Assembly (NCBI RefSeq): GCF_007833275.1 | Contig: NZ_CP042241.1 | Location: forward strand, 806,001 to 870,000 | Length of the DNA: 64,000 nucleotides | Reading direction: 5' to 3' | From: Salarchaeum sp. JOR-1 | GTDB lineage: Archaea > Halobacteriota > Halobacteria > Halobacteriales > Halobacteriaceae | Shown here: positions 1 through 64,000 of the stretch, piece by piece | Layout: each line of letters begins with the position of its first letter | How positions within the stretch are numbered: position 1 is the first letter of the stretch | Made by a program: the position numbers and the translations under genes | Notes under the pieces: model-generated | What the model was told of the DNA's origin: nothing | What the model saw: only the letters and a program-made list of their open reading frames with translations | Databases searched by the model: none

Positions 1-1049
1 TCGTCTCCAAACTCGGGGCCGCCGGTCTCATGACGGGGTTCGCGCTTCTCGGTGGGTGGACTGTCGGGCGGAACGTCATCAAGACGATGGGCGGCGACAT
101 CGTTCCCGCCGACACGTTCACGCTCGCCGCGTCCGTCGGCGTCCTCTTCTTCGTCGGCCTCGCGCTCCTCGTCTCGAACACGTTCGGCGTCCCCGCCTCC
201 ACCTCCATGACCGCCGTCGGCGCGATCGCCGGGCTCGGCGTCGCGTCGGGCACGCTCGACTGGGCCGTCATGGGCGAAATCGTCGTCTGGTGGCTCGTCG
301 CCCCGATTCTCGCGTTCTGGGTGTGCGCCGTCATCGGCCGCTATCTCTACCCCTACCTCGACGCCGCGTTCCCGATCGAGAAGTCAGAACGCTCCGTGCT
401 GTACCTGGACGGGATCCGTCCCCGCGTCGCGGACGACGCCACCAGCCGCGAACTCCTCGCGAGCGTGCTCGTCGTCGCCATCGGGTGTTACATGGCCTTT
501 TCCGCCGGCGCGTCCAACGTCGCGAACGCCGTCGCCCCGCTCGTCGGGAGCGGCGAAATCACGCCGAGTTTCGGCGTCATCCTCGCTGGTGCGGCCATCG
601 GTGTCGGCGCGTTCACCATCGCGCGACGCACTCTCGACACCGTCGGGAACGACCTGACCGACCTCCCGCTGCTCGCCGCGCTCATCGTCGAAGTCGTCAG
701 CGCGAGCCTCATCACCTTCCTCTCCTTCATCGGCATTCCCGCCAGCCTCGCCGTCTCCGCTACGATGTCCATCGTCGGATTGGGCTGGGGGCGCGCGACG
801 CGCACCGTGAAAGCGAGCGACGTGGCGCGCGGGGACGCCGACGCCACGGTCAGCGTGAACGCGCTCGCCGCCGACCGCCCCGACGACGTGCCCGCGATGG
901 GCGAGGAGGATCCGGACGAACTCGTCGCGAGCGACCTCTTCGACCCCTCTACCACCGCGCGCGTCGTCGTGCTCTGGGTGCTCACCCCCTCGGTCGCGGC
1001 AGTCGCCTCGTGGGGACTGTTCAGCCTGATACCGCTTTACACGCCCTGA
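1..1049 (+). CDS. Inorganic phosphate transporter, PiT family (5' truncated)
   Basis: The protein is a multi-pass membrane permease of the PiT family, which moves phosphate with a coupling cation. The frame is open to the window edge, reading from base 3, so the N-terminus is missing. The PiT signature GGWTVGRNVIKTMGGDIV lies near the visible start, and a second repeat with GASNVANAVAPLVGSG follows about 150 residues later, the duplicated layout typical of the family. About eight hydrophobic segments are visible. A hydrophilic acidic loop precedes the last membrane helix. The family is clear; the substrate is inferred from it. A regulator such as a PhoU-like protein may lie upstream, outside the window. 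Confidence 0.88.
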   Translation, partial: VSKLGAAGLMTGFALLGGWTVGRNVIKTMGGDIVPADTFTLAASVGVLFFVGLALLVSNTFGVPASTSMTAVGAIAGLGVASGTLDWAVMGEIVVWWLVAPILAFWVCAVIGRYLYPYLDAAFPIEKSERSVLYLDGIRPRVADDATSRELLASVLVVAIGCYMAFSAGASNVANAVAPLVGSGEITPSFGVILAGAAIGVGAFTIARRTLDTVGNDLTDLPLLAALIVEVVSASLITFLSFIGIPASLAVSATMSIVGLGWGRATRTVKASDVARGDADATVSVNALAADRPDDVPAMGEEDPDELVASDLFDPSTTARVVVLWVLTPSVAAVASWGLFSLIPLYTP

Positions 1050-1070
1050 GGCTGGACACATCCCACAAGC

Positions 1071-1076
1071 CATATG
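1071..1076 (+). promoter_or_regulatory. TATA box of the ferredoxin gene
   Basis: CATATG lies 26-31 bases before the ATG at 1102, the spacing expected for a haloarchaeal TATA box on a leaderless or near-leaderless transcript. Confidence 0.45.
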
Positions 1077-1101
1077 CCTCCGGCCGTAGAACCGTCAGGT
1101 G

Positions 1102-1491
1102 ATGCCAACCGTCGAATACCTCAATTACGAAGTGCTGGACGACCACGGCTGGGATATCGAGGACGACGACCTCTTCGAGAAGGCCGCCGACGCAGACCTC
1201 GACGCCGAGGACTACGGCGACCTCGACGTTCCGCAGGGCGGCTACATCCTCGAAACCGCCGAGGCCCAGGGCTACGACTGGCCGTTCTCGTGCCGCGCCG
1301 GCGCGTGTGCGAACTGCGCGGCTATCGTTAAGGAGGGCGAGATCAACATGGACATGCAGCAGATCCTCTCCGACGAGGAAGTCGAGGAGAAGAACGTCCG
1401 CCTCACCTGCATCGGTTCCCCGGAGACCGAGGAAGTCCGCATCGTCTACAACGCGAAGCACCTCGACTACCTCCAGAACCGCGTCATCTAA
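1102..1491 (+). CDS. fdx: Halophilic plant-type 2Fe-2S ferredoxin
   Basis: This is a soluble one-electron carrier, the partner of 2-oxoacid:ferredoxin oxidoreductases in haloarchaea. It has 129 residues and begins [10 protein letters not shown] like known haloarchaeal ferredoxins, so the ATG at 1102 is preferred to the GTG just before it. Cluster ligands are C64, C69, C72 (CRAGACANC) and C103. An acidic N-terminal insertion of about 30 residues ([16 protein letters not shown] and following) is the halophilic addition relative to plant ferredoxins. The gene stands alone, between its own TATA box and a hairpin terminator. The assignment is firm. Confidence 0.96.
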
Positions 1492-1556
1492 CGCGATAGC
1501 GTTACGGTTCGCGGAACCGAGGTTCCGCACCAATCTAACGCGGCGTCCAACTTTTC
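1489..1556 (+). terminator. Hairpins and T-run after the ferredoxin gene
   Basis: TAACGC-GATA-GCGTTA (1489-1504) overlaps the TAA stop. A second perfect stem, GCGGAACC-GA-GGTTCCGC (1511-1528), follows, then CTTTTCC near 1551. Together they look like a transcription termination region. Confidence 0.5.
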
Positions 1557-1637
1557 CGTTCTTTCACTGTTCGTAGCCGGGGGCTCGGCGGGCGCGGGAA
1601 GTAACGCCTAACACGCCGGCCCCCGCTGATTGGGGTA

Positions 1638-2606
1638 GTGTACGCGACGTTCCCCGACCTCCTTCGACTCCTGTTCGTGCCGGCGCTGGCGTGGGCGGCC
1701 TACCACGACCTGCGCGTGCGGCGCGTGCCGAACGAACTCTGGTATCCGTTCGCGGCGCTCGGCCTCGCCCTGCTGGCGTGGGAGTACGTGCTCGTCGAGC
1801 GAACCAGTCTCTTCCTCGTGCGGGCCGCAGTGAGCCTGCTGGTGATTCCGCTCGCCTACCTGTTCTGGTTCGTCGGCGGGTTCGGCGGCGCGGACTTCAA
1901 GGCGTTCTGCGTCGTCGCCCTGCTCTACCCGACGTATCCGAGTTACTACCTCGCCGACCTCGCGCTCCCGCTCGTCCGCACCCAGCTGGGCGTGTTCTCG
2001 GTGACGGTGGTGACGAACGCGATGCTCGCGAGTCTGGGGTATCCGCTCGCGCTCGGATTGCGGAACGCGCTCGCGGGCGTGGTTTCGAAACTGATGTTCG
2101 TCGGGCGGCCCGTCGCCGTCCGCCAGTTGGCGGCGGCGCACGGCAGCCTCCTCGAAACCCCCGAGGGGTTCTCGCGGGGCGGCCTCGACCTGGACGCGCT
2201 CCGGATGTACCTGCGGTGGCGGGGCGTCACGCTCGGCCGACTACTCGCACAGCCCGAGCGCTACCGCGACCCCGCGACCGTCCCCGCGGAGACGAACGAC
2301 CCCGGGGACGGCTCCGTGACGACGGAGCCGATTCCCGACCCCGCGTCCGAGCCCGCTCCGCGCGAGGACGCGGACGAGTACGACGATCCGTGGGGGGCGG
2401 CGCGCTTCCTCGACGACATCGACTCCACGGCGTACGGGACCACGCCTCGAAAACTCCGCGAGGGACTCGACGTCATCACGAGCCAGGAGCGCGTCTGGAT
2501 AACGCCGGGCGTTCCGTTCATCGTCCCGCTGTTCGTCGGCCTCCTCCTGGCGCTCACGGCCGGCGACCTCCTGTTCGCGCTGATGCGACTCATCGGCCTC
2601 GTATAA
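1638..2606 (+). CDS. pibD: Prepilin/prearchaellin peptidase (A24, PibD type)
   Basis: This membrane aspartate protease removes the short signal peptide from archaellins and type IV pilins. The two expected catalytic aspartates are visible: D24 in HDLRVRRVPN just after the first membrane helix, and D86 in the GxGD-type motif GGFGGAD. The protein has 322 residues with about six hydrophobic segments and a long acidic cytoplasmic insertion (about 200-290) before the last helices, a common haloarchaeal elaboration. The start is GTG at 1638; no ATG lies closer to the conserved N-terminus. A pilin-like substrate candidate lies at 47436. Confidence 0.9.
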   Translation: MYATFPDLLRLLFVPALAWAAYHDLRVRRVPNELWYPFAALGLALLAWEYVLVERTSLFLVRAAVSLLVIPLAYLFWFVGGFGGADFKAFCVVALLYPTYPSYYLADLALPLVRTQLGVFSVTVVTNAMLASLGYPLALGLRNALAGVVSKLMFVGRPVAVRQLAAAHGSLLETPEGFSRGGLDLDALRMYLRWRGVTLGRLLAQPERYRDPATVPAETNDPGDGSVTTEPIPDPASEPAPREDADEYDDPWGAARFLDDIDSTAYGTTPRKLREGLDVITSQERVWITPGVPFIVPLFVGLLLALTAGDLLFALMRLIGLV

Positions 2607-2614
2607 TCTACCCA

Positions 2615-2622
2615 ACTTATAT
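2615..2622 (+). promoter_or_regulatory. TATA box of the small membrane protein gene
   Basis: CTTATATC lies 26-33 bases before the ATG at 2648, within the short gap after pibD. Confidence 0.45.
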
Positions 2623-2647
2623 CTGTTCGGCATCCGACCCTCGATAT

Positions 2648-2971
2648 ATGTCCCTCAAGAGGCAGCGTCCACTCGAAGGCGCCCCCGATCTGTACGACGG
2701 TGCCGCGGGACTCGTGGCGCTCTTCGTACTCGCGTGGGCGGTTCTGCTCGCGTTCCAGCCCATCCTCGGCTTCCTACTCGCTAGCGCGTTTCTCTCGGTG
2801 TACACCGTCACGCGTACCGGGGATCGCGAGCACGCGGTGGTCGCCGCCGGCTGCTGGTCGTTGGTGTTCGCCGGCTTGTTCGCTTCGGGGTTTCTCGGCG
2901 TGTTTCTCGGAGGCATCCTCGCCGTCGTCTGCTACGTCGGCTGGCGGGTCGTGACGGGACGAACCGGCTGA
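2648..2971 (+). CDS. Small membrane protein, function unknown
   Basis: The product has 107 residues. A short basic, proline-containing N-terminus ([11 protein letters not shown]) is followed by three or four closely spaced hydrophobic helices covering most of the chain, and it ends with VVTGRTG. No catalytic motif is visible. The ATG at 2648 is supported by the TATA box 26-33 bases upstream, in the same strand and frame. It lies 41 bases after pibD and 37 bases before hisI. Whether it shares a transcript with either is not evident. I do not recognise a family. Confidence 0.7.
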
Positions 2972-3008
2972 CAGAAAGACTATCCGTCCCAGCGCCGTCG
3001 ATTCGGGT

Positions 3009-3383
3009 ATGTCAGCAGAGTTCGGCGTGGATCTCGACTTCGGGGACGACGGCCTCGTTCCCGCGGTCGCGCAGGACGCCGACACGGGCGACGTGTTGAT
3101 GCTCGCGTACGCGAACCGGGAGGCGCTCGCACAGTCCCGGGAGACGGGGCGCGCGCACTACTACAGTCGCTCCCGGGAGGAACTCTGGGAGAAGGGCGCG
3201 ACGAGCGGTCACACCCAGGACATCCGGGAGATCCGCGTGGACTGCGACGGCGACGCCGTCCTCTACCTCGTCGACCAGGCGGGCGGCGCGTGCCACACGG
3301 GCTACGAATCGTGCTTCCACCGAACGCTCGACGGCGACACCGTCGGCGAACGGGTGTTCGACCCGGATGCCGTCTACGAGTAG
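3009..3383 (+). CDS. hisI: Phosphoribosyl-AMP cyclohydrolase
   Basis: The enzyme opens the purine ring of phosphoribosyl-AMP, the third step of histidine biosynthesis, in the cytoplasm. The 124 residues match a stand-alone HisI without the HisE pyrophosphohydrolase domain. The zinc ligands expected for the family are visible: C79 in VDCDGD, and C95 and C102 in [21 protein letters not shown] and SGHTQ are family motifs. No other his gene lies in the window, as is usual for the scattered his genes of haloarchaea. Its last 17 bases overlap the next gene, which points to co-transcription. Confidence 0.95.
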
Positions 3384-4473
3384 CGTCCTCGCGGAGCTGG
3401 ACGCCGCTGAGACCGCGCGCGAGGACGCGGCGGCGGCCGTCGAGGAGGTCGGCGAGGACACCATCGACCGCGTCGTGGAGAAACTGGAGCGCGCGGAACG
3501 CCTCCTCGACCAGTACGAGGAAACCGCGACCGGGACGGGCGACTTCCAGTCGTTCGTCGCGTTCCAGGGCGAGGTGGACGACCTGCTCGACGACATCCCC
3601 GAGGACTTCCCCGCTCGGGGCGCGTTCGAGGCGTACGACGAGCGTCTGGACAAACGGCGGGTCTCCGAGTCCGACTTCGAGAACGCCCGCGACGCGCTCG
3701 CGCCGGCCCGCGAGTACCGCGACCTCCTCGAAACGCGGGCGGACGCGCGGGAGCGCTACCGGGAGGCCGTTCGCGCGGTCCGCGACCGCCTCGACACCGT
3801 CGAGGAGCGCCTCGCGGACCTCGAACGCCTCCACGAACTCGGGAACGCCGACCTCGACGCCCCGACCGAGGAACTCCGCGACCCCATCGAGTCCTACAAC
3901 GACGCCGTCCGCGACGACTTCGCCGACTTCCGCGGGTCGGCGAGCGCGCGCGAGTTCCTCGACTTCGCGGAGACCGCCGCCGGCTACCCCCTCGTGGGTA
4001 TCCCGCATCCCCCGAGCGACCTCGACGCGTACGTCCGCGAGGCCGAGGCGGGCGAGAAACCCCTCTCCGAACTCCTGGAGTTCGCGGACTACTCGGTGTC
4101 GAAACTCGACCACTACGTCGAGCAACCCCAGCGGTTGAAGCGCGCAGTCGGCGGGAACACCACCTACCTCGACCGCGTCGACGCCGCTCCGCTGACGGTG
4201 GAGTGGCCGCCGCTGCCGGCGGACGAACTGCGGTATCGAGCGCGCGAACTGGTGGCTGTGGTCGCGCGGTTCGCGGACGACGAGACGGTCGCGCTCGCCC
4301 GCGAGGTGCGGAACGTCGCGCTCCGCGGGGACTACGACCGCCTCCGCACTGCCGCCGTCGCGGAGGCGGAACTCACCGCCGAGGAGCAGGCGGAACTCGA
4401 GTCCGGACGGGTCGCAGACGACCTCGAACAGCTGCGCGAGGAACGCGAGAAACTGGAAGCGGCGCTCGCTTAG
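3367..4473 (+). CDS. Conserved-looking coiled-coil protein, function unknown
   Basis: The product has 368 residues and is almost entirely charged and helical, with heptad-rich stretches near residues 10-70, 95-165 and at the C-terminus (about 330-368). A less charged centre contains [13 protein letters not shown]. It has no signal peptide or membrane helix, so it is probably cytoplasmic. The ATG at 3367 overlaps the end of hisI by 17 bases in another frame. The stop overlaps the convergent phosphohexomutase gene by four bases. I do not recognise a functional family; a structural or scaffold role is only a guess. Confidence 0.8.
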
Positions 4474-5819
4474 GGTTCGATGGCGTCCGCGAAGTCTTCC
4501 GCGAGGTCGCGGGCGTGGTCGGCGCTCGTCGCTTCGGCGTACACGCGAACGACGGGTTCGGTGCCGCTCGGGCGCGCGAGCACCCACGCGTCGCCGTAGT
4601 CGAGGCGGTAGCCGTCCACGGTGGTGAGGTCGGCGTCCGCCTCGCGGGCGTACTCTTCGGCCGCGCCGAGGATGCGTTCGCGTTCCGCCTCGGTGTCGTA
4701 GGGGACGTTCACGCGGACGTTCCAGTAGTCCGCGTACGGTTCGACGACCTCGCTCGCGGGCTTTTCCGCGAGGAGTTCGAGGAACCGCGCGCCGGTGTAC
4801 GCGCCGTCCCGCGTGAGGCGGTAGTTCGGGAAGATGATGCCGCCGTTCCCCTCGCCGGCGACGGGTACGGTCTCGCCCTCGGCGTGGAGCTGGCGGATGC
4901 GGGTCATGATGCGTGTGCTCCCGACCGGCGTGAGGTCGAGGGTCGCGCCCGCGTCCTCGCACACGTCGACGAGGCGCTGGCTGACGTTCACCGCGGAGAC
5001 GGCGGTGTCGCCTTCATCGAGTTCTGCGGCGGCGAGACTCGCGAGCGCGGCGTCACCCTCGACGTAGGCTCCCGTTTCGTCGAAGAAGATTGCGCGGTCG
5101 GCGTCGCCGTCGTGCGCGATGCCCACGTCGGCGTCCGCGGCCTCCACGAGCCGTCCGAGGTCGGCGAGGTTCTCCTCGACCGGCTCGGGGTCGCGGCCGG
5201 GGAACCGGCCGTCCGGCTGGCTGTTCACGGTGACGACCTCGCAGCCGAGTTCGCGGTAGAAGTCGGGGCTGGTGAGCGCGCCCGCGCCGTGTCCGGGGTC
5301 GAGCGCGACGGTGAGGTCCGCGTTCCGGATGCGCTCGCCGTCGACGGCGTCGAGGAGCTGGTCGGTGTACCGCCGCCGCGCGTCCTCGACGGCGCGGTCG
5401 TCGCCCGTCTCGTCCCACGCGACGGTCTCGTAGGCGTCCCCGAGGAAGACGTTCTCCACGCGTTCGAGTTCGTCCACGGAGAGTTCGATTCCGTCCCCGC
5501 CGATCAGTTTCACGCCGTTGTACTCGGGGGGGTTGTGCGACGCCGTAATCATCATCGCCGGCACGCCCTCCTCCTCGCAGTACACCTGGGTTCCCGGGGT
5601 CGGAACGACGCCGAGTCGGTCGACGTCCGCCCCGACGGCCTGCAGGCCCGCGGCCGCCGCGTTCGCGAGCATTCGGCCCGTCGCGCGCGTGTCCCGCGCG
5701 ACGGCTACGCGGTTCGCCCCCCAGAGCGTCCCCGCCGCCTTCGCCACGTCGAGCACGAACCCCGGCGTGAGCTCCTCGTTCGCCACGCCCCGCGTCCCGC
5801 TCGACCCGAACACCTTCAT
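4470..5819 (-). CDS. glmM: Phosphoglucosamine mutase / phosphomannomutase family
   Basis: This alpha-D-phosphohexomutase would interconvert hexose or hexosamine 6-phosphate and 1-phosphate for UDP-sugar or GDP-sugar synthesis. It has 449 residues, the usual length. The phosphoserine loop is TASHNPPEYNG with S94, the metal loop is HDGDADRA, and the C-terminal phosphate-binding loop is RPSGTEPVVRVY. The substrate (glucosamine versus mannose or glucose phosphate) cannot be settled from motifs, as haloarchaea carry several paralogues. A mannose-1-phosphate guanylyltransferase lies at 34390, not adjacent. The ATG at 5819 starts the conserved MKVFGSSGTRG. Confidence 0.88.
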   Translation of the reverse strand: MKVFGSSGTRGVANEELTPGFVLDVAKAAGTLWGANRVAVARDTRATGRMLANAAAAGLQAVGADVDRLGVVPTPGTQVYCEEEGVPAMMITASHNPPEYNGVKLIGGDGIELSVDELERVENVFLGDAYETVAWDETGDDRAVEDARRRYTDQLLDAVDGERIRNADLTVALDPGHGAGALTSPDFYRELGCEVVTVNSQPDGRFPGRDPEPVEENLADLGRLVEAADADVGIAHDGDADRAIFFDETGAYVEGDAALASLAAAELDEGDTAVSAVNVSQRLVDVCEDAGATLDLTPVGSTRIMTRIRQLHAEGETVPVAGEGNGGIIFPNYRLTRDGAYTGARFLELLAEKPASEVVEPYADYWNVRVNVPYDTEAERERILGAAEEYAREADADLTTVDGYRLDYGDAWVLARPSGTEPVVRVYAEATSADHARDLAEDFADAIEP

Positions 5820-5855
5820 ACGCTTCCCTTAGTCCGGCCGTCCTAAGGCGTTCCG

Positions 5856-6263
5856 TTAGTGGTCGTGCGCGCCGTGTCCCCTGTCGTTCCCGGGCCGAGT
5901 GTCCACGAGGCTGATGTAGTACGCCTGGTCTTTGTAGTAGTACGCGCCCCGAATCGAGCCGCCGCAGAACTCGTAGAGCGCGTCCCCGAGTTCGTTCCCG
6001 GCTTCGAGTTCCACGCGAACTATCTGCCACTCGCCGGTCTCGGCCTGCGCGGCGAGCGCGAGCACGTTCTGGAGGTTCGGGTACGTCTCCACGAACGGCT
6101 CGTTCAGCGTACAGGTGATGTCCGTCTCGCTCGCGGTGGCGTCCGTGATGGGCATCGCGCGTAACCGCCATTCGGGAGACTGCGTGCTCAAGACGCCCGA
6201 ACAGCCCGCGAGCGCGCCTAGCGTTCCGGTTCCGGTCGCAGCGAGGAACCCGCGTCGCTTCAT
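5856..6263 (-). CDS. Tat-type lipoprotein, function unknown
   Basis: The product has 135 residues. The N-terminus MKRRGFLAATGTGTLGALAGC has a twin-arginine motif and a lipobox ending at C21, so the mature protein is probably exported folded and anchored by lipid at the outer face of the membrane. The remainder contains one further cysteine pair candidate (C51 region and EFCGG), and a C-terminus rich in His, Asp and Gly that could bind metal (inference). It stands alone, divergent from the beta-propeller gene at 6329. No family recognised. Confidence 0.75.
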   Translation of the reverse strand: MKRRGFLAATGTGTLGALAGCSGVLSTQSPEWRLRAMPITDATASETDITCTLNEPFVETYPNLQNVLALAAQAETGEWQIVRVELEAGNELGDALYEFCGGSIRGAYYYKDQAYYISLVDTRPGNDRGHGAHDH

Positions 6264-6328
6264 ACACGCATTTCTCGGCCGAGGCGGATAGCCGCAACGC
6301 TTTCACGCCGAAACACGATGACCCGGGT

Positions 6329-7108
6329 ATGACGACTATCGACGAGAAACGCGTGTACGCCGAGAAGGAGGGCAGCGAGGTCGTGCTCGTCGCGACCGGG
6401 ATGGGCGTCGCCTCGGTGTCGGTGTCCGCCGACCAGATCGGGCGCTTCGGTCTCGCGCACCGCTGCACCGCTCGCGATGTCGCGGCGCGATCCGGTGAGG
6501 GCGCGGTCGCCACCGACGACGCCGTCGTCGTCTCGCGCGACCAGGACGAGTTCGAGGAGATCGGGTTTCCCGACCCGATCGCCGTCGGCTACGGATCCGG
6601 GCTGTTCGCCGTCGATTCCTCCGGAACGCTCGCCGAGTACGCCGACGGCGACTGGGTCGAACGCGGATGCCTCTCGGACGCCCGCGCCATCGACGGCGAC
6701 CTCGTCGCGGCCGCGGATGGCGTCCACCGCATCACTGCTGGCGGCGTCGAACACGCCGGTCTCGACGACGCCAACGACGTCGCCGCCGCCGACCCGTACG
6801 CCGCCACCGCGGAGGGCGTGTTCCGCCTCGGGAACGGCTGGCTGAACGAACTCTCGGGGGACGCGACCGCCGTGACCGCGGACGGCGAGCGCGCGCACGC
6901 CGTCGTGGACGGCGCGCTCTACGAACGCACCGCCGACGGCTGGCGGGAACGCCTCGCCGACACTGACGCCGCGCTCGTGGACGCGGCGCACGGCGACGGC
7001 GCGGTGTACGCCATCACCGCGGACGCGACCCTGCTCGTGGACGCCGGCGACGGCTGGCGCTCTCGAAACCTCGGGCTTCGTGACGTGGCGGGCATCGCCG
7101 TCCCCTAG
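6329..7108 (+). CDS. Beta-propeller protein, HVO_0234-like
   Basis: The product has 259 residues built of short repeated units of the type G-x-(Y/L)-x-x-x-D-x-x-W, which suggest a beta-propeller of six or so small blades. There is no signal peptide, so it is likely cytoplasmic. I recall a haloarchaeal family of this kind (HVO_0234 family) encoded near prs, which fits the prs gene 0.9 kb downstream; the match is from memory. No catalytic residues can be named. The stop overlaps the convergent regulator gene by four bases. Confidence 0.78.
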   Translation: MTTIDEKRVYAEKEGSEVVLVATGMGVASVSVSADQIGRFGLAHRCTARDVAARSGEGAVATDDAVVVSRDQDEFEEIGFPDPIAVGYGSGLFAVDSSGTLAEYADGDWVERGCLSDARAIDGDLVAAADGVHRITAGGVEHAGLDDANDVAAADPYAATAEGVFRLGNGWLNELSGDATAVTADGERAHAVVDGALYERTADGWRERLADTDAALVDAAHGDGAVYAITADATLLVDAGDGWRSRNLGLRDVAGIAVP

Positions 7109-7917
7109 CGGGCGTGCCGGTACGCCAGCACCGCGAGCAACACGACCAGCCCGCCCGCGAAGAACACGAGACCGGGTGCGAGCACGTCCGGACTCGCCGC
7201 CGCGGCCTCTGCGGTCGTCGTCGCGGTCCCCGTCACCGTGTCCGCCGTGCTCGCGACGGTTGTCGGCTCCGCTGTCTGCGTCGCGTGCGTCACTGCCTCC
7301 GTCGTCGTCTGCGTGTACGAGACCTGCGTCCCTGTCGCCTCCGCCGTGGTCTGCGTCATCGTCGTCACACCGTCGGTGGTCTGCGCCGTCGTCGCCGCGA
7401 CCGCCCCGCCGTCCGTGGTCGTGGTGCTGGTTTCGGTGACGTTCCCCGCCGGCGCGCCGCCGAACGTGGGCGAGAGCGTGCCCTCCTCCGCGAACCGCTG
7501 GACGGCGACCGCGCCGACCGCGAGCGCGCCGACGCCGCCGACGAGTTCGCGGAGCACCGTGCGGACGGTGGACCGATTCTCGTCGTCGCCCGCGAACACG
7601 ACGAGGCTCGTGTCCGTCGGCGCGTACACCTTCATCTCCCTGCCGCGCTCCGAGTACCACGTGTCCACGACCTCCACCAGTCCGGCGTCCCGGAGGTTGT
7701 CGAGGTGGTAGCGGACGTTCTGCACCGTCGTGTCCGTCACCTCGGCGAGGTCGGACGCCGTCCGCGGGTCGTCGTGGAGCGCCGTGTACGCGGCGCGCGC
7801 CGTCCCGGAGGAGAGCGCGGCGAACACGTCGTCCGCGGCGTCCTCCGAGATGTCGACCAGCCGCGGCTCGTCGGCGTCGGAGGACGCGGGCGACCGGAAC
7901 GGGAACAGCCGACTCAT
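7105..7917 (-). CDS. Winged-helix regulator with C-terminal membrane anchor
   Basis: The protein has 270 residues. Residues about 25-95 form an ArsR-like winged helix: VFAALSSGTARAAYTALHD, then a recognition region TDTTVQNVRYHLDNLRDAGLVE. After a linker comes one hydrophobic segment (GGVGALAVGAVAV), a long Thr/Ala/Glu-rich low-complexity stretch (about 140-240) likely outside the membrane, and a final membrane helix ending YRHAR. This gives a DNA-binding protein tethered to the membrane with a Thr-rich, possibly glycosylated, external domain. The signal sensed is unknown. It is divergent from prs, 87 bases away. Confidence 0.85.
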   Translation of the reverse strand: MSRLFPFRSPASSDADEPRLVDISEDAADDVFAALSSGTARAAYTALHDDPRTASDLAEVTDTTVQNVRYHLDNLRDAGLVEVVDTWYSERGREMKVYAPTDTSLVVFAGDDENRSTVRTVLRELVGGVGALAVGAVAVQRFAEEGTLSPTFGGAPAGNVTETSTTTTDGGAVAATTAQTTDGVTTMTQTTAEATGTQVSYTQTTTEAVTHATQTAEPTTVASTADTVTGTATTTAEAAAASPDVLAPGLVFFAGGLVVLLAVLAYRHAR

Positions 7918-8004
7918 CGACCGGGAGTGTGGGATGCGCCGACAAGTGCTTTCCGTGTGCCGCGGACCGAAACCGATACCCCCCGCCGGCCGCAGGATTC
8001 AGGT

Positions 8005-8847
8005 ATGATAGTCAGCGGGTCGTCCTCGCAGGGGCTCGCCGCCGCGCTCGCCGCGGAACTCGGCGAGCAGCTCGCGGCCGTGGAGTACGAGCGGTTCCCG
8101 GACGGCGAACGCCTCGTGCGCGTCCCCCCGGTCGAGGGCCGAGCAATCGTCGTCTGCAGCACGACGGCGGACGAGGACTACGTCGAACTCCTCCAGTTAC
8201 AGGACGCCGCGCGCGAAGCGGGCGCGGACGAACTCGTTACCGTCATTCCCTACATGGGGTACGCGCGGCAGGACGAGGCGTTCGAACCCGGTGAACCCGT
8301 GTCGGCGCGGGCGATGGCGCGCGCGGTCTCCACGGGAACCGACCGAGTGCTCACGGTGAACGTCCACGAAGCGGGCGTCTGCGACTTCTTCACGGTGCCG
8401 ACGGAGAACGTGAACGCCGCGCCCCGGCTCGCGGCGGCGCTCCCGGACGACCTCCGCGACCCCGTGTTCGTCGCGCCGGACGCCGGCGCGATCCACCTCG
8501 CCCAATCGGTCCGGGACGCCTACGGCCCCGGCGACGCCGACTACTTCGAGAAGACCCGGCACTCCGGCACCGAGGTGGACGTGGAACCGAGCGACACCGA
8601 CGTCTCCGGCCGTGACGTGGTCGTCGTGGACGACATCATCGCCACCGGCTCCACGATGAGCGAGGCCATCAGCGTCCTCGACGCCCCCGAACGCGTCTTC
8701 GTCACGTGCGTCCACCCGCTGCTCGCTGGGAACGCGCGAACCAAACTCGCGAACGCCGGCGCCGAGAAAATCTATGGGACTGACACCATCGAGCGCGCCG
8801 TCAGCGAGGTCAGCGCCGCCGAAGCGGTCGCCGCCGCCCTCTCCTAG
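8005..8847 (+). CDS. prs: Ribose-phosphate pyrophosphokinase (PRPP synthase)
   Basis: The enzyme transfers pyrophosphate from ATP to ribose 5-phosphate, giving PRPP for histidine, nucleotide and (in archaea) arabinose-lipid synthesis. The 280-residue chain has the PRPP loop VVVDDIIATGSTMSEA, the flexible-loop motif RFPDGE, and the conserved YMGYARQD. The length fits the short archaeal class. The ATG at 8005 gives the compact N-terminus MIVSGSSSQG; longer upstream readings in this frame are arginine-rich non-coding sequence. The stop overlaps the convergent ileS stop by four bases. HisI at 3009 uses a PRPP-derived intermediate. Confidence 0.95.
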   Translation: MIVSGSSSQGLAAALAAELGEQLAAVEYERFPDGERLVRVPPVEGRAIVVCSTTADEDYVELLQLQDAAREAGADELVTVIPYMGYARQDEAFEPGEPVSARAMARAVSTGTDRVLTVNVHEAGVCDFFTVPTENVNAAPRLAAALPDDLRDPVFVAPDAGAIHLAQSVRDAYGPGDADYFEKTRHSGTEVDVEPSDTDVSGRDVVVVDDIIATGSTMSEAISVLDAPERVFVTCVHPLLAGNARTKLANAGAEKIYGTDTIERAVSEVSAAEAVAAALS

Positions 8848-11800
8848 ACTTTCTGCACGCCGAGTATCATCCGCACGCCCTCCACGTCCTCGTACTCCTC
8901 CACGACCGCGTTCGCGGTGTCCCCGCTGACTTCGGCGAGTTCGCGCGCCCGCACCTCGTCCTTGATGAGGTCTTCGCGCTCGTGGATCAGTCGGGCGACT
9001 CGGTCGTCGAACACCTGCACGTCGAGGCGAATCTGCGCGTCCATGTCGAGGTCGAGGTCTTTCCGGAGTTCCTGGGCGCGCCGGATGACCTCTCTCGCAT
9101 AGCCCTCGCTCTCCACGTCGTCGTCGAGCGTGGTGTCGAGGTAGACGGTGCCGCCGTCGAAGTCCGTCGCCGCCACGTCGTCCGGCGTCTCCTCCACGAA
9201 CTCCACCATCTCGGGCGTGAGTTCGACCTCGCGGCCGAGCGCGTCACTCACGACGGCTTCGAGGTCGTCGAGGTCGTCGCTCGCGACCCGGGCGTCGTTC
9301 AGCGCGTCCATCACGTCGCCGGCGTCCCCGCCGAACGCCGGGCCGAGCACGCTCATGTCGGCGCGCGCCGAGTACTCGACGTTCCCGTAGTTCTTCTCGG
9401 GGCCGACGACCGTTATCGTTCTCGCGTTCAGGCGGTCCGCGAGCAGGCCGCGGTGGCTGTCCACCGCGTCCGCGACCGCTTCCGAGTCGGCGTCGATGGT
9501 GACCTCCGCGACCGGCCACCGGAGCTTTCGGCCGGCCTGCTGGCGGGCGTTCCCGCCGGCCTCCTCGATGTCCCGCAGGACCGCCACGTCGTCCTCCAGT
9601 GCGGGCTGGCGGTATCGCTCCGTCTCCGTCGGCCAGTCGCACATGTGGACGGTCGGATGGCCGTCGTCGCCCGTGAGGTGTCCGTAGATCTCCTCGCTGA
9701 CGAACGGCGCGTACGGCGCGAGCAACTGCACGACCTCCAGAAGCACCTTGTAGAGCGTCGCGTACGCCGCGGTCTTCGCCTCGGTCTGTTCTTCCTCCCA
9801 GACGCGGTCGCGGACGAGCTGGACGTAGTACCGCGAGACGTCCTCGACGACGAACGTGAGGAGTTCGTCGAGCGCGCGGTGCTGCTCGAAGGCCTCCCAG
9901 TAGTCGCTCATCTCGTGTTTGACTTCCTGGAGGCGGGAGAGCAGCCACTCGTCCTCCACGAGCAGGGCGTCGTCGTCCACGGCGAGTTCGACGCCGCTTC
10001 CGCCCGCGGATTCGGGGACGGCGGGATCGAACCCGTCCATCCGCATGTAGGGGAGGGGGAAGCGGAAGACGTTCCAGAGGATGTTGAGGTCGCGCGCCAT
10101 GTTCTCCATCTCGTCCCACGAGAACCGCATGTCATCGCCCTGCGGCGTGACGGAGAGGAGGAACATCCGCATCGCGTCAGCGCCGTAGCGCTCGATGGCT
10201 TCGCCGGGCTGCACGACGTTCCCAACCGATTTGCTCATCTTCCGGCCGTTCTCGTCGTTCGCGAACCCGTGCATGAGGACTTCGTCGTAGGGGACTTCGT
10301 CCATCGCGGCCGTCCCCATCCCGAGCTGGCTCCAGAACCAGCCGCGGGTCTGGTCGTGCGCCTCCATGATGAGGTCGGCGGGCCAGAGCTCCTCGAAGCC
10401 CTCCTCCTCGCTCGGGTAGTTCACGGTTCCCCACGACGCCACCGAGCTGTCGAGCCACACGTCGAACACGTCCGGGACGCGCTCGTACGTCACGCCCTCT
10501 TCGGTGATGGTGACGTCGTCCACGGTGGGCTTGTGGATGTCCATCTCGTCGGGGTCGAGGTCCTGGTCTGCGAGCTCCGCGAGTTCGTCCCGACTGCCGA
10601 CGACGATGCGGTCTTCCGGGTTCTCGCCCTTCGTCCCCTCGGCGACCCAGATGGGGACGGGAATCCCCCAGTAGCGCTGGCGGGAGACGTTCCAGTCCGG
10701 CGCGCTCTCGATGAAGTCCCGGAAGCGGTTGTCGCGCGCCCACTGCGGGTGCCACTCTGAGTCCTCCATGTTGTCGAGGAGGTCGTCCTTCACGTCGGTG
10801 ATGGTGATGAACCACTGGTCGGTCGCGAGCTGGAGGATGGGCGTGTCGCACCGCCAGCAGTGGCCGTACGAGTGCGTCACCGTCCCGGACGCGAGCAGGA
10901 GCCCCTTCCGGGAGAGGTCTTTCGTGATTTCCTCGTCGGCGTCCTTCACGAACTGGCCCTCGTACTTCCCGCCCTGCTCGGTGTAGGTGCCGTCCTCGGC
11001 GACCGGGCAGAAGACCGGGAGGCCGAGTTCCTCGCCGCGCTCGAAGTCCACCTCACCGTGGCCGGGCGCGGAGTGCACGAGACCGGTGTCTTCGGCCTCG
11101 ACGTAGTCGGCGTGGTAGACCCGACCAGTCCCCTCGGTGTCGGGGGTGTCGGGGACTTCCTCGCGGAGCGGGTGGTCGTACTCCCAGCCGAGCATGTGGC
11201 TGCCGGGGAAGGAGTCGAGGACTTCGTAGTCGTCGTAGCGTCCCTTCGAGAGGACGTTCTCCACGCAGTCCTCCGCGACGTAGAGGACGTCGCGCTCGCC
11301 GTCCTTCTCCGCGGCGACCTTCTGGTACGTGAGGTCTTCGTGCACGGCGACGAACTCGTTCGCGGGAATCGTCCACGGCGTCGTCGTGTAGATGACGAGA
11401 CTCCCCGCCTCGTCGCTGCCCGCGGCGTCGCCGCTCGCGCGTTCCCCGGCCTCGCTTCCCTCGCCCTCGCTGAGTGGGAACTTCACGTAGACGGTCGGAT
11501 CCTCGACGTCCTCGTACTCGACTTCGTTGTTCGCGATGGCGGTCTCGCAGCGCGGACACTGGCTGATGGAGCGCTTTCCCTGCTCGACGAGATCGCGTTC
11601 GGCGGCGCGGGAGAACCCCCACCACGCGGCCTCCATGTACGTCGGGTCGATGGTCTTGTAGGGGTTCTCCCAGTCCATCCACACGCCGAAGGACTTGAAG
11701 TCCTCCTGTAAGCCCTCCAGCTGGGACTCCGCGAACGTCTTGCACTCCTCGATGAACTTCTCGATGCCGTACTCCTCGATGTCCTTCTTGTTCTCGAACC

Positions 11801-12107
11801 CCAGTTTTTCCTCGACTTTCGTCTCGATGGGGAGGCCGTGCATGTCGTAGCCCGGGCGGTCCGTCACGTCGTACCCGAGCATCCGGTGGTAGCGGATGTA
11901 GGCGTCCTTGAGGGTCTTGTTCCACGTCGTTCCGAGGTGGGCGGCGCCGCTCGTGTACGGCGGGCCGTCCACGAAGAAGAAGTCCTCGCCGTCCGCTCGA
12001 TGCTGTTTCGTCCGTTCGTATGCGTCGACCTCGTCCCAGTACTCGAAGACGCGCTCTCGCACGTCCTCGGGGTCGTACTGGTCGGGGACCGAAGCGAAGC
12101 GTTCCAT
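8844..12107 (-). CDS. ileS: Isoleucyl-tRNA synthetase
   Basis: This class I synthetase charges tRNA-Ile with isoleucine. It has 1087 residues from the ATG at 12107 (MERFASVPDQYDPE, the usual haloarchaeal start); a GTG 15 bases upstream is less likely. The HIGH-type motif is HLGT in the Rossmann core, and KMSKSVGN is the KMSKS loop. The large CP1 editing domain lies between the two core halves, with a halophilic acidic insertion (EGEGSEAGERASG). The C-terminal part is the helical anticodon-binding domain plus an extra module. The gene is intact, with no intein or frameshift. Confidence 0.97.
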   Translation of the reverse strand: MERFASVPDQYDPEDVRERVFEYWDEVDAYERTKQHRADGEDFFFVDGPPYTSGAAHLGTTWNKTLKDAYIRYHRMLGYDVTDRPGYDMHGLPIETKVEEKLGFENKKDIEEYGIEKFIEECKTFAESQLEGLQEDFKSFGVWMDWENPYKTIDPTYMEAAWWGFSRAAERDLVEQGKRSISQCPRCETAIANNEVEYEDVEDPTVYVKFPLSEGEGSEAGERASGDAAGSDEAGSLVIYTTTPWTIPANEFVAVHEDLTYQKVAAEKDGERDVLYVAEDCVENVLSKGRYDDYEVLDSFPGSHMLGWEYDHPLREEVPDTPDTEGTGRVYHADYVEAEDTGLVHSAPGHGEVDFERGEELGLPVFCPVAEDGTYTEQGGKYEGQFVKDADEEITKDLSRKGLLLASGTVTHSYGHCWRCDTPILQLATDQWFITITDVKDDLLDNMEDSEWHPQWARDNRFRDFIESAPDWNVSRQRYWGIPVPIWVAEGTKGENPEDRIVVGSRDELAELADQDLDPDEMDIHKPTVDDVTITEEGVTYERVPDVFDVWLDSSVASWGTVNYPSEEEGFEELWPADLIMEAHDQTRGWFWSQLGMGTAAMDEVPYDEVLMHGFANDENGRKMSKSVGNVVQPGEAIERYGADAMRMFLLSVTPQGDDMRFSWDEMENMARDLNILWNVFRFPLPYMRMDGFDPAVPESAGGSGVELAVDDDALLVEDEWLLSRLQEVKHEMSDYWEAFEQHRALDELLTFVVEDVSRYYVQLVRDRVWEEEQTEAKTAAYATLYKVLLEVVQLLAPYAPFVSEEIYGHLTGDDGHPTVHMCDWPTETERYRQPALEDDVAVLRDIEEAGGNARQQAGRKLRWPVAEVTIDADSEAVADAVDSHRGLLADRLNARTITVVGPEKNYGNVEYSARADMSVLGPAFGGDAGDVMDALNDARVASDDLDDLEAVVSDALGREVELTPEMVEFVEETPDDVAATDFDGGTVYLDTTLDDDVESEGYAREVIRRAQELRKDLDLDMDAQIRLDVQVFDDRVARLIHEREDLIKDEVRARELAEVSGDTANAVVEEYEDVEGVRMILGVQKV

Positions 12108-12155
12108 ACGCGTGTCTGTCACGCGCCCCGCTAAAAGGGTGTTCGGTCCTGCAGT

Positions 12156-12383
12156 CTACGCCCCTCGTGCGGCCAGTCGCTTCCGGGCTTCCGACCCGAA
12201 CAGGAACACGCCGGCGTACAGTGCGGCGGACCCGACGAACGCCAGCCAGAGCGCGAGCATCGTCTGCCCGCCGCTGTACGTCGAAACGGCGGTGAGGTCG
12301 ATTATCGCGCCCGCAATCGAGAAGACGAGCGCGCCGAGCGCGAACGCGAGCGGTTCCGCGAGTTCGATGAGGAGTTCGAGCAT
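12156..12383 (-). CDS. Small two- or three-helix membrane protein
   Basis: The product has 75 residues starting MLELLIELAEPLAFALG at the ATG at 12383. A GTG-type upstream reading adds an arginine-rich stretch and is rejected. Two to three hydrophobic helices fill the chain, and the end SEARKRLAARGA is basic, which would face the cytoplasm by the positive-inside rule. No family recognised. It precedes ileS on the same strand (49 bases), so the two may share a transcript. Confidence 0.6.
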   Translation of the reverse strand: MLELLIELAEPLAFALGALVFSIAGAIIDLTAVSTYSGGQTMLALWLAFVGSAALYAGVFLFGSEARKRLAARGA

Positions 12384-12512
12384 ACCACCCCTCCGCCGTC
12401 GACACTCAAGGCTCTTTTCGAACACCTTGACCTAGTATGGATATTATTTCATTAACACTCACTAGCGACTTCACCGTATCTCCCTCTAATTGGACGAATA
12501 TATGGGGAAGTC

Positions 12513-12520
12513 GTATATAC
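12513..12520 (+). promoter_or_regulatory. TATA box of the GNAT gene
   Basis: GTATATAC lies 23-30 bases before the GTG at 12543, inside an AT-rich 159-base intergenic stretch (12384-12542). This spacing supports a leaderless transcript beginning at the GTG. Confidence 0.5.
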
Positions 12521-12542
12521 GTGATAGAAAGTACACCTAAGC

Positions 12543-13121
12543 GTGAGAAAAGTGATTGAAATAGACGCGAAACGCGGCGCTGGAACGCTAGTCGGCGATC
12601 ACTCTCCGCGACCCGTCGTCCGGTCGGTCGTCGACGACGAGGGGCGCGCGCTCACCCTCCGCACGTATCCGCGGCTCCCCGAACGCGAACTCGACGCCCT
12701 CGTCGGGATGTACGACGACTTCGACCCCGCCGACCGCGCGCAGGGCATTCCGCCGGCCGGCGTCCCGCAGATAGCGGCGTGGCTCTCCGGCCTCCGCGAC
12801 GGCTCCCACGTCGTCGCGAGCCACGACGGCGACCCCGTCGGGCACGCCGCGCTCGTCCCCGACCACGACGGCGCGTACGAACTCGCCATCTTCGTCCACC
12901 AGGCCTACCAGGGCGCGCACGTCGGCACCACGATCCTGCGCTCCCTGCTCGCGCGCGCCGACGAGGCTGGCCTCGCCGTTCGACTGCACGTCGAACGCGG
13001 CAACCGTCCCGCGGTCGCGCTCTACGAGAACCTCGGATTCGAGACCGTCGTCACGCGGCCCTGCGAGTACACGATGCGTCGTCCGCCCAACGACGGTGTC
13101 TGGATCGACACGTCCCTGTAG
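12543..13121 (+). CDS. GNAT-family N-acetyltransferase
   Basis: The product has 192 residues. Residues about 40-175 match the GNAT fold: VGHAALVPD (beta-4), then the acetyl-CoA loop VHQAYQGAHVGTTILRSLL in place of the classical Q/RxxGxG/A, and ALYENLGFE near the end. The acceptor substrate is unknown. The GTG start at 12543 is supported by a TATA box at the leaderless distance. The first 30 residues are poorly conserved-looking. It stands alone upstream of the HIT gene (37 bases), so co-transcription is possible. Confidence 0.82.
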   Translation: MRKVIEIDAKRGAGTLVGDHSPRPVVRSVVDDEGRALTLRTYPRLPERELDALVGMYDDFDPADRAQGIPPAGVPQIAAWLSGLRDGSHVVASHDGDPVGHAALVPDHDGAYELAIFVHQAYQGAHVGTTILRSLLARADEAGLAVRLHVERGNRPAVALYENLGFETVVTRPCEYTMRRPPNDGVWIDTSL

Positions 13122-13158
13122 CCCTACTTTCATACTCCCGCCCGTCCTCACGTCGCAT

Positions 13159-13599
13159 ATGGACGACTGCATCTTCTGTCAGATCGTCGACGGCGACGTT
13201 CCCGCGCGCGTCGTGTACGAGGACGAGGACGTGCTCGCGTTCCTCGACGCGAACCCCCTCGCGGCCGGGCACACGCTCGTCATCCCGAAATCCCACCACG
13301 AGACGCTCGACGAGGTGCCGCCCGAACCCGGGGCGTCGCTGTTCGCGGCCATCCACTCCCTCACGCCCCGCATCGAGGACGCCGTGGACGCCGACGGCTC
13401 GAACGTCGGGTTCAACAACGGCGCGGCCGCCGGCCAGGAGGTTCCGCACGTCCACGCACACATCGTTCCCCGCTTCGAGGGCGACGGCGGTAACCCCATC
13501 CACGCCGTCGCCGGCAGTCCGCCCGACCTCGACGACGACGACCTCGACGCCCTCGCGGACGACATCGCGGCTGCCGCCGGCGACCACACTCCGGACTAA
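13159..13599 (+). CDS. HIT-family nucleotide-binding protein
   Basis: This is a histidine-triad hydrolase or transferase of the HINT branch, acting on nucleoside phosphoramidates or dinucleotides. The 146 residues begin MDDCIFCQIVDG with the CxxC that usually binds zinc together with a histidine. The catalytic triad motif is HVHAHIV (H97, H99, H101). The ATG at 13159 is chosen because it starts the conserved motif; the 21-residue upstream extension is not conserved-looking. The physiological substrate cannot be predicted. Confidence 0.93.
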   Translation: MDDCIFCQIVDGDVPARVVYEDEDVLAFLDANPLAAGHTLVIPKSHHETLDEVPPEPGASLFAAIHSLTPRIEDAVDADGSNVGFNNGAAAGQEVPHVHAHIVPRFEGDGGNPIHAVAGSPPDLDDDDLDALADDIAAAAGDHTPD

Positions 13600-13650
13600 T
13601 TCCGCGTTGAATAGGGATATTTTAATCCGAAGAGAAGAGTAGGACTGTCG

Positions 13651-14391
13651 ATGGACTCTCCCCGAACTGCGGCGTTCGTCGGCACCGTCGGCGGCGCGGG
13701 CACCACCCGCGCGTGCCTCGAAACCGGCGCACGCCTCGCCGCCGCCGACCGCGACACGCTCGTCCTCGACCTCGATTTCGACACGCAGGGTCTCGCCCGG
13801 CACGTCCGCGGCGACATCGACGGCGACACGACTGCGCTTCTCACTGATTCCGACATCGCGCTCGCGGACGCCCGTCACGACCGCGCGCTGGACGCGCCGG
13901 GCCGCCTCGCGCTCGCTCCCGCCCACGCGCCCTTCGGTCGCGTTGCGGCCGCGAAGACGGCGGACGCCGCACAGCGACTCGACACCGTCCTCGACGCGGC
14001 GCTCGCGGACTTCGACCACGTCCTCCTCGACACGCCGACGGTCGCCTCCAACCCCGCCGTCGCCGCGGTGACGGACGCCGACCGCGTCGCGCTCGTCTTC
14101 CCCGGGACGCCGCGCGGAACCGACGCCACCGCCCGAGAACGCGGCCGCCTCGCCGACGTTGGTGCGAGCGCCCACGCCCTCGTCGCCACCCGAACTACGC
14201 TGGAGGCCGCGCCGCCGGACGCCGACCGCGCGGTTCCCGACCTCGCGGGCGAACCGGTCGGCGTCGCCGCCACCCCCGGAACGAGCGCCGCACGGGCCGC
14301 TGGACTGCTCGCGGAGACGCTGTTCGACCTCGAACTCGACCACGAAGAACCCGCTGGTCGGTTTGACGCGCTCCGCCGCCGGCTACCGTAG
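13651..14391 (+). CDS. ParA/MinD-like protein with a lysine-less P-loop
   Basis: The 246-residue chain has the overall ParA/MinD plan: N-terminal P-loop region, DLDFDTQG (switch I position), HVLLDTPT (Walker B position) and VALVFPGTPRG. At residues 13-19 the family K-G-G-x-G-K-T is replaced by V-G-G-A-G-T-T, so both the signature and the Walker lysine are absent. ATP hydrolysis is therefore doubtful (inference). A canonical MinD-type protein is encoded 1.4 kb downstream at 15813. The start ATG lies 51 bases after the HIT gene. The stop overlaps the convergent 14383 gene by nine bases. Confidence 0.8.
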   Translation: MDSPRTAAFVGTVGGAGTTRACLETGARLAAADRDTLVLDLDFDTQGLARHVRGDIDGDTTALLTDSDIALADARHDRALDAPGRLALAPAHAPFGRVAAAKTADAAQRLDTVLDAALADFDHVLLDTPTVASNPAVAAVTDADRVALVFPGTPRGTDATARERGRLADVGASAHALVATRTTLEAAPPDADRAVPDLAGEPVGVAATPGTSAARAAGLLAETLFDLELDHEEPAGRFDALRRRLP

Positions 14392-14829
14392 GAACTCGCC
14401 GTCCACGACTGCCCGCGCCCCCGGGAGCGGGTCGTGGGCTTCGACGAACGCGCCGAGCGCGAACTCGTGTTCGCTCGCGCCCGTCAACGCGAGCGCGTCC
14501 GACCGCGTCAGTTCGCCGGCGAGCCAGTCCGCCACGATTTCGCGAGCGAGCGGCGAGAGCGGCGTGAGGCCGTCTACGCCGAGCAGGTGGAGGGTTTTTG
14601 CGCCCGCGACCGGTGCGACGCCGGCGGCGAGCGCGGCGGTCTCGACGCTCCCGCCGTCGTAGTACGTATCGAGCAGCAGCGCGGCCGTCGACGCGTCGCA
14701 AGGCAGACCGTCCGCGAACTCGCGGAGGCGCTCTGTGAGCGCGCGCTCCGTCCCGTCGACGGTCGTGGGCCCGCGCTCGCGCTGGGTGGCTGTCACCTCC
14801 AGTCCCGCCGCGATGTCCGACAGCGCCAT
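14383..14829 (-). CDS. Small protein of unknown function beside tfb
   Basis: The product has 148 residues starting MALSDIAAGLEVTATQ at the ATG at 14829. It is predicted helical, with two segments that could be helix-turn-helix-like (STAALLLDTYYDGGSVETAA and LTRSDALALTGASEHEFALG), but the match is weak. No cysteines are grouped and no membrane helix is present. It is divergent from the TFB gene across a region with two palindromes and convergent with the ParA-like gene. A DNA-binding or regulatory role is a guess from context only. Confidence 0.7.
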   Translation of the reverse strand: MALSDIAAGLEVTATQRERGPTTVDGTERALTERLREFADGLPCDASTAALLLDTYYDGGSVETAALAAGVAPVAGAKTLHLLGVDGLTPLSPLAREIVADWLAGELTRSDALALTGASEHEFALGAFVEAHDPLPGARAVVDGEFLR

Positions 14830-14852
14830 ACCTCCACTCACTACCGCTTTCC

Positions 14853-14859
14853 TACATAA
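14853..14859 (-). promoter_or_regulatory. TATA-like box of the 14829 gene
   Basis: On the minus strand GTTATGT lies about 24-30 bases before the ATG at 14829. It is one side of the divergent promoter shared with tfb. Confidence 0.4.
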
Positions 14860-14901
14860 CGTTTACTCGGGAAAATACGACGGCGGCGGTGCGGTTCGCG
14901 G

Positions 14902-14926
14902 GAACGTCACGGTTACCGGGACGTTC
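14902..14926. promoter_or_regulatory. 25-bp near-perfect palindrome
   Basis: Twelve-base arms around a single central T (14914) have only one mismatch (14909/14919). The outer arms are GAACGTC and GACGTTC, and the centre is CGGTTACCG. It lies between the two divergent core promoters and upstream of both TATA boxes, which suggests a protein-binding operator or, given the ParA/MinD-like genes nearby, a parS-like site (inference). Confidence 0.6.
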
Positions 14927-14937
14927 ATCGCGGCGTC

Positions 14938-14956
14938 TCGGGGGTCGAACCCCCGA
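14938..14956. promoter_or_regulatory. 19-bp palindrome
   Basis: Eight-base arms TCGGGGGT and ACCCCCGA flank a 3-base centre. Its midpoint (14947) lies 33 bp from the midpoint of the 25-bp palindrome, about three helical turns, so both could be bound on the same DNA face. It superficially resembles a tRNA T-arm, but no tRNA body is present. Confidence 0.5.
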
Positions 14957-14966
14957 TTCCGCGCTC

Positions 14967-14976
14967 GTTTAAATAC
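14967..14976 (+). promoter_or_regulatory. TATA box of the tfb gene
   Basis: GTTTAAATAC lies 25-34 bases before the ATG at 15001, a typical haloarchaeal core promoter position. Confidence 0.5.
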
Positions 14977-15000
14977 TCGTGTGGGGCCAAGCGTGGAGTG

Positions 15001-15831
15001 ATGAGTCGAAGTTGCCCCGAATGCCAGGGTTCGCTCGCCACCGAACGTATCGAGACCGTCTGCACCGAGTGCGGGCTGGTCGTCGCCGACGACCCCCTCG
15101 ACCGCGGGCCGGAGTGGCGGGCGTGCGACGCCGACGAACGCGAACGTACCGGCGCGCCGCTCACGCGCTCCCGTCACGACCGCGGGCTCTCCACCGAAAT
15201 CGGCCGCAGCACGCGCGTGAAGGGACGCAAGCGCCGCCGGCTCGCGCGGATGCGCCGCCAGCACGACCGCGCCCGCATCGCGTCGAAGACTGACCGGAAC
15301 AAGGTGTACGCGTTCACCGAGATCCGCCGCGTCGTCTCGCAGTTGTCGCTCCCGTACAGCGTCCGCGATCAGGCGTGCGCGCTGTTCTCGTCCGCCCAGG
15401 ACGAATCCCTGTTGCGCGGGCGGAGTCTCGAGGGATTCGCGGCCGCGGCGGTCTACGCCGTCTGCCGCACGAACAGCGTCGCTCGAACGGTCGGGGAAGT
15501 CGTCGCTGTCGCGCGCGCCGACCGGAACGAACTCCGCGCCGCCTACGCCGCGATGAACCGCGATCTCGGTCTCCCCGTCGGCCCTATCGACCCCCGCGAG
15601 TACCTCCCGCGATTCGCCACCGAACTCGCCCTCCCACCCGCGATCGAACGCCGCGCCCGCGCCCTCCTCGACGACCTCACGGTTGGCGGGAAGAACCCGA
15701 GCGGGGTCGCCGCCGCCTGCCTCTACGCCGCCGCCCGCGACACCGACCACGCCGTCACGCAGGCCGACGCCGCCGCAGTCGCGGACGTGACGCCCGTCAC
15801 CCTCCGCAGCACCTACCGCGCGCTCGACTGA
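15001..15831 (+). CDS. tfb: Transcription initiation factor IIB (TFB paralogue, short)
   Basis: TFB bridges TBP on the TATA box and RNA polymerase. The 276 residues contain an N-terminal zinc ribbon (C5, C8, C21, C24), a basic linker (VKGRKRRRLARMRRQ) and two cyclin repeats (about 100-185 and 195-276). Standard haloarchaeal TFBs run to about 310-330 residues, so the linker or C-terminus is shortened and this may be a specialised paralogue (inference). The ATG at 15001 follows a GTG directly; a TATA box sits 25-34 bases upstream. The stop overlaps the convergent MinD-type gene by 19 bases. Confidence 0.92.
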   Translation: MSRSCPECQGSLATERIETVCTECGLVVADDPLDRGPEWRACDADERERTGAPLTRSRHDRGLSTEIGRSTRVKGRKRRRLARMRRQHDRARIASKTDRNKVYAFTEIRRVVSQLSLPYSVRDQACALFSSAQDESLLRGRSLEGFAAAAVYAVCRTNSVARTVGEVVAVARADRNELRAAYAAMNRDLGLPVGPIDPREYLPRFATELALPPAIERRARALLDDLTVGGKNPSGVAAACLYAAARDTDHAVTQADAAAVADVTPVTLRSTYRALD

Positions 15832-16493
15832 ACCCGCGCCGCGAGCCGGCGGAACGCCCCGCTCGCGTCCGAACCCGGATGCGACAGCGCCACGGGTACA
15901 CCGCGCCCGCCCGCCGTCGCGACCGCACGCCGCTCCGGTATTCGAACCACCGGCCCGCCGAACGTCCGCTCGTACGCCCCCTTGGATCCATCGCCCTCCA
16001 CCGTCTCTCTCCCGCTCGTCCGATTGAGTGCCACGGCGGCGAGGCCGGCGTCGAGCTCCCGCGCGAGCTCCCGCGTCCTGAGCGCGTCCGCGAGCGCCGG
16101 CGGCGCGGGCGTCGTCACGAGCACGCAGGCGTCCGCCGCTGCGAGCGGCGCGCCCACGGCCGCGTTCAACCCTGCCGGGCAGTCCACCACCACCGCGCCG
16201 TACTCGTCTTCGACCGCCGCGAGCGCGTCCGCGATGCGCCCGAGGTCGCAGGCCCGCGCGCCGCCGAGCGACCGCCCGCAGGGCAGAATCCGCACCGCGC
16301 CGTCCTCGCGCACCGCCTCCACGGCAGTCGCGCGGCTCGCGAGTACGTCGTGGAAATCGGGGCCGCGTGCGGTCGGCAGGTCGGCCATCGCGAGGTCGCC
16401 GTCCACCACCACTGCGTCGAGGAGCGCCGCGAGGTTGAACGCCGTCGTGGACTTCCCGACGCCGCCCTTCCCGCCGCAGACCGCGAGAATCAC
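15813..16493 (-). CDS. MinD/ParA-type ATPase (canonical P-loop)
   Basis: This deviant Walker-A ATPase has 226 residues. MILAVCGGKGGVGKST carries both the signature lysine (K9) and the Walker lysine (K14), followed by VVVDGDLAMADL (switch I) and VVVDCPAG (Walker B). VLVTTPAPPAL and VALNRT also match MinD/ParA proteins. No C-terminal amphipathic membrane-targeting helix is obvious. The GTG start at 16493 overlaps the preceding gene's TGA as GTGA, implying translational coupling. It is the last of a four-gene minus-strand operon. Target (chromosome, membrane or another cargo) unknown. Confidence 0.9.
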   Translation of the reverse strand: MILAVCGGKGGVGKSTTAFNLAALLDAVVVDGDLAMADLPTARGPDFHDVLASRATAVEAVREDGAVRILPCGRSLGGARACDLGRIADALAAVEDEYGAVVVDCPAGLNAAVGAPLAAADACVLVTTPAPPALADALRTRELARELDAGLAAVALNRTSGRETVEGDGSKGAYERTFGGPVVRIPERRAVATAGGRGVPVALSHPGSDASGAFRRLAARVQSSAR

Positions 16494-16945
16494 GCGTCCT
16501 CCCGAAGCCGGGCCGCGCGCTCCAGCGCCTCGCGCTCCCGGCCGGTCGGCCGCCCCTGTTGCTCCACGTCGTCCAGCCACGCCGTCACCGCCCTCGGTAC
16601 CGCGGGCCCGAGCGCGTCACGCGGCGGCCGCGGGTCGGCGAGGTCTCGCACCGGGTCGAGCCGATCCGGCGAGGAGCGTTGCTCGATGGGTTCGACGCGG
16701 ACGGGGTTCGGGTCGGGCGGTGCGGGCGTGGCGTACCCGACGCCGCGGCGCTCGCCGGGCGCGAGCACGGTCTCGTAGCCCGACGGACTCCACCCCCCGT
16801 CGGGAACGCCGTTCGTTCGTGGCGGCCACACCGGCCCGTCGAGCAGGTTCGTCACGCGGACGCCGCGCTCGCGCGCCGCGTCGTTCTCGACGAGCACCAT
16901 GACGAGCGTCACGTCCCCCCGGGTGGTTCGGGCGTCGTACTCCAT
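16490..16945 (-). CDS. Protein of unknown function, MinD operon
   Basis: The 151-residue product begins MEYDARTTRGDVTLVMVLVEND. Its first half looks like a small beta-sandwich (RGVRVTNLLDGPVWPP, then GYETVLAPGERRGVGYATPAPP). The second half is proline- and charge-rich and ends in a helix (TGREREALERAARLRED). The ATG at 16945 is preferred to an upstream reading with a low-quality N-terminus. It is coupled to the MinD-type gene by a GTGA overlap, so the two proteins are probably made together. No family function recognised. Confidence 0.75.
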   Translation of the reverse strand: MEYDARTTRGDVTLVMVLVENDAARERGVRVTNLLDGPVWPPRTNGVPDGGWSPSGYETVLAPGERRGVGYATPAPPDPNPVRVEPIEQRSSPDRLDPVRDLADPRPPRDALGPAVPRAVTAWLDDVEQQGRPTGREREALERAARLREDA

Positions 16946-16977
16946 ACCGTCCGCTGGCCCCGGGCTCGTACTTGAAG

Positions 16978-17718
16978 TTAGAGGAGAATCACGGGCGCAT
17001 CGAGGCACGCTGCGGCCTGTCCCGGGTGGCGGAACGGGCCGTTCTCCACCACGACGGGTGCGGAGAGACGCGCGGCCCGCGCGGCGGCGAGCGCGCCCGG
17101 GTTCCAGCCGGGAACCGCCGCGTGCGCCCGTTCGACGAGCGGTCGCGCTCGCTCTGCGAGCGCCGAGGTTCGCCGCTCGGGATGGTTCCGCCGCGCGTCC
17201 GCTCGCCGCAGCCCCCGCTCGCGCTGGTCGCGCTCCCGGCGCAACCGCGTTTCAGCGGCGTTCAGGCGTTGTTCGGCGGCGACACGCTCCGTCTCCGCGT
17301 CCGTCAGTTCGAGCGTTGCTTGGCGGAGGTCGGCGGCGGCCTCGTCGGTCTCCGCGTCGATGTCGCGAAGGGCTTCGAGGCGACCGCTCGCGCGCTCCAC
17401 GCGCTCTCGCAGGGCAATCACGTCCGCCGTCGCCGCTGCGACCGCGCGCCGCTCGGCCGCTGCGTCCGTGGGTTGTGCGCCCGCGCTGGGTTCGAGATCG
17501 CGTGAGGCCGCGACCGCCGCGAGCGCGTCCGCATTCGGTCGGTCGGCCGTCGCGTTGAGGTGGCCGACGTGGCGGTGCGCGGGCCCGGGGCGGCGGCAGA
17601 CGACCCGCCGACTGTCGGGGTCGCGTATCTCGGTGAGGAGTCGGTGCGGGTCGACGTCGCGGCCGCGGAGGTCGAGCGCCCGCCCGCTCGCGCGAACGCC
17701 CGCGACGGCGAGCTTCAC
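16978..17718 (-). CDS. Coiled-coil protein, MinD operon
   Basis: The product has 246 residues. An N-terminal region (MKLAVAGVRASGRALDLRG and CRRPGPAHRHVGHLN) leads into a long Ala/Glu/Arg-rich coiled coil at about residues 85-185. A C-terminal region with SAPVVVENGPFRHPGQAAACLDAP follows. There is no membrane helix. The GTG start at 17718 overlaps the upstream gene's TGA as GTGA. A coiled coil in the same operon as a MinD-type ATPase suggests an adaptor or filament-associated role, which is inference only. Confidence 0.75.
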   Translation of the reverse strand: MKLAVAGVRASGRALDLRGRDVDPHRLLTEIRDPDSRRVVCRRPGPAHRHVGHLNATADRPNADALAAVAASRDLEPSAGAQPTDAAAERRAVAAATADVIALRERVERASGRLEALRDIDAETDEAAADLRQATLELTDAETERVAAEQRLNAAETRLRRERDQRERGLRRADARRNHPERRTSALAERARPLVERAHAAVPGWNPGALAAARAARLSAPVVVENGPFRHPGQAAACLDAPVILL

Positions 17719-18053
17719 AGGTTCGCGTCCCGCATCGCGTCCGTCGCCGGATGGGTCGTTCCCGCGCGGAACTTCGCGTACGGCGTGCTCGCGGACGTCC
17801 GGGACTCGTAGGCGTCAGCCGCGTTCCGAACGCGTTCGGGTGCGTCCCGGAATTCGTTCCACGGGCTGGTGCGTTCGACCTGCACGTCGCCGCCGTGTTT
17901 CGCGCGGAGGCGGAGCGCGAGAAACGCCCCGAGTTCGGTCTCCGCGAACAGCGCGGCGCGTCCGAACCGCCGCACGATCGTCTCGTCGTACGTTCCGCAC
18001 ATCGTCCGGAGCGTCTGTCGCGAACTCCGGGAGTACGTCACCACGAGCAGCAC
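17715..18053 (-). CDS. Small protein, first gene of the MinD operon
   Basis: The 112-residue chain begins MLLVVTYSRSSRQTLRTMCG from a GTG at 18053. It contains TSPWNEFRDAPERVRNAADAY in its centre and ends PYAKFRAGTTHPATDAMRDANL. No domain recognised. The start is uncertain because several GTGs lie close together. An AT-rich stretch (18066-18080, TTATTTTAATT on the minus strand) lies just upstream and may hold the operon promoter, although it sits slightly nearer than the usual 25-30 bases. Confidence 0.68.
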   Translation of the reverse strand: MLLVVTYSRSSRQTLRTMCGTYDETIVRRFGRAALFAETELGAFLALRLRAKHGGDVQVERTSPWNEFRDAPERVRNAADAYESRTSASTPYAKFRAGTTHPATDAMRDANL

Positions 18054-18088
18054 TATCTTCTATATGAGGATAGAATTAAAATAAGTTC

Positions 18089-18370
18089 CTATCCGACGTG
18101 TTCGAGGTCGAACTCGGCGTCGTCGGCGTCGAGGAGGTCGTGAACGCGTTCGCGGGCCTCGGCCGCCGATTCGGCGACGACGACGAGGCCGTCCGCCCGC
18201 GCGTCCCCCCGCGCCCGGTACGCCGCCAGCCCGGATTCGGGTTCGAACTCCGTCGCGTAGGTTCGGAGCACGCCCAGCACGCGCTCTTCCATCCCGTCTA
18301 GGTCGATGTCGCCGTGCTCGTAGGCGGACAGGGCGTCCTCCACGTTTCGAAGTGCGCTGATTCTGTCCAT
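18089..18370 (-). CDS. Small acidic protein directly after mcm
   Basis: The product has 93 residues and is strongly acidic. MDRISALRNVEDALSAYEHGD and the following residues are helical, and the second half (DGLVVVAESAAEARERVHDLLDADDAEFDLEHVG) looks like a small alpha/beta unit. Its ATG abuts the mcm TAG with no intervening base, so it is certainly in the mcm transcript and may be translated by reinitiation. A replication-related role is suggested by context only. Confidence 0.78.
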   Translation of the reverse strand: MDRISALRNVEDALSAYEHGDIDLDGMEERVLGVLRTYATEFEPESGLAAYRARGDARADGLVVVAESAAEARERVHDLLDADDAEFDLEHVG

Positions 18371-21300
18371 CTACGTGGTTCGGAGGTGGCCCTGGCTCGG
18401 CTGGTACACCTCGCCCTTCTGTTTGAGCTTCTCTATCTCGTGTTCGGCCTTTGATACCTCCATGCCGACTTCCTCCGCACGGTCGAGTACTTCCTCGACG
18501 GGCGCTCCCTCCTCGAACTCCTCCTGGATCTCGCCGATGATGCTCCGGATGTTCTTCACGCGGTCGCGCTGGGTCTTCGACCGCCCCGTCTCCACGACGT
18601 CCGCGTCGAACTCGCCGGTCTCCGGATCGACGCCGATGTCCTGCAGGCAGGAGCGGACGATTTCGATGACGCGCTCGGCGTCCTCCCGCGTCACTTCGTC
18701 CGCTAACCGGACGCGCGCGGATGCTTCCGCGAGTCGCACGAGCGCCTCCAGCTGCCGGGCGGTCACGGGAACCGGCGAGTCCTCGCCCTGCCCCTCGGCG
18801 CGGAGGTCGACGTAGAAGTCCTCGATGGCCTGCCGCGCCTCCTCGCTCATGGTCGGGTAGACGTTCCGCCGCGAGTACGCGATATACTTCCGGAGGAGCT
18901 CGGGGTCGACAGCGGGCGCGACCTCCTCCGTCTGCTCCGCGACCTCTTCTTCGCTGAACTCGCTCGACGACACCTTCGAGCGCTGCGTGTTCAGTTCGCC
19001 CGCGTAGTTCGTCTGGAGGATGTGGCGCGCGAGCCGCGAGTCCTCCTCGGGGTCGGGCTTGTCCGTCACCGTGAAGATGAGGTCGAACCGCGAGACGAGC
19101 GCCGGTTCGAGGTCTATCTGCTCCCCGATGGGTTCGTACTGGTCGAACCGCCCGTACTTCGGGTTCGCCGCCCCCAAGAGACTGCACCGCGACTTGAGGG
19201 TGGCGTTGATACCCGCCTTCGACACCGAAATCTGCTGCTGTTCCAATGCCTCGTGCATCGCGGAGCGGTCGTCCGCCGCCATCTTGTCCAGTTCGTCCAC
19301 CGCCGCGATGCCCTGGTCGGCGAGCACGAGCGCGCCCGCTTCGAGCGTCCACTGCTGACCGTCGCCGAAGTCGTCCCGGACGGCGGCCGCAGTCAACCCC
19401 GCGGAACTACTCCCCTTCCCGGACGTGTACACCGACCGCGGCGCGATGTGCCGGATATAGGAGAGCAGCTGGGAGTTGTGTGAGACCACGTTGTTCGAGA
19501 GGTACGTGTGCGTTCCCTCGACTTCGAGGTCGTACACCCATTCCTCACTGGGTTCTACGGTCTCGATGGATTCGATGCGCTCCCACGACAGGTCATTCTC
19601 GGCGAGCGAGCGCAAGTCCTCGACCACGTCGGCGACGCCGAGACCGGTTTCTATCTCGTCCACGAGCGCACTCTGCGCGGCGGCCACGCGGCCGCCGTCG
19701 GGAACCGCGTCGTTTCGCTCGTAGTAGCTCACCATCGTCTGCTCTACGCCCATCTCGTCCGCGAGTGTCGCCTGCGAGACCCGGAGGTCGTCCCGTGCCG
19801 CGCTCACGTCGCTCCAGTCGCCGTCCTCTAATCGCCGTTTGGTCTCACGAAGCTCGTCGAGCCGCGCCTCGAACGCTCTCACGACTCGGGAGAGCGACGC
19901 GCGACTCGGGTTCCTGTCGCCGCGCTCGTAGTGCTGGTACGTCGACCGAGGGAGTCCGCACTCCGCCTGTGAGAGAAGGAGCGCTTCTCGTACCTCCCGG
20001 AGTCGGTCACCTATTTCGGGCACGACATCGGTGTTGGTGTTCGACGGTGTGTCCCCGAACTCGCGGGCCGCGTTCGCCTTCCGGTCGGTAACAAACCCGA
20101 CACGTTCCACGTACCGCTCGAAATCGTCACCGCTGATTCGGAGCCGATAGCTCCCGTTCTCTCGCGGGCGGAGGCTGGTGGTGACGCCGAACGCGAGCAG
20201 GAGCGACCGAACGCCATCCAGCAGTTTCCGGCTCATCGACGCCACGGTCAGTTCGCGCTGCGACGCGGAGACGTGGCCTTCGGAGTCCACGTACGCTCGC
20301 AGGAACTCGCGTTTCGTCTTCCGGGTCGCGTTCAGGATGGCGTCGGGGACGCGCTGGTTCGCCGAGCGTTCGAGTATTGCGGGTTCGAGGGTTTCGAGGA
20401 AACTGGCGAGTTCGCTCGCACTGCAGCGAACACGTTTCGCCGACGTTCCGGCTCGCTCGCCGTCGGTCGTGTGTTCGAGACCGAGCTCGTCGAGCGCGCG
20501 CTCTACATCCCGCAGTATCTCCTCGTCGGCGTTGGTCACGCGCACGTCACCGGTGTTGTCGTCTCGGAGTACGACGTGGCCTTCCGCGATAACGTAGCCG
20601 ACGAGGCGCGCGAGTGACGGGGTCCACGCGTCGGGGAGGTCGATGTGCGCTCCGCCCGGCGCGCGCGATTCGCGGTATTCGACGTCGAGCGCATCGTCGC
20701 CCGTGACAGGGAGTGTACGCGGTGCCGCGACGAACTCGCCTTCGCTGAGCGTGTCGGCGGTTCGAGCGACCGGCTGGCCCGCCGTTTGCGTGAACAGGGG
20801 GTGCGAGGGTGTGACTTCGAGTTCGGTTCCGCTCGCCGTTCGGATGCGATACATCCGCTCGGGGGCTTCGCGCTTCCAGACGCGGGTGGCGCGGCGCTCG
20901 GTGAGCCTGCCATCTGCAGCCATCGACGGAAGGGGGATGTCCGCGTCGTCCCACACGCCGTCGTCCACGGGCTTCGGGTCGTCGAGGTTCTCCTCGACGA
21001 GGTCTCGAATCGCGCGCTCGGAGCCGTCACCGAGAGTTACGCGAGTGTCTCCGTCGACGCACTTCCCCGTTCCGGGGTCTCCGATGAGGAGCATGTGGAG
21101 GTCGCCGCGGATGCGGGAGCCGTCCGGGAGGTGTTTCGTGACGCCGGAGAAGAGCTGGAGGAGCATCGCGAGTTTGGCCTGGCGGTGGCCGTAGATGGAG
21201 GGCGCGATGGAGTCCACCATCGTCTCGTAGATATCGGGATCCTGCGATATTTCGACGATGTCCTCCTTGTCGTCCTCGTTGATTTCCATGTCCTCGAACT

Positions 21301-22051
21301 CCTCGTCCTCGATTTCGATGAACGACCCCTCCATGTAGTGGTCGAAGACGGGGGAGTCGTTCTCGGTGTTCGAGTCGTCGAGGCGGAGGACGCCGGTGGC
21401 GGTGACGTGGTCGCCCGCGGTCACCCGCCCCGGGATGTCGTCCTCGATGTGGACGTCGATGGCCTGCGGCGTCTCCCCGCCGCTGAGGCCTTCGGGGCTC
21501 TCCTGGATGCGGAGCTTCTGGCTGTCCACGAACTCGGACTTCTCCGAGTCGAGCTGGAAGGGGCCCTGGCGTTCGCAGGACTCGCACTGGTAGGGTTCCT
21601 GGAAGCCGCCGTCGCCCTGCGGGACGTGCTGTTCGCTCCCGCAGCGCTGGCAGACGAACACGGCCGTCTGAATCTTTGGCTTCACGTCCGTCGCCTTCCG
21701 CACGATCCCCTGCACGGCGACGAACGTGTTCATGTGTTCGGCGCGCAGACGCCGGATTTCCGTGGCCTCGCCGAGGTTGCGGACGCGGACGTGCGCCTGT
21801 CCGAGCGACACGTCGATGGGGAGGTCGTAGACTCGGAGGGCTTCCTCCGCGGCCTCTTGGAGTTGGTCGGGGTGGCGGACGAAGTCCTCCGCGAAGTCGG
21901 GGTCGAACTGGTAGAGGTCGTCCCAGTCGACCACGAGTGACTTCTTGTCCCGCGGGTACTGCCGCGCGAGCGAGCCGACCTCGTCGCTGTAGTACCGACG
22001 GAAGAACGTCTCGAAGCGCTCCGTGAGTTCCTGGTCCTGGGACTGCGCCAT
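18371..22051 (-). CDS. mcm: Replicative helicase MCM, interrupted by an intein
   Basis: MCM is the hexameric 3'-5' DNA helicase of the replication fork. The precursor has 1226 residues, of which 697 are extein, the usual size. The N-terminal domain carries a zinc motif (C134, C137, C156, C159). The Walker A motif GDPGTGK/S is split after K330 by an intein of 529 residues, and the chain resumes at S860. After it come the Walker B motif (VDELDKM), the SRFD arginine finger and a C-terminal winged helix. Splicing is required for ATPase activity. The ATG at 22051 starts MAQSQDQEL, with a TATA-like element about 30 bases upstream. Confidence 0.97.
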   Translation of the reverse strand: MAQSQDQELTERFETFFRRYYSDEVGSLARQYPRDKKSLVVDWDDLYQFDPDFAEDFVRHPDQLQEAAEEALRVYDLPIDVSLGQAHVRVRNLGEATEIRRLRAEHMNTFVAVQGIVRKATDVKPKIQTAVFVCQRCGSEQHVPQGDGGFQEPYQCESCERQGPFQLDSEKSEFVDSQKLRIQESPEGLSGGETPQAIDVHIEDDIPGRVTAGDHVTATGVLRLDDSNTENDSPVFDHYMEGSFIEIEDEEFEDMEINEDDKEDIVEISQDPDIYETMVDSIAPSIYGHRQAKLAMLLQLFSGVTKHLPDGSRIRGDLHMLLIGDPGTGKCVDGDTRVTLGDGSERAIRDLVEENLDDPKPVDDGVWDDADIPLPSMAADGRLTERRATRVWKREAPERMYRIRTASGTELEVTPSHPLFTQTAGQPVARTADTLSEGEFVAAPRTLPVTGDDALDVEYRESRAPGGAHIDLPDAWTPSLARLVGYVIAEGHVVLRDDNTGDVRVTNADEEILRDVERALDELGLEHTTDGERAGTSAKRVRCSASELASFLETLEPAILERSANQRVPDAILNATRKTKREFLRAYVDSEGHVSASQRELTVASMSRKLLDGVRSLLLAFGVTTSLRPRENGSYRLRISGDDFERYVERVGFVTDRKANAAREFGDTPSNTNTDVVPEIGDRLREVREALLLSQAECGLPRSTYQHYERGDRNPSRASLSRVVRAFEARLDELRETKRRLEDGDWSDVSAARDDLRVSQATLADEMGVEQTMVSYYERNDAVPDGGRVAAAQSALVDEIETGLGVADVVEDLRSLAENDLSWERIESIETVEPSEEWVYDLEVEGTHTYLSNNVVSHNSQLLSYIRHIAPRSVYTSGKGSSSAGLTAAAVRDDFGDGQQWTLEAGALVLADQGIAAVDELDKMAADDRSAMHEALEQQQISVSKAGINATLKSRCSLLGAANPKYGRFDQYEPIGEQIDLEPALVSRFDLIFTVTDKPDPEEDSRLARHILQTNYAGELNTQRSKVSSSEFSEEEVAEQTEEVAPAVDPELLRKYIAYSRRNVYPTMSEEARQAIEDFYVDLRAEGQGEDSPVPVTARQLEALVRLAEASARVRLADEVTREDAERVIEIVRSCLQDIGVDPETGEFDADVVETGRSKTQRDRVKNIRSIIGEIQEEFEEGAPVEEVLDRAEEVGMEVSKAEHEIEKLKQKGEVYQPSQGHLRTT
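19475..21061 (-). mobile_element. Intein in MCM Walker A, with DOD endonuclease and HTH segments
   Basis: This in-frame protein intron has 529 residues. It begins with C1 (CVDGDTRV, block A). Block B is LEVTPSHPLF with H87. Blocks F and G end in VYDLEVEGTHTYLSNN and VVSHN, and the next extein residue is S, so all splicing residues are present. The central endonuclease has LVGYVIAEG (acid E160) and LRAYVDSEG (acid D259), the two LAGLIDADG motifs. Residues about 350-400 and 423-470 resemble two XRE-type helix-turn-helix units (SQAECGLPRSTYQHYERG and SQATLADEMGVEQTMVSYYERN). Codon use is visibly less GC-biased than the extein. It probably spreads by homing into intein-less mcm alleles. Confidence 0.93.
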
Positions 22052-22076
22052 TCTCTCCGGGATAGGGCGTACTCGC

Positions 22077-22083
22077 GTAAGAA
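22077..22083 (-). promoter_or_regulatory. TATA-like element of mcm
   Basis: On the minus strand TTCTTAC lies 26-32 bases before the mcm ATG. Weak but correctly placed. Confidence 0.35.
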
Positions 22084-22116
22084 CCTTCCCAACACCCCGA
22101 CTATATAGACGTCATA

Positions 22117-22127
22117 GGTATCTTTTT
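22117..22127 (+). promoter_or_regulatory. TATA region of the secreted nuclease gene
   Basis: GGTATCTTTTT lies 25-35 bases before the ATG at 22152. A second AT element, CTATATAG, is at 22101-22108. Confidence 0.4.
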
Positions 22128-22151
22128 CCGACCATTTCGCCAGTGGTCGAT

Positions 22152-24368
22152 ATGCGCCGCCGGGCCTTCCTCAAGACCGCCGCCGCCGGCACGGTCGCCG
22201 CCGCGACCGCCGGCCACGCCACCGCCCTCCCCCAGGAAACGATTCCCCCGATCGTCTTCGACTCGACGAGCGCCCTCCTCGACGACTCGATGAATCCCGG
22301 ACTCGCCGACGACCACGTCGCGGTCTGGGCGCACGAGAGCGCGACTGCCGTCGACGAGGACGGGAACGGCGACACCGTCCCCTACCCGAACAGTCGGCCG
22401 CCGCTCGTTGCCGTCGACGGCTCCGTCGTCGGGCTGGGAGCGCCGTTCGCCACTGACAGCGCCGATTTCTCGTACGGGAACGACGAGTTCCTCCTGAACG
22501 TCTGGGGCGAGAAGATCGGTGGCGGGACGGTGCTCTGGGACGAGGGGCACGGCCAGTACTACACGCTCTCCAAGTTCTCGCGGTTCGAGGAGTACGCGGA
22601 GAACAACGGCTACACGGTGAACGCGACCACCAGCCTGGCCGCGGATCTCCCCGACGCGGACGCCGCTGTCATCACGTCCCCGAACGCGTTCTCCGACGCC
22701 GAACTCGACGCGCTCCGGTCGTTCCGCGACAGTGGGGGCGCGGTGTTCCTCCACCACCAGGCCGACTACGGCGGCTACGACAAGACGAACGCGCTCAACG
22801 ACATCGCGAGCGCGCTCGGCCTCGCGTTCCGGTTCAACGACACCGAAATCGTCGACAGCGACCACAACGCGGGCGCGCCGTACGTCGTCCGGACCGACCA
22901 GTTCAACACCGTCTTCCCCTACTTCGCGCCCCGCGAGGGCATCAGCAGCGGGCCGACGTTCGAGGTCGGGGAGCGCTACACCGCGACCGTGACGAACGTC
23001 GCCGACGGCGACACCGTGGACGTGGAACTCGACGACGGCGCGACCGAAACCATCCGCATCCTCGGCATCGACACGCCCGAAACCGCCGGGAACGCCGACG
23101 CCGAGAACCCCTACGAGTGGGAGGGCCTCGGGGACGAATCGGACGGCCGCGACCCCGACGGCGAGTACCCATACCTCTCGGAGTGGGGTGCGAACGCGTC
23201 CCTGCTCGCGGAGGAGACGCTCGCCGGCGAGACCGTCGAGTTCGCGTTCGACCCGAACGAGGGCGTTCGCGGGCCGTACGGCCGCCTCCTCGCCACCATT
23301 CACTACGACGCCGACGACTCCGGAACCCGGGACACTAGCTGGTCGCGGACGATGGTCGAAACCGGCCACGGCCGCGTCTACGACTCCGGGTACGCCGGCC
23401 ACGACGCGCTCGTCCAGGCCGAACTCGACGCACGCGCCGACGGCACCGGCGTCTGGGCGGAGAGCGACCCCGACGACAGCCCGACCCTCGCCAACGACCC
23501 CGTCGAATCGCTCGCGTTCCCGAACGCCGTCCCGCTCACCGCAACCGGCGGCGAGGTTCCCGCGGCGTCCGTCGTCGTCGCCGCGCACTCGTCCGCCTCC
23601 CGCGCCGACGCACCGCTCGTCGCCGCCGACCCCGACCGCCGGGTCGCGCTCGTCGCGAGCACGTTCCTCGCCGACGACTACGGCTTCCTCGACATCGCCG
23701 ACGACGCCACGCCCTACGGGAACTACGCGTTCCTCACCAACCTCGCCACCGCGCTCTCGGAGCGCGACGGCTACCTCGCCATCGACGGCGGCCACGGCCA
23801 GTTCAGCGCCGCCTACGCGGTCTCAGCGGAGGGCGCGCAGACCTACCAGCGCTACCTCGAAGGCGTCGACCGCGGCATCGAGGGCGTGAACGACTACACG
23901 TCCGGCGTCCTCGACGGCGCGAGCGCGCTCCTCGTCACCGCACCCGCGACCGCCCTCGCGGACGGCGAACTCGACGCCCTCCAGTCCTTCCAGGCGGACG
24001 GCGGCGCGGTCATCCTCCTCGGCAACGCCACCGCCCCCGGGAACGCCACCGCCCGCCAGAACTCCCTCGCCACCGCCCTCGACACCGATCTCGCGTTCAC
24101 CACCGGCACAATCACCGACGCCGACCACAACGTCAACGGCAACCCCGCCTACCCGACCACGAACGCCTTCCCCGGCGACGACAGCCTCTTCACCGCCTAC
24201 GACGGCACGGCCGCTCTCGACCGAAACTCCACTACCACTGAAACGACGACTGCCCAACCGACGACCAGCGCCTCCGGGTCGACACCCGGATTCGGCGCGC
24301 TCACCGCCGCCGCCGGCGTGCTCGGCGGCGCAGCCTACGCCCTCCGCGACCGCCTCGACGGCGACTGA
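22152..24368 (+). CDS. Tat-exported PGF-CTERM protein: thermonuclease domain between two related domains
   Basis: The product has 738 residues. MRRRAFLKTAAAG is a twin-arginine signal. Domain A (about 110-255) and domain B (about 540-685) are related. Each has an HGQ motif (133-135, 548-550), an 'A-(V/L)-(I/L)-(T/V)-(S/T)-P' strand, a 'DALxSFxxxGGAV' motif and a D-x-DHN motif, and they resemble DUF4350/ThuA-like folds. Between them (276-436) is a staphylococcal-nuclease-type domain with VADGDTVDVEL, RILGIDTPET and GPYGRLLA. The Thr/Ser-rich tail leads to TPGFGALTAAAGVLGG, a PGF-CTERM signal for archaeosortase, so the protein is probably anchored to the cell surface. Role: extracellular nuclease, perhaps for DNA nutrition (inference). 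Confidence 0.88.
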   Translation: MRRRAFLKTAAAGTVAAATAGHATALPQETIPPIVFDSTSALLDDSMNPGLADDHVAVWAHESATAVDEDGNGDTVPYPNSRPPLVAVDGSVVGLGAPFATDSADFSYGNDEFLLNVWGEKIGGGTVLWDEGHGQYYTLSKFSRFEEYAENNGYTVNATTSLAADLPDADAAVITSPNAFSDAELDALRSFRDSGGAVFLHHQADYGGYDKTNALNDIASALGLAFRFNDTEIVDSDHNAGAPYVVRTDQFNTVFPYFAPREGISSGPTFEVGERYTATVTNVADGDTVDVELDDGATETIRILGIDTPETAGNADAENPYEWEGLGDESDGRDPDGEYPYLSEWGANASLLAEETLAGETVEFAFDPNEGVRGPYGRLLATIHYDADDSGTRDTSWSRTMVETGHGRVYDSGYAGHDALVQAELDARADGTGVWAESDPDDSPTLANDPVESLAFPNAVPLTATGGEVPAASVVVAAHSSASRADAPLVAADPDRRVALVASTFLADDYGFLDIADDATPYGNYAFLTNLATALSERDGYLAIDGGHGQFSAAYAVSAEGAQTYQRYLEGVDRGIEGVNDYTSGVLDGASALLVTAPATALADGELDALQSFQADGGAVILLGNATAPGNATARQNSLATALDTDLAFTTGTITDADHNVNGNPAYPTTNAFPGDDSLFTAYDGTAALDRNSTTTETTTAQPTTSASGSTPGFGALTAAAGVLGGAAYALRDRLDGD

Positions 24369-24423
24369 ACGCAATCCCGCCCCAACGGAGCGCCGCCGCT
24401 CTCGAAACCACGCAATAGAGAAG

Positions 24424-24496
24424 TGGGACCGCCCGAATTTGAATCGGGGTCACGGGCACCCAAGGCCCGAAGTATACCAGGCTAACCCACGGTCCC
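24424..24496 (-). tRNA. tRNA-Pro (UGG)
   Basis: The 73-base cloverleaf reads on the minus strand from GGGACCG to CGGTCCC plus A73. The anticodon arm is CGGGC-CTTGGGT-GCCCG, giving anticodon UGG. The T-loop is TTCAAAT. No intron and no encoded CCA. Confidence 0.93.
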
Positions 24497-24520
24497 GCGT
24501 CTTTTTCTTGCGCTGGCTGG

Positions 24521-24529
24521 CGGTAAAGC
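24521..24529 (-). promoter_or_regulatory. Promoter element of tRNA-Pro
   Basis: On the minus strand CGCTTTACC lies 25-33 bases upstream of the mature tRNA 5' end, consistent with a TATA box. Confidence 0.35.
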
Positions 24530-24550
24530 GTTTCGTTGCGTGGTGAGTGG

Positions 24551-24559
24551 TTTCTTATT
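24551..24559 (+). promoter_or_regulatory. TATA-like box of the SLC13 permease gene
   Basis: TTTCTTATT lies 23-31 bases before the ATG at 24582, which is why that ATG is chosen over the GTG at 24540. Confidence 0.4.
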
Positions 24560-24581
24560 GGGTGTGGTCGTAGCGGGGTGT

Positions 24582-26483
24582 ATGTCTCTCTGTCCTCTAT
24601 CGCTGCCGTTCGGGATGACGCCCGATATGGTCGTGGTGTTTGCGTTGGTGGGGGTGGCGTTGGTGTTGTTCGCGACGGAGGCGTTACCGATCGATATCAC
24701 GGCGATTCTGGTGATGGTGTTGTTGATGGTTCTGGAGCCGTGGACTCGTATTTCGGCGCGAGAGGGGATTTCGGGGTTTTCGAGCACGGCGACGATTACG
24801 GTGTTGGCGATGCTGATTTTGTCGACGGGGATCAGTCGGACGGGCGTGGTGCAGCGGTTGGGGAACCGGCTCGCTGATTTCGCGGGCGACGATCCGTTCC
24901 GGCAGTTGGCGGCGACGGTGGGTGTTGCGGGGCCGGTGTCGGGATTCATCAACAACACGCCGGTGGTGGCGATTCTGGTGCCCGTGATTTCTGACTTGGC
25001 GCACGAGGGGAAGACGAGTCCGTCAAAGCTGTTGATTCCGCTGTCGTTCGCGTCGATGCTGGGCGGGATGTTGACGCTCATCGGGACGTCGACGAACATC
25101 CTGGCGAGCGACGTGGCGGCGCGGTTGGCGGAGCAGCCGGAGTACGCGGGCCTGGGGTTGCGGGAGTTCTCGATGTTCGAGTTCACGCTCCTCGGCGCCG
25201 TGGTGCTCGTCGTCGGTATCGTGTACTTGATGACGGTCGGGTATCGGCTGCTGCCGGAGCGCGTGTTGCCCGAAGAGGACTACGTGGAGGAGTACGAACT
25301 CGAGGACTACCTGACGGAGGTCGTGGTGCGGGAGGATTCGCCGGTCGCGGGCGTGACGGTGGAGGACGTGGGCGCGACGACGCCGCTCGACTTCGACATC
25401 CTCCAGATCGACCGAGGCGGCGAGTCGTTCGTCGAACCGCTCGACAAGAAGACGCTCCGGCCGGGCGACCTCTTGAAGGTGCGAACCGACCGGACGAGCC
25501 TCGAACGCCTGGTCGACCTCGACGGTCTCGACTTGGTGGGCGCTATCACGGGGGACGAACTCGAACCGGAGACGAACGACCAGGGCTTGGTGGAGGTGAT
25601 CATTCCGGCGCGGAGCGCGCTGGTCGGGGAGACGCTTGCGAGTTCGACGTTCCGCGACCGGTACAACGTGAACGTGCTCGCGTTCCGGTCGCGGGGCGAA
25701 CTCGTCCGGGAGCGCATGGATCACACGCAATTGAAGGTCGGTGACACCCTGCTCGTTCAGGCGACGACGGGGAGTCTCGACCGGTTGAGTCAGAACCGGG
25801 ACTTCATCGTCGCGCACGAACCCGACGACCCGGACTACCGGACGGATAAAATCCCGCACGCGGTCGCCATCATCGCGGGCGTCATCGGGTTCGCGGCGAT
25901 GCCCTGGGGCGTGTTCTCGGGCGTTCCGGTGCTCGACGCGCTGTCGGTGATTCCGACGTTCGACATCGTGACGACGGCGCTCGCCGGCGTGGTGGCGATG
26001 GTGCTCGCGGGCGTGCTCAAACCCCCCGAGATCTACGATTCCGTGGACTGGAACGTCATCTTCCTGCTCGCGGGCGTCATCCCGCTCGGAATCGCCATCG
26101 AGCAGACGGGCGCGGCCGGTCTCCTCGGGAACGCGGTCGCGAGCACGAACAGATTCCTCCCTGTCATCGGCGTGCTCTGGGTGTTCTACGTCGCGACCGC
26201 CCTCCTCACGAACGTCATCAGTAACAACGCGAGCGTCGTGTTGATGATTCCGGTGGCGGTGGAGTCCGCCCAGCAGGTCGGGTCGAACGCGTTCGCGTTC
26301 ATCCTCGCCGTGATGTTCGCCGCCTCGACGGCGTTCATGACGCCCGTCGGCTACCAGACGAACCTCTTCGTCTACGGACCCGGCGGCTACAAGTTCAGCG
26401 ACTTCTTCCGCGTCGGCGCGCCTCTCCAACTCCTCCTTTCGTTCGTCACCGTCGGCGGTATCGCCGTCCTCTGGGGTCTCTAA
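24582..26483 (+). CDS. SLC13-family permease with two RCK_C (TrkA-C) domains
   Basis: The 633-residue membrane protein has about five N-terminal helices, a cytoplasmic insert and about six C-terminal helices. The first half carries FINNTPVVAILVP and GTSTNILAS, and the second half TNVISNNASVVLMIPVA and TPVGYQTN, the paired signature loops of the DASS/SLC13 (ArsB-like) transporters. The insert (about 220-420) has two RCK_C domains (DFDILQIDRGGESF and NVLAFRSRGELV) that usually bind small ligands and gate transport. Substrate unknown; anions such as sulfate or dicarboxylate are typical of the family. The first third uses TTG/GTG codons unlike the rest. The ATG at 24582 is supported by a TATA-like box; GTG at 24540 and ATG at 24615 are alternatives. 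Confidence 0.87.
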   Translation: MSLCPLSLPFGMTPDMVVVFALVGVALVLFATEALPIDITAILVMVLLMVLEPWTRISAREGISGFSSTATITVLAMLILSTGISRTGVVQRLGNRLADFAGDDPFRQLAATVGVAGPVSGFINNTPVVAILVPVISDLAHEGKTSPSKLLIPLSFASMLGGMLTLIGTSTNILASDVAARLAEQPEYAGLGLREFSMFEFTLLGAVVLVVGIVYLMTVGYRLLPERVLPEEDYVEEYELEDYLTEVVVREDSPVAGVTVEDVGATTPLDFDILQIDRGGESFVEPLDKKTLRPGDLLKVRTDRTSLERLVDLDGLDLVGAITGDELEPETNDQGLVEVIIPARSALVGETLASSTFRDRYNVNVLAFRSRGELVRERMDHTQLKVGDTLLVQATTGSLDRLSQNRDFIVAHEPDDPDYRTDKIPHAVAIIAGVIGFAAMPWGVFSGVPVLDALSVIPTFDIVTTALAGVVAMVLAGVLKPPEIYDSVDWNVIFLLAGVIPLGIAIEQTGAAGLLGNAVASTNRFLPVIGVLWVFYVATALLTNVISNNASVVLMIPVAVESAQQVGSNAFAFILAVMFAASTAFMTPVGYQTNLFVYGPGGYKFSDFFRVGAPLQLLLSFVTVGGIAVLWGL

Positions 26484-28540
26484 ACGTCCTCGCCGTACAG
26501 TTCGAGTTCCGCGACTATCTCGAACGGCGTGCGCTCCTTCCGGATGCCGTCGAGAATCTGGAACGCCTCGTCCGGTTCGAGGAAGTGCGAGGTCACAACC
26601 TCGCCGAGCGGCGTCGGACTGAATCCGTCGATGAACTCGTACTGGAGCAGTCGCCCCAGCGCCTGCTTCGTCGGAATCTCACCGATCATGCGGTCGTTCA
26701 GGCGCTTCGCGCCCTTCCCCGCGACCGTCACGTTCGCGAGCGTCTCCTCGATGGCGCTCGTCTCGTCGTACGTCGTCACCACGTCCTCCATCTCGCCCTT
26801 CAGGAGTTTGAACGCGACTTCGTCCTCCGTCATCTCCATGGAGTTGTGGTAGACGCCGTCGGGTTCGACGAGCATGTAGACTTTCCCGCGGTCGTGGTAG
26901 TCCGGGCGGCCCGCCCGGCCGAGCATCTGCTCGAACTCCTGCACCGACAGCCACTCGATCCCCATCGCGAGCGAGTCGAACACCACCTGTGAGGCGGGGA
27001 AGTCAACGCCCGCCGCGAGCGCTGCGGTCGTCACCACGGCCGCGAGGTCTTGGTCTCCGAACTCGCGCTCGACCTTCTTTCGCTTCCCGTAGTCCAGGCC
27101 GGCGTGGTACGCGCCCGCCGGGTAGTCGAGCTTCCGCGCGATTTGGTGGCAGCGCCGCCGCGAGTTCGTGAACACGATGGTCTGTCCCCGGTAGCCTTTC
27201 GAGGACTCCTTGTCGAACTCGCGGCGCACGAGCTTGTTGATGATGCGCGGCTTCTCCTGGCCGTCCGCGAACGTCACGTGCCGCTCGATGGGAACCGGAC
27301 GCTCCTCGAACTCCACGAGGTTCGCGCGCAACCCGCGCGCGAGCACGCCGGGGTTCCCGACGGTCGCGGAGAGGTAAATCCACTGCGCGCCCTCGTACTC
27401 GGCGCGCTCCTGCTCGCGCCGCTCGCAGTAGTGCTTCAGGCGACTGATCAGGCCGTCGAGCCGGTGGCCTCGCTCCTCCTCCTGGAGCGTGTGCACCTCG
27501 TCGATGACGACCGTCCCGATGTCGCCGAGGTCGCGGCCGGTGCGGAGCGCGTGGTCGATCCCCTCGTAGGTGCCGACGATGATGTCCGCGTTCGGGTCGA
27601 ACGCCATCCCGTCGTCCCGAATCCGCGACGACCCGACGCGGATGCTGACGTTCGCGATGTCGCCGTAGTCCTCCTCGAAGTCCTCGTGCTTCTGGTTCGC
27701 GAGCGCCACCAGCGGCACGAGAAACAGCATCTTCCCCTTCCCGGAGAGCAGCCGATGGAGGCCCGCGATTTCGCCGATGAGCGTCTTCCCGGTCGCCGTC
27801 GCGGACACCACGAGCTGGTCGTCGCCGTCCGCCAGGCCGTTTTTCGCCGCGAGCGACTGCACGGGAAGCAGCGTATCGAACCGGTCCTGGAGCCGCTCGC
27901 GAATCCCCGGATGGACGTCGAGGTCGCTCACCGGCACGGGGTCGATGTCGTCCGTGTTCGCGCTTATCTCGTCGAACTTCGTCAGGTCGGGGTCGAGCTG
28001 GCCCTGCAGGAGGCTCGTGATGCGGTCGAGGTCTTGGATCTCCATGAGCAGATCCTCCAGGCGGTCTTGTGCCGCGCCCGTGAGGTCGCCGTTGAACGCG
28101 AGTTCGCGTTCGAGCTCTTGTTTCGCGCAGTCCTGGCAGATGTACTCGCCGTCCGCCTCGATGGCCGTGTCCGTCGTGATGGGCGAGTACCGCCCCTGGT
28201 TTGCGCAGTACCGGCACGTCCGCACCGCCTTCGCCTTCTCCGCGAGCTGATACCCCGAGAGCATCTCGCGGAGTTCCTCGCGCTTCGCTCGCCGGGTCTG
28301 CTGGCTGATGCGGATGCGGGTCGCTCGGCGCGCGATCTCCACGAACTCGTCCGGCGGCCGCGGGTCTTCCGACGACCCGTCCTTCACGCGGAACTTCACC
28401 GGCCGCGGGCCCGCCGCCTTCTCCGCGAGTTCGAGTTTCGCGCGGAACAGCCGCTCGCCGTCCCGCTCCGCCACCACGAGGTACTCCTCGCCGACCTCGT
28501 GGAAGAACAACGTATCCACGCGCTGAACCTGCGTCGCCAC
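26480..28540 (-). CDS. DEAD/DEAH-box helicase with N-terminal zinc ribbon
   Basis: This is an SF2 helicase of 686 residues. The N-terminal third has a basic region and a CRYC...CQDC zinc ribbon. The helicase core has SATATGKT (Walker A), DEVH (motif II), SATVGNP (motif III), IVFTNSRRR (motif IV) and QMLGRAGRPDYHDRGK (motif VI), followed by a Hel308-like C-terminal region. It resembles haloarchaeal DUF5814-type helicases (from memory). Substrate (DNA or RNA) unknown. The GTG at 28540 is preferred because a TATA-like box lies 25-30 bases upstream; a GTG at 28633 overlapping the cupin stop would add an arginine-rich, non-conserved-looking stretch. The stop overlaps the convergent permease stop. 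Confidence 0.88.
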   Translation of the reverse strand: MATQVQRVDTLFFHEVGEEYLVVAERDGERLFRAKLELAEKAAGPRPVKFRVKDGSSEDPRPPDEFVEIARRATRIRISQQTRRAKREELREMLSGYQLAEKAKAVRTCRYCANQGRYSPITTDTAIEADGEYICQDCAKQELERELAFNGDLTGAAQDRLEDLLMEIQDLDRITSLLQGQLDPDLTKFDEISANTDDIDPVPVSDLDVHPGIRERLQDRFDTLLPVQSLAAKNGLADGDDQLVVSATATGKTLIGEIAGLHRLLSGKGKMLFLVPLVALANQKHEDFEEDYGDIANVSIRVGSSRIRDDGMAFDPNADIIVGTYEGIDHALRTGRDLGDIGTVVIDEVHTLQEEERGHRLDGLISRLKHYCERREQERAEYEGAQWIYLSATVGNPGVLARGLRANLVEFEERPVPIERHVTFADGQEKPRIINKLVRREFDKESSKGYRGQTIVFTNSRRRCHQIARKLDYPAGAYHAGLDYGKRKKVEREFGDQDLAAVVTTAALAAGVDFPASQVVFDSLAMGIEWLSVQEFEQMLGRAGRPDYHDRGKVYMLVEPDGVYHNSMEMTEDEVAFKLLKGEMEDVVTTYDETSAIEETLANVTVAGKGAKRLNDRMIGEIPTKQALGRLLQYEFIDGFSPTPLGEVVTSHFLEPDEAFQILDGIRKERTPFEIVAELELYGEDV

Positions 28541-28564
28541 GATACCCGTTCTACTGCCGCCGGC

Positions 28565-28570
28565 TATTTC
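28565..28570 (-). promoter_or_regulatory. TATA-like box of the helicase gene
   Basis: On the minus strand GAAATA lies 25-30 bases before the GTG at 28540, supporting a leaderless start there. Confidence 0.4.
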
Positions 28571-28629
28571 AGGCGTTCGCCTCCGCGCCACGAGCGGCGC
28601 GCTCCGCGCGTCCGACCCCGTGGTCGTCC

Positions 28630-28995
28630 TCACTCGACGAGGTTGATTTCGTCCTCCCCATGCGGGACGACGCAGATGAACGACCCCTCTGTGTCACCCT
28701 CGTTTCGATACCAGTGGACGGCGCCTGCGGGGATGAGGAGGCTGTCGCCCGCCGCCACCTCGTACTCCTCGTCACCGATACCCACCGTGTACTCGCCGGA
28801 GAGCACGTACTGCTCGTGTTCGACCTCGTTCGTGTGCTCGGGGACGCTCGCCCCCGCGTCGAGGACGAAGCGCCGCATCGCGAAGTTCGGCGCGCCCTCC
28901 TCCGATCCGACGAGCACGCCCTTCCGCATCCCGTCCGCCGCGTCAACGGTCTCGTACGATACGTCGTCCGCGCGCCGAACCACTGGCTCGGTCAT
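28630..28995 (-). CDS. Cupin-domain protein
   Basis: The 121-residue single-domain cupin begins MTEPVVRRADDVSYETVD at the ATG at 28995. The metal-site region is PEHTNEVEHEQYVLSGEYTV, and the second motif is GDSLLIPAGAVHWYRNEG, giving the usual 2-His/Glu plus His ligands. Small cupins of this kind include dioxygenases, isomerases and binding proteins, so the activity cannot be specified. It is divergent from the site-2 protease gene (79 bases) and upstream of the helicase on the same strand. Confidence 0.85.
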   Translation of the reverse strand: MTEPVVRRADDVSYETVDAADGMRKGVLVGSEEGAPNFAMRRFVLDAGASVPEHTNEVEHEQYVLSGEYTVGIGDEEYEVAAGDSLLIPAGAVHWYRNEGDTEGSFICVVPHGEDEINLVE

Positions 28996-29074
28996 ACCCA
29001 CGGGTTCGCGTTCCCCCGAGTAAAGCCTTCGCCGGCCACCGGAATTTAAGCCCGTCTCGCTCAACTCCACGGGT

Positions 29075-30229
29075 ATGCGTAGTTTCAAAATCGGGAGCGC
29101 GTTCGGCATCCCCATCAAGGTCGATTTGACGTTCCTCCTCATCCTCCCCCTCCTCGCGTGGGTCATCGGTACCCAGGTCGGGGACTGGGTGAACATCCTG
29201 AACGGCGTGTTCGGAGCGACCCTCGACCAGACCGTGCTCACGCAGGGTAGCCGCGAGTGGTATCTCGGTCTCGCGGCCGCCGTCGGCCTGTTCGCGGGCG
29301 TCGTTCTCCACGAACTCGGTCACTCGCTCGTCGCGATACGGTACGGCTATCCAATCGACTCCATCACGCTCTGGATCCTCGGCGGCATCGCCAGCCTCAG
29401 CGAACAACCCGAGGACTGGAAGCACGAACTCTTCATCGCCATCGCCGGACCGATCGTCAGCATCGTGCTCGGCGCGCTCTCCTGGGTCGTGCTCACGCTC
29501 TTCCCACCGAGCCTCGACCTCGTGCGGTTCGTGTTCGGCTACCTCGCGCTGATGAACTTCGCGCTCGCCGCGTTCAACCTCCTCCCCGGATTCCCGATGG
29601 ACGGCGGGCGCGTCCTCCGCGCGCTCCTCGCGCGCAACCGGCCGTTCGCGCGCGCCACGCAGATCGCCGCCGAAGTCGGGAAGCTGTTCGCAATCCTCCT
29701 CGGCATCGTCGGCTTGTTCGCGAACCTCTTCCTCATCCTCATCGCGTTCTTCATCTACATCGGCGCGTCCAGCGAGAGCCAGCGCACCACGATGAACGCC
29801 GCCTTCGAGGGCGTCACTGTCGACGACGTGATGACGCCCGAGAGCGACCTGAAGACCGTCACGAAGGACACCACGGTCGCCGAACTCATGGAGCGCATGT
29901 TCGACGAACGACACACCGGCTACCCCGTCACCGAGAACGGCGAGGTCGTCGGTATGGTGACGCTCGAAGACGCGCGGAACGTCACGGAAGTCGAACGCGA
30001 CGCGTACACCGTCGCGGACGTGATGACGAACGACGTGTACACGATTCCGCAGTACGACGACGCGATGAGCGCGCTCGAAGCGATGCAGGAACACGGCGTC
30101 GGCCGCCTCATCGTCGTGGACGCGAACGGCGACACCGCCGGATTGGTCTCTCGCACGGATCTGATGACCGCGTTCAACATCATTCAGAACACGGGGCGGA
30201 CGGCGCAGTCACCGTCGCTGCGGGCCTAG
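29075..30229 (+). CDS. Site-2 protease-type M50 metalloprotease with CBS domains
   Basis: This intramembrane zinc protease has 384 residues. The zinc site is HELGH (H79, E80, H83), with the third ligand D176 in LLPGFPMDGGRV. About six membrane helices make up residues 1-235. Two CBS domains follow (about 246-305 and 310-370, VDDVMTPESDL and VADVMTNDVYT), which usually bind adenine nucleotides and may adjust activity to energy state (inference). The substrate, presumably a membrane-bound regulator, is unknown. The ATG at 29075 starts the hydrophobic amphipathic MRSFKIGSAFGIPI typical of the family. Confidence 0.94.
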   Translation: MRSFKIGSAFGIPIKVDLTFLLILPLLAWVIGTQVGDWVNILNGVFGATLDQTVLTQGSREWYLGLAAAVGLFAGVVLHELGHSLVAIRYGYPIDSITLWILGGIASLSEQPEDWKHELFIAIAGPIVSIVLGALSWVVLTLFPPSLDLVRFVFGYLALMNFALAAFNLLPGFPMDGGRVLRALLARNRPFARATQIAAEVGKLFAILLGIVGLFANLFLILIAFFIYIGASSESQRTTMNAAFEGVTVDDVMTPESDLKTVTKDTTVAELMERMFDERHTGYPVTENGEVVGMVTLEDARNVTEVERDAYTVADVMTNDVYTIPQYDDAMSALEAMQEHGVGRLIVVDANGDTAGLVSRTDLMTAFNIIQNTGRTAQSPSLRA

Positions 30230-31425
30230 TCGTCGAGCTCCACCTCCAGGCCGTGGTCGTCCCGGATGACTTCTTCTAAGTCGACGGTCTGCTCTTCGTC
30301 CTCCGGGATGTCGTCGAACGCCACCTTCTCAGTCACCTCGAACGTCCGCGGCGGGAACAGCACGCCGTACGCTGCGCCCACCGAGTGCAGGAAGTTCGTC
30401 ACCGGCGTCAACACGACCGCGAGCACGGTCATCCGGGGGCTCGTGCCGACCGCCCGCGCGCCGAGCAGACTCCACGCGAACAGAAACCCGAGCAGGCAGA
30501 GCGTGCCGAGCGTGTACACCCGCGGATATGGGAGCGCGCCCGGCCGCAGGTAGGCGACCACGGCGAACGCGGGCACGACGAGCGACAACCCCCACGCCGC
30601 GTTCCGCAGGCCGTAGAACATCCAGTACCGACGGGGGAGGCCGTGCGCGTCCTCGCGCGACCCCGACATCCACCGGCGGCGCTGCTTCACGAGCGCCCGA
30701 ACAGAGGGCGGCGCCTGATTCACGAACTGCCGGCGGAGCAAACGGAAGTCGAAGTCGGGGACGTCCGCTGCCTGCCACGCGAACTTCGTGTCCTCGATGA
30801 GCGTCTGTCGGTCCCACGTCACCGCGTCCTCGAACTCCCGGCGCACCGCGATACCGCCACCCCACGCGTACAGCGGGACGGACAGCCGATGGAACGCGCG
30901 CTGTTCGAGGTGGTAGCCGAGTCGAAACACGTCCGTGAGGTACGCGAGCCGCGACCCCGTGTTCACCGGGCGCTCCGAGAACTGCACGATGTCCGCGTCC
31001 GGAAACCCGTCCACGTCCGTGATGAGCGTGTCCTCGTCGAGGTAGAGTACGAACTCCCGGTTACAGGGAACGTTCCGTCGCGCCCACTCCAACGCCCGGC
31101 CCTTCCGCTCCGCCACGCAGTCGAACTCCTCGGGCACCACGAACACGTCCGCGCCCGGCACGTCGATATCCTCCTCCGCGACCACCTGCGGTCGCCCCAG
31201 CTTCGCCGGCACCGCGTCGACGGTTCGCCGGACCACCTCCGCCGCGTTCACCGTCACAATCCGCACTCGCGCATCCGACGCGTCGTACGGGAACTCCTCC
31301 GCCTGCCAGCCACGCGAGAACCACGCCACTTCCACTCCCCACGACACCACCGACACCGCGTACAACGCGAACACCGTCCAGAGAACCGCCGCCAGCCCGG
31401 CGTCCCCCAGTGCCCACACGTCCAT
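30226..31425 (-). CDS. Family 2 glycosyltransferase, membrane-anchored
   Basis: The enzyme would transfer a sugar from a nucleotide- or lipid-linked donor at the inner membrane face. It has 399 residues with one N-terminal membrane helix (about 8-30), the catalytic domain, and about three C-terminal helices. The DxD motif is LYLDEDTL, the acceptor-site motif is LIEDTKFAW (ED), and KQRRRWMSGS corresponds to the QxxRW motif of processive-type GT2 enzymes. The product (glycolipid, glycoprotein glycan or polysaccharide) is unknown. The stop overlaps the convergent protease stop by four bases. Confidence 0.9.
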   Translation of the reverse strand: MDVWALGDAGLAAVLWTVFALYAVSVVSWGVEVAWFSRGWQAEEFPYDASDARVRIVTVNAAEVVRRTVDAVPAKLGRPQVVAEEDIDVPGADVFVVPEEFDCVAERKGRALEWARRNVPCNREFVLYLDEDTLITDVDGFPDADIVQFSERPVNTGSRLAYLTDVFRLGYHLEQRAFHRLSVPLYAWGGGIAVRREFEDAVTWDRQTLIEDTKFAWQAADVPDFDFRLLRRQFVNQAPPSVRALVKQRRRWMSGSREDAHGLPRRYWMFYGLRNAAWGLSLVVPAFAVVAYLRPGALPYPRVYTLGTLCLLGFLFAWSLLGARAVGTSPRMTVLAVVLTPVTNFLHSVGAAYGVLFPPRTFEVTEKVAFDDIPEDEEQTVDLEEVIRDDHGLEVELDD

Positions 31426-31517
31426 ACCTCCCTCTCACGCCCCTGACAGTTCAAACCCACCGAACGACCCGCGACAGAACCGACGTGGACGTTTCCACTC
31501 GTCACGTTCGTCCCTCG

Positions 31518-31524
31518 TGAAAAA
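31518..31524 (-). terminator. T-run after tRNA-His
   Basis: On the minus strand CTTTTTC follows the tRNA 3' end at once, a typical archaeal termination signal. Confidence 0.5.
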
Positions 31525-31525
31525 G

Positions 31526-31599
31526 GTCCAGGTGCGAGAATTGAACCCGCGTCTCAGCCTCCACAAGGCTGAAGGATAGTCCACTACCCCAACCCGGAC
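31526..31599 (-). tRNA. tRNA-His (GUG)
   Basis: The 74-base cloverleaf on the minus strand includes an encoded G at position -1 pairing with C73, the tRNA-His identity element. The acceptor is TCCGGGT/ACCTGGA. The anticodon arm is CAGCC-TTGTGGA-GGCTG (anticodon GTG), and the T-loop is TTCAATT. No CCA and no intron. Confidence 0.94.
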
Positions 31600-31625
31600 A
31601 CTGCACTCTCGGGTAGTCCCCGTGT

Positions 31626-31634
31626 GCAAATATG
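31626..31634 (-). promoter_or_regulatory. TATA box of tRNA-His
   Basis: On the minus strand CATATTTGC lies 27-35 bases upstream of the tRNA 5' end. Confidence 0.45.
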
Positions 31635-31643
31635 CGTTACGAA

Positions 31644-31766
31644 TCAGCCGGGTGTGACGGCGGTGTCGCAGACGGGGCACGCGGCGGAGTCGCCCGTTCC
31701 GTCGAGGTCGGTTTCGCTCCCGGTCCAGCCACAGGTCGGACACTGCACGTACTCCGTGGTTGCCAT
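31644..31766 (-). CDS. 40-residue two-CxxC zinc-finger protein
   Basis: This short protein begins MATTEYVQCPTCGWTG and contains a second CxxC in ACPVCDTAV, ending TPG and TGA at 31644. The two CPxC(G/D) knuckles would bind one zinc ion. Haloarchaea encode many such micro-proteins (below 60-70 residues), some with roles in stress, motility or biofilm, which is general knowledge and not specific to this gene. The ATG at 31766 follows a short gap from the divergent gene at 31848. The tRNA-His TATA box lies just after its stop codon. Confidence 0.8.
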   Translation of the reverse strand: MATTEYVQCPTCGWTGSETDLDGTGDSAACPVCDTAVTPG

Positions 31767-31847
31767 ACCTGACACGAGTCAGTGGAGCCCCGAAAAGCCT
31801 GTGCCGGGAGACAACACGCTTTTTGCGCGTTCCGCCATAGAGCGAGT

Positions 31848-32303
31848 GTGGCGTTCCCGGATAAGGTGTACGTGAAGAACCACCGGCAGGTGGTGTCGCA
31901 GCTGGACGCGAACTTCCCGAAAGGCGCGTTCCACGGCGCGACGCTCGATGTGCTGTTCAGCGGGAGCAACCTCGATCAGTTGAACGAAGCGACCCAGGAG
32001 CGCGTGCTGGACTTCGCGAAGGACTTCCTCGACTGCAACTGCGAGTCGAACCCCTACTGCGGACACCCGGAGCGGAAGTTCATCCAGTACGTGCTCGACC
32101 TCCGCGCGCAGGGCCTCGACCCCGAATCCATCGTTGACGTGATGACGGAGGACTACATGGTGTACGCGTACCCGGGCGACGTGTACTCGTTCCTCGACGA
32201 CGCCGTCCGCACGCTCGAAGCGGTCGAGGAACTCGCGGCCGTCGACGGGAATCCGGAGGCCGAACGGCGGGCGAGCGAGAAGAAACGGGAGCTCTCCGGC
32301 TAA
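31848..32303 (+). CDS. Cysteine-containing haloarchaeal protein, function unknown
   Basis: The product has 151 residues. A central cluster, CNCESNPYCGHPE, might bind a metal or iron-sulfur cluster. The rest is helical, with the well-defined stretch DVMTEDYMVYAYPGDVYSFLDD near residue 100. The start is GTG at 31848 (V-A-F-P-D-K-V-Y), with a T-rich TATA-like stretch (CTTTTTG) 24-30 bases upstream. No membrane segment. I recognise no named domain. The stop overlaps the convergent ribbon-helix-helix gene by four bases. Confidence 0.82.
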   Translation: MAFPDKVYVKNHRQVVSQLDANFPKGAFHGATLDVLFSGSNLDQLNEATQERVLDFAKDFLDCNCESNPYCGHPERKFIQYVLDLRAQGLDPESIVDVMTEDYMVYAYPGDVYSFLDDAVRTLEAVEELAAVDGNPEAERRASEKKRELSG

Positions 32304-32695
32304 CCCAGCTGGAACGGTTCGTCCTCGTCCTCGAGGTCGTCGAGGTGGATGACGTCATCCACGTCGTCGCGGTCTTCGAGTTCCGCGCGCAGCTGCGAGA
32401 TGTACTGCTTGTGCTCGTCGAGCTGGTCGCGGAGGTGTTTCGCTTCCAGTTCGAGGCGTTCGTGTTCGCGAACGAAGCTCTTCGACACCTCGACGGTCGG
32501 CGGGAACTCGTCGTCCACGTCTGCCGTCTCGTCCTCCGGGACGACGCGAACCCGCCCGTCGTGTGCGACGAGCTGGTCGACGTAGTCGCGGAACACGGCG
32601 GACAAGGAGAGGTCGCGCTCCGCCGCGATGTCGCGGAGAGCGTCGAACGTGTCCTCGTTCACACGGAAGGAGACGGTCTTGTTCTTGTTCCCCAT
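32300..32695 (-). CDS. Ribbon-helix-helix regulator with coiled coil
   Basis: The 131-residue protein has an N-terminal RHH DNA-binding domain (TVSFRVNEDTFDALRDIAAERDLSLSAVFRDYVDQLV, residues about 6-45). An acidic linker and a coiled coil (about 75-110, LELEAKHLRDQLDEHKQYISQLRAELE) follow, then an acidic tail. RHH proteins bind DNA as dimers through the short beta ribbon. A perfect 8-bp inverted repeat sits between its TATA box and start codon, so it may repress itself (inference). The RPA operon ends 44 bases upstream on the same strand. Confidence 0.86.
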   Translation of the reverse strand: MGNKNKTVSFRVNEDTFDALRDIAAERDLSLSAVFRDYVDQLVAHDGRVRVVPEDETADVDDEFPPTVEVSKSFVREHERLELEAKHLRDQLDEHKQYISQLRAELEDRDDVDDVIHLDDLEDEDEPFQLG

Positions 32696-32702
32696 CTCCC
32701 GC

Positions 32703-32723
32703 GTAACTGGCGCGTCCAGTTAC
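32703..32723. promoter_or_regulatory. Palindromic operator candidate for the RHH gene
   Basis: GTAACTGG-CGCGT-CCAGTTAC is an 8-bp perfect inverted repeat 8-28 bases before the RHH start codon, covering the expected transcription start. A partly overlapping AGTTA-CT-TAACT (32718-32729) reaches into the TATA region. Confidence 0.55.
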
Positions 32724-32731
32724 TTAACTTA
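32724..32731 (-). promoter_or_regulatory. TATA box of the RHH gene
   Basis: On the minus strand AAGTTAAG (with AATAAG next to it) lies 29-36 bases before the ATG at 32695. Confidence 0.4.
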
Positions 32732-32739
32732 TTCCCCGC

Positions 32740-33333
32740 CTACGCGGGCTGTTCGACCGATTCCTCGTCGTCGAGGCTCTCCAGGGCTTCGATTGCACCC
32801 TCGGTGTACCGCGAGAGCGGGAGATCGTACTCCTCCTCGGCGCGGCGGGCGTACTCGTTGCCCTCCTCTTCGAACGTTTCGACGCGTTCGAGGGTGCGTT
32901 CGGCGGTCTCCACCACCCAGCGGTCGCGCACGTCGGCGGTGACCTCGGTGATGGACTCGGGCCGCACGGAGACGTTCACGGATCCGTCCTCGGTCTCGTA
33001 GGTCCGCGGCTTCCCGACGATGGCGACGTAACTCGGCGTGTCGAGGTCGCGGAGCGCGGACGCGGCTTCCGGCTGGTACTGGCCGGCGTAGACGAAGAAC
33101 GTCCCGGTCGGGTCGACGACCCGGCCGCGCCAGTACTCGGAGTCCTCGCCCACGTCCTCCGTCTCGGTGAGCGTGCCGACGATGAACACGCGGTTCGCCT
33201 GCTCTCCCGTGGGGAGGAGGCTGTAGACGGGCGCGCGCTCGTCGTCGGATTCCTTGAACGTGAACGTGGCGTCGTTGAACTCGGTGGCGAAGACGCGGCG
33301 GGCGACCTCGCGCGTGGGGGCACTCTGACTCAT
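32740..33333 (-). CDS. RPA-associated protein (RPAP type)
   Basis: This is the partner of haloarchaeal replication protein A. The 197 residues have an N-terminal acidic region, an OB-fold-like core (about 40-135: RVFIVGTLTETEDVGED, WRGRVVDPTGTFFVYAGQYQPEA, SYVAIVGKPRTYETEDG) and a helical acidic C-terminus. Its ATG abuts the RPA stop codon with no gap (TAA then ATG), so the two proteins are made from one transcript. The pairing matches the rpa-rpap operons known in Haloferax, where both proteins support DNA repair. Confidence 0.9.
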   Translation of the reverse strand: MSQSAPTREVARRVFATEFNDATFTFKESDDERAPVYSLLPTGEQANRVFIVGTLTETEDVGEDSEYWRGRVVDPTGTFFVYAGQYQPEAASALRDLDTPSYVAIVGKPRTYETEDGSVNVSVRPESITEVTADVRDRWVVETAERTLERVETFEEEGNEYARRAEEEYDLPLSRYTEGAIEALESLDDEESVEQPA

Positions 33334-34266
33334 TTACATCGACCTCGCTTTGATGAGAACCGCTTCGGCATCATCCGGTGCGGACAGTTCCTCGATGTCG
33401 TTCGCGAGCACGTACCGACCGAGCGTCGGCCCGCTCACCCGGTAGTACCGACCGAGCACGCGGTCACGCATCTCGTCGGCGACGACGGTCGTGTCGAGGG
33501 CGTCCTTCGCCATCTGCTTCGCCTCCTCCAGGCCGATGCCCGTGAGGGACTCTGTGGACTCGTCGTTGAAGATGACTTCGTGCACGTCCTCGCCGTCGTC
33601 CAGCACGCCCTTGATGCGGAGGTCGAACTCGCCCTCGACCTCGCCGTGCTCGCTGCAGCGGCCGTTCTGGAGGACGCGCGTGCAGTCCTCCTCCGGGCAG
33701 CGCTTGATCAGGCCGCTCCCGGACTGGATGTCCACGAGCGCGCCCTCGACTGTTTCGGCGTTGTCGCCGACCTCGAGGTCTTCGTCGAGTTCCTCGATGG
33801 TCGTCGTGCGGTTGAGCTTCACCGAGAACCGGCCCTGGTACTCGTCGGTCACGACGTTCCCGAACCGGTACACGGTGTCCTCGTCGAGCTCGGGGAGGTC
33901 GGACTTCGCCCACTTCGTGAACTTGATCGTGCCCGTCGGGTCGCCCAGGAGACCGACCTGGCCGACGGAGTCGCTCCGCGGCTCCCAGAGGTCGACGACC
34001 TTCGCCGTGATGTCCACCCACTGCTCCGCTTCGTCCACGTCCTCGACCTGCACGGTCTCGTTCCCGCCGCGACTCCCGATGTCGTCGCGCTCGAGCCCGG
34101 CTTCGTCGAGGTAGTGGCTCTCGACGCTCCGTCGCGCCTCGCTCAGGGGGACTTTGTACTCGGAGACGAGTCTGTCGAGGCGCTCCTCTATCTCGTCTTC
34201 GGTGACGTCGACGTGGTCCGAGAACTGTTCGTACAGGTCGCTCGCTGTCTGCTGTATGTCGCTCAT
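33334..34266 (-). CDS. rpa: Replication protein A (single-strand DNA-binding)
   Basis: RPA coats single-stranded DNA in replication, repair and recombination. The 310-residue chain starts at the ATG at 34266 (MSDIQQTASDLYEQF); an upstream reading adds an unrelated stretch. An N-terminal helical region (1-60) is followed by OB folds (about 75-150 and 150-190) and a zinc finger formed by C190, C195, C204 and H207. The C-terminal region has VLGRYYRVSGPTLGRYVLAND. The layout with a downstream RPAP gene resembles the Haloferax rpa1 or rpa3 loci; which one cannot be said. Confidence 0.92.
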   Translation of the reverse strand: MSDIQQTASDLYEQFSDHVDVTEDEIEERLDRLVSEYKVPLSEARRSVESHYLDEAGLERDDIGSRGGNETVQVEDVDEAEQWVDITAKVVDLWEPRSDSVGQVGLLGDPTGTIKFTKWAKSDLPELDEDTVYRFGNVVTDEYQGRFSVKLNRTTTIEELDEDLEVGDNAETVEGALVDIQSGSGLIKRCPEEDCTRVLQNGRCSEHGEVEGEFDLRIKGVLDDGEDVHEVIFNDESTESLTGIGLEEAKQMAKDALDTTVVADEMRDRVLGRYYRVSGPTLGRYVLANDIEELSAPDDAEAVLIKARSM

Positions 34267-34389
34267 CGTTGGTTCCTGTCTCCGCGTGTGTTTCGGTGGG
34301 AGACACCTGTGGATAGGCCGTCTTTCCGTATAAACCCTCGTCAACCGGGGTGAAAGTAGAGTTTAGGGGATGGCGACAGACCACCCGGT

Positions 34390-35382
34390 ATGGACACCGT
34401 TGCGCTCCTGCTCGCGGGCGGCACCGGCACCCGATTGTACCCCGCGAGCCGGAGCGACCGCCCGAAACAGTTTCTCACACTGGACGGCGAGCGCTCGCTC
34501 CTCCGCCGCACCGCCGACCGCGTCGGGTTCGCCGACCACGTCTACGTCGCGACCCGCGAGGCGTACGCCGACCGCGTCCGCGACATCGTCCCCGAAGCCG
34601 GCGTGCTCGTCGAACCCGCGGCGAAGGACACCGGGCCCGCGCTCGCGTACGCGACACACCGAATCCGGGAACAGGTCGGTTCGTGCACGGTTCTCTGCCT
34701 CCCGAGCGACCACCGGGTCGACGGCGACTTCGAACCGACCGCTCGAACCGCGCTCGCCGCCGCCCGCGACGGCTTCCTCGCGACGGTGGGCGTCGAACCC
34801 ACGCGGCCCGCCACCGGCTACGGCTACATCGAACCCGGCGCGGCGCACGACGGCTACCGCGAGGTCGCCGCGTTCCACGAGAAACCCGACGCGGACACCG
34901 CCCGCCGGTATGTCGAACGCGGCTGGCTCTGGAACGCCGGCATGTTCGCGTGGGCGCCCGACGCGTTCCTCGCGGCCGCACGGGACGGCCCGCTCGCCCC
35001 GCTCGTGGACGCGCTCGATGCGGGAGACCCGGAACGCGGATTTGCGGCCGTTGAGTCCGTAAGCGTGGACTACAGCGTGATGGAAGCCACTGATCAGGCC
35101 GCCGTCGTCCCCGCGGATTTCGACTGGGACGACCTCGGGTCGTGGGACGCCCTGGCTCGCGTCCGCGACACCGACGCCGACGGAAACGCCGTCCTCGGTG
35201 ACGCACTCGCCATCGACACCGCGGACTCGGTGCTCGCGAGCGACGACAAACACGTCACCGCCATCGGCGTCGAGAATCTGGTCGTCGCGGCCTACGACGA
35301 CCGCGTGCTCGTCGTTCCCCGCGGGGAGAGCCAGCGCGTCCGCGACGCCGTGCGCGAACTCCGCGAAACCGACCTGTTCTAG
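34390..35382 (+). CDS. Mannose-1-phosphate guanylyltransferase
   Basis: The enzyme makes GDP-mannose from mannose 1-phosphate and GTP, a donor for glycans and glycolipids. It has 330 residues. The nucleotide-binding signature is LAGGTGTRLYPASRSDRPKQF near the N-terminus. CLPSDHRV, TGYGYIEPG, FHEKPD and WNAGMFAW are the family motifs, in order. There is no C-terminal isomerase domain, so it is the short monofunctional form. It stands alone, divergent from rpa and convergent with tfx (overlap of four bases). The glycosyltransferase at 30226 could be a downstream user, which is inference. Confidence 0.92.
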   Translation: MDTVALLLAGGTGTRLYPASRSDRPKQFLTLDGERSLLRRTADRVGFADHVYVATREAYADRVRDIVPEAGVLVEPAAKDTGPALAYATHRIREQVGSCTVLCLPSDHRVDGDFEPTARTALAAARDGFLATVGVEPTRPATGYGYIEPGAAHDGYREVAAFHEKPDADTARRYVERGWLWNAGMFAWAPDAFLAAARDGPLAPLVDALDAGDPERGFAAVESVSVDYSVMEATDQAAVVPADFDWDDLGSWDALARVRDTDADGNAVLGDALAIDTADSVLASDDKHVTAIGVENLVVAAYDDRVLVVPRGESQRVRDAVRELRETDLF

Positions 35383-35837
35383 TCGGGCGAGACCTGTACC
35401 CGCACGTCGCCCTCTCGCGTCACACTCACGATAACAGGCGTCCGAACCTCCCGCCCGGAAATCGCGTCCCCCGCCGCCTCGCTCACGCGCGTCATCATAT
35501 CCACGGCCGAATACGCGACTTTCACGCCCGCGTCGTCGCACGCGTCGAACACGGTCTCCGGCACGTCGTAGAGATCCGTTCCTTCCTCGACCTCCACCTG
35601 CACCGGCGCTTCCAGCGCGTCGGCGAACGCCACGGTCTCTCGCGCCTTCGCCACGTTCTCCCGCGCCGCCGCTTCCACATTCGAGATGTTCGCACGGGAC
35701 GTTCCGAGCGACGCCGCGATATCCGCCTGCGCCACCCCACGCTCGCGCAACGCCAAGACCTCCGCTTGCCGCCGCGTCAACACGTTCTCCGACGCGTCGA
35801 ACCCCGTCCGCGCCAGGAGGTCGTCCGCGTCGATCAA
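35379..35837 (-). CDS. tfx: Tfx-family DNA-binding protein
   Basis: Tfx proteins are archaeal transcription regulators, first described at a molybdenum-related operon in Methanothermobacter. The 152 residues have an N-terminal helix-turn-helix (LTRRQAEVLALRERGVAQADIAASLGTSRANIS split over about residues 20-55) and a C-terminal domain (about 75-150). The start is TTG at 35837 within a TTGA overlap with the preceding gene's stop, an unusual codon but the only one that keeps the conserved N-terminus. The targets are unknown. Confidence 0.88.
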   Translation of the reverse strand: MIDADDLLARTGFDASENVLTRRQAEVLALRERGVAQADIAASLGTSRANISNVEAAARENVAKARETVAFADALEAPVQVEVEEGTDLYDVPETVFDACDDAGVKVAYSAVDMMTRVSEAAGDAISGREVRTPVIVSVTREGDVRVQVSPD

Positions 35838-36280
35838 CTCCCCCAGAAGTTCTCCCGACTCCCCAGCCGCGGATCGTCCTCCTCTTCCCCGCTCTCGCGG
35901 CCCTCCGTGTCCGCCGCCGTCGCGTCCTCGACCTCGCCGTCCTCGTCGGGAAGCTTCTCGATGAGGTCCGCGCGGGCGTAGTTCGACTTCACGTTCGTCA
36001 CTTCCGCCCGCACCCGCGCCGGCGGCAACACGCCATCCACCATCACGATGAACCCGGTTCCCTCGTGGCGGCCCACGCCAGCCCCCGACTCGTGCATGTC
36101 CTCCACGTCGATGACGATCTCTTCACCGGGAACCACCGGCGCGGTTTTCAACTCCTCTATGGGTTGATTGTAGTTGTTACACCACTCCTTCCCGCCTCGG
36201 TCCCCGTAATACTGACACCCCATCCCCTCGATCCGCTCCGAGAAGCCCGGGCATTCGTCCGCGATTGGACAGTCGGCCAT
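35834..36280 (-). CDS. TRAM-domain protein with N-terminal cysteine motif
   Basis: The product has 148 residues. The N-terminus has four cysteines (C4, C10, C22, C34) arranged as CPIADEC...GCQYYG...EWCNNYN, possibly a metal site. The middle (about 50-110) is a TRAM domain (GEEIVIDVEDMHESGAGVGR and GFIVMVDGVLPPARVRAEV), a small RNA-binding beta barrel. TRAM proteins act as RNA chaperones in some archaea. The acidic C-terminus is typical of halophiles. It is coupled to tfx by a TTGA overlap. Confidence 0.88.
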   Translation of the reverse strand: MADCPIADECPGFSERIEGMGCQYYGDRGGKEWCNNYNQPIEELKTAPVVPGEEIVIDVEDMHESGAGVGRHEGTGFIVMVDGVLPPARVRAEVTNVKSNYARADLIEKLPDEDGEVEDATAADTEGRESGEEEDDPRLGSRENFWGS

Positions 36281-36337
36281 ACCACGTCTTCGCGCCGCGC
36301 GCTCTAAAAGCGTTCCTCACCCACCGTTTTACTCTGC

Positions 36338-36406
36338 GGGTCGCCGGAGGCGACCCCTCCTCCAAAAAATCTGGACCAAAAAACGCCGAGCGGCTCTGCC
36401 GCTCGG
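36338..36406. repeat. Intergenic pair of hairpin-forming inverted repeats
   Basis: Two perfect 8-bp inverted repeats lie in the 247-base gap between two divergent genes. They are GGGTCGCC-GGA-GGCGACCC (36338-36356) and CCGAGCGG-CTCTG-CCGCTCGG (36386-36406), separated by AAAAAATCTGGACC. The composition resembles a small REP-like element. No protein is readable across it. Confidence 0.5.
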
Positions 36407-36527
36407 TACGAATCTGGGTCTCTACCGCCCCGCTCCGCATTCGCCCTGTTCCGCGCCCCCTCACGTGTTCGTCCCGTCCACTGACACGAGCGCAAGACTC
36501 ATACGCGCGCCGGACAACCGCGTTGGC

Positions 36528-38789
36528 GTGGAGTTCGCCCCAGTCGTCGCGTGGCTGGGAGTCGTCCTCGCGCTCGCCGCCGCTGCCCTCCCCATCGCCG
36601 ACCGCGTGTTCCGCGGGTTCCCCGACAGCGGCGCGTCGTTCGCCCCAGCGACGGCCCTCGCCACCGTCACGGTCTTCGCGTACTGGCTCGGCCACCTCGC
36701 CTACGGCCGGTTCGTCAGCCTCGCCGCCGCCGGCGTCCTCGTCCTCGTCGGCGTCGCGCTCTGGGGCTGGCGACGCCCCCGCCTCGCTCGCGCCCGCCTC
36801 CCGTTCGCCGTTTTCCTGCTCGCGTTCGCCTTTCTGGTGGTCGTGCGCGCGTACGACCCCGGAATTCATCCGGCCGGCGGCGAGAAGTTCCTCGACTTCG
36901 GCCTCCTGAACGTCATCCTCCGCGCCGACTACCTCCCGCCCGAGGACGTGTGGTTCGCGGGCGAACGCCTCCGATATTACTACGGCGCGCAACTCGCCAC
37001 AGCGACCCTCGTCCACCTCACCGGCGTCACGCCGAGCGTCGCGTACAACCTCGCGCTCGCCACGTTCTACGCCACGCTCGTCACCGGCGCGTTCGGCCTC
37101 GCGCGCGCCGCCGCCACCCACACCGACCGGGACGGCGTCCTCGCCGGCGTCCTCGCCGCGTTCCTCGTCGGTCTCGCCGGCACGCTCGCCACGCCGGTTC
37201 GCTTCCTGCTCGCGAACCTCGCGCCCGGGTTCGCGGCCGACCACGCCGCGTTCGCCTTCACCGGCATCCGCACCACCATTCCGAACGCCGTCGAGGCGGT
37301 CGCGGCCGACTGGTCGTTCTAGCTCGGGCGCTACGTCATCGAGGGAACCCTGACCGTCTCCCCGTTCTGGGCGTACCTCAACGGCGACCTGCACGCGCAC
37401 GTCGTCGCCGCGCCCTTCCTCGTTCTCGTCGCCGCGCTCGCCTACACGGTCTTCCGCGCCCGCGGACGCGCCCGGCTTGTCCGCCTCGCGTTGCTCGGCG
37501 TCGCCGGCGGCTTCCTCACGCTCGTCAACACGTGGGGGCTCCCCACGACCATCGGCCTCGCCGCGCTCGCGCTCGCGTTCTCCCCGCACACGCCCAGCCC
37601 CCGACAATTCGCCAGTTCGGTCGCGAACGAACTCGCGCGGTACGCCAGCGCCGTCGCCGGCGCGCTCACCGTCGCCGCGCTCGCCGTGCTCGTCGCCGCG
37701 CCCTTCCTCCTCTTCCACACGCCCGTCACCCACGGTGTCGGCTTCCTCCCGCCGCGCACCGCCCTCGGCCCGCTCCTCCTCGCCTACGGCGTCTTCCTCG
37801 CCGCGTTCGCGCTCGCCGTCCGCCGGTACGACCTCTCAGCCCCCCGTCCGCGCGTGGCGTTCGCGCTCGGTCTCCTCGCCGCCGCCCTTGCGGGCGTCCT
37901 GCTCGCACTCGACCTCGCCGCTGTCGTCGTCGTCGGCCCGCTCCTTGCCGCCGGCTGGTACGTCCTCCGCCGCCGCACGCCCGCGTTCTGGCTCGTCCTC
38001 CTCGTCGCCGGCGCCGGCCTCGTCCTCGCCGTCGAATTCGCGTACGCTCGCGTCTACCCCTTCGACCCCGCCGTCCCCCGCTGGAACACCGTGTACAAGG
38101 TCTCGATGCAGGTCTGGGTGCTCTGGGGAATCGGCGCCGCCGTCGCCGCCGCCGGCGTCCTCGAACGCGCCGCCGCCCGCGTTCGCTCCGCCGCCCCGCC
38201 GCTCCGCACCGCACGCGCGCTCGCCCCTGCCGTCGTCGTCGCCGTCCTCCTGCTCGGAGCCGCCGTCTTCCCCGCCGCGGCGCTCGTCCAGCACCACACT
38301 CTCGCCGGGGATCAACCCAGCCTCGACGGCACCCGCTACGTCGAGACCTACCACCCTTACGAGGCCGCCGCCGTCGACTGGCTCGACAGCCACGTCGACG
38401 GCACTCCGACGCTCCTCTCGAAACCCGGCCGCACCACCTACACGTGGGTCAACGCGCCCTCCAGCCTCACCGGCATCCCCACTGTCGTCGGCTGGACGCA
38501 CGAGAAGGGCTACCGCGGCGTCGACGCCTACACGACTCGCGCCACTGACGCCGCCTACATGCTCGACGCCGACTGGGACGCCGCCGCCCTCCTCCTCGAC
38601 TACTACGACGTCCAGTACGTCTACTACGGCCCGAACGAGCGCGAAGCCTACGGGCCCAGCATCTACGACAACCGCACCGGCGTCACCGTCGCCTACCAGA
38701 ACGAGGAAGTCACCATCTACGAAATCGACGCCGACGAAGCCTGCACCGCCGTCCGCGACAGCTGCCCGCCGGTCTCACCGTCGAGCTAA
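36528..38789 (+). pseudogene. DUF2298 (Chlor_Arch_YYY) membrane protein, interrupted by an in-frame TAG
   Basis: This is a large polytopic membrane protein of the DUF2298 family, with 753 codons and about 12-14 hydrophobic segments. The name-giving motif RLRYYYGAQ is present near residue 150. The reading frame is intact from the GTG at 36528 to 38789 except for one TAG at 37320-37322, in the context DWSF-stop-LGRYVIEGTLTVSPFW. The sequence and codon bias continue unchanged after it. One G-to-A change from TGG (Trp) would explain it. It is therefore a recent pseudogene, a sequencing error or a readthrough candidate. The family is thought to act in envelope glycan metabolism, which is not proven. 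Confidence 0.82.
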
Positions 38790-38815
38790 CACTAACGATT
38801 TTCGACGCGGCGACG

Positions 38816-39811
38816 CTACGCGAGCGGCGTCCGCTCGACGACCTGACCGTCGTAGGTCGGGTACTGCTCGACGATTTCGCCGCCCTCGACGTCGCCGTCC
38901 TCGACCATTTCTTCGAGCAGCCACCACGCGACCTCGACGTGCTCCGATTTGACGGTGTAGAACTCGCTCGGAACCCCCAGATCCTCGAAGCGCTCGCGGT
39001 CGGCGTGCGTCTTCCCGTAGACGAGCGTGCCGTCGTCGGTCACCTCGTCGAAGTCCCGGCGGATGTTCTCCGCCATCCGCTTCAGCCGGTTCCGGTGCTG
39101 CGCGGCGTCCTTGAACACGCTCGTGCAGAAGTATACCTTCTCGTGGCTCGCCATCTCCTCCAGAATCGCGTCCTTCGAGCCCTCGACGGCGCTCATGTGG
39201 CCGTCCTGGAGTTCGTAGCCCGCCTCCTGCATGCGCTCGTAGTTCCCCTGACTCATCTCGAACTCGTTGACGTTACAGAAGTCGGCCGCGCCCTCGTCGA
39301 GGAAGTCGAGGAACTCCTGTTCCGCGCGGATGCCGGGAATCTCGAACGCCGGCGTGAGCCCCTCTTCGCGAGCGACGTAGAGGATGTCCTCCCACTCGGT
39401 GCCGTGGAGGTCGCCCCACTGCTCGTAGGGCGGGTGGAACCGAATCTCGTCCAGGCCGGCCTCCGAGAGCCGCCGCATGTTCTCGCGGCCGCCCGTGATG
39501 CCCGTGTAGAGGTGGGTGTGGTGGTCGTCGCCGAACTCCTCCTTGAGCAGGCGGAGGTAGCGACACGTCTTATCCAGCGCTTCCTGGGGTTCGCCGCCCG
39601 TGATGGACGTGCCGAGCGCGTCCATCTTCTTCGCCTCCCGGATGATCTCCTCGTCGTCCTCGACCGGACGCTCGTTCGCGTACGTCTGCGTGACGTTCTT
39701 CCGGTTCTCACCGAGCGGGCAGTAGAAGCAGTCGCGCTGGTCGCAGTAGCCGTAGACGAACAGCACCATCTTCCCTCCGTTCGCGCACTGCTCACAGCCC
39801 TTCGAAATCAT
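38816..39811 (-). CDS. Radical SAM protein with CX4CX2C cluster motif
   Basis: The product has 331 residues. The cluster-binding motif is C23-DQRD-C28-FY-C31, a CX4CX2C variant of the usual CX3CX2C, preceded by an extra CxxC (C6, C9). ITGGEPQEA matches the glycine-rich SAM-binding motif, and FEIPG and later strands fit the partial TIM barrel. It appears to belong to the COG2108-type archaeal radical SAM proteins, whose reaction is unknown. The ATG at 39811 begins MISKGCEQCANGG. The gene is single, divergent from the DUF373 gene. Confidence 0.88.
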   Translation of the reverse strand: MISKGCEQCANGGKMVLFVYGYCDQRDCFYCPLGENRKNVTQTYANERPVEDDEEIIREAKKMDALGTSITGGEPQEALDKTCRYLRLLKEEFGDDHHTHLYTGITGGRENMRRLSEAGLDEIRFHPPYEQWGDLHGTEWEDILYVAREEGLTPAFEIPGIRAEQEFLDFLDEGAADFCNVNEFEMSQGNYERMQEAGYELQDGHMSAVEGSKDAILEEMASHEKVYFCTSVFKDAAQHRNRLKRMAENIRRDFDEVTDDGTLVYGKTHADRERFEDLGVPSEFYTVKSEHVEVAWWLLEEMVEDGDVEGGEIVEQYPTYDGQVVERTPLA

Positions 39812-39926
39812 TCGTTGTCCACGTTACTGCGTGAAGAGCCAAAAGCCGTGCGCTCCCGCGCCGCGCGTGCCACCGCGTCCCGCGCCTCCCGAAAGTCCTT
39901 AACCCTCACCGGCATACATCCCGCCG

Positions 39927-41009
39927 ATGCTGCTCGTTCTCTGCGTCGACCTCGACGACGACCTCGGCCGGAAGACCGGTCTCGACACGCCGGTCGTCGG
40001 CCGGGACGCCGTGGAGGACGCCGCCGTCTCCCTCGCCACCGCCGACCCCGAGGACTCCGACGTGAACGTCCTCTTCGAGGGCGTCCACCTCCACGACCGC
40101 CTCGACGCCGACGAGCGCGTCGAGGTCGCCGCCGTCACCGGCGTCGAGTCCGGCGGCGTCGCCGCGAACCGCGCGGTCGGCAGCGAGGTCGACGAAATCC
40201 TCGCCGGCCTCCAGACCAGCGAGCCGGTTCGCGCCATCGTCGTCACGGACGGCGCGCAGGACGAGTCCGTGGTTCCCGTCATCCGCTCCCGCGTCACCAT
40301 CGACGGCGTCCGCCGCGTCGTCGTTCGGCAGGCCCAGGATCTCGAATCAATGTACTACACGATCAAGCAGGTCCTGAACGACCCCGAGACCCGCGGCACG
40401 CTCCTCGTTCCGCTCGGCGTCCTCCTCCTCATCTACCCCCTGACCGTGCTCGCGAACGCCGTCGGCCTCCCCGGCACCGTGCTCGGCGTCGCGTCCGCCG
40501 TGCTCGGCCTCTACGTCCTCTTCCGCGGCCTCGGCCTGGAGGACGCCGTGGACTCCGCGGTCGACCGCGCGCGCAACGTCCTCTACACCGGCCGCGTCAC
40601 CATCATCACGTACGTCGTCGCCGCTGCCCTCCTCGCCGTCGGCGGCATGCAGGGCGTCACCCACCTCCAGACCGTCCGCGACGCCGCCCCCGACCCCGAC
40701 GCCGCGACCATCGTCGCCGCCCTCCTCTTCGGCGCCGTCCGCTGGTTCGCCGCCGCCGGCCTCACCAGCAGCCTCGGCCAGATCACGGACGAGTACCTCG
40801 CCGACCGATTCAAGTGGCGGTACCTGAACGCGCCGTTCTACGTCCTCGCCATCACCGCCGTCCTCCACGCGCTCAGCGCGTACGTCCTCGGCTACGTCAC
40901 CCTTCCCGTGCTCGCGCTCGTGCTCACCGCCGGCACGCTCCTCAGCGTCGTCAGCACGCTCACGTTCGCCGTTATCGAGAGCCGCAGAAACCCCGCTGAC
41001 GCGGGCTAG
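39927..41009 (+). CDS. DUF373-family membrane protein
   Basis: The product has 360 residues. The N-terminal soluble half begins MLLVLCVDLDDDLGRKTG, the family hallmark, with possibly metal-binding aspartates and the segments VNVLFEGVHLHDRLDADE and IVVTDGAQDESVVPVI. The second half has about six membrane helices. The function of this archaeal family is not established. A TATA-like CTTAACC lies about 25-32 bases before the ATG. The stop overlaps the convergent prenyl synthase gene by four bases. Confidence 0.9.
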   Translation: MLLVLCVDLDDDLGRKTGLDTPVVGRDAVEDAAVSLATADPEDSDVNVLFEGVHLHDRLDADERVEVAAVTGVESGGVAANRAVGSEVDEILAGLQTSEPVRAIVVTDGAQDESVVPVIRSRVTIDGVRRVVVRQAQDLESMYYTIKQVLNDPETRGTLLVPLGVLLLIYPLTVLANAVGLPGTVLGVASAVLGLYVLFRGLGLEDAVDSAVDRARNVLYTGRVTIITYVVAAALLAVGGMQGVTHLQTVRDAAPDPDAATIVAALLFGAVRWFAAAGLTSSLGQITDEYLADRFKWRYLNAPFYVLAITAVLHALSAYVLGYVTLPVLALVLTAGTLLSVVSTLTFAVIESRRNPADAG

Positions 41010-41845
41010 CGCTCCCGTTCGACCACGAATCCCGCGAGCTCTTCGAGGTAGGTGCGGGCGTCGCCGTCCACGAGGTCGAGGCTCTCCAGCGCCGCTCTCG
41101 CCTGTGCGCTCTCCGCGTCCGCGAGTTCGTTCACGTCTTCGACGGGGCGGTCGGTCACCCGCACCACCGATGGCCGCTCCAGCACCTCGTCCTGGCCCGC
41201 GGGCTTCCCGAGCGCCGCGGTGTCAGCGGTCGCGTCGAGCACGTCGTCCCGAATCTGGAACGCCACCCCGACGTGCTCCGCGTACTCCCCGACTGTCTCC
41301 ACCGCGGTCTCGTCCGCGTCCGCCGCGATAGCGCCGAGCTCGGCCGCCGCGCGGAACAGCGCGCCCGTCTTCCGGCGCGCGAGCGTCATGTACTCGTCTT
41401 CGGTCTCCGGGCGGTCGACGAGCTCCATCGCCTCGCCCTCGCCCAGTTCGACCATCGCGTCCGCCACCGCGCTCATCGCGCGCGGGTCGTCGAACAGCGC
41501 GAACGCCTCCCCCAGCAGGCCGTCTGACGCGATCAGCGCCGGCCCGTATCCGGCCGCAGCCCACGCCGACGCCTCGCCCCGCCGCAGCTCCGAGCGGTCG
41601 ATGATGTCGTCCACCACGAGCGAGGCGTTGTGCACGAGTTCGATGCCGACGCCGAAGTCGAGCGCGTCCGCGGGGTCGCCCCCCATCGCTTCACACACCA
41701 ACAGCGTCAACGTCGGACGGACGCGCTTCCCGCCCGCGAGAACGGCGTCCGCGAGCTGGTCTGACAGCTCCGCGGGGTCGACGCGCGCCACGACCTCCGC
41801 CAGCCGCTCCTCGACGCGCTCGCGACGCGCCTCGACGTACTCCAT
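41006..41845 (-). CDS. Polyprenyl diphosphate synthase family
   Basis: This trans-prenyltransferase condenses isopentenyl diphosphate with allylic diphosphates to give C20 or longer chains for archaeal lipids or quinones. It has 279 residues, shorter than the standard of about 340. The first aspartate-rich motif is VVDDIIDRS (DDxxD), the IPP-binding GGKRVRP is near residue 40, and the second motif is IRDDVLD. Product length cannot be read from motifs alone. The ATG at 41845 (MEYVEARRER) is preferred to a GTG two codons upstream. Confidence 0.9.
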   Translation of the reverse strand: MEYVEARRERVEERLAEVVARVDPAELSDQLADAVLAGGKRVRPTLTLLVCEAMGGDPADALDFGVGIELVHNASLVVDDIIDRSELRRGEASAWAAAGYGPALIASDGLLGEAFALFDDPRAMSAVADAMVELGEGEAMELVDRPETEDEYMTLARRKTGALFRAAAELGAIAADADETAVETVGEYAEHVGVAFQIRDDVLDATADTAALGKPAGQDEVLERPSVVRVTDRPVEDVNELADAESAQARAALESLDLVDGDARTYLEELAGFVVERER

Positions 41846-41927
41846 TACCACCTAGTCGGGGCTTCACGCATTTCACTCCCTCGGAACTCGCCGTCAACGT
41901 TACGTGCCAGCGGCCGCCTCTCGACGT

Positions 41928-42224
41928 ATGGCTGCGCTCATAGACCTGCTCAGGGAGGGGATCGTTCACCTCGAACTCGTCTGCTACACGCTCGCCACTG
42001 TGTTCTCCCTGCTCGCCTACCGCGAGTACCGCGGCACACCCTGGGGGAGCGTTATCGCTGCTGTCGCCGTCTTCTCCGGGGCACTCCTCGTGTGGGCGTT
42101 CGGCGTGTGGTTCGCCGACGCCCTCCTGTTCAGCGCGCTCGCGTGGTTCGTCGCATCGCTCGCCGTCGCGTACGCCGCCGTCCAGTACTACCGCATCGGC
42201 GCCGGTCGAGTGGTCGTCCGATGA
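41928..42224 (+). CDS. Three-helix membrane protein, first of a trio
   Basis: The product has 98 residues, with three hydrophobic helices and little else, starting MAALIDLLREGIVHLELVC at the ATG at 41928. Its TGA overlaps the next ATG as ATGA, so the next protein is translationally coupled. No family recognised. It is divergent from the prenyl synthase gene. Confidence 0.75.
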   Translation: MAALIDLLREGIVHLELVCYTLATVFSLLAYREYRGTPWGSVIAAVAVFSGALLVWAFGVWFADALLFSALAWFVASLAVAYAAVQYYRIGAGRVVVR

Positions 42225-42574
42225 GCGCGCTCGACGCCCTCGCCCGCGCCCTCATCGCCGTCTCGCTCGTCGTGCTCGTCGCCGCGAGCCTCGTCGGCAT
42301 CTACGTCGGCACCCGATACCGCGACACGCTTCACTACCGAGACGGCGTCGAAGCCATCGGTTACGGCATCCTCCTCTTCACCGCGTCCGCCGTCCTCCAG
42401 ACCCTCCACTTCTGGGCGGGCGTCGGCACCGACATCCTCCTCGCCGCGTCCTACCTCGTCCACGGGTTCGCCGCGCTCGCGTTCGCCGTCGGCGCGTGGT
42501 ACCTCGTCCGCGACCTCATCGTCGCGAACCGCGACGAGCCGTTCACCGCCCTCGACGAGGGAACCGATGAGTGA
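42221..42574 (+). CDS. Membrane protein, second of a trio
   Basis: The product has 117 residues. A first helix (about 8-30) is followed by the soluble GTRYRDTLHYRDGVEAIGYG, two or three helices, and a short acidic tail (DEPFTALDEGTDE). The start ATG overlaps the previous stop by four bases, and its own stop overlaps the third gene's start by eight bases. No family recognised. Confidence 0.75.
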   Translation: MSALDALARALIAVSLVVLVAASLVGIYVGTRYRDTLHYRDGVEAIGYGILLFTASAVLQTLHFWAGVGTDILLAASYLVHGFAALAFAVGAWYLVRDLIVANRDEPFTALDEGTDE

Positions 42575-43094
42575 CGCCGCGCGCGCCGACGCCGAACCCG
42601 GCGCGCAACTCCTCGTCTCCCGGTCGAACCAGTCCGCCGCCATCGCTCCGCTCCCCACCGACGCCGACCGCATCCTCGTCGCCACCTACCGCGACACCCC
42701 GAACCGCCTCGAACGACGCCTCAGCGACCACGGAATCGACCCCCGCACCGTCACCGTCATTCCCGTATCCGGCACCGACCTCGACTACGCCGGCCCGCTC
42801 ACCGTCACCGACCGTGTCGCCCCCAGCGACCTCACCGGCCTCGGCATCCGCCTCAGCAACACCATCGACGACCTGCATGCGGGCGACTGGCTGTACGTCC
42901 GCGGCCTCTCCGCCGCCCTCATGTACGTCACCTCGGATCGACTCTACCGCTTTCTCGACTTCCTCACCCGCGCCGCCCGCGAACGCGACCTCCGCGGCGC
43001 CTACGAGTTCTACCGCCCCGCGCTCAGCGACACCGTTCACGCCCGGTTCCGCACGCTCTTCGACGACGAACTAGCCACCACTCTAGCTCCCTGA
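42567..43094 (+). CDS. Soluble protein of the trio, RecA-like fold without P-loop (tentative)
   Basis: The product has 175 residues with no membrane helix. The order of strands (ILVATYRDTPNRL, VTVIPVSG, DWLYVRGLSAALMYVT) and LYRFLDFLTRAA resemble degenerate KaiC/RecA-like haloarchaeal regulator domains, but no Walker A is present. This resemblance is tentative. It overlaps the second trio gene by eight bases, so the three products probably work together, perhaps as a membrane-linked signalling unit (inference). Confidence 0.7.
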   Translation: MSDAARADAEPGAQLLVSRSNQSAAIAPLPTDADRILVATYRDTPNRLERRLSDHGIDPRTVTVIPVSGTDLDYAGPLTVTDRVAPSDLTGLGIRLSNTIDDLHAGDWLYVRGLSAALMYVTSDRLYRFLDFLTRAARERDLRGAYEFYRPALSDTVHARFRTLFDDELATTLAP

Positions 43095-43151
43095 CCGGAG
43101 GACGGACGCGAACCTCCTCGGTCGCGACACTACTGAGACCACACGCCACCA

Positions 43152-43158
43152 CAAAAAT
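43152..43158 (-). terminator. T-run after etfA
   Basis: On the minus strand ATTTTTG lies about 17-22 bases after the etfA stop codon, in the convergent gap 43095-43173. Confidence 0.45.
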
Positions 43159-43173
43159 CGGAGCGCGTTCGTG

Positions 43174-44145
43174 TTAGACGTCGGGCGCGTCGCCGCCGAA
43201 CTCTTCGATGAGGGCGGGGACGACGTCGAAGAGGTCGCCGACGACGCCGTAGTCCGCGATGTCGAAGATGGGGGCGTCGGGGTCGGTGTTCACGGCGATG
43301 ATGGTCTCCGCGCCCTTCATCCCGGCGACGTGCTGGACCGCGCCGGAGATACCGATAGCGAGGTAGACGTCGGGCGTCACCTGTTTGCCGGACTGGCCGA
43401 CCTGGCGGTTCTTCGACAGCCAGCCGTTGTCCACGATCGGGCGGCTGGACGAGAGCGTCGCGTCCGTCGCCTCGACGAGCGCCTCGATGAGCGGGAGGTT
43501 CTCCTCCTCCTCGATGCCGCGGCCGATGGAGACGAGGAACTCGGCCTCGCTGATGTCCACGTCGCCCGCGCCGACCTCCTCGAAGCCGGTGACGTCGGAG
43601 CGGATGGCGTCCTCGTCGAAGTCCACGTCGAACGCCGAGACCTCGGCGTCGCCGACGCCTTCGGCGGCCGGCCACTCGCCGCTCCGGACGGAGACGGCGT
43701 ACGGGCCCTCCGCGACCTCGATGGTGGTCTCGACCTTCGACCCGTACATCTCGCGGGTCGCCGTGAGGCCGTCGTCGTACGCGAGGTCGACCGCGTCGGA
43801 GACGTAGGGGAGACCGAGCTTGTTCGCGACGGCGGGCGCGTAGTCGAGGCCGTTCACGCTGTTCGGGAGCAGGAGGAACTCGGCGTCGAGGTCGCCGAAC
43901 AGGGCTTCGGTGGCCTGGACGTACACGTCGTGGTTGAACTCCTCGCCGTAGTCGACGGTGTGGAGCTGGTCGACGCCCTCGCGGTTCAGCGCGTCCGCGA
44001 ACTCCTCGGTGTTGCCGCCGACGACGGCGACGTGGAGGTCGCCATCCGTGGCGTCCGCGAGTGCGCGGCCCGCGGTCACGAGTTCGAAGGACACGTCGCG
44101 GAGTTCGCCGCGGCGGTGCTCGGCGACGGCGAGCACGTCGCTCAT
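43174..44145 (-). CDS. etfA: Electron transfer flavoprotein, alpha subunit
   Basis: ETF-alpha binds FAD and, with the beta subunit, passes electrons from acyl-CoA dehydrogenases to the quinone pool. The 323 residues contain the C-terminal FAD-binding domain with SRPIVDNGWLSKNRQVGQSGKQVTP (split here across about 240-265), YLAIGISGAVQH and the end AVNTDPDAPIF, all family signatures. It overlaps etfB by ATGA, so the heterodimer is co-translated. No ETF:quinone oxidoreductase gene is in the window. Confidence 0.95.
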   Translation of the reverse strand: MSDVLAVAEHRRGELRDVSFELVTAGRALADATDGDLHVAVVGGNTEEFADALNREGVDQLHTVDYGEEFNHDVYVQATEALFGDLDAEFLLLPNSVNGLDYAPAVANKLGLPYVSDAVDLAYDDGLTATREMYGSKVETTIEVAEGPYAVSVRSGEWPAAEGVGDAEVSAFDVDFDEDAIRSDVTGFEEVGAGDVDISEAEFLVSIGRGIEEEENLPLIEALVEATDATLSSSRPIVDNGWLSKNRQVGQSGKQVTPDVYLAIGISGAVQHVAGMKGAETIIAVNTDPDAPIFDIADYGVVGDLFDVVPALIEEFGGDAPDV

Positions 44146-44942
44146 CCGTCCACCACCCCCTTCTCGCGGAGCACGTCAGCCAACTGCGCGGCCTGCTCGC
44201 CCGCGTCGCCCTCGAGGTACTGGGCGTCGCTCTCGCTCTCGGGTTCGTACATGTCGGTGAGTTCGAGCGCGCTGTCCGCGACGCTCGCGTCGAGACCGAG
44301 GTCGTCGAGGGTCTTCGGTGCGATCTCCTTCGACTGCGCCTGCCGGATGCCGCGGAGGCTCGCGTACCGTGGTTCGTTGATACCGGTCTGGATGGTGAGC
44401 ACCGCGGGGAGCTCCACGTCCGTGAGCTCCTCGACGCCGCCCTCGAGTTCGCGGCGAACCGACGCGATCCCGTCGTCGAGCACGCCGTCGGTGTCGAGCG
44501 CGTTCACGACTGCCGCCCACTCGAATCCGACTTCTTCGGCGAGCGCGACGCCCGTCCCACCGAACGCGTCGTCCGCCGCCTGCACGCCGGAGAGCACGAT
44601 GTCGGGGTCTTCCTCCTCGACCACCGCGGCGAGGATGTCGGCCTTCGCCTCCACGTCGAGGAGGCCCGCGTCACCGAGTGCGTCGTCCCACACGCGGATC
44701 GCGCGATCCGCGCCCTTCGCGAGCGCCATCCGAATCGTCTCCTCGGCGCGCTCGGGGCCGATGGTGACCGCGACGACTTCCACGTCGTCGCCAGCCTCCT
44801 GAAGCTGGACGCCCTCTTCGACGGCGTAGTCGTCCCACTCGTTGAGGTCGTACTCCAGGTAGGTCTCCTCGATCTCGCCGTTCGAGATCTCGAAGTCCTC
44901 CTCGACCTCGGCCACCTCCTTGACGGTGACGAGAACTTTCAT
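44142..44942 (-). CDS. etfB: Electron transfer flavoprotein, beta subunit
   Basis: The partner of EtfA has 266 residues from the ATG at 44942 (MKVLVTVKEVAEVEED). The adenine-nucleotide-binding beta-subunit signatures are DLNEWDDYAVEEG, VSGVQAADDAFGGTG-like text (LSGVQAADDAF) and LPAVLTIQTGINEPRYASLRG in two parts. In haloarchaea the ETF pair serves beta-oxidation-type dehydrogenases. It lies 49 bases after the start of the divergent-strand region before 44992 and is the first gene of the etfBA operon. Confidence 0.95.
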   Translation of the reverse strand: MKVLVTVKEVAEVEEDFEISNGEIEETYLEYDLNEWDDYAVEEGVQLQEAGDDVEVVAVTIGPERAEETIRMALAKGADRAIRVWDDALGDAGLLDVEAKADILAAVVEEEDPDIVLSGVQAADDAFGGTGVALAEEVGFEWAAVVNALDTDGVLDDGIASVRRELEGGVEELTDVELPAVLTIQTGINEPRYASLRGIRQAQSKEIAPKTLDDLGLDASVADSALELTDMYEPESESDAQYLEGDAGEQAAQLADVLREKGVVDG

Positions 44943-44991
44943 CGTCAATTACTGCTGTCGCATCGACGTAAACGCTTTCGAAACGCCTCGC

Positions 44992-46086
44992 CTACGACTC
45001 GTCGTTTTCTCCGGGGAGCGAGATGAGGTTCTCCCGACCGATGCGGAGTTTCTCCACCCGGCCCTCGTCTGCCATCGAGGAGAGCAACTGGGAGACCTTC
45101 GCGTTCGACCACCGCGTCTCCTCCACGATCTTCGCCTGCTTCATCCGTCCGCCGTGCTCCTCGAGGAGGCGTTCGACGCGCTCCTCGTCGCTCAACAACT
45201 CCTCCGCGGACTGTTCGGCCTCCGCCTCGCCGTCCGCGCCGCCGGACTCGTCCGGCACTTCCCCGTCCGGTTCCGTGGGCGACCCCGTGTCGGCCTCCTG
45301 GTCGCGCTCCACCGGCTCGGCGTCGGCGCGTCCGCTGATTCCCCCCCGCCCTCCCGGTAGGACGGCGTTCCGGAGGCTATCGCCGTCCTTCCAGACGTAC
45401 ACGGCCGCGGCGCCGACGACGAGCGCGACGACCGCCGCGCCCGCGACGAGCAGCCACGGAACACCTGTCCCCGCCCCCTCGGTGAACGTCATCGCCGGCC
45501 CGCTCTCGAACGACTGCGGGCCCTCCCACTGGAGCGCGCCGTTCACCAGTCCCGTCTGTGGCGTCGCGGTGTCCGGCGAGTAGCCGTCAGGCGGGTAGAC
45601 GAGCAGTTCCTCGCCCGCCTCGAGACTCCCGAACCAACCGCCGTCGAAGACGTCGGCCACGCGCAGGCTCTCGTTCTCCACCACAGCGAAGTTCGTCCAC
45701 GTGAACGAGAGCGTGAGCACGCCCGTGGCGTTTTCGCCGGTCGAGTTCAGCCACCCACCGCGCGTTATCCGCTGAATCGCCATCTCGCGGCCGACGCGCT
45801 CCGACTGCTGGGCCGCGACCGACTCGAACACGTCCGCCGTCGGACCCACGTCCGCGCCGCTCCGGTAGTCCGCGAGCACGGATTCGAACGCCGCCGTCTC
45901 GTTCGCGCCGGAGAGCGCGTACCGCACGGAGACGGTCCAGCGCGCGTCACCGTCGGCCTGGAGGTGGATGGTGACAGTCGTTCCCGCATGCTCCGGCGTG
46001 GCTGACTGCGCGCCGGCGACACCGCTGACTGCCGCAGGCGCGACGAGGAGGGCGACGAGGGCGAGTATCAGGGCGGCCTGCCGCAT
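44992..46086 (-). CDS. Exported-domain membrane protein with cytoplasmic winged helix
   Basis: The 364-residue protein has a signal peptide or anchor (MRQAALILALVALLVAP...), a large outer domain (about 30-205, beta-rich, with TVSVRYALSGANETA), one membrane helix (about 211-233), an acidic cytoplasmic linker and a C-terminal MarR/IclR-type winged helix (about 310-360, MKQAKIVEETRWSNAKVSQLL). This reads as a one-component transmembrane sensor-regulator (inference). The ATG at 46086 is preferred to a GTG two codons upstream. It is divergent from the secreted protein at 46183, which may be a target. Confidence 0.86.
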   Translation of the reverse strand: MRQAALILALVALLVAPAAVSGVAGAQSATPEHAGTTVTIHLQADGDARWTVSVRYALSGANETAAFESVLADYRSGADVGPTADVFESVAAQQSERVGREMAIQRITRGGWLNSTGENATGVLTLSFTWTNFAVVENESLRVADVFDGGWFGSLEAGEELLVYPPDGYSPDTATPQTGLVNGALQWEGPQSFESGPAMTFTEGAGTGVPWLLVAGAAVVALVVGAAAVYVWKDGDSLRNAVLPGGRGGISGRADAEPVERDQEADTGSPTEPDGEVPDESGGADGEAEAEQSAEELLSDEERVERLLEEHGGRMKQAKIVEETRWSNAKVSQLLSSMADEGRVEKLRIGRENLISLPGENDES

Positions 46087-46182
46087 GAACACTCCCGAGT
46101 GGTTGTCGTGACGGCAAAACGCTTTCCATCACCCGGACCCGTCCCGCGTAGGTTTTTGTACGGCGCGTCCCACGACTCGGGT

Positions 46183-47409
46183 ATGTCCCGCGTTCCGGTC
46201 CCGCTCGCGTTCGCCGCGCTCCTCCTCCTCGCGACGCCGCTCGCCGTCGCCGCCGCGGACGACCCCTCTCTCGCGCAGTCGTCCACGACGGAGGCGCAAG
46301 CCGCCACGACGGTCGTCGGGCTCTCCGAGAACACCAGCCGCATCTTCCCACTGCCGGGCGCACAGCGCTCGAACTTCACCGCGCCCGACGCGTCCGTGAT
46401 GGCGTCCATCCGCATGGGCGTCGCCGACGCCACGTGGACGCTCTCCCGCGAATCCCTCGCGCGAACGCTCGACGCCGCGACGACGCAAGCGGAACGCCAG
46501 CGCGTCCTCGAAAACGCCACCGAGAACGCCGCGTCCGCCGTCGACGCACTCCTCGAACGCGAACGGGCCGCTCGCCGGGCCTACCTCGACGGCGACAGCA
46601 CCGCCGAACGGTACGTCACCACGCTCGGCGAACTCCAGGCTCGCGCCGACCACCTCCTCTCCTACATCGGCCCGCGCAACGACCCCGCACGGCACTCCCT
46701 GCTCTCGTACGCCGACCGCGGCTCCGCCCTCCGCGCCACCCTGTTCTCCCTGCAGGCCGAAGTGACGCCGCTCGTCACAGACACCGGCGCGAGCGCGGCG
46801 TTCGCCGTCCGCGGCGGTTTCAGTGACCGGTTTTCCGTCCTCGCCTCCCCCGATGGGTTCGCGCTCTCCACTATCTCGGACGGCCTCTACCAGCGCACCG
46901 TCTACCGCCCCGACCTCCTCGACTCGACCGTCGATCGCACCGTCAGCATCACGGATCTCGGGGAGCGGACGGACGCGCTCTATCCGTGGGCGCTCGCCGG
47001 CGACGGCTTCGTCAGCTCCGGCACCTACACGTTCGACGGGTACGCGTACCGCGTCCGCATCACGCACCTCGACGGCACGATCATATCCTACGTCGACGCG
47101 AGCAGCGGCCAGCCGTACCACGAGACGCGTGAGACCGCGCTCTCCGTCGTCGCGACCGACCCCGGCTGGACGAACACCAGCGGGAACTACACGCTCGCGG
47201 TGAACCGCTCCTACCCGGGCGGACCGCTCCGCGTGAGCGTGACGCACAACGGGAGCGCGGTGCGAGCGCCGATATCGATAGGCGGTGCGCGCGTCGGCAC
47301 GACGGGCGTCGACGACGGCGTGCTGTGGACGCTCGCGCCCCGCGGCGAGTTCACGGTGACGGCGACCGTGGACGGTCGCGAGGTGCGCGTGAACGCGACC
47401 GCGACTTGA
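46183..47409 (+). CDS. Secreted protein of unknown function
   Basis: The product has 408 residues with a clear signal peptide (MSRVPVPLAFAALLLLATPLAVAAA). A helical region (about 55-165, with TTQAERQRVLENATENAASA) is followed by a beta-rich domain (about 190-330) and an Ig-like C-terminal segment (GGARVGTTGVDDGVLW to the end). Several N-x-S/T sequons occur, so N-glycosylation is possible. The divergent transmembrane winged-helix protein may control it. No family activity recognised. Confidence 0.82.
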   Translation: MSRVPVPLAFAALLLLATPLAVAAADDPSLAQSSTTEAQAATTVVGLSENTSRIFPLPGAQRSNFTAPDASVMASIRMGVADATWTLSRESLARTLDAATTQAERQRVLENATENAASAVDALLERERAARRAYLDGDSTAERYVTTLGELQARADHLLSYIGPRNDPARHSLLSYADRGSALRATLFSLQAEVTPLVTDTGASAAFAVRGGFSDRFSVLASPDGFALSTISDGLYQRTVYRPDLLDSTVDRTVSITDLGERTDALYPWALAGDGFVSSGTYTFDGYAYRVRITHLDGTIISYVDASSGQPYHETRETALSVVATDPGWTNTSGNYTLAVNRSYPGGPLRVSVTHNGSAVRAPISIGGARVGTTGVDDGVLWTLAPRGEFTVTATVDGREVRVNATAT

Positions 47410-47435
47410 AGTAGGAAGCCGCGGCCAGCCCGTGT

Positions 47436-48143
47436 GTGTCCAGTCGTGCGCTCGCGCCCGCCGTCGGCGTCGCGCTGTTCGCCCTGCTCACCGTCCTCCT
47501 CGCCGCGGCTGTCGCGGGGCTCGCGGTGTCGGTGACGCCCGCGGAGCCAGCGGTCGTCTCCCTGGACGCGGACCCGGACGGAACCCTCACGTTCCTCCTC
47601 GTCTCGGGGTCGCTCGACGCCCGCGACCTCGCGCTCTCCGTGCGGGTGAACGACCGCGCGCTCGCTCACCAGCCGCCGGTGCCGTTCTTCGCGGCGCGCG
47701 GGTTCCGGGGCGGGCCGACCGGGCCGTTCAACAGCGCCGCCGACCCCGAGTGGTCGGCAGGCGAACGCGCGTCGTTCCGGGTCGCCGGAACGAACGCTCC
47801 CCTTCCCGCGGCTGGTGACGACGTGGAAGTGACGGTGAGAACGAGTCGGGGCGTGGTCGCGGTCGCGTCAGCCGTCGTCGGGGACGCGGCCGAACGACAC
47901 GATGGCACGGGGGCGGTTGGGTTCGGCCTGCAGGACGCGGTGCTCGGTGTCGACGAACCCGGCGTCCCGGAACATCCGGTCGGCCTCGGATTCGTCGTAG
48001 AACAGCATGATGGCGTCCGCGACCTTCTGCATCACCGTCGAATCCGGATAGTCGGGCCCGACGACGAGGACTTTCCCGCCCGGGCGGACGACCCGCCGGA
48101 ACTCGCGGAGCGCGAGGTGTGGGTTCGGCCAGTACTCGATTGA
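47436..48143 (+). CDS. Type IV pilin-like protein, frame extended antisense into the next gene
   Basis: The start (GTG at 47436) gives SSRALAPAVGVALFALLTVLLAAAVAG, a haloarchaeal pilin-type N-terminus that PibD could cleave. The following 120 residues (VSLDADPDG, HQPPVPFFAARGFRGGPTGPFN, PEWSAGERASFRVAGTNAPLP) look like an exported beta-rich domain. Such proteins usually end near VVAVASAVV, about residue 147. Here no stop occurs there, and the frame runs another 85 codons antisense to the methyltransferase gene, giving His/Arg-rich unlikely sequence (HHRRIRIVGPDD). The natural stop was probably lost by a mutation or frameshift near 47880. Confidence 0.6.
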   Translation: MSSRALAPAVGVALFALLTVLLAAAVAGLAVSVTPAEPAVVSLDADPDGTLTFLLVSGSLDARDLALSVRVNDRALAHQPPVPFFAARGFRGGPTGPFNSAADPEWSAGERASFRVAGTNAPLPAAGDDVEVTVRTSRGVVAVASAVVGDAAERHDGTGAVGFGLQDAVLGVDEPGVPEHPVGLGFVVEQHDGVRDLLHHRRIRIVGPDDEDFPARADDPPELAEREVWVRPVLD

Positions 48144-48491
48144 ACCGGACGACCAGACGGCGTCGAAGGAGTTCGTCGCGAACGGCAGCCGTTCGGCGTC
48201 GCCGCGCGTGAAGTCCACGGCCTCGGTGCCGAGCTTCGCGGTGGCCTTCTCCAGCTGGTGTTCGGACTGGTCGAGTCCAGTCACGTCGTCCGTGTATCGG
48301 AGGAGCCCCTCGGTTCCGAACCCGGTGCCACAGCCCACGTCGAGCACGGAATCGCCGGCGTCGAGGTCGAACCACTCCAGGGTCTCGTCCCGCATCCCCT
48401 CGGTCCAGATGAACGCGTTCACCTCGTCGTACACCTTCGAGAGGTACTTGTAGAAGACGCGCGCCCGGCCTTTGTCTTCGAGGACTCCCAT
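47868..48491 (-). CDS. SAM-dependent methyltransferase, quinone-type
   Basis: The 207-residue class I methyltransferase begins MGVLEDKGRARVFYKYLSKVYDEV at the ATG at 48491. SAM motif I is LDVGCGTGFGTEG, motif II is GLDQSE, and motif III is WSSGSIEYWPNPH. The sequence resembles haloarchaeal MPBQ/MSBQ or UbiE/MenG-like methyltransferases that methylate the quinone ring, a recognition from memory. Menaquinone is the haloarchaeal respiratory quinone, which would link it loosely to the ETF and ATP synthase genes nearby. It is divergent from the ATP synthase operon. Confidence 0.85.
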   Translation of the reverse strand: MGVLEDKGRARVFYKYLSKVYDEVNAFIWTEGMRDETLEWFDLDAGDSVLDVGCGTGFGTEGLLRYTDDVTGLDQSEHQLEKATAKLGTEAVDFTRGDAERLPFATNSFDAVWSSGSIEYWPNPHLALREFRRVVRPGGKVLVVGPDYPDSTVMQKVADAIMLFYDESEADRMFRDAGFVDTEHRVLQAEPNRPRAIVSFGRVPDDG

Positions 48492-48544
48492 CACGTCGGC
48501 GTTCGACCGGACGCGCCATAGTTCGCTCGGTTCTTTCGCAACTA

Positions 48545-48552
48545 CCTTATAC
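48545..48552 (+). promoter_or_regulatory. TATA box of the ATP synthase operon
   Basis: CCTTATAC lies 31-38 bases before the atpH ATG at 48583, so a short leader of about 5-10 bases is likely. It is the only evident promoter before the nine-gene operon. Confidence 0.45.
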
Positions 48553-48582
48553 GCGCTCGCTCAATCTTTCGCCCGTTAGCCC

Positions 48583-48915
48583 ATGGCGAGGCCAGAGGTT
48601 CTCACACGACTAAAGGAGGCGGAGTCCGACGCCGACGACATCATCGCGGAGGCGAAGGAGGCGCGCGAGCAGCGCATCTCCGAGGCCCGCGAGACTGCGG
48701 AGGACATCCGTCAGGAGGCCGAGGAGGAGGCGGCCGAACTCAAGGAAGAACGCCTCTCCGAAGCCCGCGAGGAGATACAGGACGAGAAAGAACGCATCCT
48801 CGAAGAGGGCGAGGCGGAGCGCGAGGCGTTGCTCGCGACGGCCGCCGAGAACGAGGATGACGCGGTGACGTTCGCCCTCGACCGGTTCACGGAGGCGGTG
48901 CATGCTCAGACCTGA
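48583..48915 (+). CDS. atpH: A-type ATP synthase subunit H
   Basis: This 110-residue peripheral-stalk subunit is an almost continuous acidic coiled coil (LKEAESDADDIIAEAKEARE, and so on). With subunit E it forms the stator linking the A1 head to subunit I. It is first in the operon; its end overlaps the atpI start by 14 bases. The low-complexity coiled coil alone would be ambiguous, but the position makes the assignment firm. Confidence 0.92.
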   Translation: MARPEVLTRLKEAESDADDIIAEAKEAREQRISEARETAEDIRQEAEEEAAELKEERLSEAREEIQDEKERILEEGEAEREALLATAAENEDDAVTFALDRFTEAVHAQT

Positions 48916-51034
48916 GCGAATGAGCAAGGTGTCCGTCGTGGGCACCAACCGAGTCGTGCAGGACGTCATCGAGGCGGCGCACGACCAGAACGTCCTCCAC
49001 TTCAGTGATTCGAGCGGCGACGTCGGCGTCGAAGGGTTCGACGCCGGCTCTCCGCTTGCGGGGGCGGACGACGCCTCCGACAAACTGGTGACGGTTCGGT
49101 CGCTCCTCTCCATCCTCGGCGTCGACGAGGAGGACGCCGGCCCCACCCGCATCGTCACTGACGACGCGCTCGAAGACGAGTTCGCTGACATCCGCGACGA
49201 GGTCAACGAACTCGACGAGCGCCGCACCGAGGTCGAAAACCGACTGAGCGACCTCGAAGACCGCGTCGGTGCGGTCGAACCGTTCGTCACGCTCGGCATC
49301 GACCTCGACCTCCTCCAGGGGTACGACAGCGTGGAGGTCGCCGTCGGCGAAGGCGACACGGACGAAATCGAGCACGCGCTCGCGGACGCGAGCGACGTGC
49401 GGTCGTTCGAGACGTTCAGCGAGGACGGCGTCGTCGCCGTCTTCGCGTACCCGAGCGGCGACGCGACGGACGTCTTGGAGGACGCGCTCGTCGGCGCGGA
49501 GTTCGTCGAACACGAGATTCCGTCGGGCAACGGCACCCCCGAGGACTATCTCGACTCGCTCGAACACAAGCGCCAGAAGCTCGAATCGGAACTCGCGACC
49601 GTCGAGAACGAACTCGAAGGCCTCCGACTCGAACACGCCGGCTTCCTCCTCGCGGCCGAGGAGAAGCTCAACATCGAGGTGCAGAAGGCCGAGGCCCCGC
49701 TCAACTTCGCGACCACGGATCACGCGTTCGTCGCGGAGGGCTGGGTTCCGACCAGCGAGTACGCCGAGTTCGCGTCCGCGGTGCAGGACGCGGGCGGCGA
49801 CGGCGTGGACGTCGAGGAACTCGAGCGCGCCGAGTACGAGCCGCCAGAGCACGAAATCGGCCACGGCGAGCAGGAAGCCGCGCCCGACGGCGGCACCGCG
49901 GAACAGCCGCCGGTCGTGCAGGACAACCCCGGGCCGGTGAAGCCGTTCGAGATGCTCGTCCGCGTCATCAACCGCCCGAACTACTACGACCTCGACCCGA
50001 CGATCATCCTGTTCCTCACGTTCCCCGCGTTCTACGGGTTCATGATCGGGGACGTCGGGTACGGGATCATCTACACCGCGGTCGGCTGGTGGATGTACAC
50101 CAGTCTCGATTCCGACGCGCTCGCCGCGCTCGGCGGCGTCGCCGTCCTCTCCGGACTCTCCACAATCGTGTTCGGGTTCCTGTACGGCGAGATATTCGGT
50201 TTCCACCTCATCAGCGAGTACCTCTGGAACGGCAGCCCGCCGCTCCACAAGGGACTGATGCCCGGGAACGCGGACTGGGCGCGCCTCTGGCTCGTCGTCT
50301 CCGTGCTGGTGGCGCTCGGCCACCTCACGCTCGGGTACGCCATCGACACGTACAAGCGGATGCGTCACGGCGTCTGGGACGCGCTCACCGAGGGCGCGTC
50401 GTGGGCGATTCTGATGGTCGGGCTCTGGGTGTGGATCTTCAGCCACGCCCTCGGCGGCGCGAAACCCGACCTCCTGTTCACCGCGCTCTCCGGTCAGCCG
50501 CTCGGCTTCACCGGATTCGGCGCGACGGTGGGCTGGGCGGCGCTCGTAATCGGTCTCGTCGGATACGCGCTCCTCATCTACGCCGAGGGCGCGGTCGGCG
50601 GTATCGAGGGCGCGCTGAACTCGCTCACGCACGTCCTCTCGTACACGCGGCTCGCCGCCGTGATGCTCGCGAAGGGGGGGATGGCGTTCGTCGTCAACCT
50701 CCTCTTCTTCGGCGCGTACGAGACGCACCCGGACGACCCCACGATGGGGGAGTTCCACTTCATGCTGGAACACGACTGGAGTTACGTACAGACACACCAC
50801 CCCGGGGCCGAACTGATGTTCGGCGGCCTCGTGCACGGCCCGATCACGGCCGTGCTCGGCGGCATCCTCATCTTCGTCCTCGGCCACATCTTAGTGCTTG
50901 CCCTCGGCGTCACGAGCGCCGGCCTACAGGCCGTTCGCCTGGAATACGTCGAGTTCTTTGGGAAGTTTTATGAAGGCGGTGGGACGAAATACGAACCGTT
51001 CGGCTACGACCGATCCTACACGACCCAAGACTAA
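48902..51034 (+). CDS. atpI: A-type ATP synthase subunit I (a-type)
   Basis: This 710-residue membrane subunit carries the ion half-channels facing the c/K ring. The N-terminal soluble half (about 1-350) has coiled coils (VENRLSDLEDRV and VENELEGLRLEH). The C-terminal half has about seven to eight membrane helices, with the essential arginine region at LSYTRLAAVMLAKGG. The start MLRPERMSKVSVVG at the ATG at 48902 overlaps atpH. The length is as usual for the haloarchaeal subunit. Confidence 0.96.
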   Translation: MLRPERMSKVSVVGTNRVVQDVIEAAHDQNVLHFSDSSGDVGVEGFDAGSPLAGADDASDKLVTVRSLLSILGVDEEDAGPTRIVTDDALEDEFADIRDEVNELDERRTEVENRLSDLEDRVGAVEPFVTLGIDLDLLQGYDSVEVAVGEGDTDEIEHALADASDVRSFETFSEDGVVAVFAYPSGDATDVLEDALVGAEFVEHEIPSGNGTPEDYLDSLEHKRQKLESELATVENELEGLRLEHAGFLLAAEEKLNIEVQKAEAPLNFATTDHAFVAEGWVPTSEYAEFASAVQDAGGDGVDVEELERAEYEPPEHEIGHGEQEAAPDGGTAEQPPVVQDNPGPVKPFEMLVRVINRPNYYDLDPTIILFLTFPAFYGFMIGDVGYGIIYTAVGWWMYTSLDSDALAALGGVAVLSGLSTIVFGFLYGEIFGFHLISEYLWNGSPPLHKGLMPGNADWARLWLVVSVLVALGHLTLGYAIDTYKRMRHGVWDALTEGASWAILMVGLWVWIFSHALGGAKPDLLFTALSGQPLGFTGFGATVGWAALVIGLVGYALLIYAEGAVGGIEGALNSLTHVLSYTRLAAVMLAKGGMAFVVNLLFFGAYETHPDDPTMGEFHFMLEHDWSYVQTHHPGAELMFGGLVHGPITAVLGGILIFVLGHILVLALGVTSAGLQAVRLEYVEFFGKFYEGGGTKYEPFGYDRSYTTQD

Positions 51035-51040
51035 TTAGTC

Positions 51041-51319
51041 ATGTTTGAATTCGTCATCGCGTTCGTCAACGCTCTCGCACCGCTCCTGAACAACGCCGCT
51101 CTCACCCCCGCGGAACTCACGGGGAACATCGCCACTGCCGGCGCCGCGCTCGGCGTCGGCGTCGCCGCACTCGGTGCCGGTGTCGCGGAAGGCGGTATCG
51201 GTGCCGCAGCAGTCGGCGCCCTCGCCGAGGACGAGGAGTTCTTCGGGAACGCGATCCTGTTCACGGTCCTTCCCGAGACTCTCGTCATCCTCGCGATTGT
51301 CGTCATCTTCATCATCTAA
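51041..51319 (+). CDS. atpK: A-type ATP synthase subunit K (proteolipid c)
   Basis: The rotor-ring subunit has 92 residues. The first hydrophobic stretch may be an added N-terminal segment, and the two ring helices follow (GNIATAGAALGVGVAALGAGV and NAILFTVLPETLVILAIVV). The ion-carrying carboxylate is E79 in VLPET. The ring presumably carries protons or sodium; haloarchaeal enzymes are thought to use protons. Six bases after atpI. Confidence 0.95.
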   Translation: MFEFVIAFVNALAPLLNNAALTPAELTGNIATAGAALGVGVAALGAGVAEGGIGAAAVGALAEDEEFFGNAILFTVLPETLVILAIVVIFII

Positions 51320-51320
51320 G

Positions 51321-51905
51321 ATGAGTCTGGACACGGTAGTCGAAGAGATCCGCGAGGACGCCCGGGAACGGGCCGACGAAATCCGCCAGGAGGGCGAGGA
51401 ACGCGCCGACGACATCGTGTCGGCCGCCGAGTCCGAAGCTGACGATATCCTCGAAGAAGCCGAGGCGGAGGTCGAACGCGAAATCGAACGCGAGCGCGAA
51501 CAGACGCTCTCCAGCGCGAAGCTCGACGCGAAGCACGAGCGAATGAGCGCGCGCCGCGACGCCCTCGAATCCGTCCGTGAGGAGGTCGAGGATCGAATTG
51601 CGGGCCTCGACGGCGACGAGCGCGAGGAGCTCACTCGCGCCCTGCTCGACGACGCGCTCGACTCGTTCGACGAGGACGAGCAACTCGCCGTCCACTACGC
51701 GTCCGGCGACGAGGAACTCCTCTCGGACATCCTGGACGATTACACGCACGTCTCGCTCGCCGGCGAGTACGACTGCCTCGGCGGCGTCGTCGTCGAGAGC
51801 GAGTCCTCGCGAGTGCGCGTGAAGAACACGTTCGACTCGGTGCTCGACGACGTCTGGGAGGACGACCTCAAACAGATCAGTAACCGGCTCTTCGACGAAC
51901 AATGA
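51321..51905 (+). CDS. atpE: A-type ATP synthase subunit E
   Basis: The peripheral-stalk subunit has 194 residues. An N-terminal acidic coiled coil (about 5-110: EEIREDARERADEIRQEGEE and so on) pairs with subunit H. The C-terminal globular domain (about 115-190, LGGVVVESESSRVRVKNTFD) contacts the A1 head. The ATG at 51321 lies one base after the atpK stop. It overlaps atpC by ATGA. Confidence 0.95.
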   Translation: MSLDTVVEEIREDARERADEIRQEGEERADDIVSAAESEADDILEEAEAEVEREIEREREQTLSSAKLDAKHERMSARRDALESVREEVEDRIAGLDGDEREELTRALLDDALDSFDEDEQLAVHYASGDEELLSDILDDYTHVSLAGEYDCLGGVVVESESSRVRVKNTFDSVLDDVWEDDLKQISNRLFDEQ

Positions 51906-52957
51906 ACGTCATCAGCCGCGACGCATCGAACTACGCGTACGTCAACGCCCGCGTGAAGTCGCGGCGTGCCGTCCTCTTCGACGAGGACGACTACCGGACG
52001 CTGATGCGGATGGGGACGAGCGAAATCGCTCGCTTCCTCGAGGAGTCCGAGTACGAGGCGGAAGTGAACGACCTCGGCTCGCGGTTCTCCGGCGTCGACC
52101 TCGTCGAGTACGCGTTGAACCGAAACCTCGCGAAGCACTTCCACGACCTCTTGCAGTGGTCGCAGGGAACGCTCCGCGACCTCCTCGTCCGCTACTTCCG
52201 GAAGTTCGACGCGTGGAACGTCAAGACGGCGCTCCGCGGTGTCTACGCGGACACAGAGACTGCGGAGATCGAACAGGACTTCATTCGCGCGGGCGACCTC
52301 GGCGACGACACGCTGTCGCTGCTCGCCGACGCGGACGAGATTCGGACGGTCGTCGACCTGCTCTCCGAGACGCTGTTCGGGCCGGCGCTCGACGACGCGT
52401 ACGGCGAGTACGAGGAGACGAACTCGCTCGTGCCGCTGGAGAACGCGGTCGACCTCGCGTTCTACGACCGCCTCCTGAAGCAAGTGCAGAGCACGTCAGC
52501 GGGCACCCGCGAGTTCGTGAAGTTCCTGCAGGCCGACATCGACTTCCGGAACGTTCGGAACGCGGTTCGGCTCGCTCGCAGCGGTGCCGACCTCGACCCC
52601 GCGGAGTATTACATCGAGGGCGGCCGGCTGTTCGAGCCTGCCGAACTCGACGCGCTCGCGGACAACTGGGACGAACTCGTCGCGCGACTCCGGGACAGCC
52701 ACTACGGCAACGAGCTGGCGGACAAGCTCGACGAGCTCGACGAGGCGGACAGCCTCATCGCGTTCGAGCACGCGCTCGACGCCGCGCTCCTCTCGTACTC
52801 GGAACACCTCTCGCACGTGTTCCCGCTGTCCGTGTGTCCCGTGCTCGGGTACGTGCTGGCGAAGGAACGCGAAGTGGACAACGTCCGCGCCATCGCGCGC
52901 GGCCGTGAGGTCGGTCTCACGGAAGAAGAGATCGAGGAGGAACTCGTCATCCTATGA
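51902..52957 (+). CDS. atpC: A-type ATP synthase subunit C (d-type)
   Basis: This 351-residue helical subunit sits on the rotor ring and joins the central stalk. The sequence begins MNVISRDASNYAYVNARVKSR and ends in [18 protein letters not shown], and no membrane helix is present. It matches the V/A-type C (AC39) family in length and in three-part helical repeats. It overlaps atpE and atpF by ATGA at both ends. Confidence 0.95.
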   Translation: MNVISRDASNYAYVNARVKSRRAVLFDEDDYRTLMRMGTSEIARFLEESEYEAEVNDLGSRFSGVDLVEYALNRNLAKHFHDLLQWSQGTLRDLLVRYFRKFDAWNVKTALRGVYADTETAEIEQDFIRAGDLGDDTLSLLADADEIRTVVDLLSETLFGPALDDAYGEYEETNSLVPLENAVDLAFYDRLLKQVQSTSAGTREFVKFLQADIDFRNVRNAVRLARSGADLDPAEYYIEGGRLFEPAELDALADNWDELVARLRDSHYGNELADKLDELDEADSLIAFEHALDAALLSYSEHLSHVFPLSVCPVLGYVLAKEREVDNVRAIARGREVGLTEEEIEEELVIL

Positions 52958-53295
52958 GTCAGGAAATAGCCGTCGTCGGGAGCGCCGAATTCACCACGGG
53001 TTTCCGACTGGCCGGCGTACAGACGTTCGAGAACGTCCCCGACGACGAGAAATCCGACGAGCTCGACGAGGCCGTCGAACGCGTGCTCGCGAACGACGAT
53101 GTCGGGATCGTCGTGATGCACGCGGACGACCTCGACTACCTCTCCCGGCAGACCCGTCAGGACGTGGAGACGAGCGTCGAACCGACGGTCGTCACTATCG
53201 GCAGCGGTGAAGCGGGTGGGAGCGGCCTCCGCGAACAGATCAAGCGCGCCATCGGCATCGACCTGATGGCGGACGAAGACGGTGAGAACGAATGA
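52954..53295 (+). CDS. atpF: A-type ATP synthase subunit F
   Basis: This central-stalk subunit has 113 residues. The Rossmann-like pattern [18 protein letters not shown] at the N-terminus and [14 protein letters not shown] in the middle are family signatures, followed by the flexible C-terminal helix region. It regulates ATP hydrolysis in related enzymes. It overlaps atpA by ATGA. Confidence 0.95.
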
Positions 53296-55049
53296 GTCAG
53301 GCAGAAACAATCACTGATTCCGGCGAAATCGAGAGCGTGAGCGGTCCCGTCGTGACCGCCACGGACCTCGACGCCCAGATGAACGACGTCGTGTACGTCG
53401 GTGAAGAGGGGCTGATGGGTGAGGTCATCGAAATCGAAGGCGGCATAACGACCATCCAGGTCTACGAGGAGACGTCCGCGGTCGCACCCGGCGAACCCGT
53501 CGAGAACACGGGCGACCCGCTGACCGTGGATCTCGGGCCGGGCATGCTGGACTCCATCTACGACGGTGTTCAGCGCCCGCTCGACGTGCTCGAAGACGAG
53601 ATGGGCGCCTTCCTCGACCGCGGTGTCGACGCGCCCGGCATCGACATGGAGAAGGAGTGGGAGTTCACTCCCGCCGTCTCCGAGGGCGATGTCGTCGAAC
53701 CCGGCGACGTCGTCGGTACGGTCGACGAAACCGAGAGCATCGAACACAAAGTCCTCGTCCCGCCCCGCCACGAGGGCGGTGAGGTCACCACGGTGAACGA
53801 GGGCTCGTACACCGTCACCGACCCCGTGGTCGAACTCGACTCGGGCGAGACGGTGACGATGCACCAGGAGTGGCCGGTTCGCGAGGCCCGGCCGACCGTG
53901 GACAAGCACACGCCCGAGACGCCGCTCGTCACTGGACAGCGCGTCCAGGACGGCCTGTTCCCGCTCGCGAAGGGCGGGACGGCGGCGATTCCGGGGCCGT
54001 TCGGTTCCGGGAAGACCGTCACCCAGCAGCAACTCGCGAAGTGGAGCGACGCCGACATCGTCATCTACATCGGGTGTGGCGAGCGCGGGAACGAGATGAC
54101 GGAAGTCATCGAGGACTTCCCCGAGCTCGAAGACCCCAAGTCGGGGAACGCGCTGATGGCGCGCACGTGCCTCATCGCGAACACCTCGAACATGCCGGTC
54201 GCGGCACGCGAGTCCTGCATCTACACGGGCGTCACCATCGCGGAGCACTACCGCGACATGGGGTACGACGTCGCGCTGATGGCGGACTCCACCAGCCGGT
54301 GGGCGGAAGCGATGCGCGAAATCTCCTCCCGCCTGGAGGAGATGCCGGGCGAGGAAGGCTACCCCGCCTATCTCGCGAGCCGGCTCGCGCAGTTCTACGA
54401 GCGAGCGGGCCTGTTCGAGAACCTGAACGGCAGCGAGGGGTCGGTGTCCGTCGTGGGCGCGGTCAGCCCGCCGGGCGGCGACTTCTCGGAGCCGGTCACT
54501 CAGAACACGCTCCGTATCGTGAAGACGTTCTGGGCGCTCGACTCCGATCTCGCGGAACGCCGTCACTTCCCCTCGATTAACTGGAACGAGTCCTACTCGC
54601 TCTACAAGGATCAGCTCGACGACTGGTGGCGTGAGAACGTCGCGGAGGACTGGCCGGACGAGCGCCAGTGGGCCGTGGACGTGCTCGACGAGGAGGCCGA
54701 CCTCCAGGAGATCGTGCAGCTCGTCGGCGAGGACGCGCTCCCGGACGATCAGCGTCTCACGCTCGACGTGGCGCGCTACATCCGGGAGGCGTTCCTCCAG
54801 CAGAACGCGCTCCACGACGTGGACACGTACTGTCCGCCCGAGAAGACGTACCTCATCCTCACCGCGATCCACCACTACAGCGAGGAGGCGTTCCGCGCGC
54901 TCGAAGCGGGCGTTCCCGTCGAGGAAATCACGGACGTCGACGCTGCGCCCCGTCTGAACCGGCTCGGAACGACGCCGGACGACGAGGCCGAAGCGGAGGT
55001 CGAGGAGATCAAAGAACAGCTCACCGAACAGCTCCGGGAGAAGTACTAA
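53292..55049 (+). CDS. atpA: A-type ATP synthase subunit A (catalytic)
   Basis: This is the catalytic subunit of the A1 hexamer, making ATP at the A/B interfaces. It has 585 residues. The P-loop is GPFGSGKT (235-242), a form typical of A/V-type A subunits, and no intein interrupts it. The non-homologous bulge region (about 110-200) and [24 protein letters not shown] are present. The C-terminal helical domain ends in [14 protein letters not shown]. The stop overlaps the atpB ATG by one base (TAATG). Confidence 0.98.
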
Positions 55050-56485
55050 TGAAAGAGTACCAGACCATCACCGAAGTCAGCGGCCCGCTGGTCTACGTCG
55101 AGATCGACGAACCGATCGGGTACGACGAGATCGTCGAAATCGAAACACCCGACGGGGAGACCAAGCGCGGTCAGGTCCTCGAATCCAGCGACGGACTCGT
55201 CGCGATCCAGGTGTTCGAGGGCACGGAAGGTATCGGTCAGGACGCCTCGGTGCGGTTCCTCGGCGAGACGATGAAGATGCCCGTGACCGAAGACCTCCTC
55301 GGTCGCGTGCTCGACGGCTCCGGGAACCCAATCGACGGCGGTCCCGACATCGTTCCGGACGAGCGCCGCGACATCATCGGCTCCGCAATCAACCCGCACG
55401 CTCGCGAGTACCCCGAGGACTTCATCCAGACGGGCGTCTCCTCGATCGACGGGATGAACACGCTCGTGCGCGGCCAGAAGCTCCCAATCTTCAGCGCGTC
55501 CGGCCTCCCGCACAACGACCTCGCGCTCCAGATCGCGCGACAGGCCGAGGTGCCCGAGGAGGGCGACGAGGACGACGACACGGAGTTCGCGGTCGTGTTC
55601 GGCGCGATGGGTATCACGAAGGAGGAGGCGAACGAGTTCATGGACGACTTCGAGCGCACGGGCGCGCTCGAACGCAGCGTCGTCTTCACGAACCTCGCTG
55701 ACGACCCGGCCGTCGAGCGGACGATTACGCCCCGCCTCGCGCTCACCACCGCCGAGTACCTCGCGTTCGACAAGGGCTATCACGTCCTCGTCATCCTCAC
55801 GGACATGACGAACTACTGTGAGGCATTGCGCGAGATCGGCGCGGCGCGCGAGGAAGTCCCGGGTCGCCGTGGCTACCCCGGATACATGTACACCGACCTC
55901 GCGCAGCTCTACGAGCGCGCGGGCCGCATCAAGGGCCGGGAGGGCACGGTCACCCAGCTCCCAATTCTGACGATGCCGGGTGACGACGAAACCCACCCGA
56001 TTCCCGACCTCACGGGCTACATCACGGAGGGCCAGATCATGATGGACCGCGACCTGAACAGTCAGGGCGTCACGCCGCCCGTGGACGTCTCCCCCAGCCT
56101 CAGCCGGCTGATGGACGACGGTATTGGCGAGGGTCTCACTCGCGACGACCACGGCGACGTGGCGGATCAGCTGTTCGCGGCGTACGCGGAAGGGAAAGAC
56201 CTCCGCGACCTCGTGAACATCGTCGGCCGGGAAGCGCTCAGCGAGCGCGACAACAAGTACCTCGACTTCGCGGACGCGTTCGAGTCCGAGTTCGTCGACC
56301 AGGGCTTCGACACCGACCGCAGCATCGAGCAGACGCTCAGCATCGGCTGGGACGTGCTGTCGATGCTCCCGAAGGAGGAACTCAACCGCCTCGACGAGGA
56401 GCACATCGAACAGTACTACACGGAGGACGCGGAGGTCGACACGGACTCCGAGGAATCCGACGACTCACCCGTCAGCGCCGACTAG
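55049..56485 (+). CDS. atpB: A-type ATP synthase subunit B
   Basis: The non-catalytic nucleotide-binding subunit alternates with A in the hexamer. It has 478 residues, starting [20 protein letters not shown]. As in the family, a true Walker A is absent: [13 protein letters not shown] occupies the position. [15 protein letters not shown] is the conserved C-terminal signature. Immediately followed, four bases after the stop, by atpD. Confidence 0.98.
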
Positions 56486-56489
56486 AACG

Positions 56490-57179
56490 ATGGCAGGAGA
56501 CGTCAAACCCACGCGCAAGAACCTGATGGAGATCGAGGAGCGCATCGAGTTCTCCGAGAGCGGGCACGACACGCTCGAACAGAAGCGTGACGGCCTCATC
56601 ATGGAGTTCATGGACATCCTCGACACCGCGCAGGACGTGCGCTCCGACCTCGAAGACGACTACGAGGACGCGCAGAAGAAGATCAATATGGCGCGCGCGA
56701 TGGAGGGCGACGTCGCCGTCCGCGGTGCTGCGGCAGCCCTGAAAGAGCAGCCGGAGCTCAGCGTGGAGTCGAAGAACATCATGGGCGTCGTCGTCCCCCA
56801 GATCGAGTCCTCGAAGGTGAAGAAGAACCTCGACGAGCGCGGGTACGGCGTCATCGGGACGTCCGCGCGCATCGACGAGGCCGCGGAGGCCTACGAGGAA
56901 CTCCTCGAGTCCATCATCCTCGCGGCCGAGGTGGAGACGGCGATGAAGAAGATGCTCGAGGAGATCGAGCAGACGAAGCGCCGCGTGAACGCGCTCGAAT
57001 TCAACATTCTGCCGGATCTCCGGGAGAACCAGGATTACATCGAGCAGAAGCTCGAAGAGCAGGAGCGCGAGGAGACGTTCCGCATGAAGAAAGTGAAGAA
57101 CAAGAAGGAGGAAGAGGCGAAGCAGGCGCGCGAGGCCGAGAAGCACGATGCGCGCGAACGCTCTGACTCCGTCGTTTAA
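56490..57179 (+). CDS. atpD: A-type ATP synthase subunit D
   Basis: This rotor-shaft subunit has 229 residues. Two long antiparallel coiled-coil helices (about 5-75 and 130-215) frame a small central part, and [16 protein letters not shown] is the family start. The Glu/Lys-rich C-terminal end is a halophilic extension. It is the last gene of the nine-gene operon. The next gene starts 14 bases later and may share the transcript. Confidence 0.96.
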
Positions 57180-57193
57180 CTCACCCGTTTTCT

Positions 57194-57589
57194 ATGGCGT
57201 GTTCTCTCTGCAGGAGCGAGCAGCTGGCGTTCCCTGTGCCTGACGTGGCTCGCGAGCATCTGCCGGACGACCGGCCGGGCGCGGCGCTCTGTACGCGGTG
57301 TCTCGCGGTCGAACCCGTGGACGACCCCCCGCCGGAGCGTCCCGTGTTCTCCGGGTCGATTCCGGGATTTCCGGATGGCGAGGCGGGCGCGATAGTCGCG
57401 TGTCTGTTCGCGCTCGTTGACTCGCTCGCACTCTACCGCGCGGAGATATCGGCGCTCGCGAGTGAGGCCGAACGCCGGGGCGTGGATGTCCTCCTCCTCG
57501 TCGACCGGCTCGCGAGCACGGACGGTGTGGAGCCGTACTTCGACGTGTCCCGCCGGAGCCGCCAGTTGGCGCAACTGCTCTACGAGTAG
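57194..57589 (+). CDS. Zinc-ribbon protein (DUF6276-like)
   Basis: The product has 131 residues. N-terminal zinc ligands are C3, C6 (CSLCR) and the second pair CTRC about 35 residues later. A helical C-terminal domain follows (AGAIVACLFALVDSLALYRAE and VDVLLLVDRLASTDGVEPYFDVSRRSRQLAQLLYE in part). I recall a haloarchaeal DUF6276 family with this arrangement. The function is not known. It follows atpD by 14 bases and precedes the aldehyde dehydrogenase by 42. Confidence 0.8.
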   Translation: MACSLCRSEQLAFPVPDVAREHLPDDRPGAALCTRCLAVEPVDDPPPERPVFSGSIPGFPDGEAGAIVACLFALVDSLALYRAEISALASEAERRGVDVLLLVDRLASTDGVEPYFDVSRRSRQLAQLLYE

Positions 57590-57631
57590 CGCGCCCCTGA
57601 CACTTATTCCGGTTCGGAGCGACCCGCGGGT

Positions 57632-59185
57632 ATGGATACCGTGTGGGCGAACCCCGATCGGCTGGCGGCGTTGCGCGAGGGAATCACGCGAGTCGGCGAC
57701 AGACCGACGTTTCCCGCGGAGGCGCCGTTCACCGGCGAGCGCATCGCGGAGGTGCCCGCGTGCACCGCTGCCGACGTGGACGCAGCCGTCGAGAACGCGC
57801 GCGAGGCGGGCGCGGCGTGGGCCGCGCGGCCCGTGGAGGAGCGTGCCGCCGTCCTGTCCGACTTCCACGACCTCGTGCTCGACCGGCAGGACGACCTGCT
57901 CGACCTGATGCAGGTCGAAACCGGGAAGACGCGGCGGGACGCGTTCGAGGAGGTGTTGGACGTGGCGTCGACAGCCCGCCACTACGCCGACCACACGGAT
58001 CTCCTCGCGCCGGAGCGCCGAACCGGCGCGCTCCCGCTGCTGACGAAGGCCGTCGTCCACCAGCATCCGGTCGGGGTCGTCGGCTTCATCACGCCGTGGA
58101 ACTACCCGCTCACGCTCGCCGTCTCCGACGCGCTCCCCGCGCTGCTCGCGGGCAACGGTGTCGTTCTGAAGCCCGACGAGTCGACGACTCACACCGCGCT
58201 GCTCGCCCGCGACCTCCTCGAAGACGCCGGCCTTCCACCCGGCCTCCTCCAGGTCGTGTCGGGAGACGGCGCCGACCTCGGCGAACCACTCGTCGAGCGC
58301 GTCGACCACGTCGGATTCACCGGATCGACCGCCGTCGGACGCGAAGTCGGCGCGCTCGCGGGCGAACACCTCACCGACGTGTCGCTCGAACTCGGCGGAA
58401 AGAACCCCCTGCTCGTGTTGGACGACGCCGACCCCGAGGAGGCGGCCGCGGGCGCGGTCCGCGCGTCGTTCGCGAACGCCGGCCAGCTCTGCATCTCCAC
58501 GGAACGCCTCTACGTCCACACCGACGGCTACGACGACTTCGTGGACGCGTTCGTCCGCGAGACCCGAGGCCTCGCGCTCGGTGCCGGAGTCGAGTACGGC
58601 CCCGAGATGGGGAGCCTGCAGTCCGACCAGCAACTCGAGAAAGTGACCGCGCACGTCGAGGACGCCGTGGAGCGCGGTGCGACCGTGCTCGCCGGCGGCC
58701 GCGCGCGCCCCGACCTCGGCCCCTACTTCTACGAGCCCACGATTCTGGAGGACGTGACCTCGGAGATGACGCTGTCGGGCGAGGAGACGTTCGGGCCCGT
58801 CGTCGCGCTCTACGAGGTCGACTCCGTCGACGAGGCGGTCGAGCGCGCGAACGATTCGCCGTACGGCCTGAACGCGTCGGTCTGGACGACCGATACGGCG
58901 CGCGGCGAGCGCGTCGCCGAGCGAATCGAGTGTGGAACGGTGAACGTGAACGAGGGGTACGCGGCCGCCTGGGCGTCGATCGACGCGCCGATGGGCGGGA
59001 TGAAGGACTCCGGGGTCGGCCGCCGCCACGGGGACGAGGGACTCCTGAAGTACACGGAGTCCCAGACGGTCGCGACGCAGCGCGGCGCCCGCATCGACCC
59101 GGGCCCGCTCCCGCAATCCCTCTGGGCAGCAGGGCTTACGCTCGGGCTTCGTGCACTGAAGCGCGTCACGGGGTGGTTGCCGTGA
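57632..59185 (+). CDS. NAD(P)-dependent aldehyde dehydrogenase
   Basis: This ALDH-superfamily enzyme has 517 residues. The cofactor region is FITPWNYPLTLAV and VLKPDESTTHTALL. The general base is in LELGGKNP and the catalytic cysteine is in NAGQLCISTERL. ETFGPVVAL follows. It resembles succinate-semialdehyde-type dehydrogenases, but the substrate cannot be fixed. An unusual C-terminal extension ends ALKRVTGWLP after a hydrophobic stretch (SLWAAGLTLGL), possibly a membrane contact. A TATA-like CACTTATT lies 24-31 bases before the ATG. Its stop overlaps the SDR start as GTGA, so both enzymes are made together. Confidence 0.92.
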   Translation: MDTVWANPDRLAALREGITRVGDRPTFPAEAPFTGERIAEVPACTAADVDAAVENAREAGAAWAARPVEERAAVLSDFHDLVLDRQDDLLDLMQVETGKTRRDAFEEVLDVASTARHYADHTDLLAPERRTGALPLLTKAVVHQHPVGVVGFITPWNYPLTLAVSDALPALLAGNGVVLKPDESTTHTALLARDLLEDAGLPPGLLQVVSGDGADLGEPLVERVDHVGFTGSTAVGREVGALAGEHLTDVSLELGGKNPLLVLDDADPEEAAAGAVRASFANAGQLCISTERLYVHTDGYDDFVDAFVRETRGLALGAGVEYGPEMGSLQSDQQLEKVTAHVEDAVERGATVLAGGRARPDLGPYFYEPTILEDVTSEMTLSGEETFGPVVALYEVDSVDEAVERANDSPYGLNASVWTTDTARGERVAERIECGTVNVNEGYAAAWASIDAPMGGMKDSGVGRRHGDEGLLKYTESQTVATQRGARIDPGPLPQSLWAAGLTLGLRALKRVTGWLP

Positions 59186-60243
59186 GCGTCTTCCTCACGG
59201 GATTCCCGGGATTCCTCGGATCCGCGCTCGTCGACCGGCTCCGCGACCGCACCGACCGCATCGACTGTCTGGTTCAGTCCCGGTACCGCGAGCAGGCCGA
59301 AGCGCGCGCCGAAACCATCGCCGGCGACGACTGGCAGGACGCCATCGCGCTCCACGAGGGCGACATCACGCAGTCCCACCTCGGCCTCGACCCCGACGCG
59401 TACGACGACCTCCAGTCGGACGCGGAGGAGGTGTTCCACCTCGCCGCCGTCTACGACCTCGCGGTCGACCGCGAACTCGGGATGGCCGTGAACGTCGACG
59501 GCACCGAGCGCGTTCTCGACTTCGCGGCGGGCGCGCCCCTCCGAAGATTCCAGTACGTGAGCACGTGCTACGTCTCCGGCCGCCACGACGGCGTGTTCCG
59601 AGAGACCGACCTCGACGTGGGACAGTCCTTCAACAACCACTACGAGGAGACGAAATTCCTCGCCGAACGCGCCGTTCAGGAGCGCATGGGTGAGATCCCG
59701 ACAACCATCTATCGGCCCGCCATCGCCGTCGGCGACTCCGAAACCGGCGCGACCCAGAAGTACGACGGCCCCTACTTCACCCTCCAGTGGCTCCTCCGCT
59801 GTCCGGGTATCGCCCCCGTTCCGTTCCTACCGGGGTCGCTCGACACCGAACTCAACGTCGTCCCCCGCGACTTCGTCGTCGACGCCATCGACGAACTCAG
59901 CCGTCTCGACCGCTCGTCGGGGATCGTCTACCAGCTCTGCGACCCGAATCCGCCCACGATTCCGGAGCTCACGCGACTGCTCGCGGACGCCGCCGACACT
60001 CGCACGCTCCCCGTGCCGAGCACGCGCGGCCTCACGAAGCGCCTCCTCCGAACGAGCCTCGGCCGCAAGACGGGGGTTCTCCCGGAGTCAGTGGACTACT
60101 TCACGCATCCGACGACGTACGTCTGCCCGAACACCCGCCGCGACCTCGAGCACGCGAGCTGTCCACCGTTCGAGAGTTACGTCGACACGCTCGTCGACTA
60201 CGTCAGAGAACACCCGGAGATAGACCCGGACGCGATGATCTGA
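59182..60243 (+). CDS. Extended SDR / thioester-reductase-like oxidoreductase
   Basis: The NAD(P)-binding protein has 353 residues, starting MSVFLTGFPGFLGSALVDRL (GTG at 59182). The Rossmann glycine motif is TGFPGFLG. VFHLAAVYDL and YVSTCYVSGRHDG match male-sterility/NAD_binding_4 proteins, and the catalytic pair is in NHYEETKFLAE (Y-x3-K). Such domains reduce acyl thioesters or act on polyprenyl or sugar substrates. Co-translated with the aldehyde dehydrogenase, it may handle the same aldehyde (inference). Confidence 0.88.
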   Translation: MSVFLTGFPGFLGSALVDRLRDRTDRIDCLVQSRYREQAEARAETIAGDDWQDAIALHEGDITQSHLGLDPDAYDDLQSDAEEVFHLAAVYDLAVDRELGMAVNVDGTERVLDFAAGAPLRRFQYVSTCYVSGRHDGVFRETDLDVGQSFNNHYEETKFLAERAVQERMGEIPTTIYRPAIAVGDSETGATQKYDGPYFTLQWLLRCPGIAPVPFLPGSLDTELNVVPRDFVVDAIDELSRLDRSSGIVYQLCDPNPPTIPELTRLLADAADTRTLPVPSTRGLTKRLLRTSLGRKTGVLPESVDYFTHPTTYVCPNTRRDLEHASCPPFESYVDTLVDYVREHPEIDPDAMI

Positions 60244-60245
60244 GC

Positions 60246-61502
60246 TTAGATGCCGGTGTCGTACCGGAGGAGACCCGCGATCCCGCCGAACGCCGTCAGG
60301 AGCTGCTCGCCCTTCTCGAAGTCCGTGCTGATGAAGTGCGTGTCCGTCCCGCGCTGATCCGCGATATTCATCAGGAAGTCGATGACGTCCTCGCGCTCGC
60401 CGTCCTCCGCCGCGACCGTCGCGTCGCAGTCCGAGCAGTCGTGGCTCGGCGTGGACGCGCGCCTGTCTATGACCTCGTACTCCTCGTGGTCGTTCTCGCA
60501 CTCGTAGACGACCACGTCCTTCCGCAAGTCCTCGCTCAAGAGGAGTCTATCCACCGAGCCCATCACGAGGTTCTGGCGGGTCGGCTCGAACCCGTAGGTC
60601 GCGAGGCCGCCGCCCTGGAGTTCGGAGAAGAACTCGCTCATGTCGTCTTTGTCCTGCATCAACTCCGCCTCCGAGAGCGCCTCGGAGCCCGCGTCCACGA
60701 GGTCGCTCAGTCCGGACTCGTCCGTGTAGGAGACGTCGAACTTCCCGAGCACCTTGTCCTGGAGTTCGTGGTGGAGGTAGTCGCCGTCGAGGAACTCGTC
60801 CTTCGTCGGACTCGGGCCGCCGACGAGAATGCCGTCGAGTTCGTGGCGCTCCGGGACGAACAGGTCGTTCGCCATCCCCGCGACCTCCTGATAGAAGTTG
60901 TCGATGGCCTCCAACCGGAGTCGCGCGAACCGCTGCGCTGACTGCCCGCCTTTCCGCTGCTTCCCGGGGACGAGCGAACTCGCGGACTTCACGGGCTCCA
61001 CGCGCTTTCCCTTCAGCCACCCGACGTTCGCCTCCCGCCGGTCGAGCACGATGAGGCCGTACAGTCCCTTGTCCGCCAGCATGTGCTCCAGCGGCTCCGT
61101 CAGGAACTCGCTGTCGCAGTGGTAGCGGAACGACTCCACGGGCTGGGGCGGGTTCTCGAGAACCTCCGTCACCATCTTCGTCTGCCCGCCGCCCGAGTCC
61201 ACCGCGCCCGAGAACAACACCATCCCGTTCTCCGGCGGGAACGTATCGTAGTACCGCAGGCGGTCCTTGATGGAGGTCAGGGCGTCCTGCACGTTCGTCC
61301 GCGTCTGCTTCGACTTGATGTTCGACGCCTCCGAGTGCTCCTGCGTGACGTGCGCCACCACGTCCGAAATCTGGCGGTCCGGCGGAATGTAGATAGTGAC
61401 GAGCTGCGTCCCCGAACCGGAGTACTCCTTCAGCTCCTCGATGAGCTTCCGGAACTCGTACTTCTTCCGGTCTTCGGACTGCTCCTCCTGCTGTTCACTC
61501 AT
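60246..61502 (-). CDS. prf1: Peptide chain release factor aRF1
   Basis: aRF1 recognises all three stop codons and releases the finished peptide. The chain has 418 residues. The stop-codon-reading motif is NIKS (61-64), GGQ (185-187) lies in the peptidyl-hydrolase domain, and the C-terminal domain has the zinc-type CDSEF...CSDCDAT elements. ATG at 61502 follows a T-free gap. Convergent with the SDR gene, two bases apart. Relevant to the premature TAG in the DUF2298 gene, as aRF1 would terminate there. Confidence 0.97.
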   Translation of the reverse strand: MSEQQEEQSEDRKKYEFRKLIEELKEYSGSGTQLVTIYIPPDRQISDVVAHVTQEHSEASNIKSKQTRTNVQDALTSIKDRLRYYDTFPPENGMVLFSGAVDSGGGQTKMVTEVLENPPQPVESFRYHCDSEFLTEPLEHMLADKGLYGLIVLDRREANVGWLKGKRVEPVKSASSLVPGKQRKGGQSAQRFARLRLEAIDNFYQEVAGMANDLFVPERHELDGILVGGPSPTKDEFLDGDYLHHELQDKVLGKFDVSYTDESGLSDLVDAGSEALSEAELMQDKDDMSEFFSELQGGGLATYGFEPTRQNLVMGSVDRLLLSEDLRKDVVVYECENDHEEYEVIDRRASTPSHDCSDCDATVAAEDGEREDVIDFLMNIADQRGTDTHFISTDFEKGEQLLTAFGGIAGLLRYDTGI

Positions 61503-61612
61503 TACCCGAAACTAGCCCGCGAAACGGTAAGTAACCTTTGACACTCCCAGCGCGCCCGCGCGCGGCCGCTGAGCGTCCGAAACAGACGCACGCCCGGCCG
61601 GGAGACACGCCG

Positions 61613-61692
61613 CGTCCGCTCACGCCTCACCGTTCAGCGCTCGCTCGTTCAGCGTTCGCTACGTCCGGGAATTCGAAGATCCCCCCTCCTAC
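61613..61692 (+). repeat. Intergenic duplication, copy 1
   Basis: This copy contains CGTCCGCTCACGCCTCAC (61613-61630) and a 26-base block beginning CGTTCAGCGTTCGCTACG (61646-61671), then a degenerate hairpin and CCTCCTAC. Copy 2 (61740-61806) repeats both blocks with a 13-base difference in spacing. Confidence 0.6.
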
Positions 61693-61739
61693 TCACGGGT
61701 CACTCGCGTTCCCCGTTCGCTCGTTCAGCGGACACTCCG

Positions 61740-61806
61740 TGTCCGCTCACGCCTCACTTCGTTCAGCGTTCGCTACGTCCGGGAAATCGGGGATTTCCCG
61801 TCCTAC
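61740..61806 (+). repeat. Intergenic duplication, copy 2, reaching the argS stop codon
   Basis: The same blocks as copy 1 occur at 61741-61757 and 61760-61785 (26 of 26 bases identical). The copy ends in CGTCCTAC, whose CTA is the argS stop codon on the minus strand. The element therefore borders or replaced the 3' end of argS. Confidence 0.6.
61780..61800 (-). terminator. Hairpin after argS
   Basis: CGGGAAATC-GGG-GATTTCCCG is a perfect 9-bp stem with a 3-base loop, three bases downstream of the argS stop. It may act in termination or RNA stability, or be part of the repeat element. Confidence 0.5.
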
Positions 61807-63554
61807 ATCGACTCGGGCGCGTCCACCCCGAGGAGGCCGAGGCCGGTGTCGAGGGCTTCGCGGGCGGCGTTGACGACGGCGAGCCGGGCGTCCCGCACCT
61901 CGGGGGCCACGTCGTCGGCGAGGACGGGGCACTCGCGGTAGAACGTGTTGAAGTCGTCGGCGAGGTCGCGGACGTACGTCGCCACCTGGTGGGGTTCGAG
62001 TTCGTCCGCGCTGCGTTCGACGACGACGGGGAGGCGGGCGACGGAGCGAACCAGTTGGATTTCGGCGTCGTCAGTCAGGCGGCCTGCGTCGATGTCCTCG
62101 GGAACGGTCTGGCCGTCGAGAATCCCGCAGCTGCGGGCGTGGGCGTACTGGACGTAGGGCGCGCTCTGTCCCTCGAAGTCGAGGGCGTCGTCCCAGTCGA
62201 ACGTGATCGCCTTCTGGGGTTGCTTCGCGACGATGTCGTAGCGCACCGCGCCGATGCCCACTTGTCGGCTGATGCGTTCGATGTCGTCCTCGGTGAGGTC
62301 GTCCTCGCGGATGCGGTCGTCGAGGCGTTTCTCGACCTCGTCGCGGGCGCGCGAGACGGCTTCGTCCAGGAGGTCGTCCATGTCGACGCCGGTGCCGGCG
62401 CGCGTGCTCATCGACTCGCCGCCGGGGAGGTTCACCCAGCCGTAGAACAGCTCTTCGAGCTGGTCGGTGTCGTTCCCGAGGATGTCGAGCGCGGCGCGGA
62501 GCTTGTTCGCGTGGAGCTCCTGGTCTTCGCCGAGCACGGTGATTGCGCGGTCGAACTCGTCGAACTTCCACTCGTGGTGCGCCAAATCCCGGGTCGTGTA
62601 GAGGGTCGTGCCGTCGGAGCGGAGGAAGACGAACGACTGCTCGATGTCCCAGTCGTCGAGGTCGAGCTGCCACGCGCCCTCCTCCTTGTACGCGTACTCG
62701 GCGTCCTTGAGGCGCTCCGTGACCTCCTGGGTTGAGTCGTCCTGGAGGAATCGGGTCTCCTTCACGAACTCGTCGAACTCCGCGGGGAGCCGACTGAGCG
62801 TGTCCGTCATCCCGTCGAGAACCTGGTCGACGACTTCGCTCACGCGCTCGTACGTCTGCTCGTCGCCGCTGTCGAGGCCTTCGATGATGTCCGCGATTTC
62901 GTCCTCGGCGGCCGCGACTTCGCTCTCCGAGGCCTCGTCGAGGAACGCGTTCCCCGTCCGGTAGTACCGGACGAGGTCGTAGTCGGACTTCTCGCGCTCG
63001 GGTTCGGGGAGGTCGGACTCGTCGAACGTCTCGTACGCCCACGTGAACACGGCCATCTGGCGGCCGGCGTCGTTCACGTAGTACTCGCGGGTCACGTCGT
63101 TGCCGGCGTAGTCGAGCACGCGCGCCGTCGCGTCCCCGATGATGGGGTTGCGGGCGCGCCCGACGTGCACGGGCCCGGTGGGGTTCGCGCTCGTGTGCTC
63201 CACGACCACGCTGTCGCCCGTGTCGGGGAGGCGGCCGAACCCCTCCTCGCGGGTCGCGGCGAGCGTGTCCGCGTCGTACTGGTCTGTGACCTCGAAGTTC
63301 ACGTACGGGCCCTGTGTCGTGACGTCGCCGAGGTAGTCGTATCCGCTCGCGTCGAGTTCGGCGGCGATGTCCGCGGCGACGCTGGCGGGCGCGGCGCCCG
63401 CCTCGCTGGCGAGGCGGAACGCGACGCTGGATGCGAGCACGGCGGGCACGTCCTCGGGCGGTTCTTCGAGTCCGAGGTCGTCTGTCGGGAGGTCGAGCGC
63501 CGAGAGCGCCCCCGAGAGGGCGTCCTCGACCTCCGCGCGAAAGGCCAGGAACAT
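61803..63554 (-). CDS. argS: Arginyl-tRNA synthetase
   Basis: This class I synthetase charges tRNA-Arg. It has 583 residues. The N-terminal tRNA D-arm-binding domain (about 1-100) is followed by the Rossmann core with the HIGH-type motif [26 protein letters not shown] corresponds to the KMSKS region, and the DALR-type C-terminal anticodon-binding domain contains [13 protein letters not shown] and ends [22 protein letters not shown]. The ATG at 63554 starts [14 protein letters not shown]. Its stop codon is embedded in a repeat. Confidence 0.97.
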
Positions 63555-63646
63555 ACGGATTCGTGGGGTTCCGCCGCCTAAAGGCGTTGTGAGTTACGGG
63601 AGCGGCCATCACGCCTTTCCGCGCGCGGGCAGTTCTTCCGTTCACA

Positions 63647-63892
63647 ATGTCCGACGACACAGACGCGGACGTTACGAACCGAGACCCGGACGTCGAGGAC
63701 GACGACGGCCACGGCGTGACAGTCGAGGGCGGCGGGGACGCGGGCGCGTCCGCACCCGAAGCCTCCGACGAGGTGGAGCCCGACCGCGCCGAGGACGCCG
63801 ACTTCGACGCGCAGGAACAGAAGCGGGAGGACGAGGCCGCGGACGCCGAGAACCTGGACAACCACCGCGACGAGGAGCCGTTCGAGACCTAA
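63647..63892 (+). CDS. Small, extremely acidic protein
   Basis: The 81-residue chain is made mainly of Asp, Glu, Ala and Gly (MSDDTDADVTNRDPDVEDDD). It has no hydrophobic core and is probably disordered. Acidic composition is normal for haloarchaea, but this level suggests a linker or chaperone-like role, which is a guess. The reverse strand gives an arginine-rich reading that is clearly a shadow. It lies 92 bases after the argS start on the opposite strand. Confidence 0.65.
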   Translation: MSDDTDADVTNRDPDVEDDDGHGVTVEGGGDAGASAPEASDEVEPDRAEDADFDAQEQKREDEAADAENLDNHRDEEPFET

Positions 63893-64000
63893 CTAGGGTT
63901 CGACAGTCCGTTCTCCGATCGTTCGGTTCTCGACTCTGCGCACATCTTCCTCCGATGGATCCGGGAACGCCGCCGGGTGCAGGCACCACGCGAGGCGCTC
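63893..64000 (-). CDS. C-terminal fragment of a gene cut by the window edge
   Basis: The minus strand is open from the window edge for 35 codons, ending ERLAWCLHPAAFPDPSEEDV, then RRVENRTIGERTVEP and TAG (63893-63895). The fragment reads like a real protein tail, but it is too short to identify. It is convergent with the acidic protein gene, one base away. Confidence 0.4.
   Translation of the reverse strand, partial: ERLAWCLHPAAFPDPSEEDVRRVENRTIGERTVEP

Follow-up and report, generated by a model that had tools for sequence, protein, structure and literature searches.

The window analysed here, a stretch of 64,000 nucleotides from Salarchaeum sp. JOR-1, contains a divergent promoter shared by tfb, the gene of a general transcription factor B, and by the gene of a protein of the family DUF7858, flanked by genes of MinD/ParA-fold proteins and further DUF families (Table 1). 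Reading the sequence bore out the two palindromes at the coordinates originally predicted for this promoter. Dyad 1 reads GAACGTCACGGT-T-ACCGGGACGTTC, with 11 of 12 positions paired around a centre at 14914, and dyad 2 reads TCGGGGGT-CGA-ACCCCCGA, with 8 of 8 pairs around a centre at 14947, 33 bp from dyad 1. The prediction had placed both dyads upstream of both TATA boxes, which needs amending for dyad 2, as it sits between dyad 1 and the TATA box of tfb. The DUF7858 reading frame, previously begun at a GTG at 14841, has its most likely start in the ATG at 14829. In Haloferax volcanii, HVO_0226 is a TFB (PMC7714728) and minD1 is HVO_0225 (PMC11588486); judging from the order of the locus tags, HVO_0226 is probably the counterpart of tfb, adjoining minD1. 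The DUF7858 gene of H. volcanii is probably HVO_0227. Further along the window, the gene of the MCM helicase (18371-22051) carries an apparent intein-like insert (CVDGDTRVTLG...VVSHNS), with stretches resembling Cro/C1-type helix-turn-helix (HTH) sequences.

Table 1. Features of the tfb/DUF7858 locus, in positions of the window
Feature	Position	Strand	Description
Lysine-less MinD/ParA-fold protein	13651..14391	+	Co-occurs with DUF7858
DUF7858 gene	14383..14829	-	148 aa, all-helical, HTH-type units; proposed dyad 1 binder
Probable DUF7858 TATA box	14852..14860	-	GTTATGTAG; about 54 bp from the dyad centre; position as in orthologues
Dyad 1	14902..14926	.	Proposed 25-bp palindromic operator, local form of GAACSTACCGGTNACCGGTASGTTC; sequence and position conserved, half-sites co-vary
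Spacer, dyad 1 to tfb TATA box	14927..14967	+	41 bp; A/T and G/C stretches alternate about every 10 bp
Dyad 2	14938..14956	.	Palindrome inside the spacer, not conserved as a palindrome
tfb TATA box	14968..14975	+	TTTAAATA; first base 54 bp from the dyad 1 centre
tfb	15001..15831	+	General transcription factor B, zinc ribbon and two TFIIB repeats; proposed target, probably leaderless
MinD1-type ATPase	15813..16490	-	Canonical Walker A
DUF7857	16490..16945	-	Present in many genomes without the dyad
DUF7856	16978..17718	-	Co-occurs with DUF7858
DUF7855	17715..18053	-	Neighbour
DUF7854	18089..18370	-	Neighbour

As bare palindromes, both dyads are unremarkable in this GC-rich window: in a palindrome scan of the 64 kb, 24 alignments equalled or exceeded the score of dyad 1, and 82 reached a score of at least 8, the level of dyad 2. 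Dyad 1 is exceptional by its conservation and its position. Its symmetric pattern has a sole exact match in its own 2.5-Mb genome, where two further places match with two mismatches, and in most relatives of the same family the same 25-bp dyad stands at a constant place before a tfb orthologue (64-97% identical). Allowing up to three mismatches, we found the family consensus, GAACSTACCGGTNACCGGTASGTTC, in 102 of the order's 293 genomes, as a single match in nearly all of them; the reversed consensus, used as a control, matched none of the 293. Variants beyond three mismatches are present in further genomes. Dyad 1 is thus not a repeat scattered at random through genomes. We took 80 DUF7858 loci in named genomes, 78 of which had a readable nearby tfb; in the other two, the tfb promoter fell in an assembly gap (L089) or no tfb was found (L135). 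The comparison with other haloarchaea, proposed along with the original prediction, placed dyad 1 upstream of tfb in 78 of 78 readable loci, usually in the divergent promoter shared with DUF7858. The same comparison went against dyad 2, as no palindrome is kept at its position across loci; even the sister genome, with a TFB of 97% identity, forms only 5 of 9 pairs. Dyad 2 was accordingly rejected as a conserved site.

The two halves of dyad 1 also change in concert. Mirrored positions were complementary in 62 of 73 sequences at distance 8 from the centre (33.9 after shuffling) and in 56 at distance 11 (33.5 after shuffling); these shuffles ignore relatedness, so that kinship inflates the values, related genomes not being independent. 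A direct view of half-site covariation is given by Halomarina, in which both arms have changed together, to GTGTCGGT/ACCGACAC. Judged by its conservation across genomes, dyad 1 is a real and functional element. Two genomes of one genus (G047 and G075) hold six dyads each (L184-L195), with four extra sites shared by position. These shared sites lie near copper-type ATPase/Lrp, uracil-DNA glycosylase-like, metallo-hydrolase-like and AIR-synthase-like genes (named by eye) and are possibly an expanded regulon; among the extra dyads, a TATA box near 54 bp is limited to L192 and, less clearly, L191.

The placement of dyad 1 relates it to both core promoters, between which it is symmetrically set. 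On the tfb side, 56 loci have a clear TATA box; its first base lies 54 bp from the dyad centre in 51 of them and 53 or 55 bp away in the rest, although the distance from the TATA box to the ATG mostly varies, from 31 to 37. Dyad 1 thus keeps its sequence and also its distance from a core promoter element, as an operator would. On the DUF7858 side, the distance is 53-55 bp in 38 of 63 loci and 41-42, 66-67 or 75-76 bp in most others, which departs from the main value by roughly one or two helical turns in either direction. Because the TATA-to-ATG distance is short, both promoters are probably leaderless.

The spacer between dyad 1 and the tfb TATA box has a structure of its own. None of 5000 column permutations reached its 10-bp period of A/T and G/C stretches, and its phase coherence was 0.94 over 63 spacers against 0.32 over 47 other haloarchaeal promoters. 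The phasing amplitude was 0.25, compared with 0.06 in each of two controls, generic promoters and the tfb promoters of genomes without DUF7858; in the latter, the 10-bp phasing is absent. Such a phased spacer is probably bendable. Dyad 2 falls on one beat of this pattern and is the local form of its G/C-A/T-G/C phasing.

Two kinds of comparison show with which gene the dyad travels. Where tfb and DUF7858 have been separated, the dyad stays with tfb: eight loci with other genes between the two have it at tfb and none at DUF7858, and the same holds for a further genome (G035), in which 334 kb separate the two genes and the dyad reads CCACCTACCGTTTATCGGTAGGTAA. Across these nine rearrangements, dyad 1 thus behaves as expected of an operator of tfb. 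Its presence, on the other hand, follows DUF7858. The tfb of interest was found in 241 of 293 genomes and DUF7858 in 168, and none of 33 tfb promoters from genomes without DUF7858 has the dyad, one of them (L215) showing a decayed remnant, GAACGTACCGCTAACTGGTACGCGG. Four families (f4, f5, f6 and f8) each hold both states, and the dyad follows DUF7858 in every one; in f8, only the genera g81 and g85 have DUF7858, both with the dyad. Among the DUF7858 genomes of the contrast set there is one exception, G013, in which the dyad is broken and DUF7858 is divergent, with its first helix-turn-helix altered and several near-invariant residues changed. DUF7858 and its proposed site therefore co-occur. 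The earlier idea of a control site for a specialised TFB gains from dyad 1, with its fixed TATA spacing, its persistence at tfb when the pair is split and its loss with DUF7858, and it does not extend to dyad 2.

The same tfb has been interrupted in two genera. An integrase-bearing element (~8 kb and ~5.5 kb) splits it in G010 (genus of Halobacterium) and G004 (genus of Halarchaeum), at loci L257-L260, at the same codons in both (ERTGAPL / SPLTRSRHD). The cyclin-repeat core comes to lie far downstream of the zinc ribbon, which keeps the dyad promoter; integration thus seems to be targeted to this tfb gene.

DUF7858 has properties that would suit a DNA-binding protein. Its structure model is all-helical (pLDDT 84.8), with two helix triplets in succession (residues 46-82 and 93-131) in an HTH-type order. 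Weak Pfam HTH hits (HTH_28, HTH_7, HTH_Tnp_1, LacI) fall mostly on residues 47-88, and in the presumed recognition helix A77, K78, L80 and H81 are conserved at 89-100%. A fold search of the PDB gave no significant neighbour (best E 0.83); the weak hits include many HTH DNA-binding proteins, as well as the DNA-binding domains of ParB, KorB and Spo0J (E about 1-4, not significant). Against Pfam, DUF7858 matched only PF25257 and no ParB family. The predicted HTH assignment thus comes from helix order and weak profile hits. In the open literature searched, we found no paper that treats DUF7858 by name and no haloarchaeal paper that contains the operator core.

Three gene products, those of 14383 (DUF7858), 16490 (DUF7857) and 16978 (DUF7856), had been named as candidates for binding the palindromes, and the comparison favours DUF7858 among them, as it shows HTH signals and the dyad is lost with it. 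DUF7857 was rejected, being present in many genomes without the dyad. The case of DUF7856 is closer: it was found in none of 33 genomes without DUF7858 and in 12 of 13 with it, and so co-occurs with the dyad, and DUF7858 is favoured over it. The MinD/ParA-like protein encoded next to DUF7858 is found in 170 of 293 genomes, nearly the same set as DUF7858, even where the two genes are far apart. It has a MinD/ParA fold (best PDB match Pyrococcus MinD 1ion, E 6e-9), and its surveyed orthologues have no P-loop lysines, the conserved motif being GATGGAGTTR. We rejected this pseudo-ATPase as the binder: G250 has the MinD-like gene and tfb and lacks both DUF7858 and the dyad, and therefore the MinD-like protein alone does not maintain the dyad. 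MinD1 was set aside as well. In Natronomonas-type loci (L123, L129, L147, L151 and L153), no MinD1 stands between tfb and DUF7857, and the other neighbours and the dyad are kept. Twelve dyad-less genomes were checked, and in these none of MinD1, DUF7857 and DUF7856 was found as a neighbour of tfb; therefore, much of the neighbourhood has been gained or lost together. DUF7858 is not singled out by co-occurrence alone, because the presence of DUF7856 and that of the MinD-like protein follow the dyad nearly as closely.

From these sequence comparisons, we consider DUF7858 the probable binder of dyad 1, on which it would sit as a dimer and control both tfb and its own gene. Dyad 1 would be the operator of the divergent tfb/DUF7858 promoter, and the dimer would contact both half-sites symmetrically through a helix-turn-helix with the conserved recognition-helix residues AAKTLH. 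Bound about five helical turns from each TATA box, DUF7858 would control tfb, the target that is kept under selection, together with its own gene. That DUF7858 would act from one face of the DNA on the complex of TBP, TFB and RNA polymerase is suggested by the constancy of the 54-bp distance, by the phased spacer and by the way in which the distance to the DUF7858 TATA box shifts in helical turns. Because the dyad overlaps neither BRE, TATA nor start site, this argument from position inclines us slightly towards an activator rather than a repressor. The MinD/ParA-like protein and DUF7856 would be the probable partners that set the activity of DUF7858. Direct binding, dimerisation, the direction of the effect and the roles of the partners are what we infer here. 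A more tentative and wider proposal, possible in our estimate and not a favoured one, is that one TFB paralogue has its own, deeply conserved switch, in which a new HTH family, DUF7858, would act at a single-copy operator through a helically phased spacer. Governed by a nucleotide-binding-deficient MinD/ParA relative and by DUF7856, it may turn a cell-state signal of the MinD-type module into a change of basal factor.

The same protein on the same operator might instead be a repressor that shuts off tfb and itself by negative autoregulation, for example by looping or stiffening the phased spacer. Autorepressors commonly sit symmetrically between divergent genes, as dyad 1 does, and TATA-like boxes persist in the tfb promoters where DUF7858 is missing, so that tfb can probably be expressed without it. 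Against repression, the dyad covers no TATA box, BRE or start on either side, and regulators that contact the initiation complex more typically show such a strict distance of about five turns; we regard this reading as rather unlikely.

Less probable still is that the dyad is bound by an unrelated regulator or by some other member of the co-inherited module, DUF7856 for instance, with DUF7858 a neighbour that is lost along with it. The distribution of DUF7856 given above and the co-occurrence of the MinD-like protein with DUF7858 in about 170 of 293 genomes would agree with such a binder. It is opposed by the dyad-less G250 with its MinD-like gene, by the Natronomonas-type loci that keep the dyad and not MinD1, by the DUF7857 genes of dyad-less genomes, by the pairing of a divergent DUF7858 with a broken dyad in G013, and by the HTH signals of DUF7858 itself.

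A parS-like centromere, on which DUF7858 would load at a single chromosomal palindrome to be moved by the MinD/ParA-like protein, as in ParABS or SegAB, is very improbable. Most species with a match have one palindrome per genome, a MinD/ParA-fold partner co-occurs, and ParB, KorB and Spo0J are among the non-significant fold hits of DUF7858. Yet the dyad is locked 53-55 bp from one gene's TATA box and has remained beside tfb in nine cases of separation, the MinD-like orthologues surveyed have no P-loop lysines, DUF7858 matches no ParB family, and the whole set is missing from many haloarchaea. The centromere-like site of the original prediction is therefore not supported; what survives of its ParA-type partner is the almost perfect co-occurrence of a lysine-less MinD/ParA-fold protein with the HTH-type DUF7858. 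That dyad 1 is a chance palindrome or a mobile repeat has next to no probability, for although bare palindromes of its type are not rare in the window, its conservation across the order, fixed spacing, single copy and zero control matches refute chance, which is still the best reading of dyad 2 as a palindrome.

The proposed DUF7858 system resembles several known ones in part. ParABS and SegAB combine a ParA-fold protein, an HTH-type protein and a palindromic DNA site, and counterparts of all three, the HTH-type one by prediction, are present here. In contrast to them, the site is locked to one promoter, the ATPase motif is degenerate and no ParB domain was matched; of the ParABS features tested, the locus has the MinD/ParA fold of the motor-like protein and lacks two, an active deviant Walker A with lysines and a ParB-type protein. 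FleQ/FleN-type pairs consist of a DNA-binding regulator and a MinD-family co-regulator, and here, too, a transcription regulator would be co-inherited with a MinD/ParA-fold protein, although this one is without P-loop lysines, and DUF7858 does not belong to the AAA+ enhancer-binding proteins. The proposed system would work like archaeal one-component HTH regulators such as TrmB, Lrp/AsnC, RosR and CsmR, in which a small HTH-type protein likewise goes with a palindrome that lies ahead of BRE/TATA in haloarchaeal promoters. None of these families is matched by DUF7858, whose proposed target is the gene of a general transcription factor. CsmR of H. volcanii has the motif TATCA-N4-TGATA and 65 associated genes (PMC13286277); its motif differs from that of dyad 1, for which reason we rejected it as the binder, and most genomes with the dyad have a single site, at the TFB gene.

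Haloarchaeal TFB paralogues act as global regulators (PMC4230888, PMC2121645), and the target of dyad 1 would be one member of such a multiple-TFB network. In the literature searched, no TFB gene was found to have a conserved operator and regulator dedicated to it. Haloarchaeal TFB sets have been likened to sigma factors, and the control of individual TFB genes is poorly known. Dyad 1 is most likely a control site of DUF7858, and this reading of conserved sequence and position predicts, for one TFB gene, a specific regulator, an exact site, a spacing rule and likely partners, all testable in Haloferax volcanii. It would be the first role proposed for DUF7858, and it suggests a regulatory rather than a partition role for a lysine-less MinD/ParA relative that more than half of the sampled haloarchaeal genomes carry.
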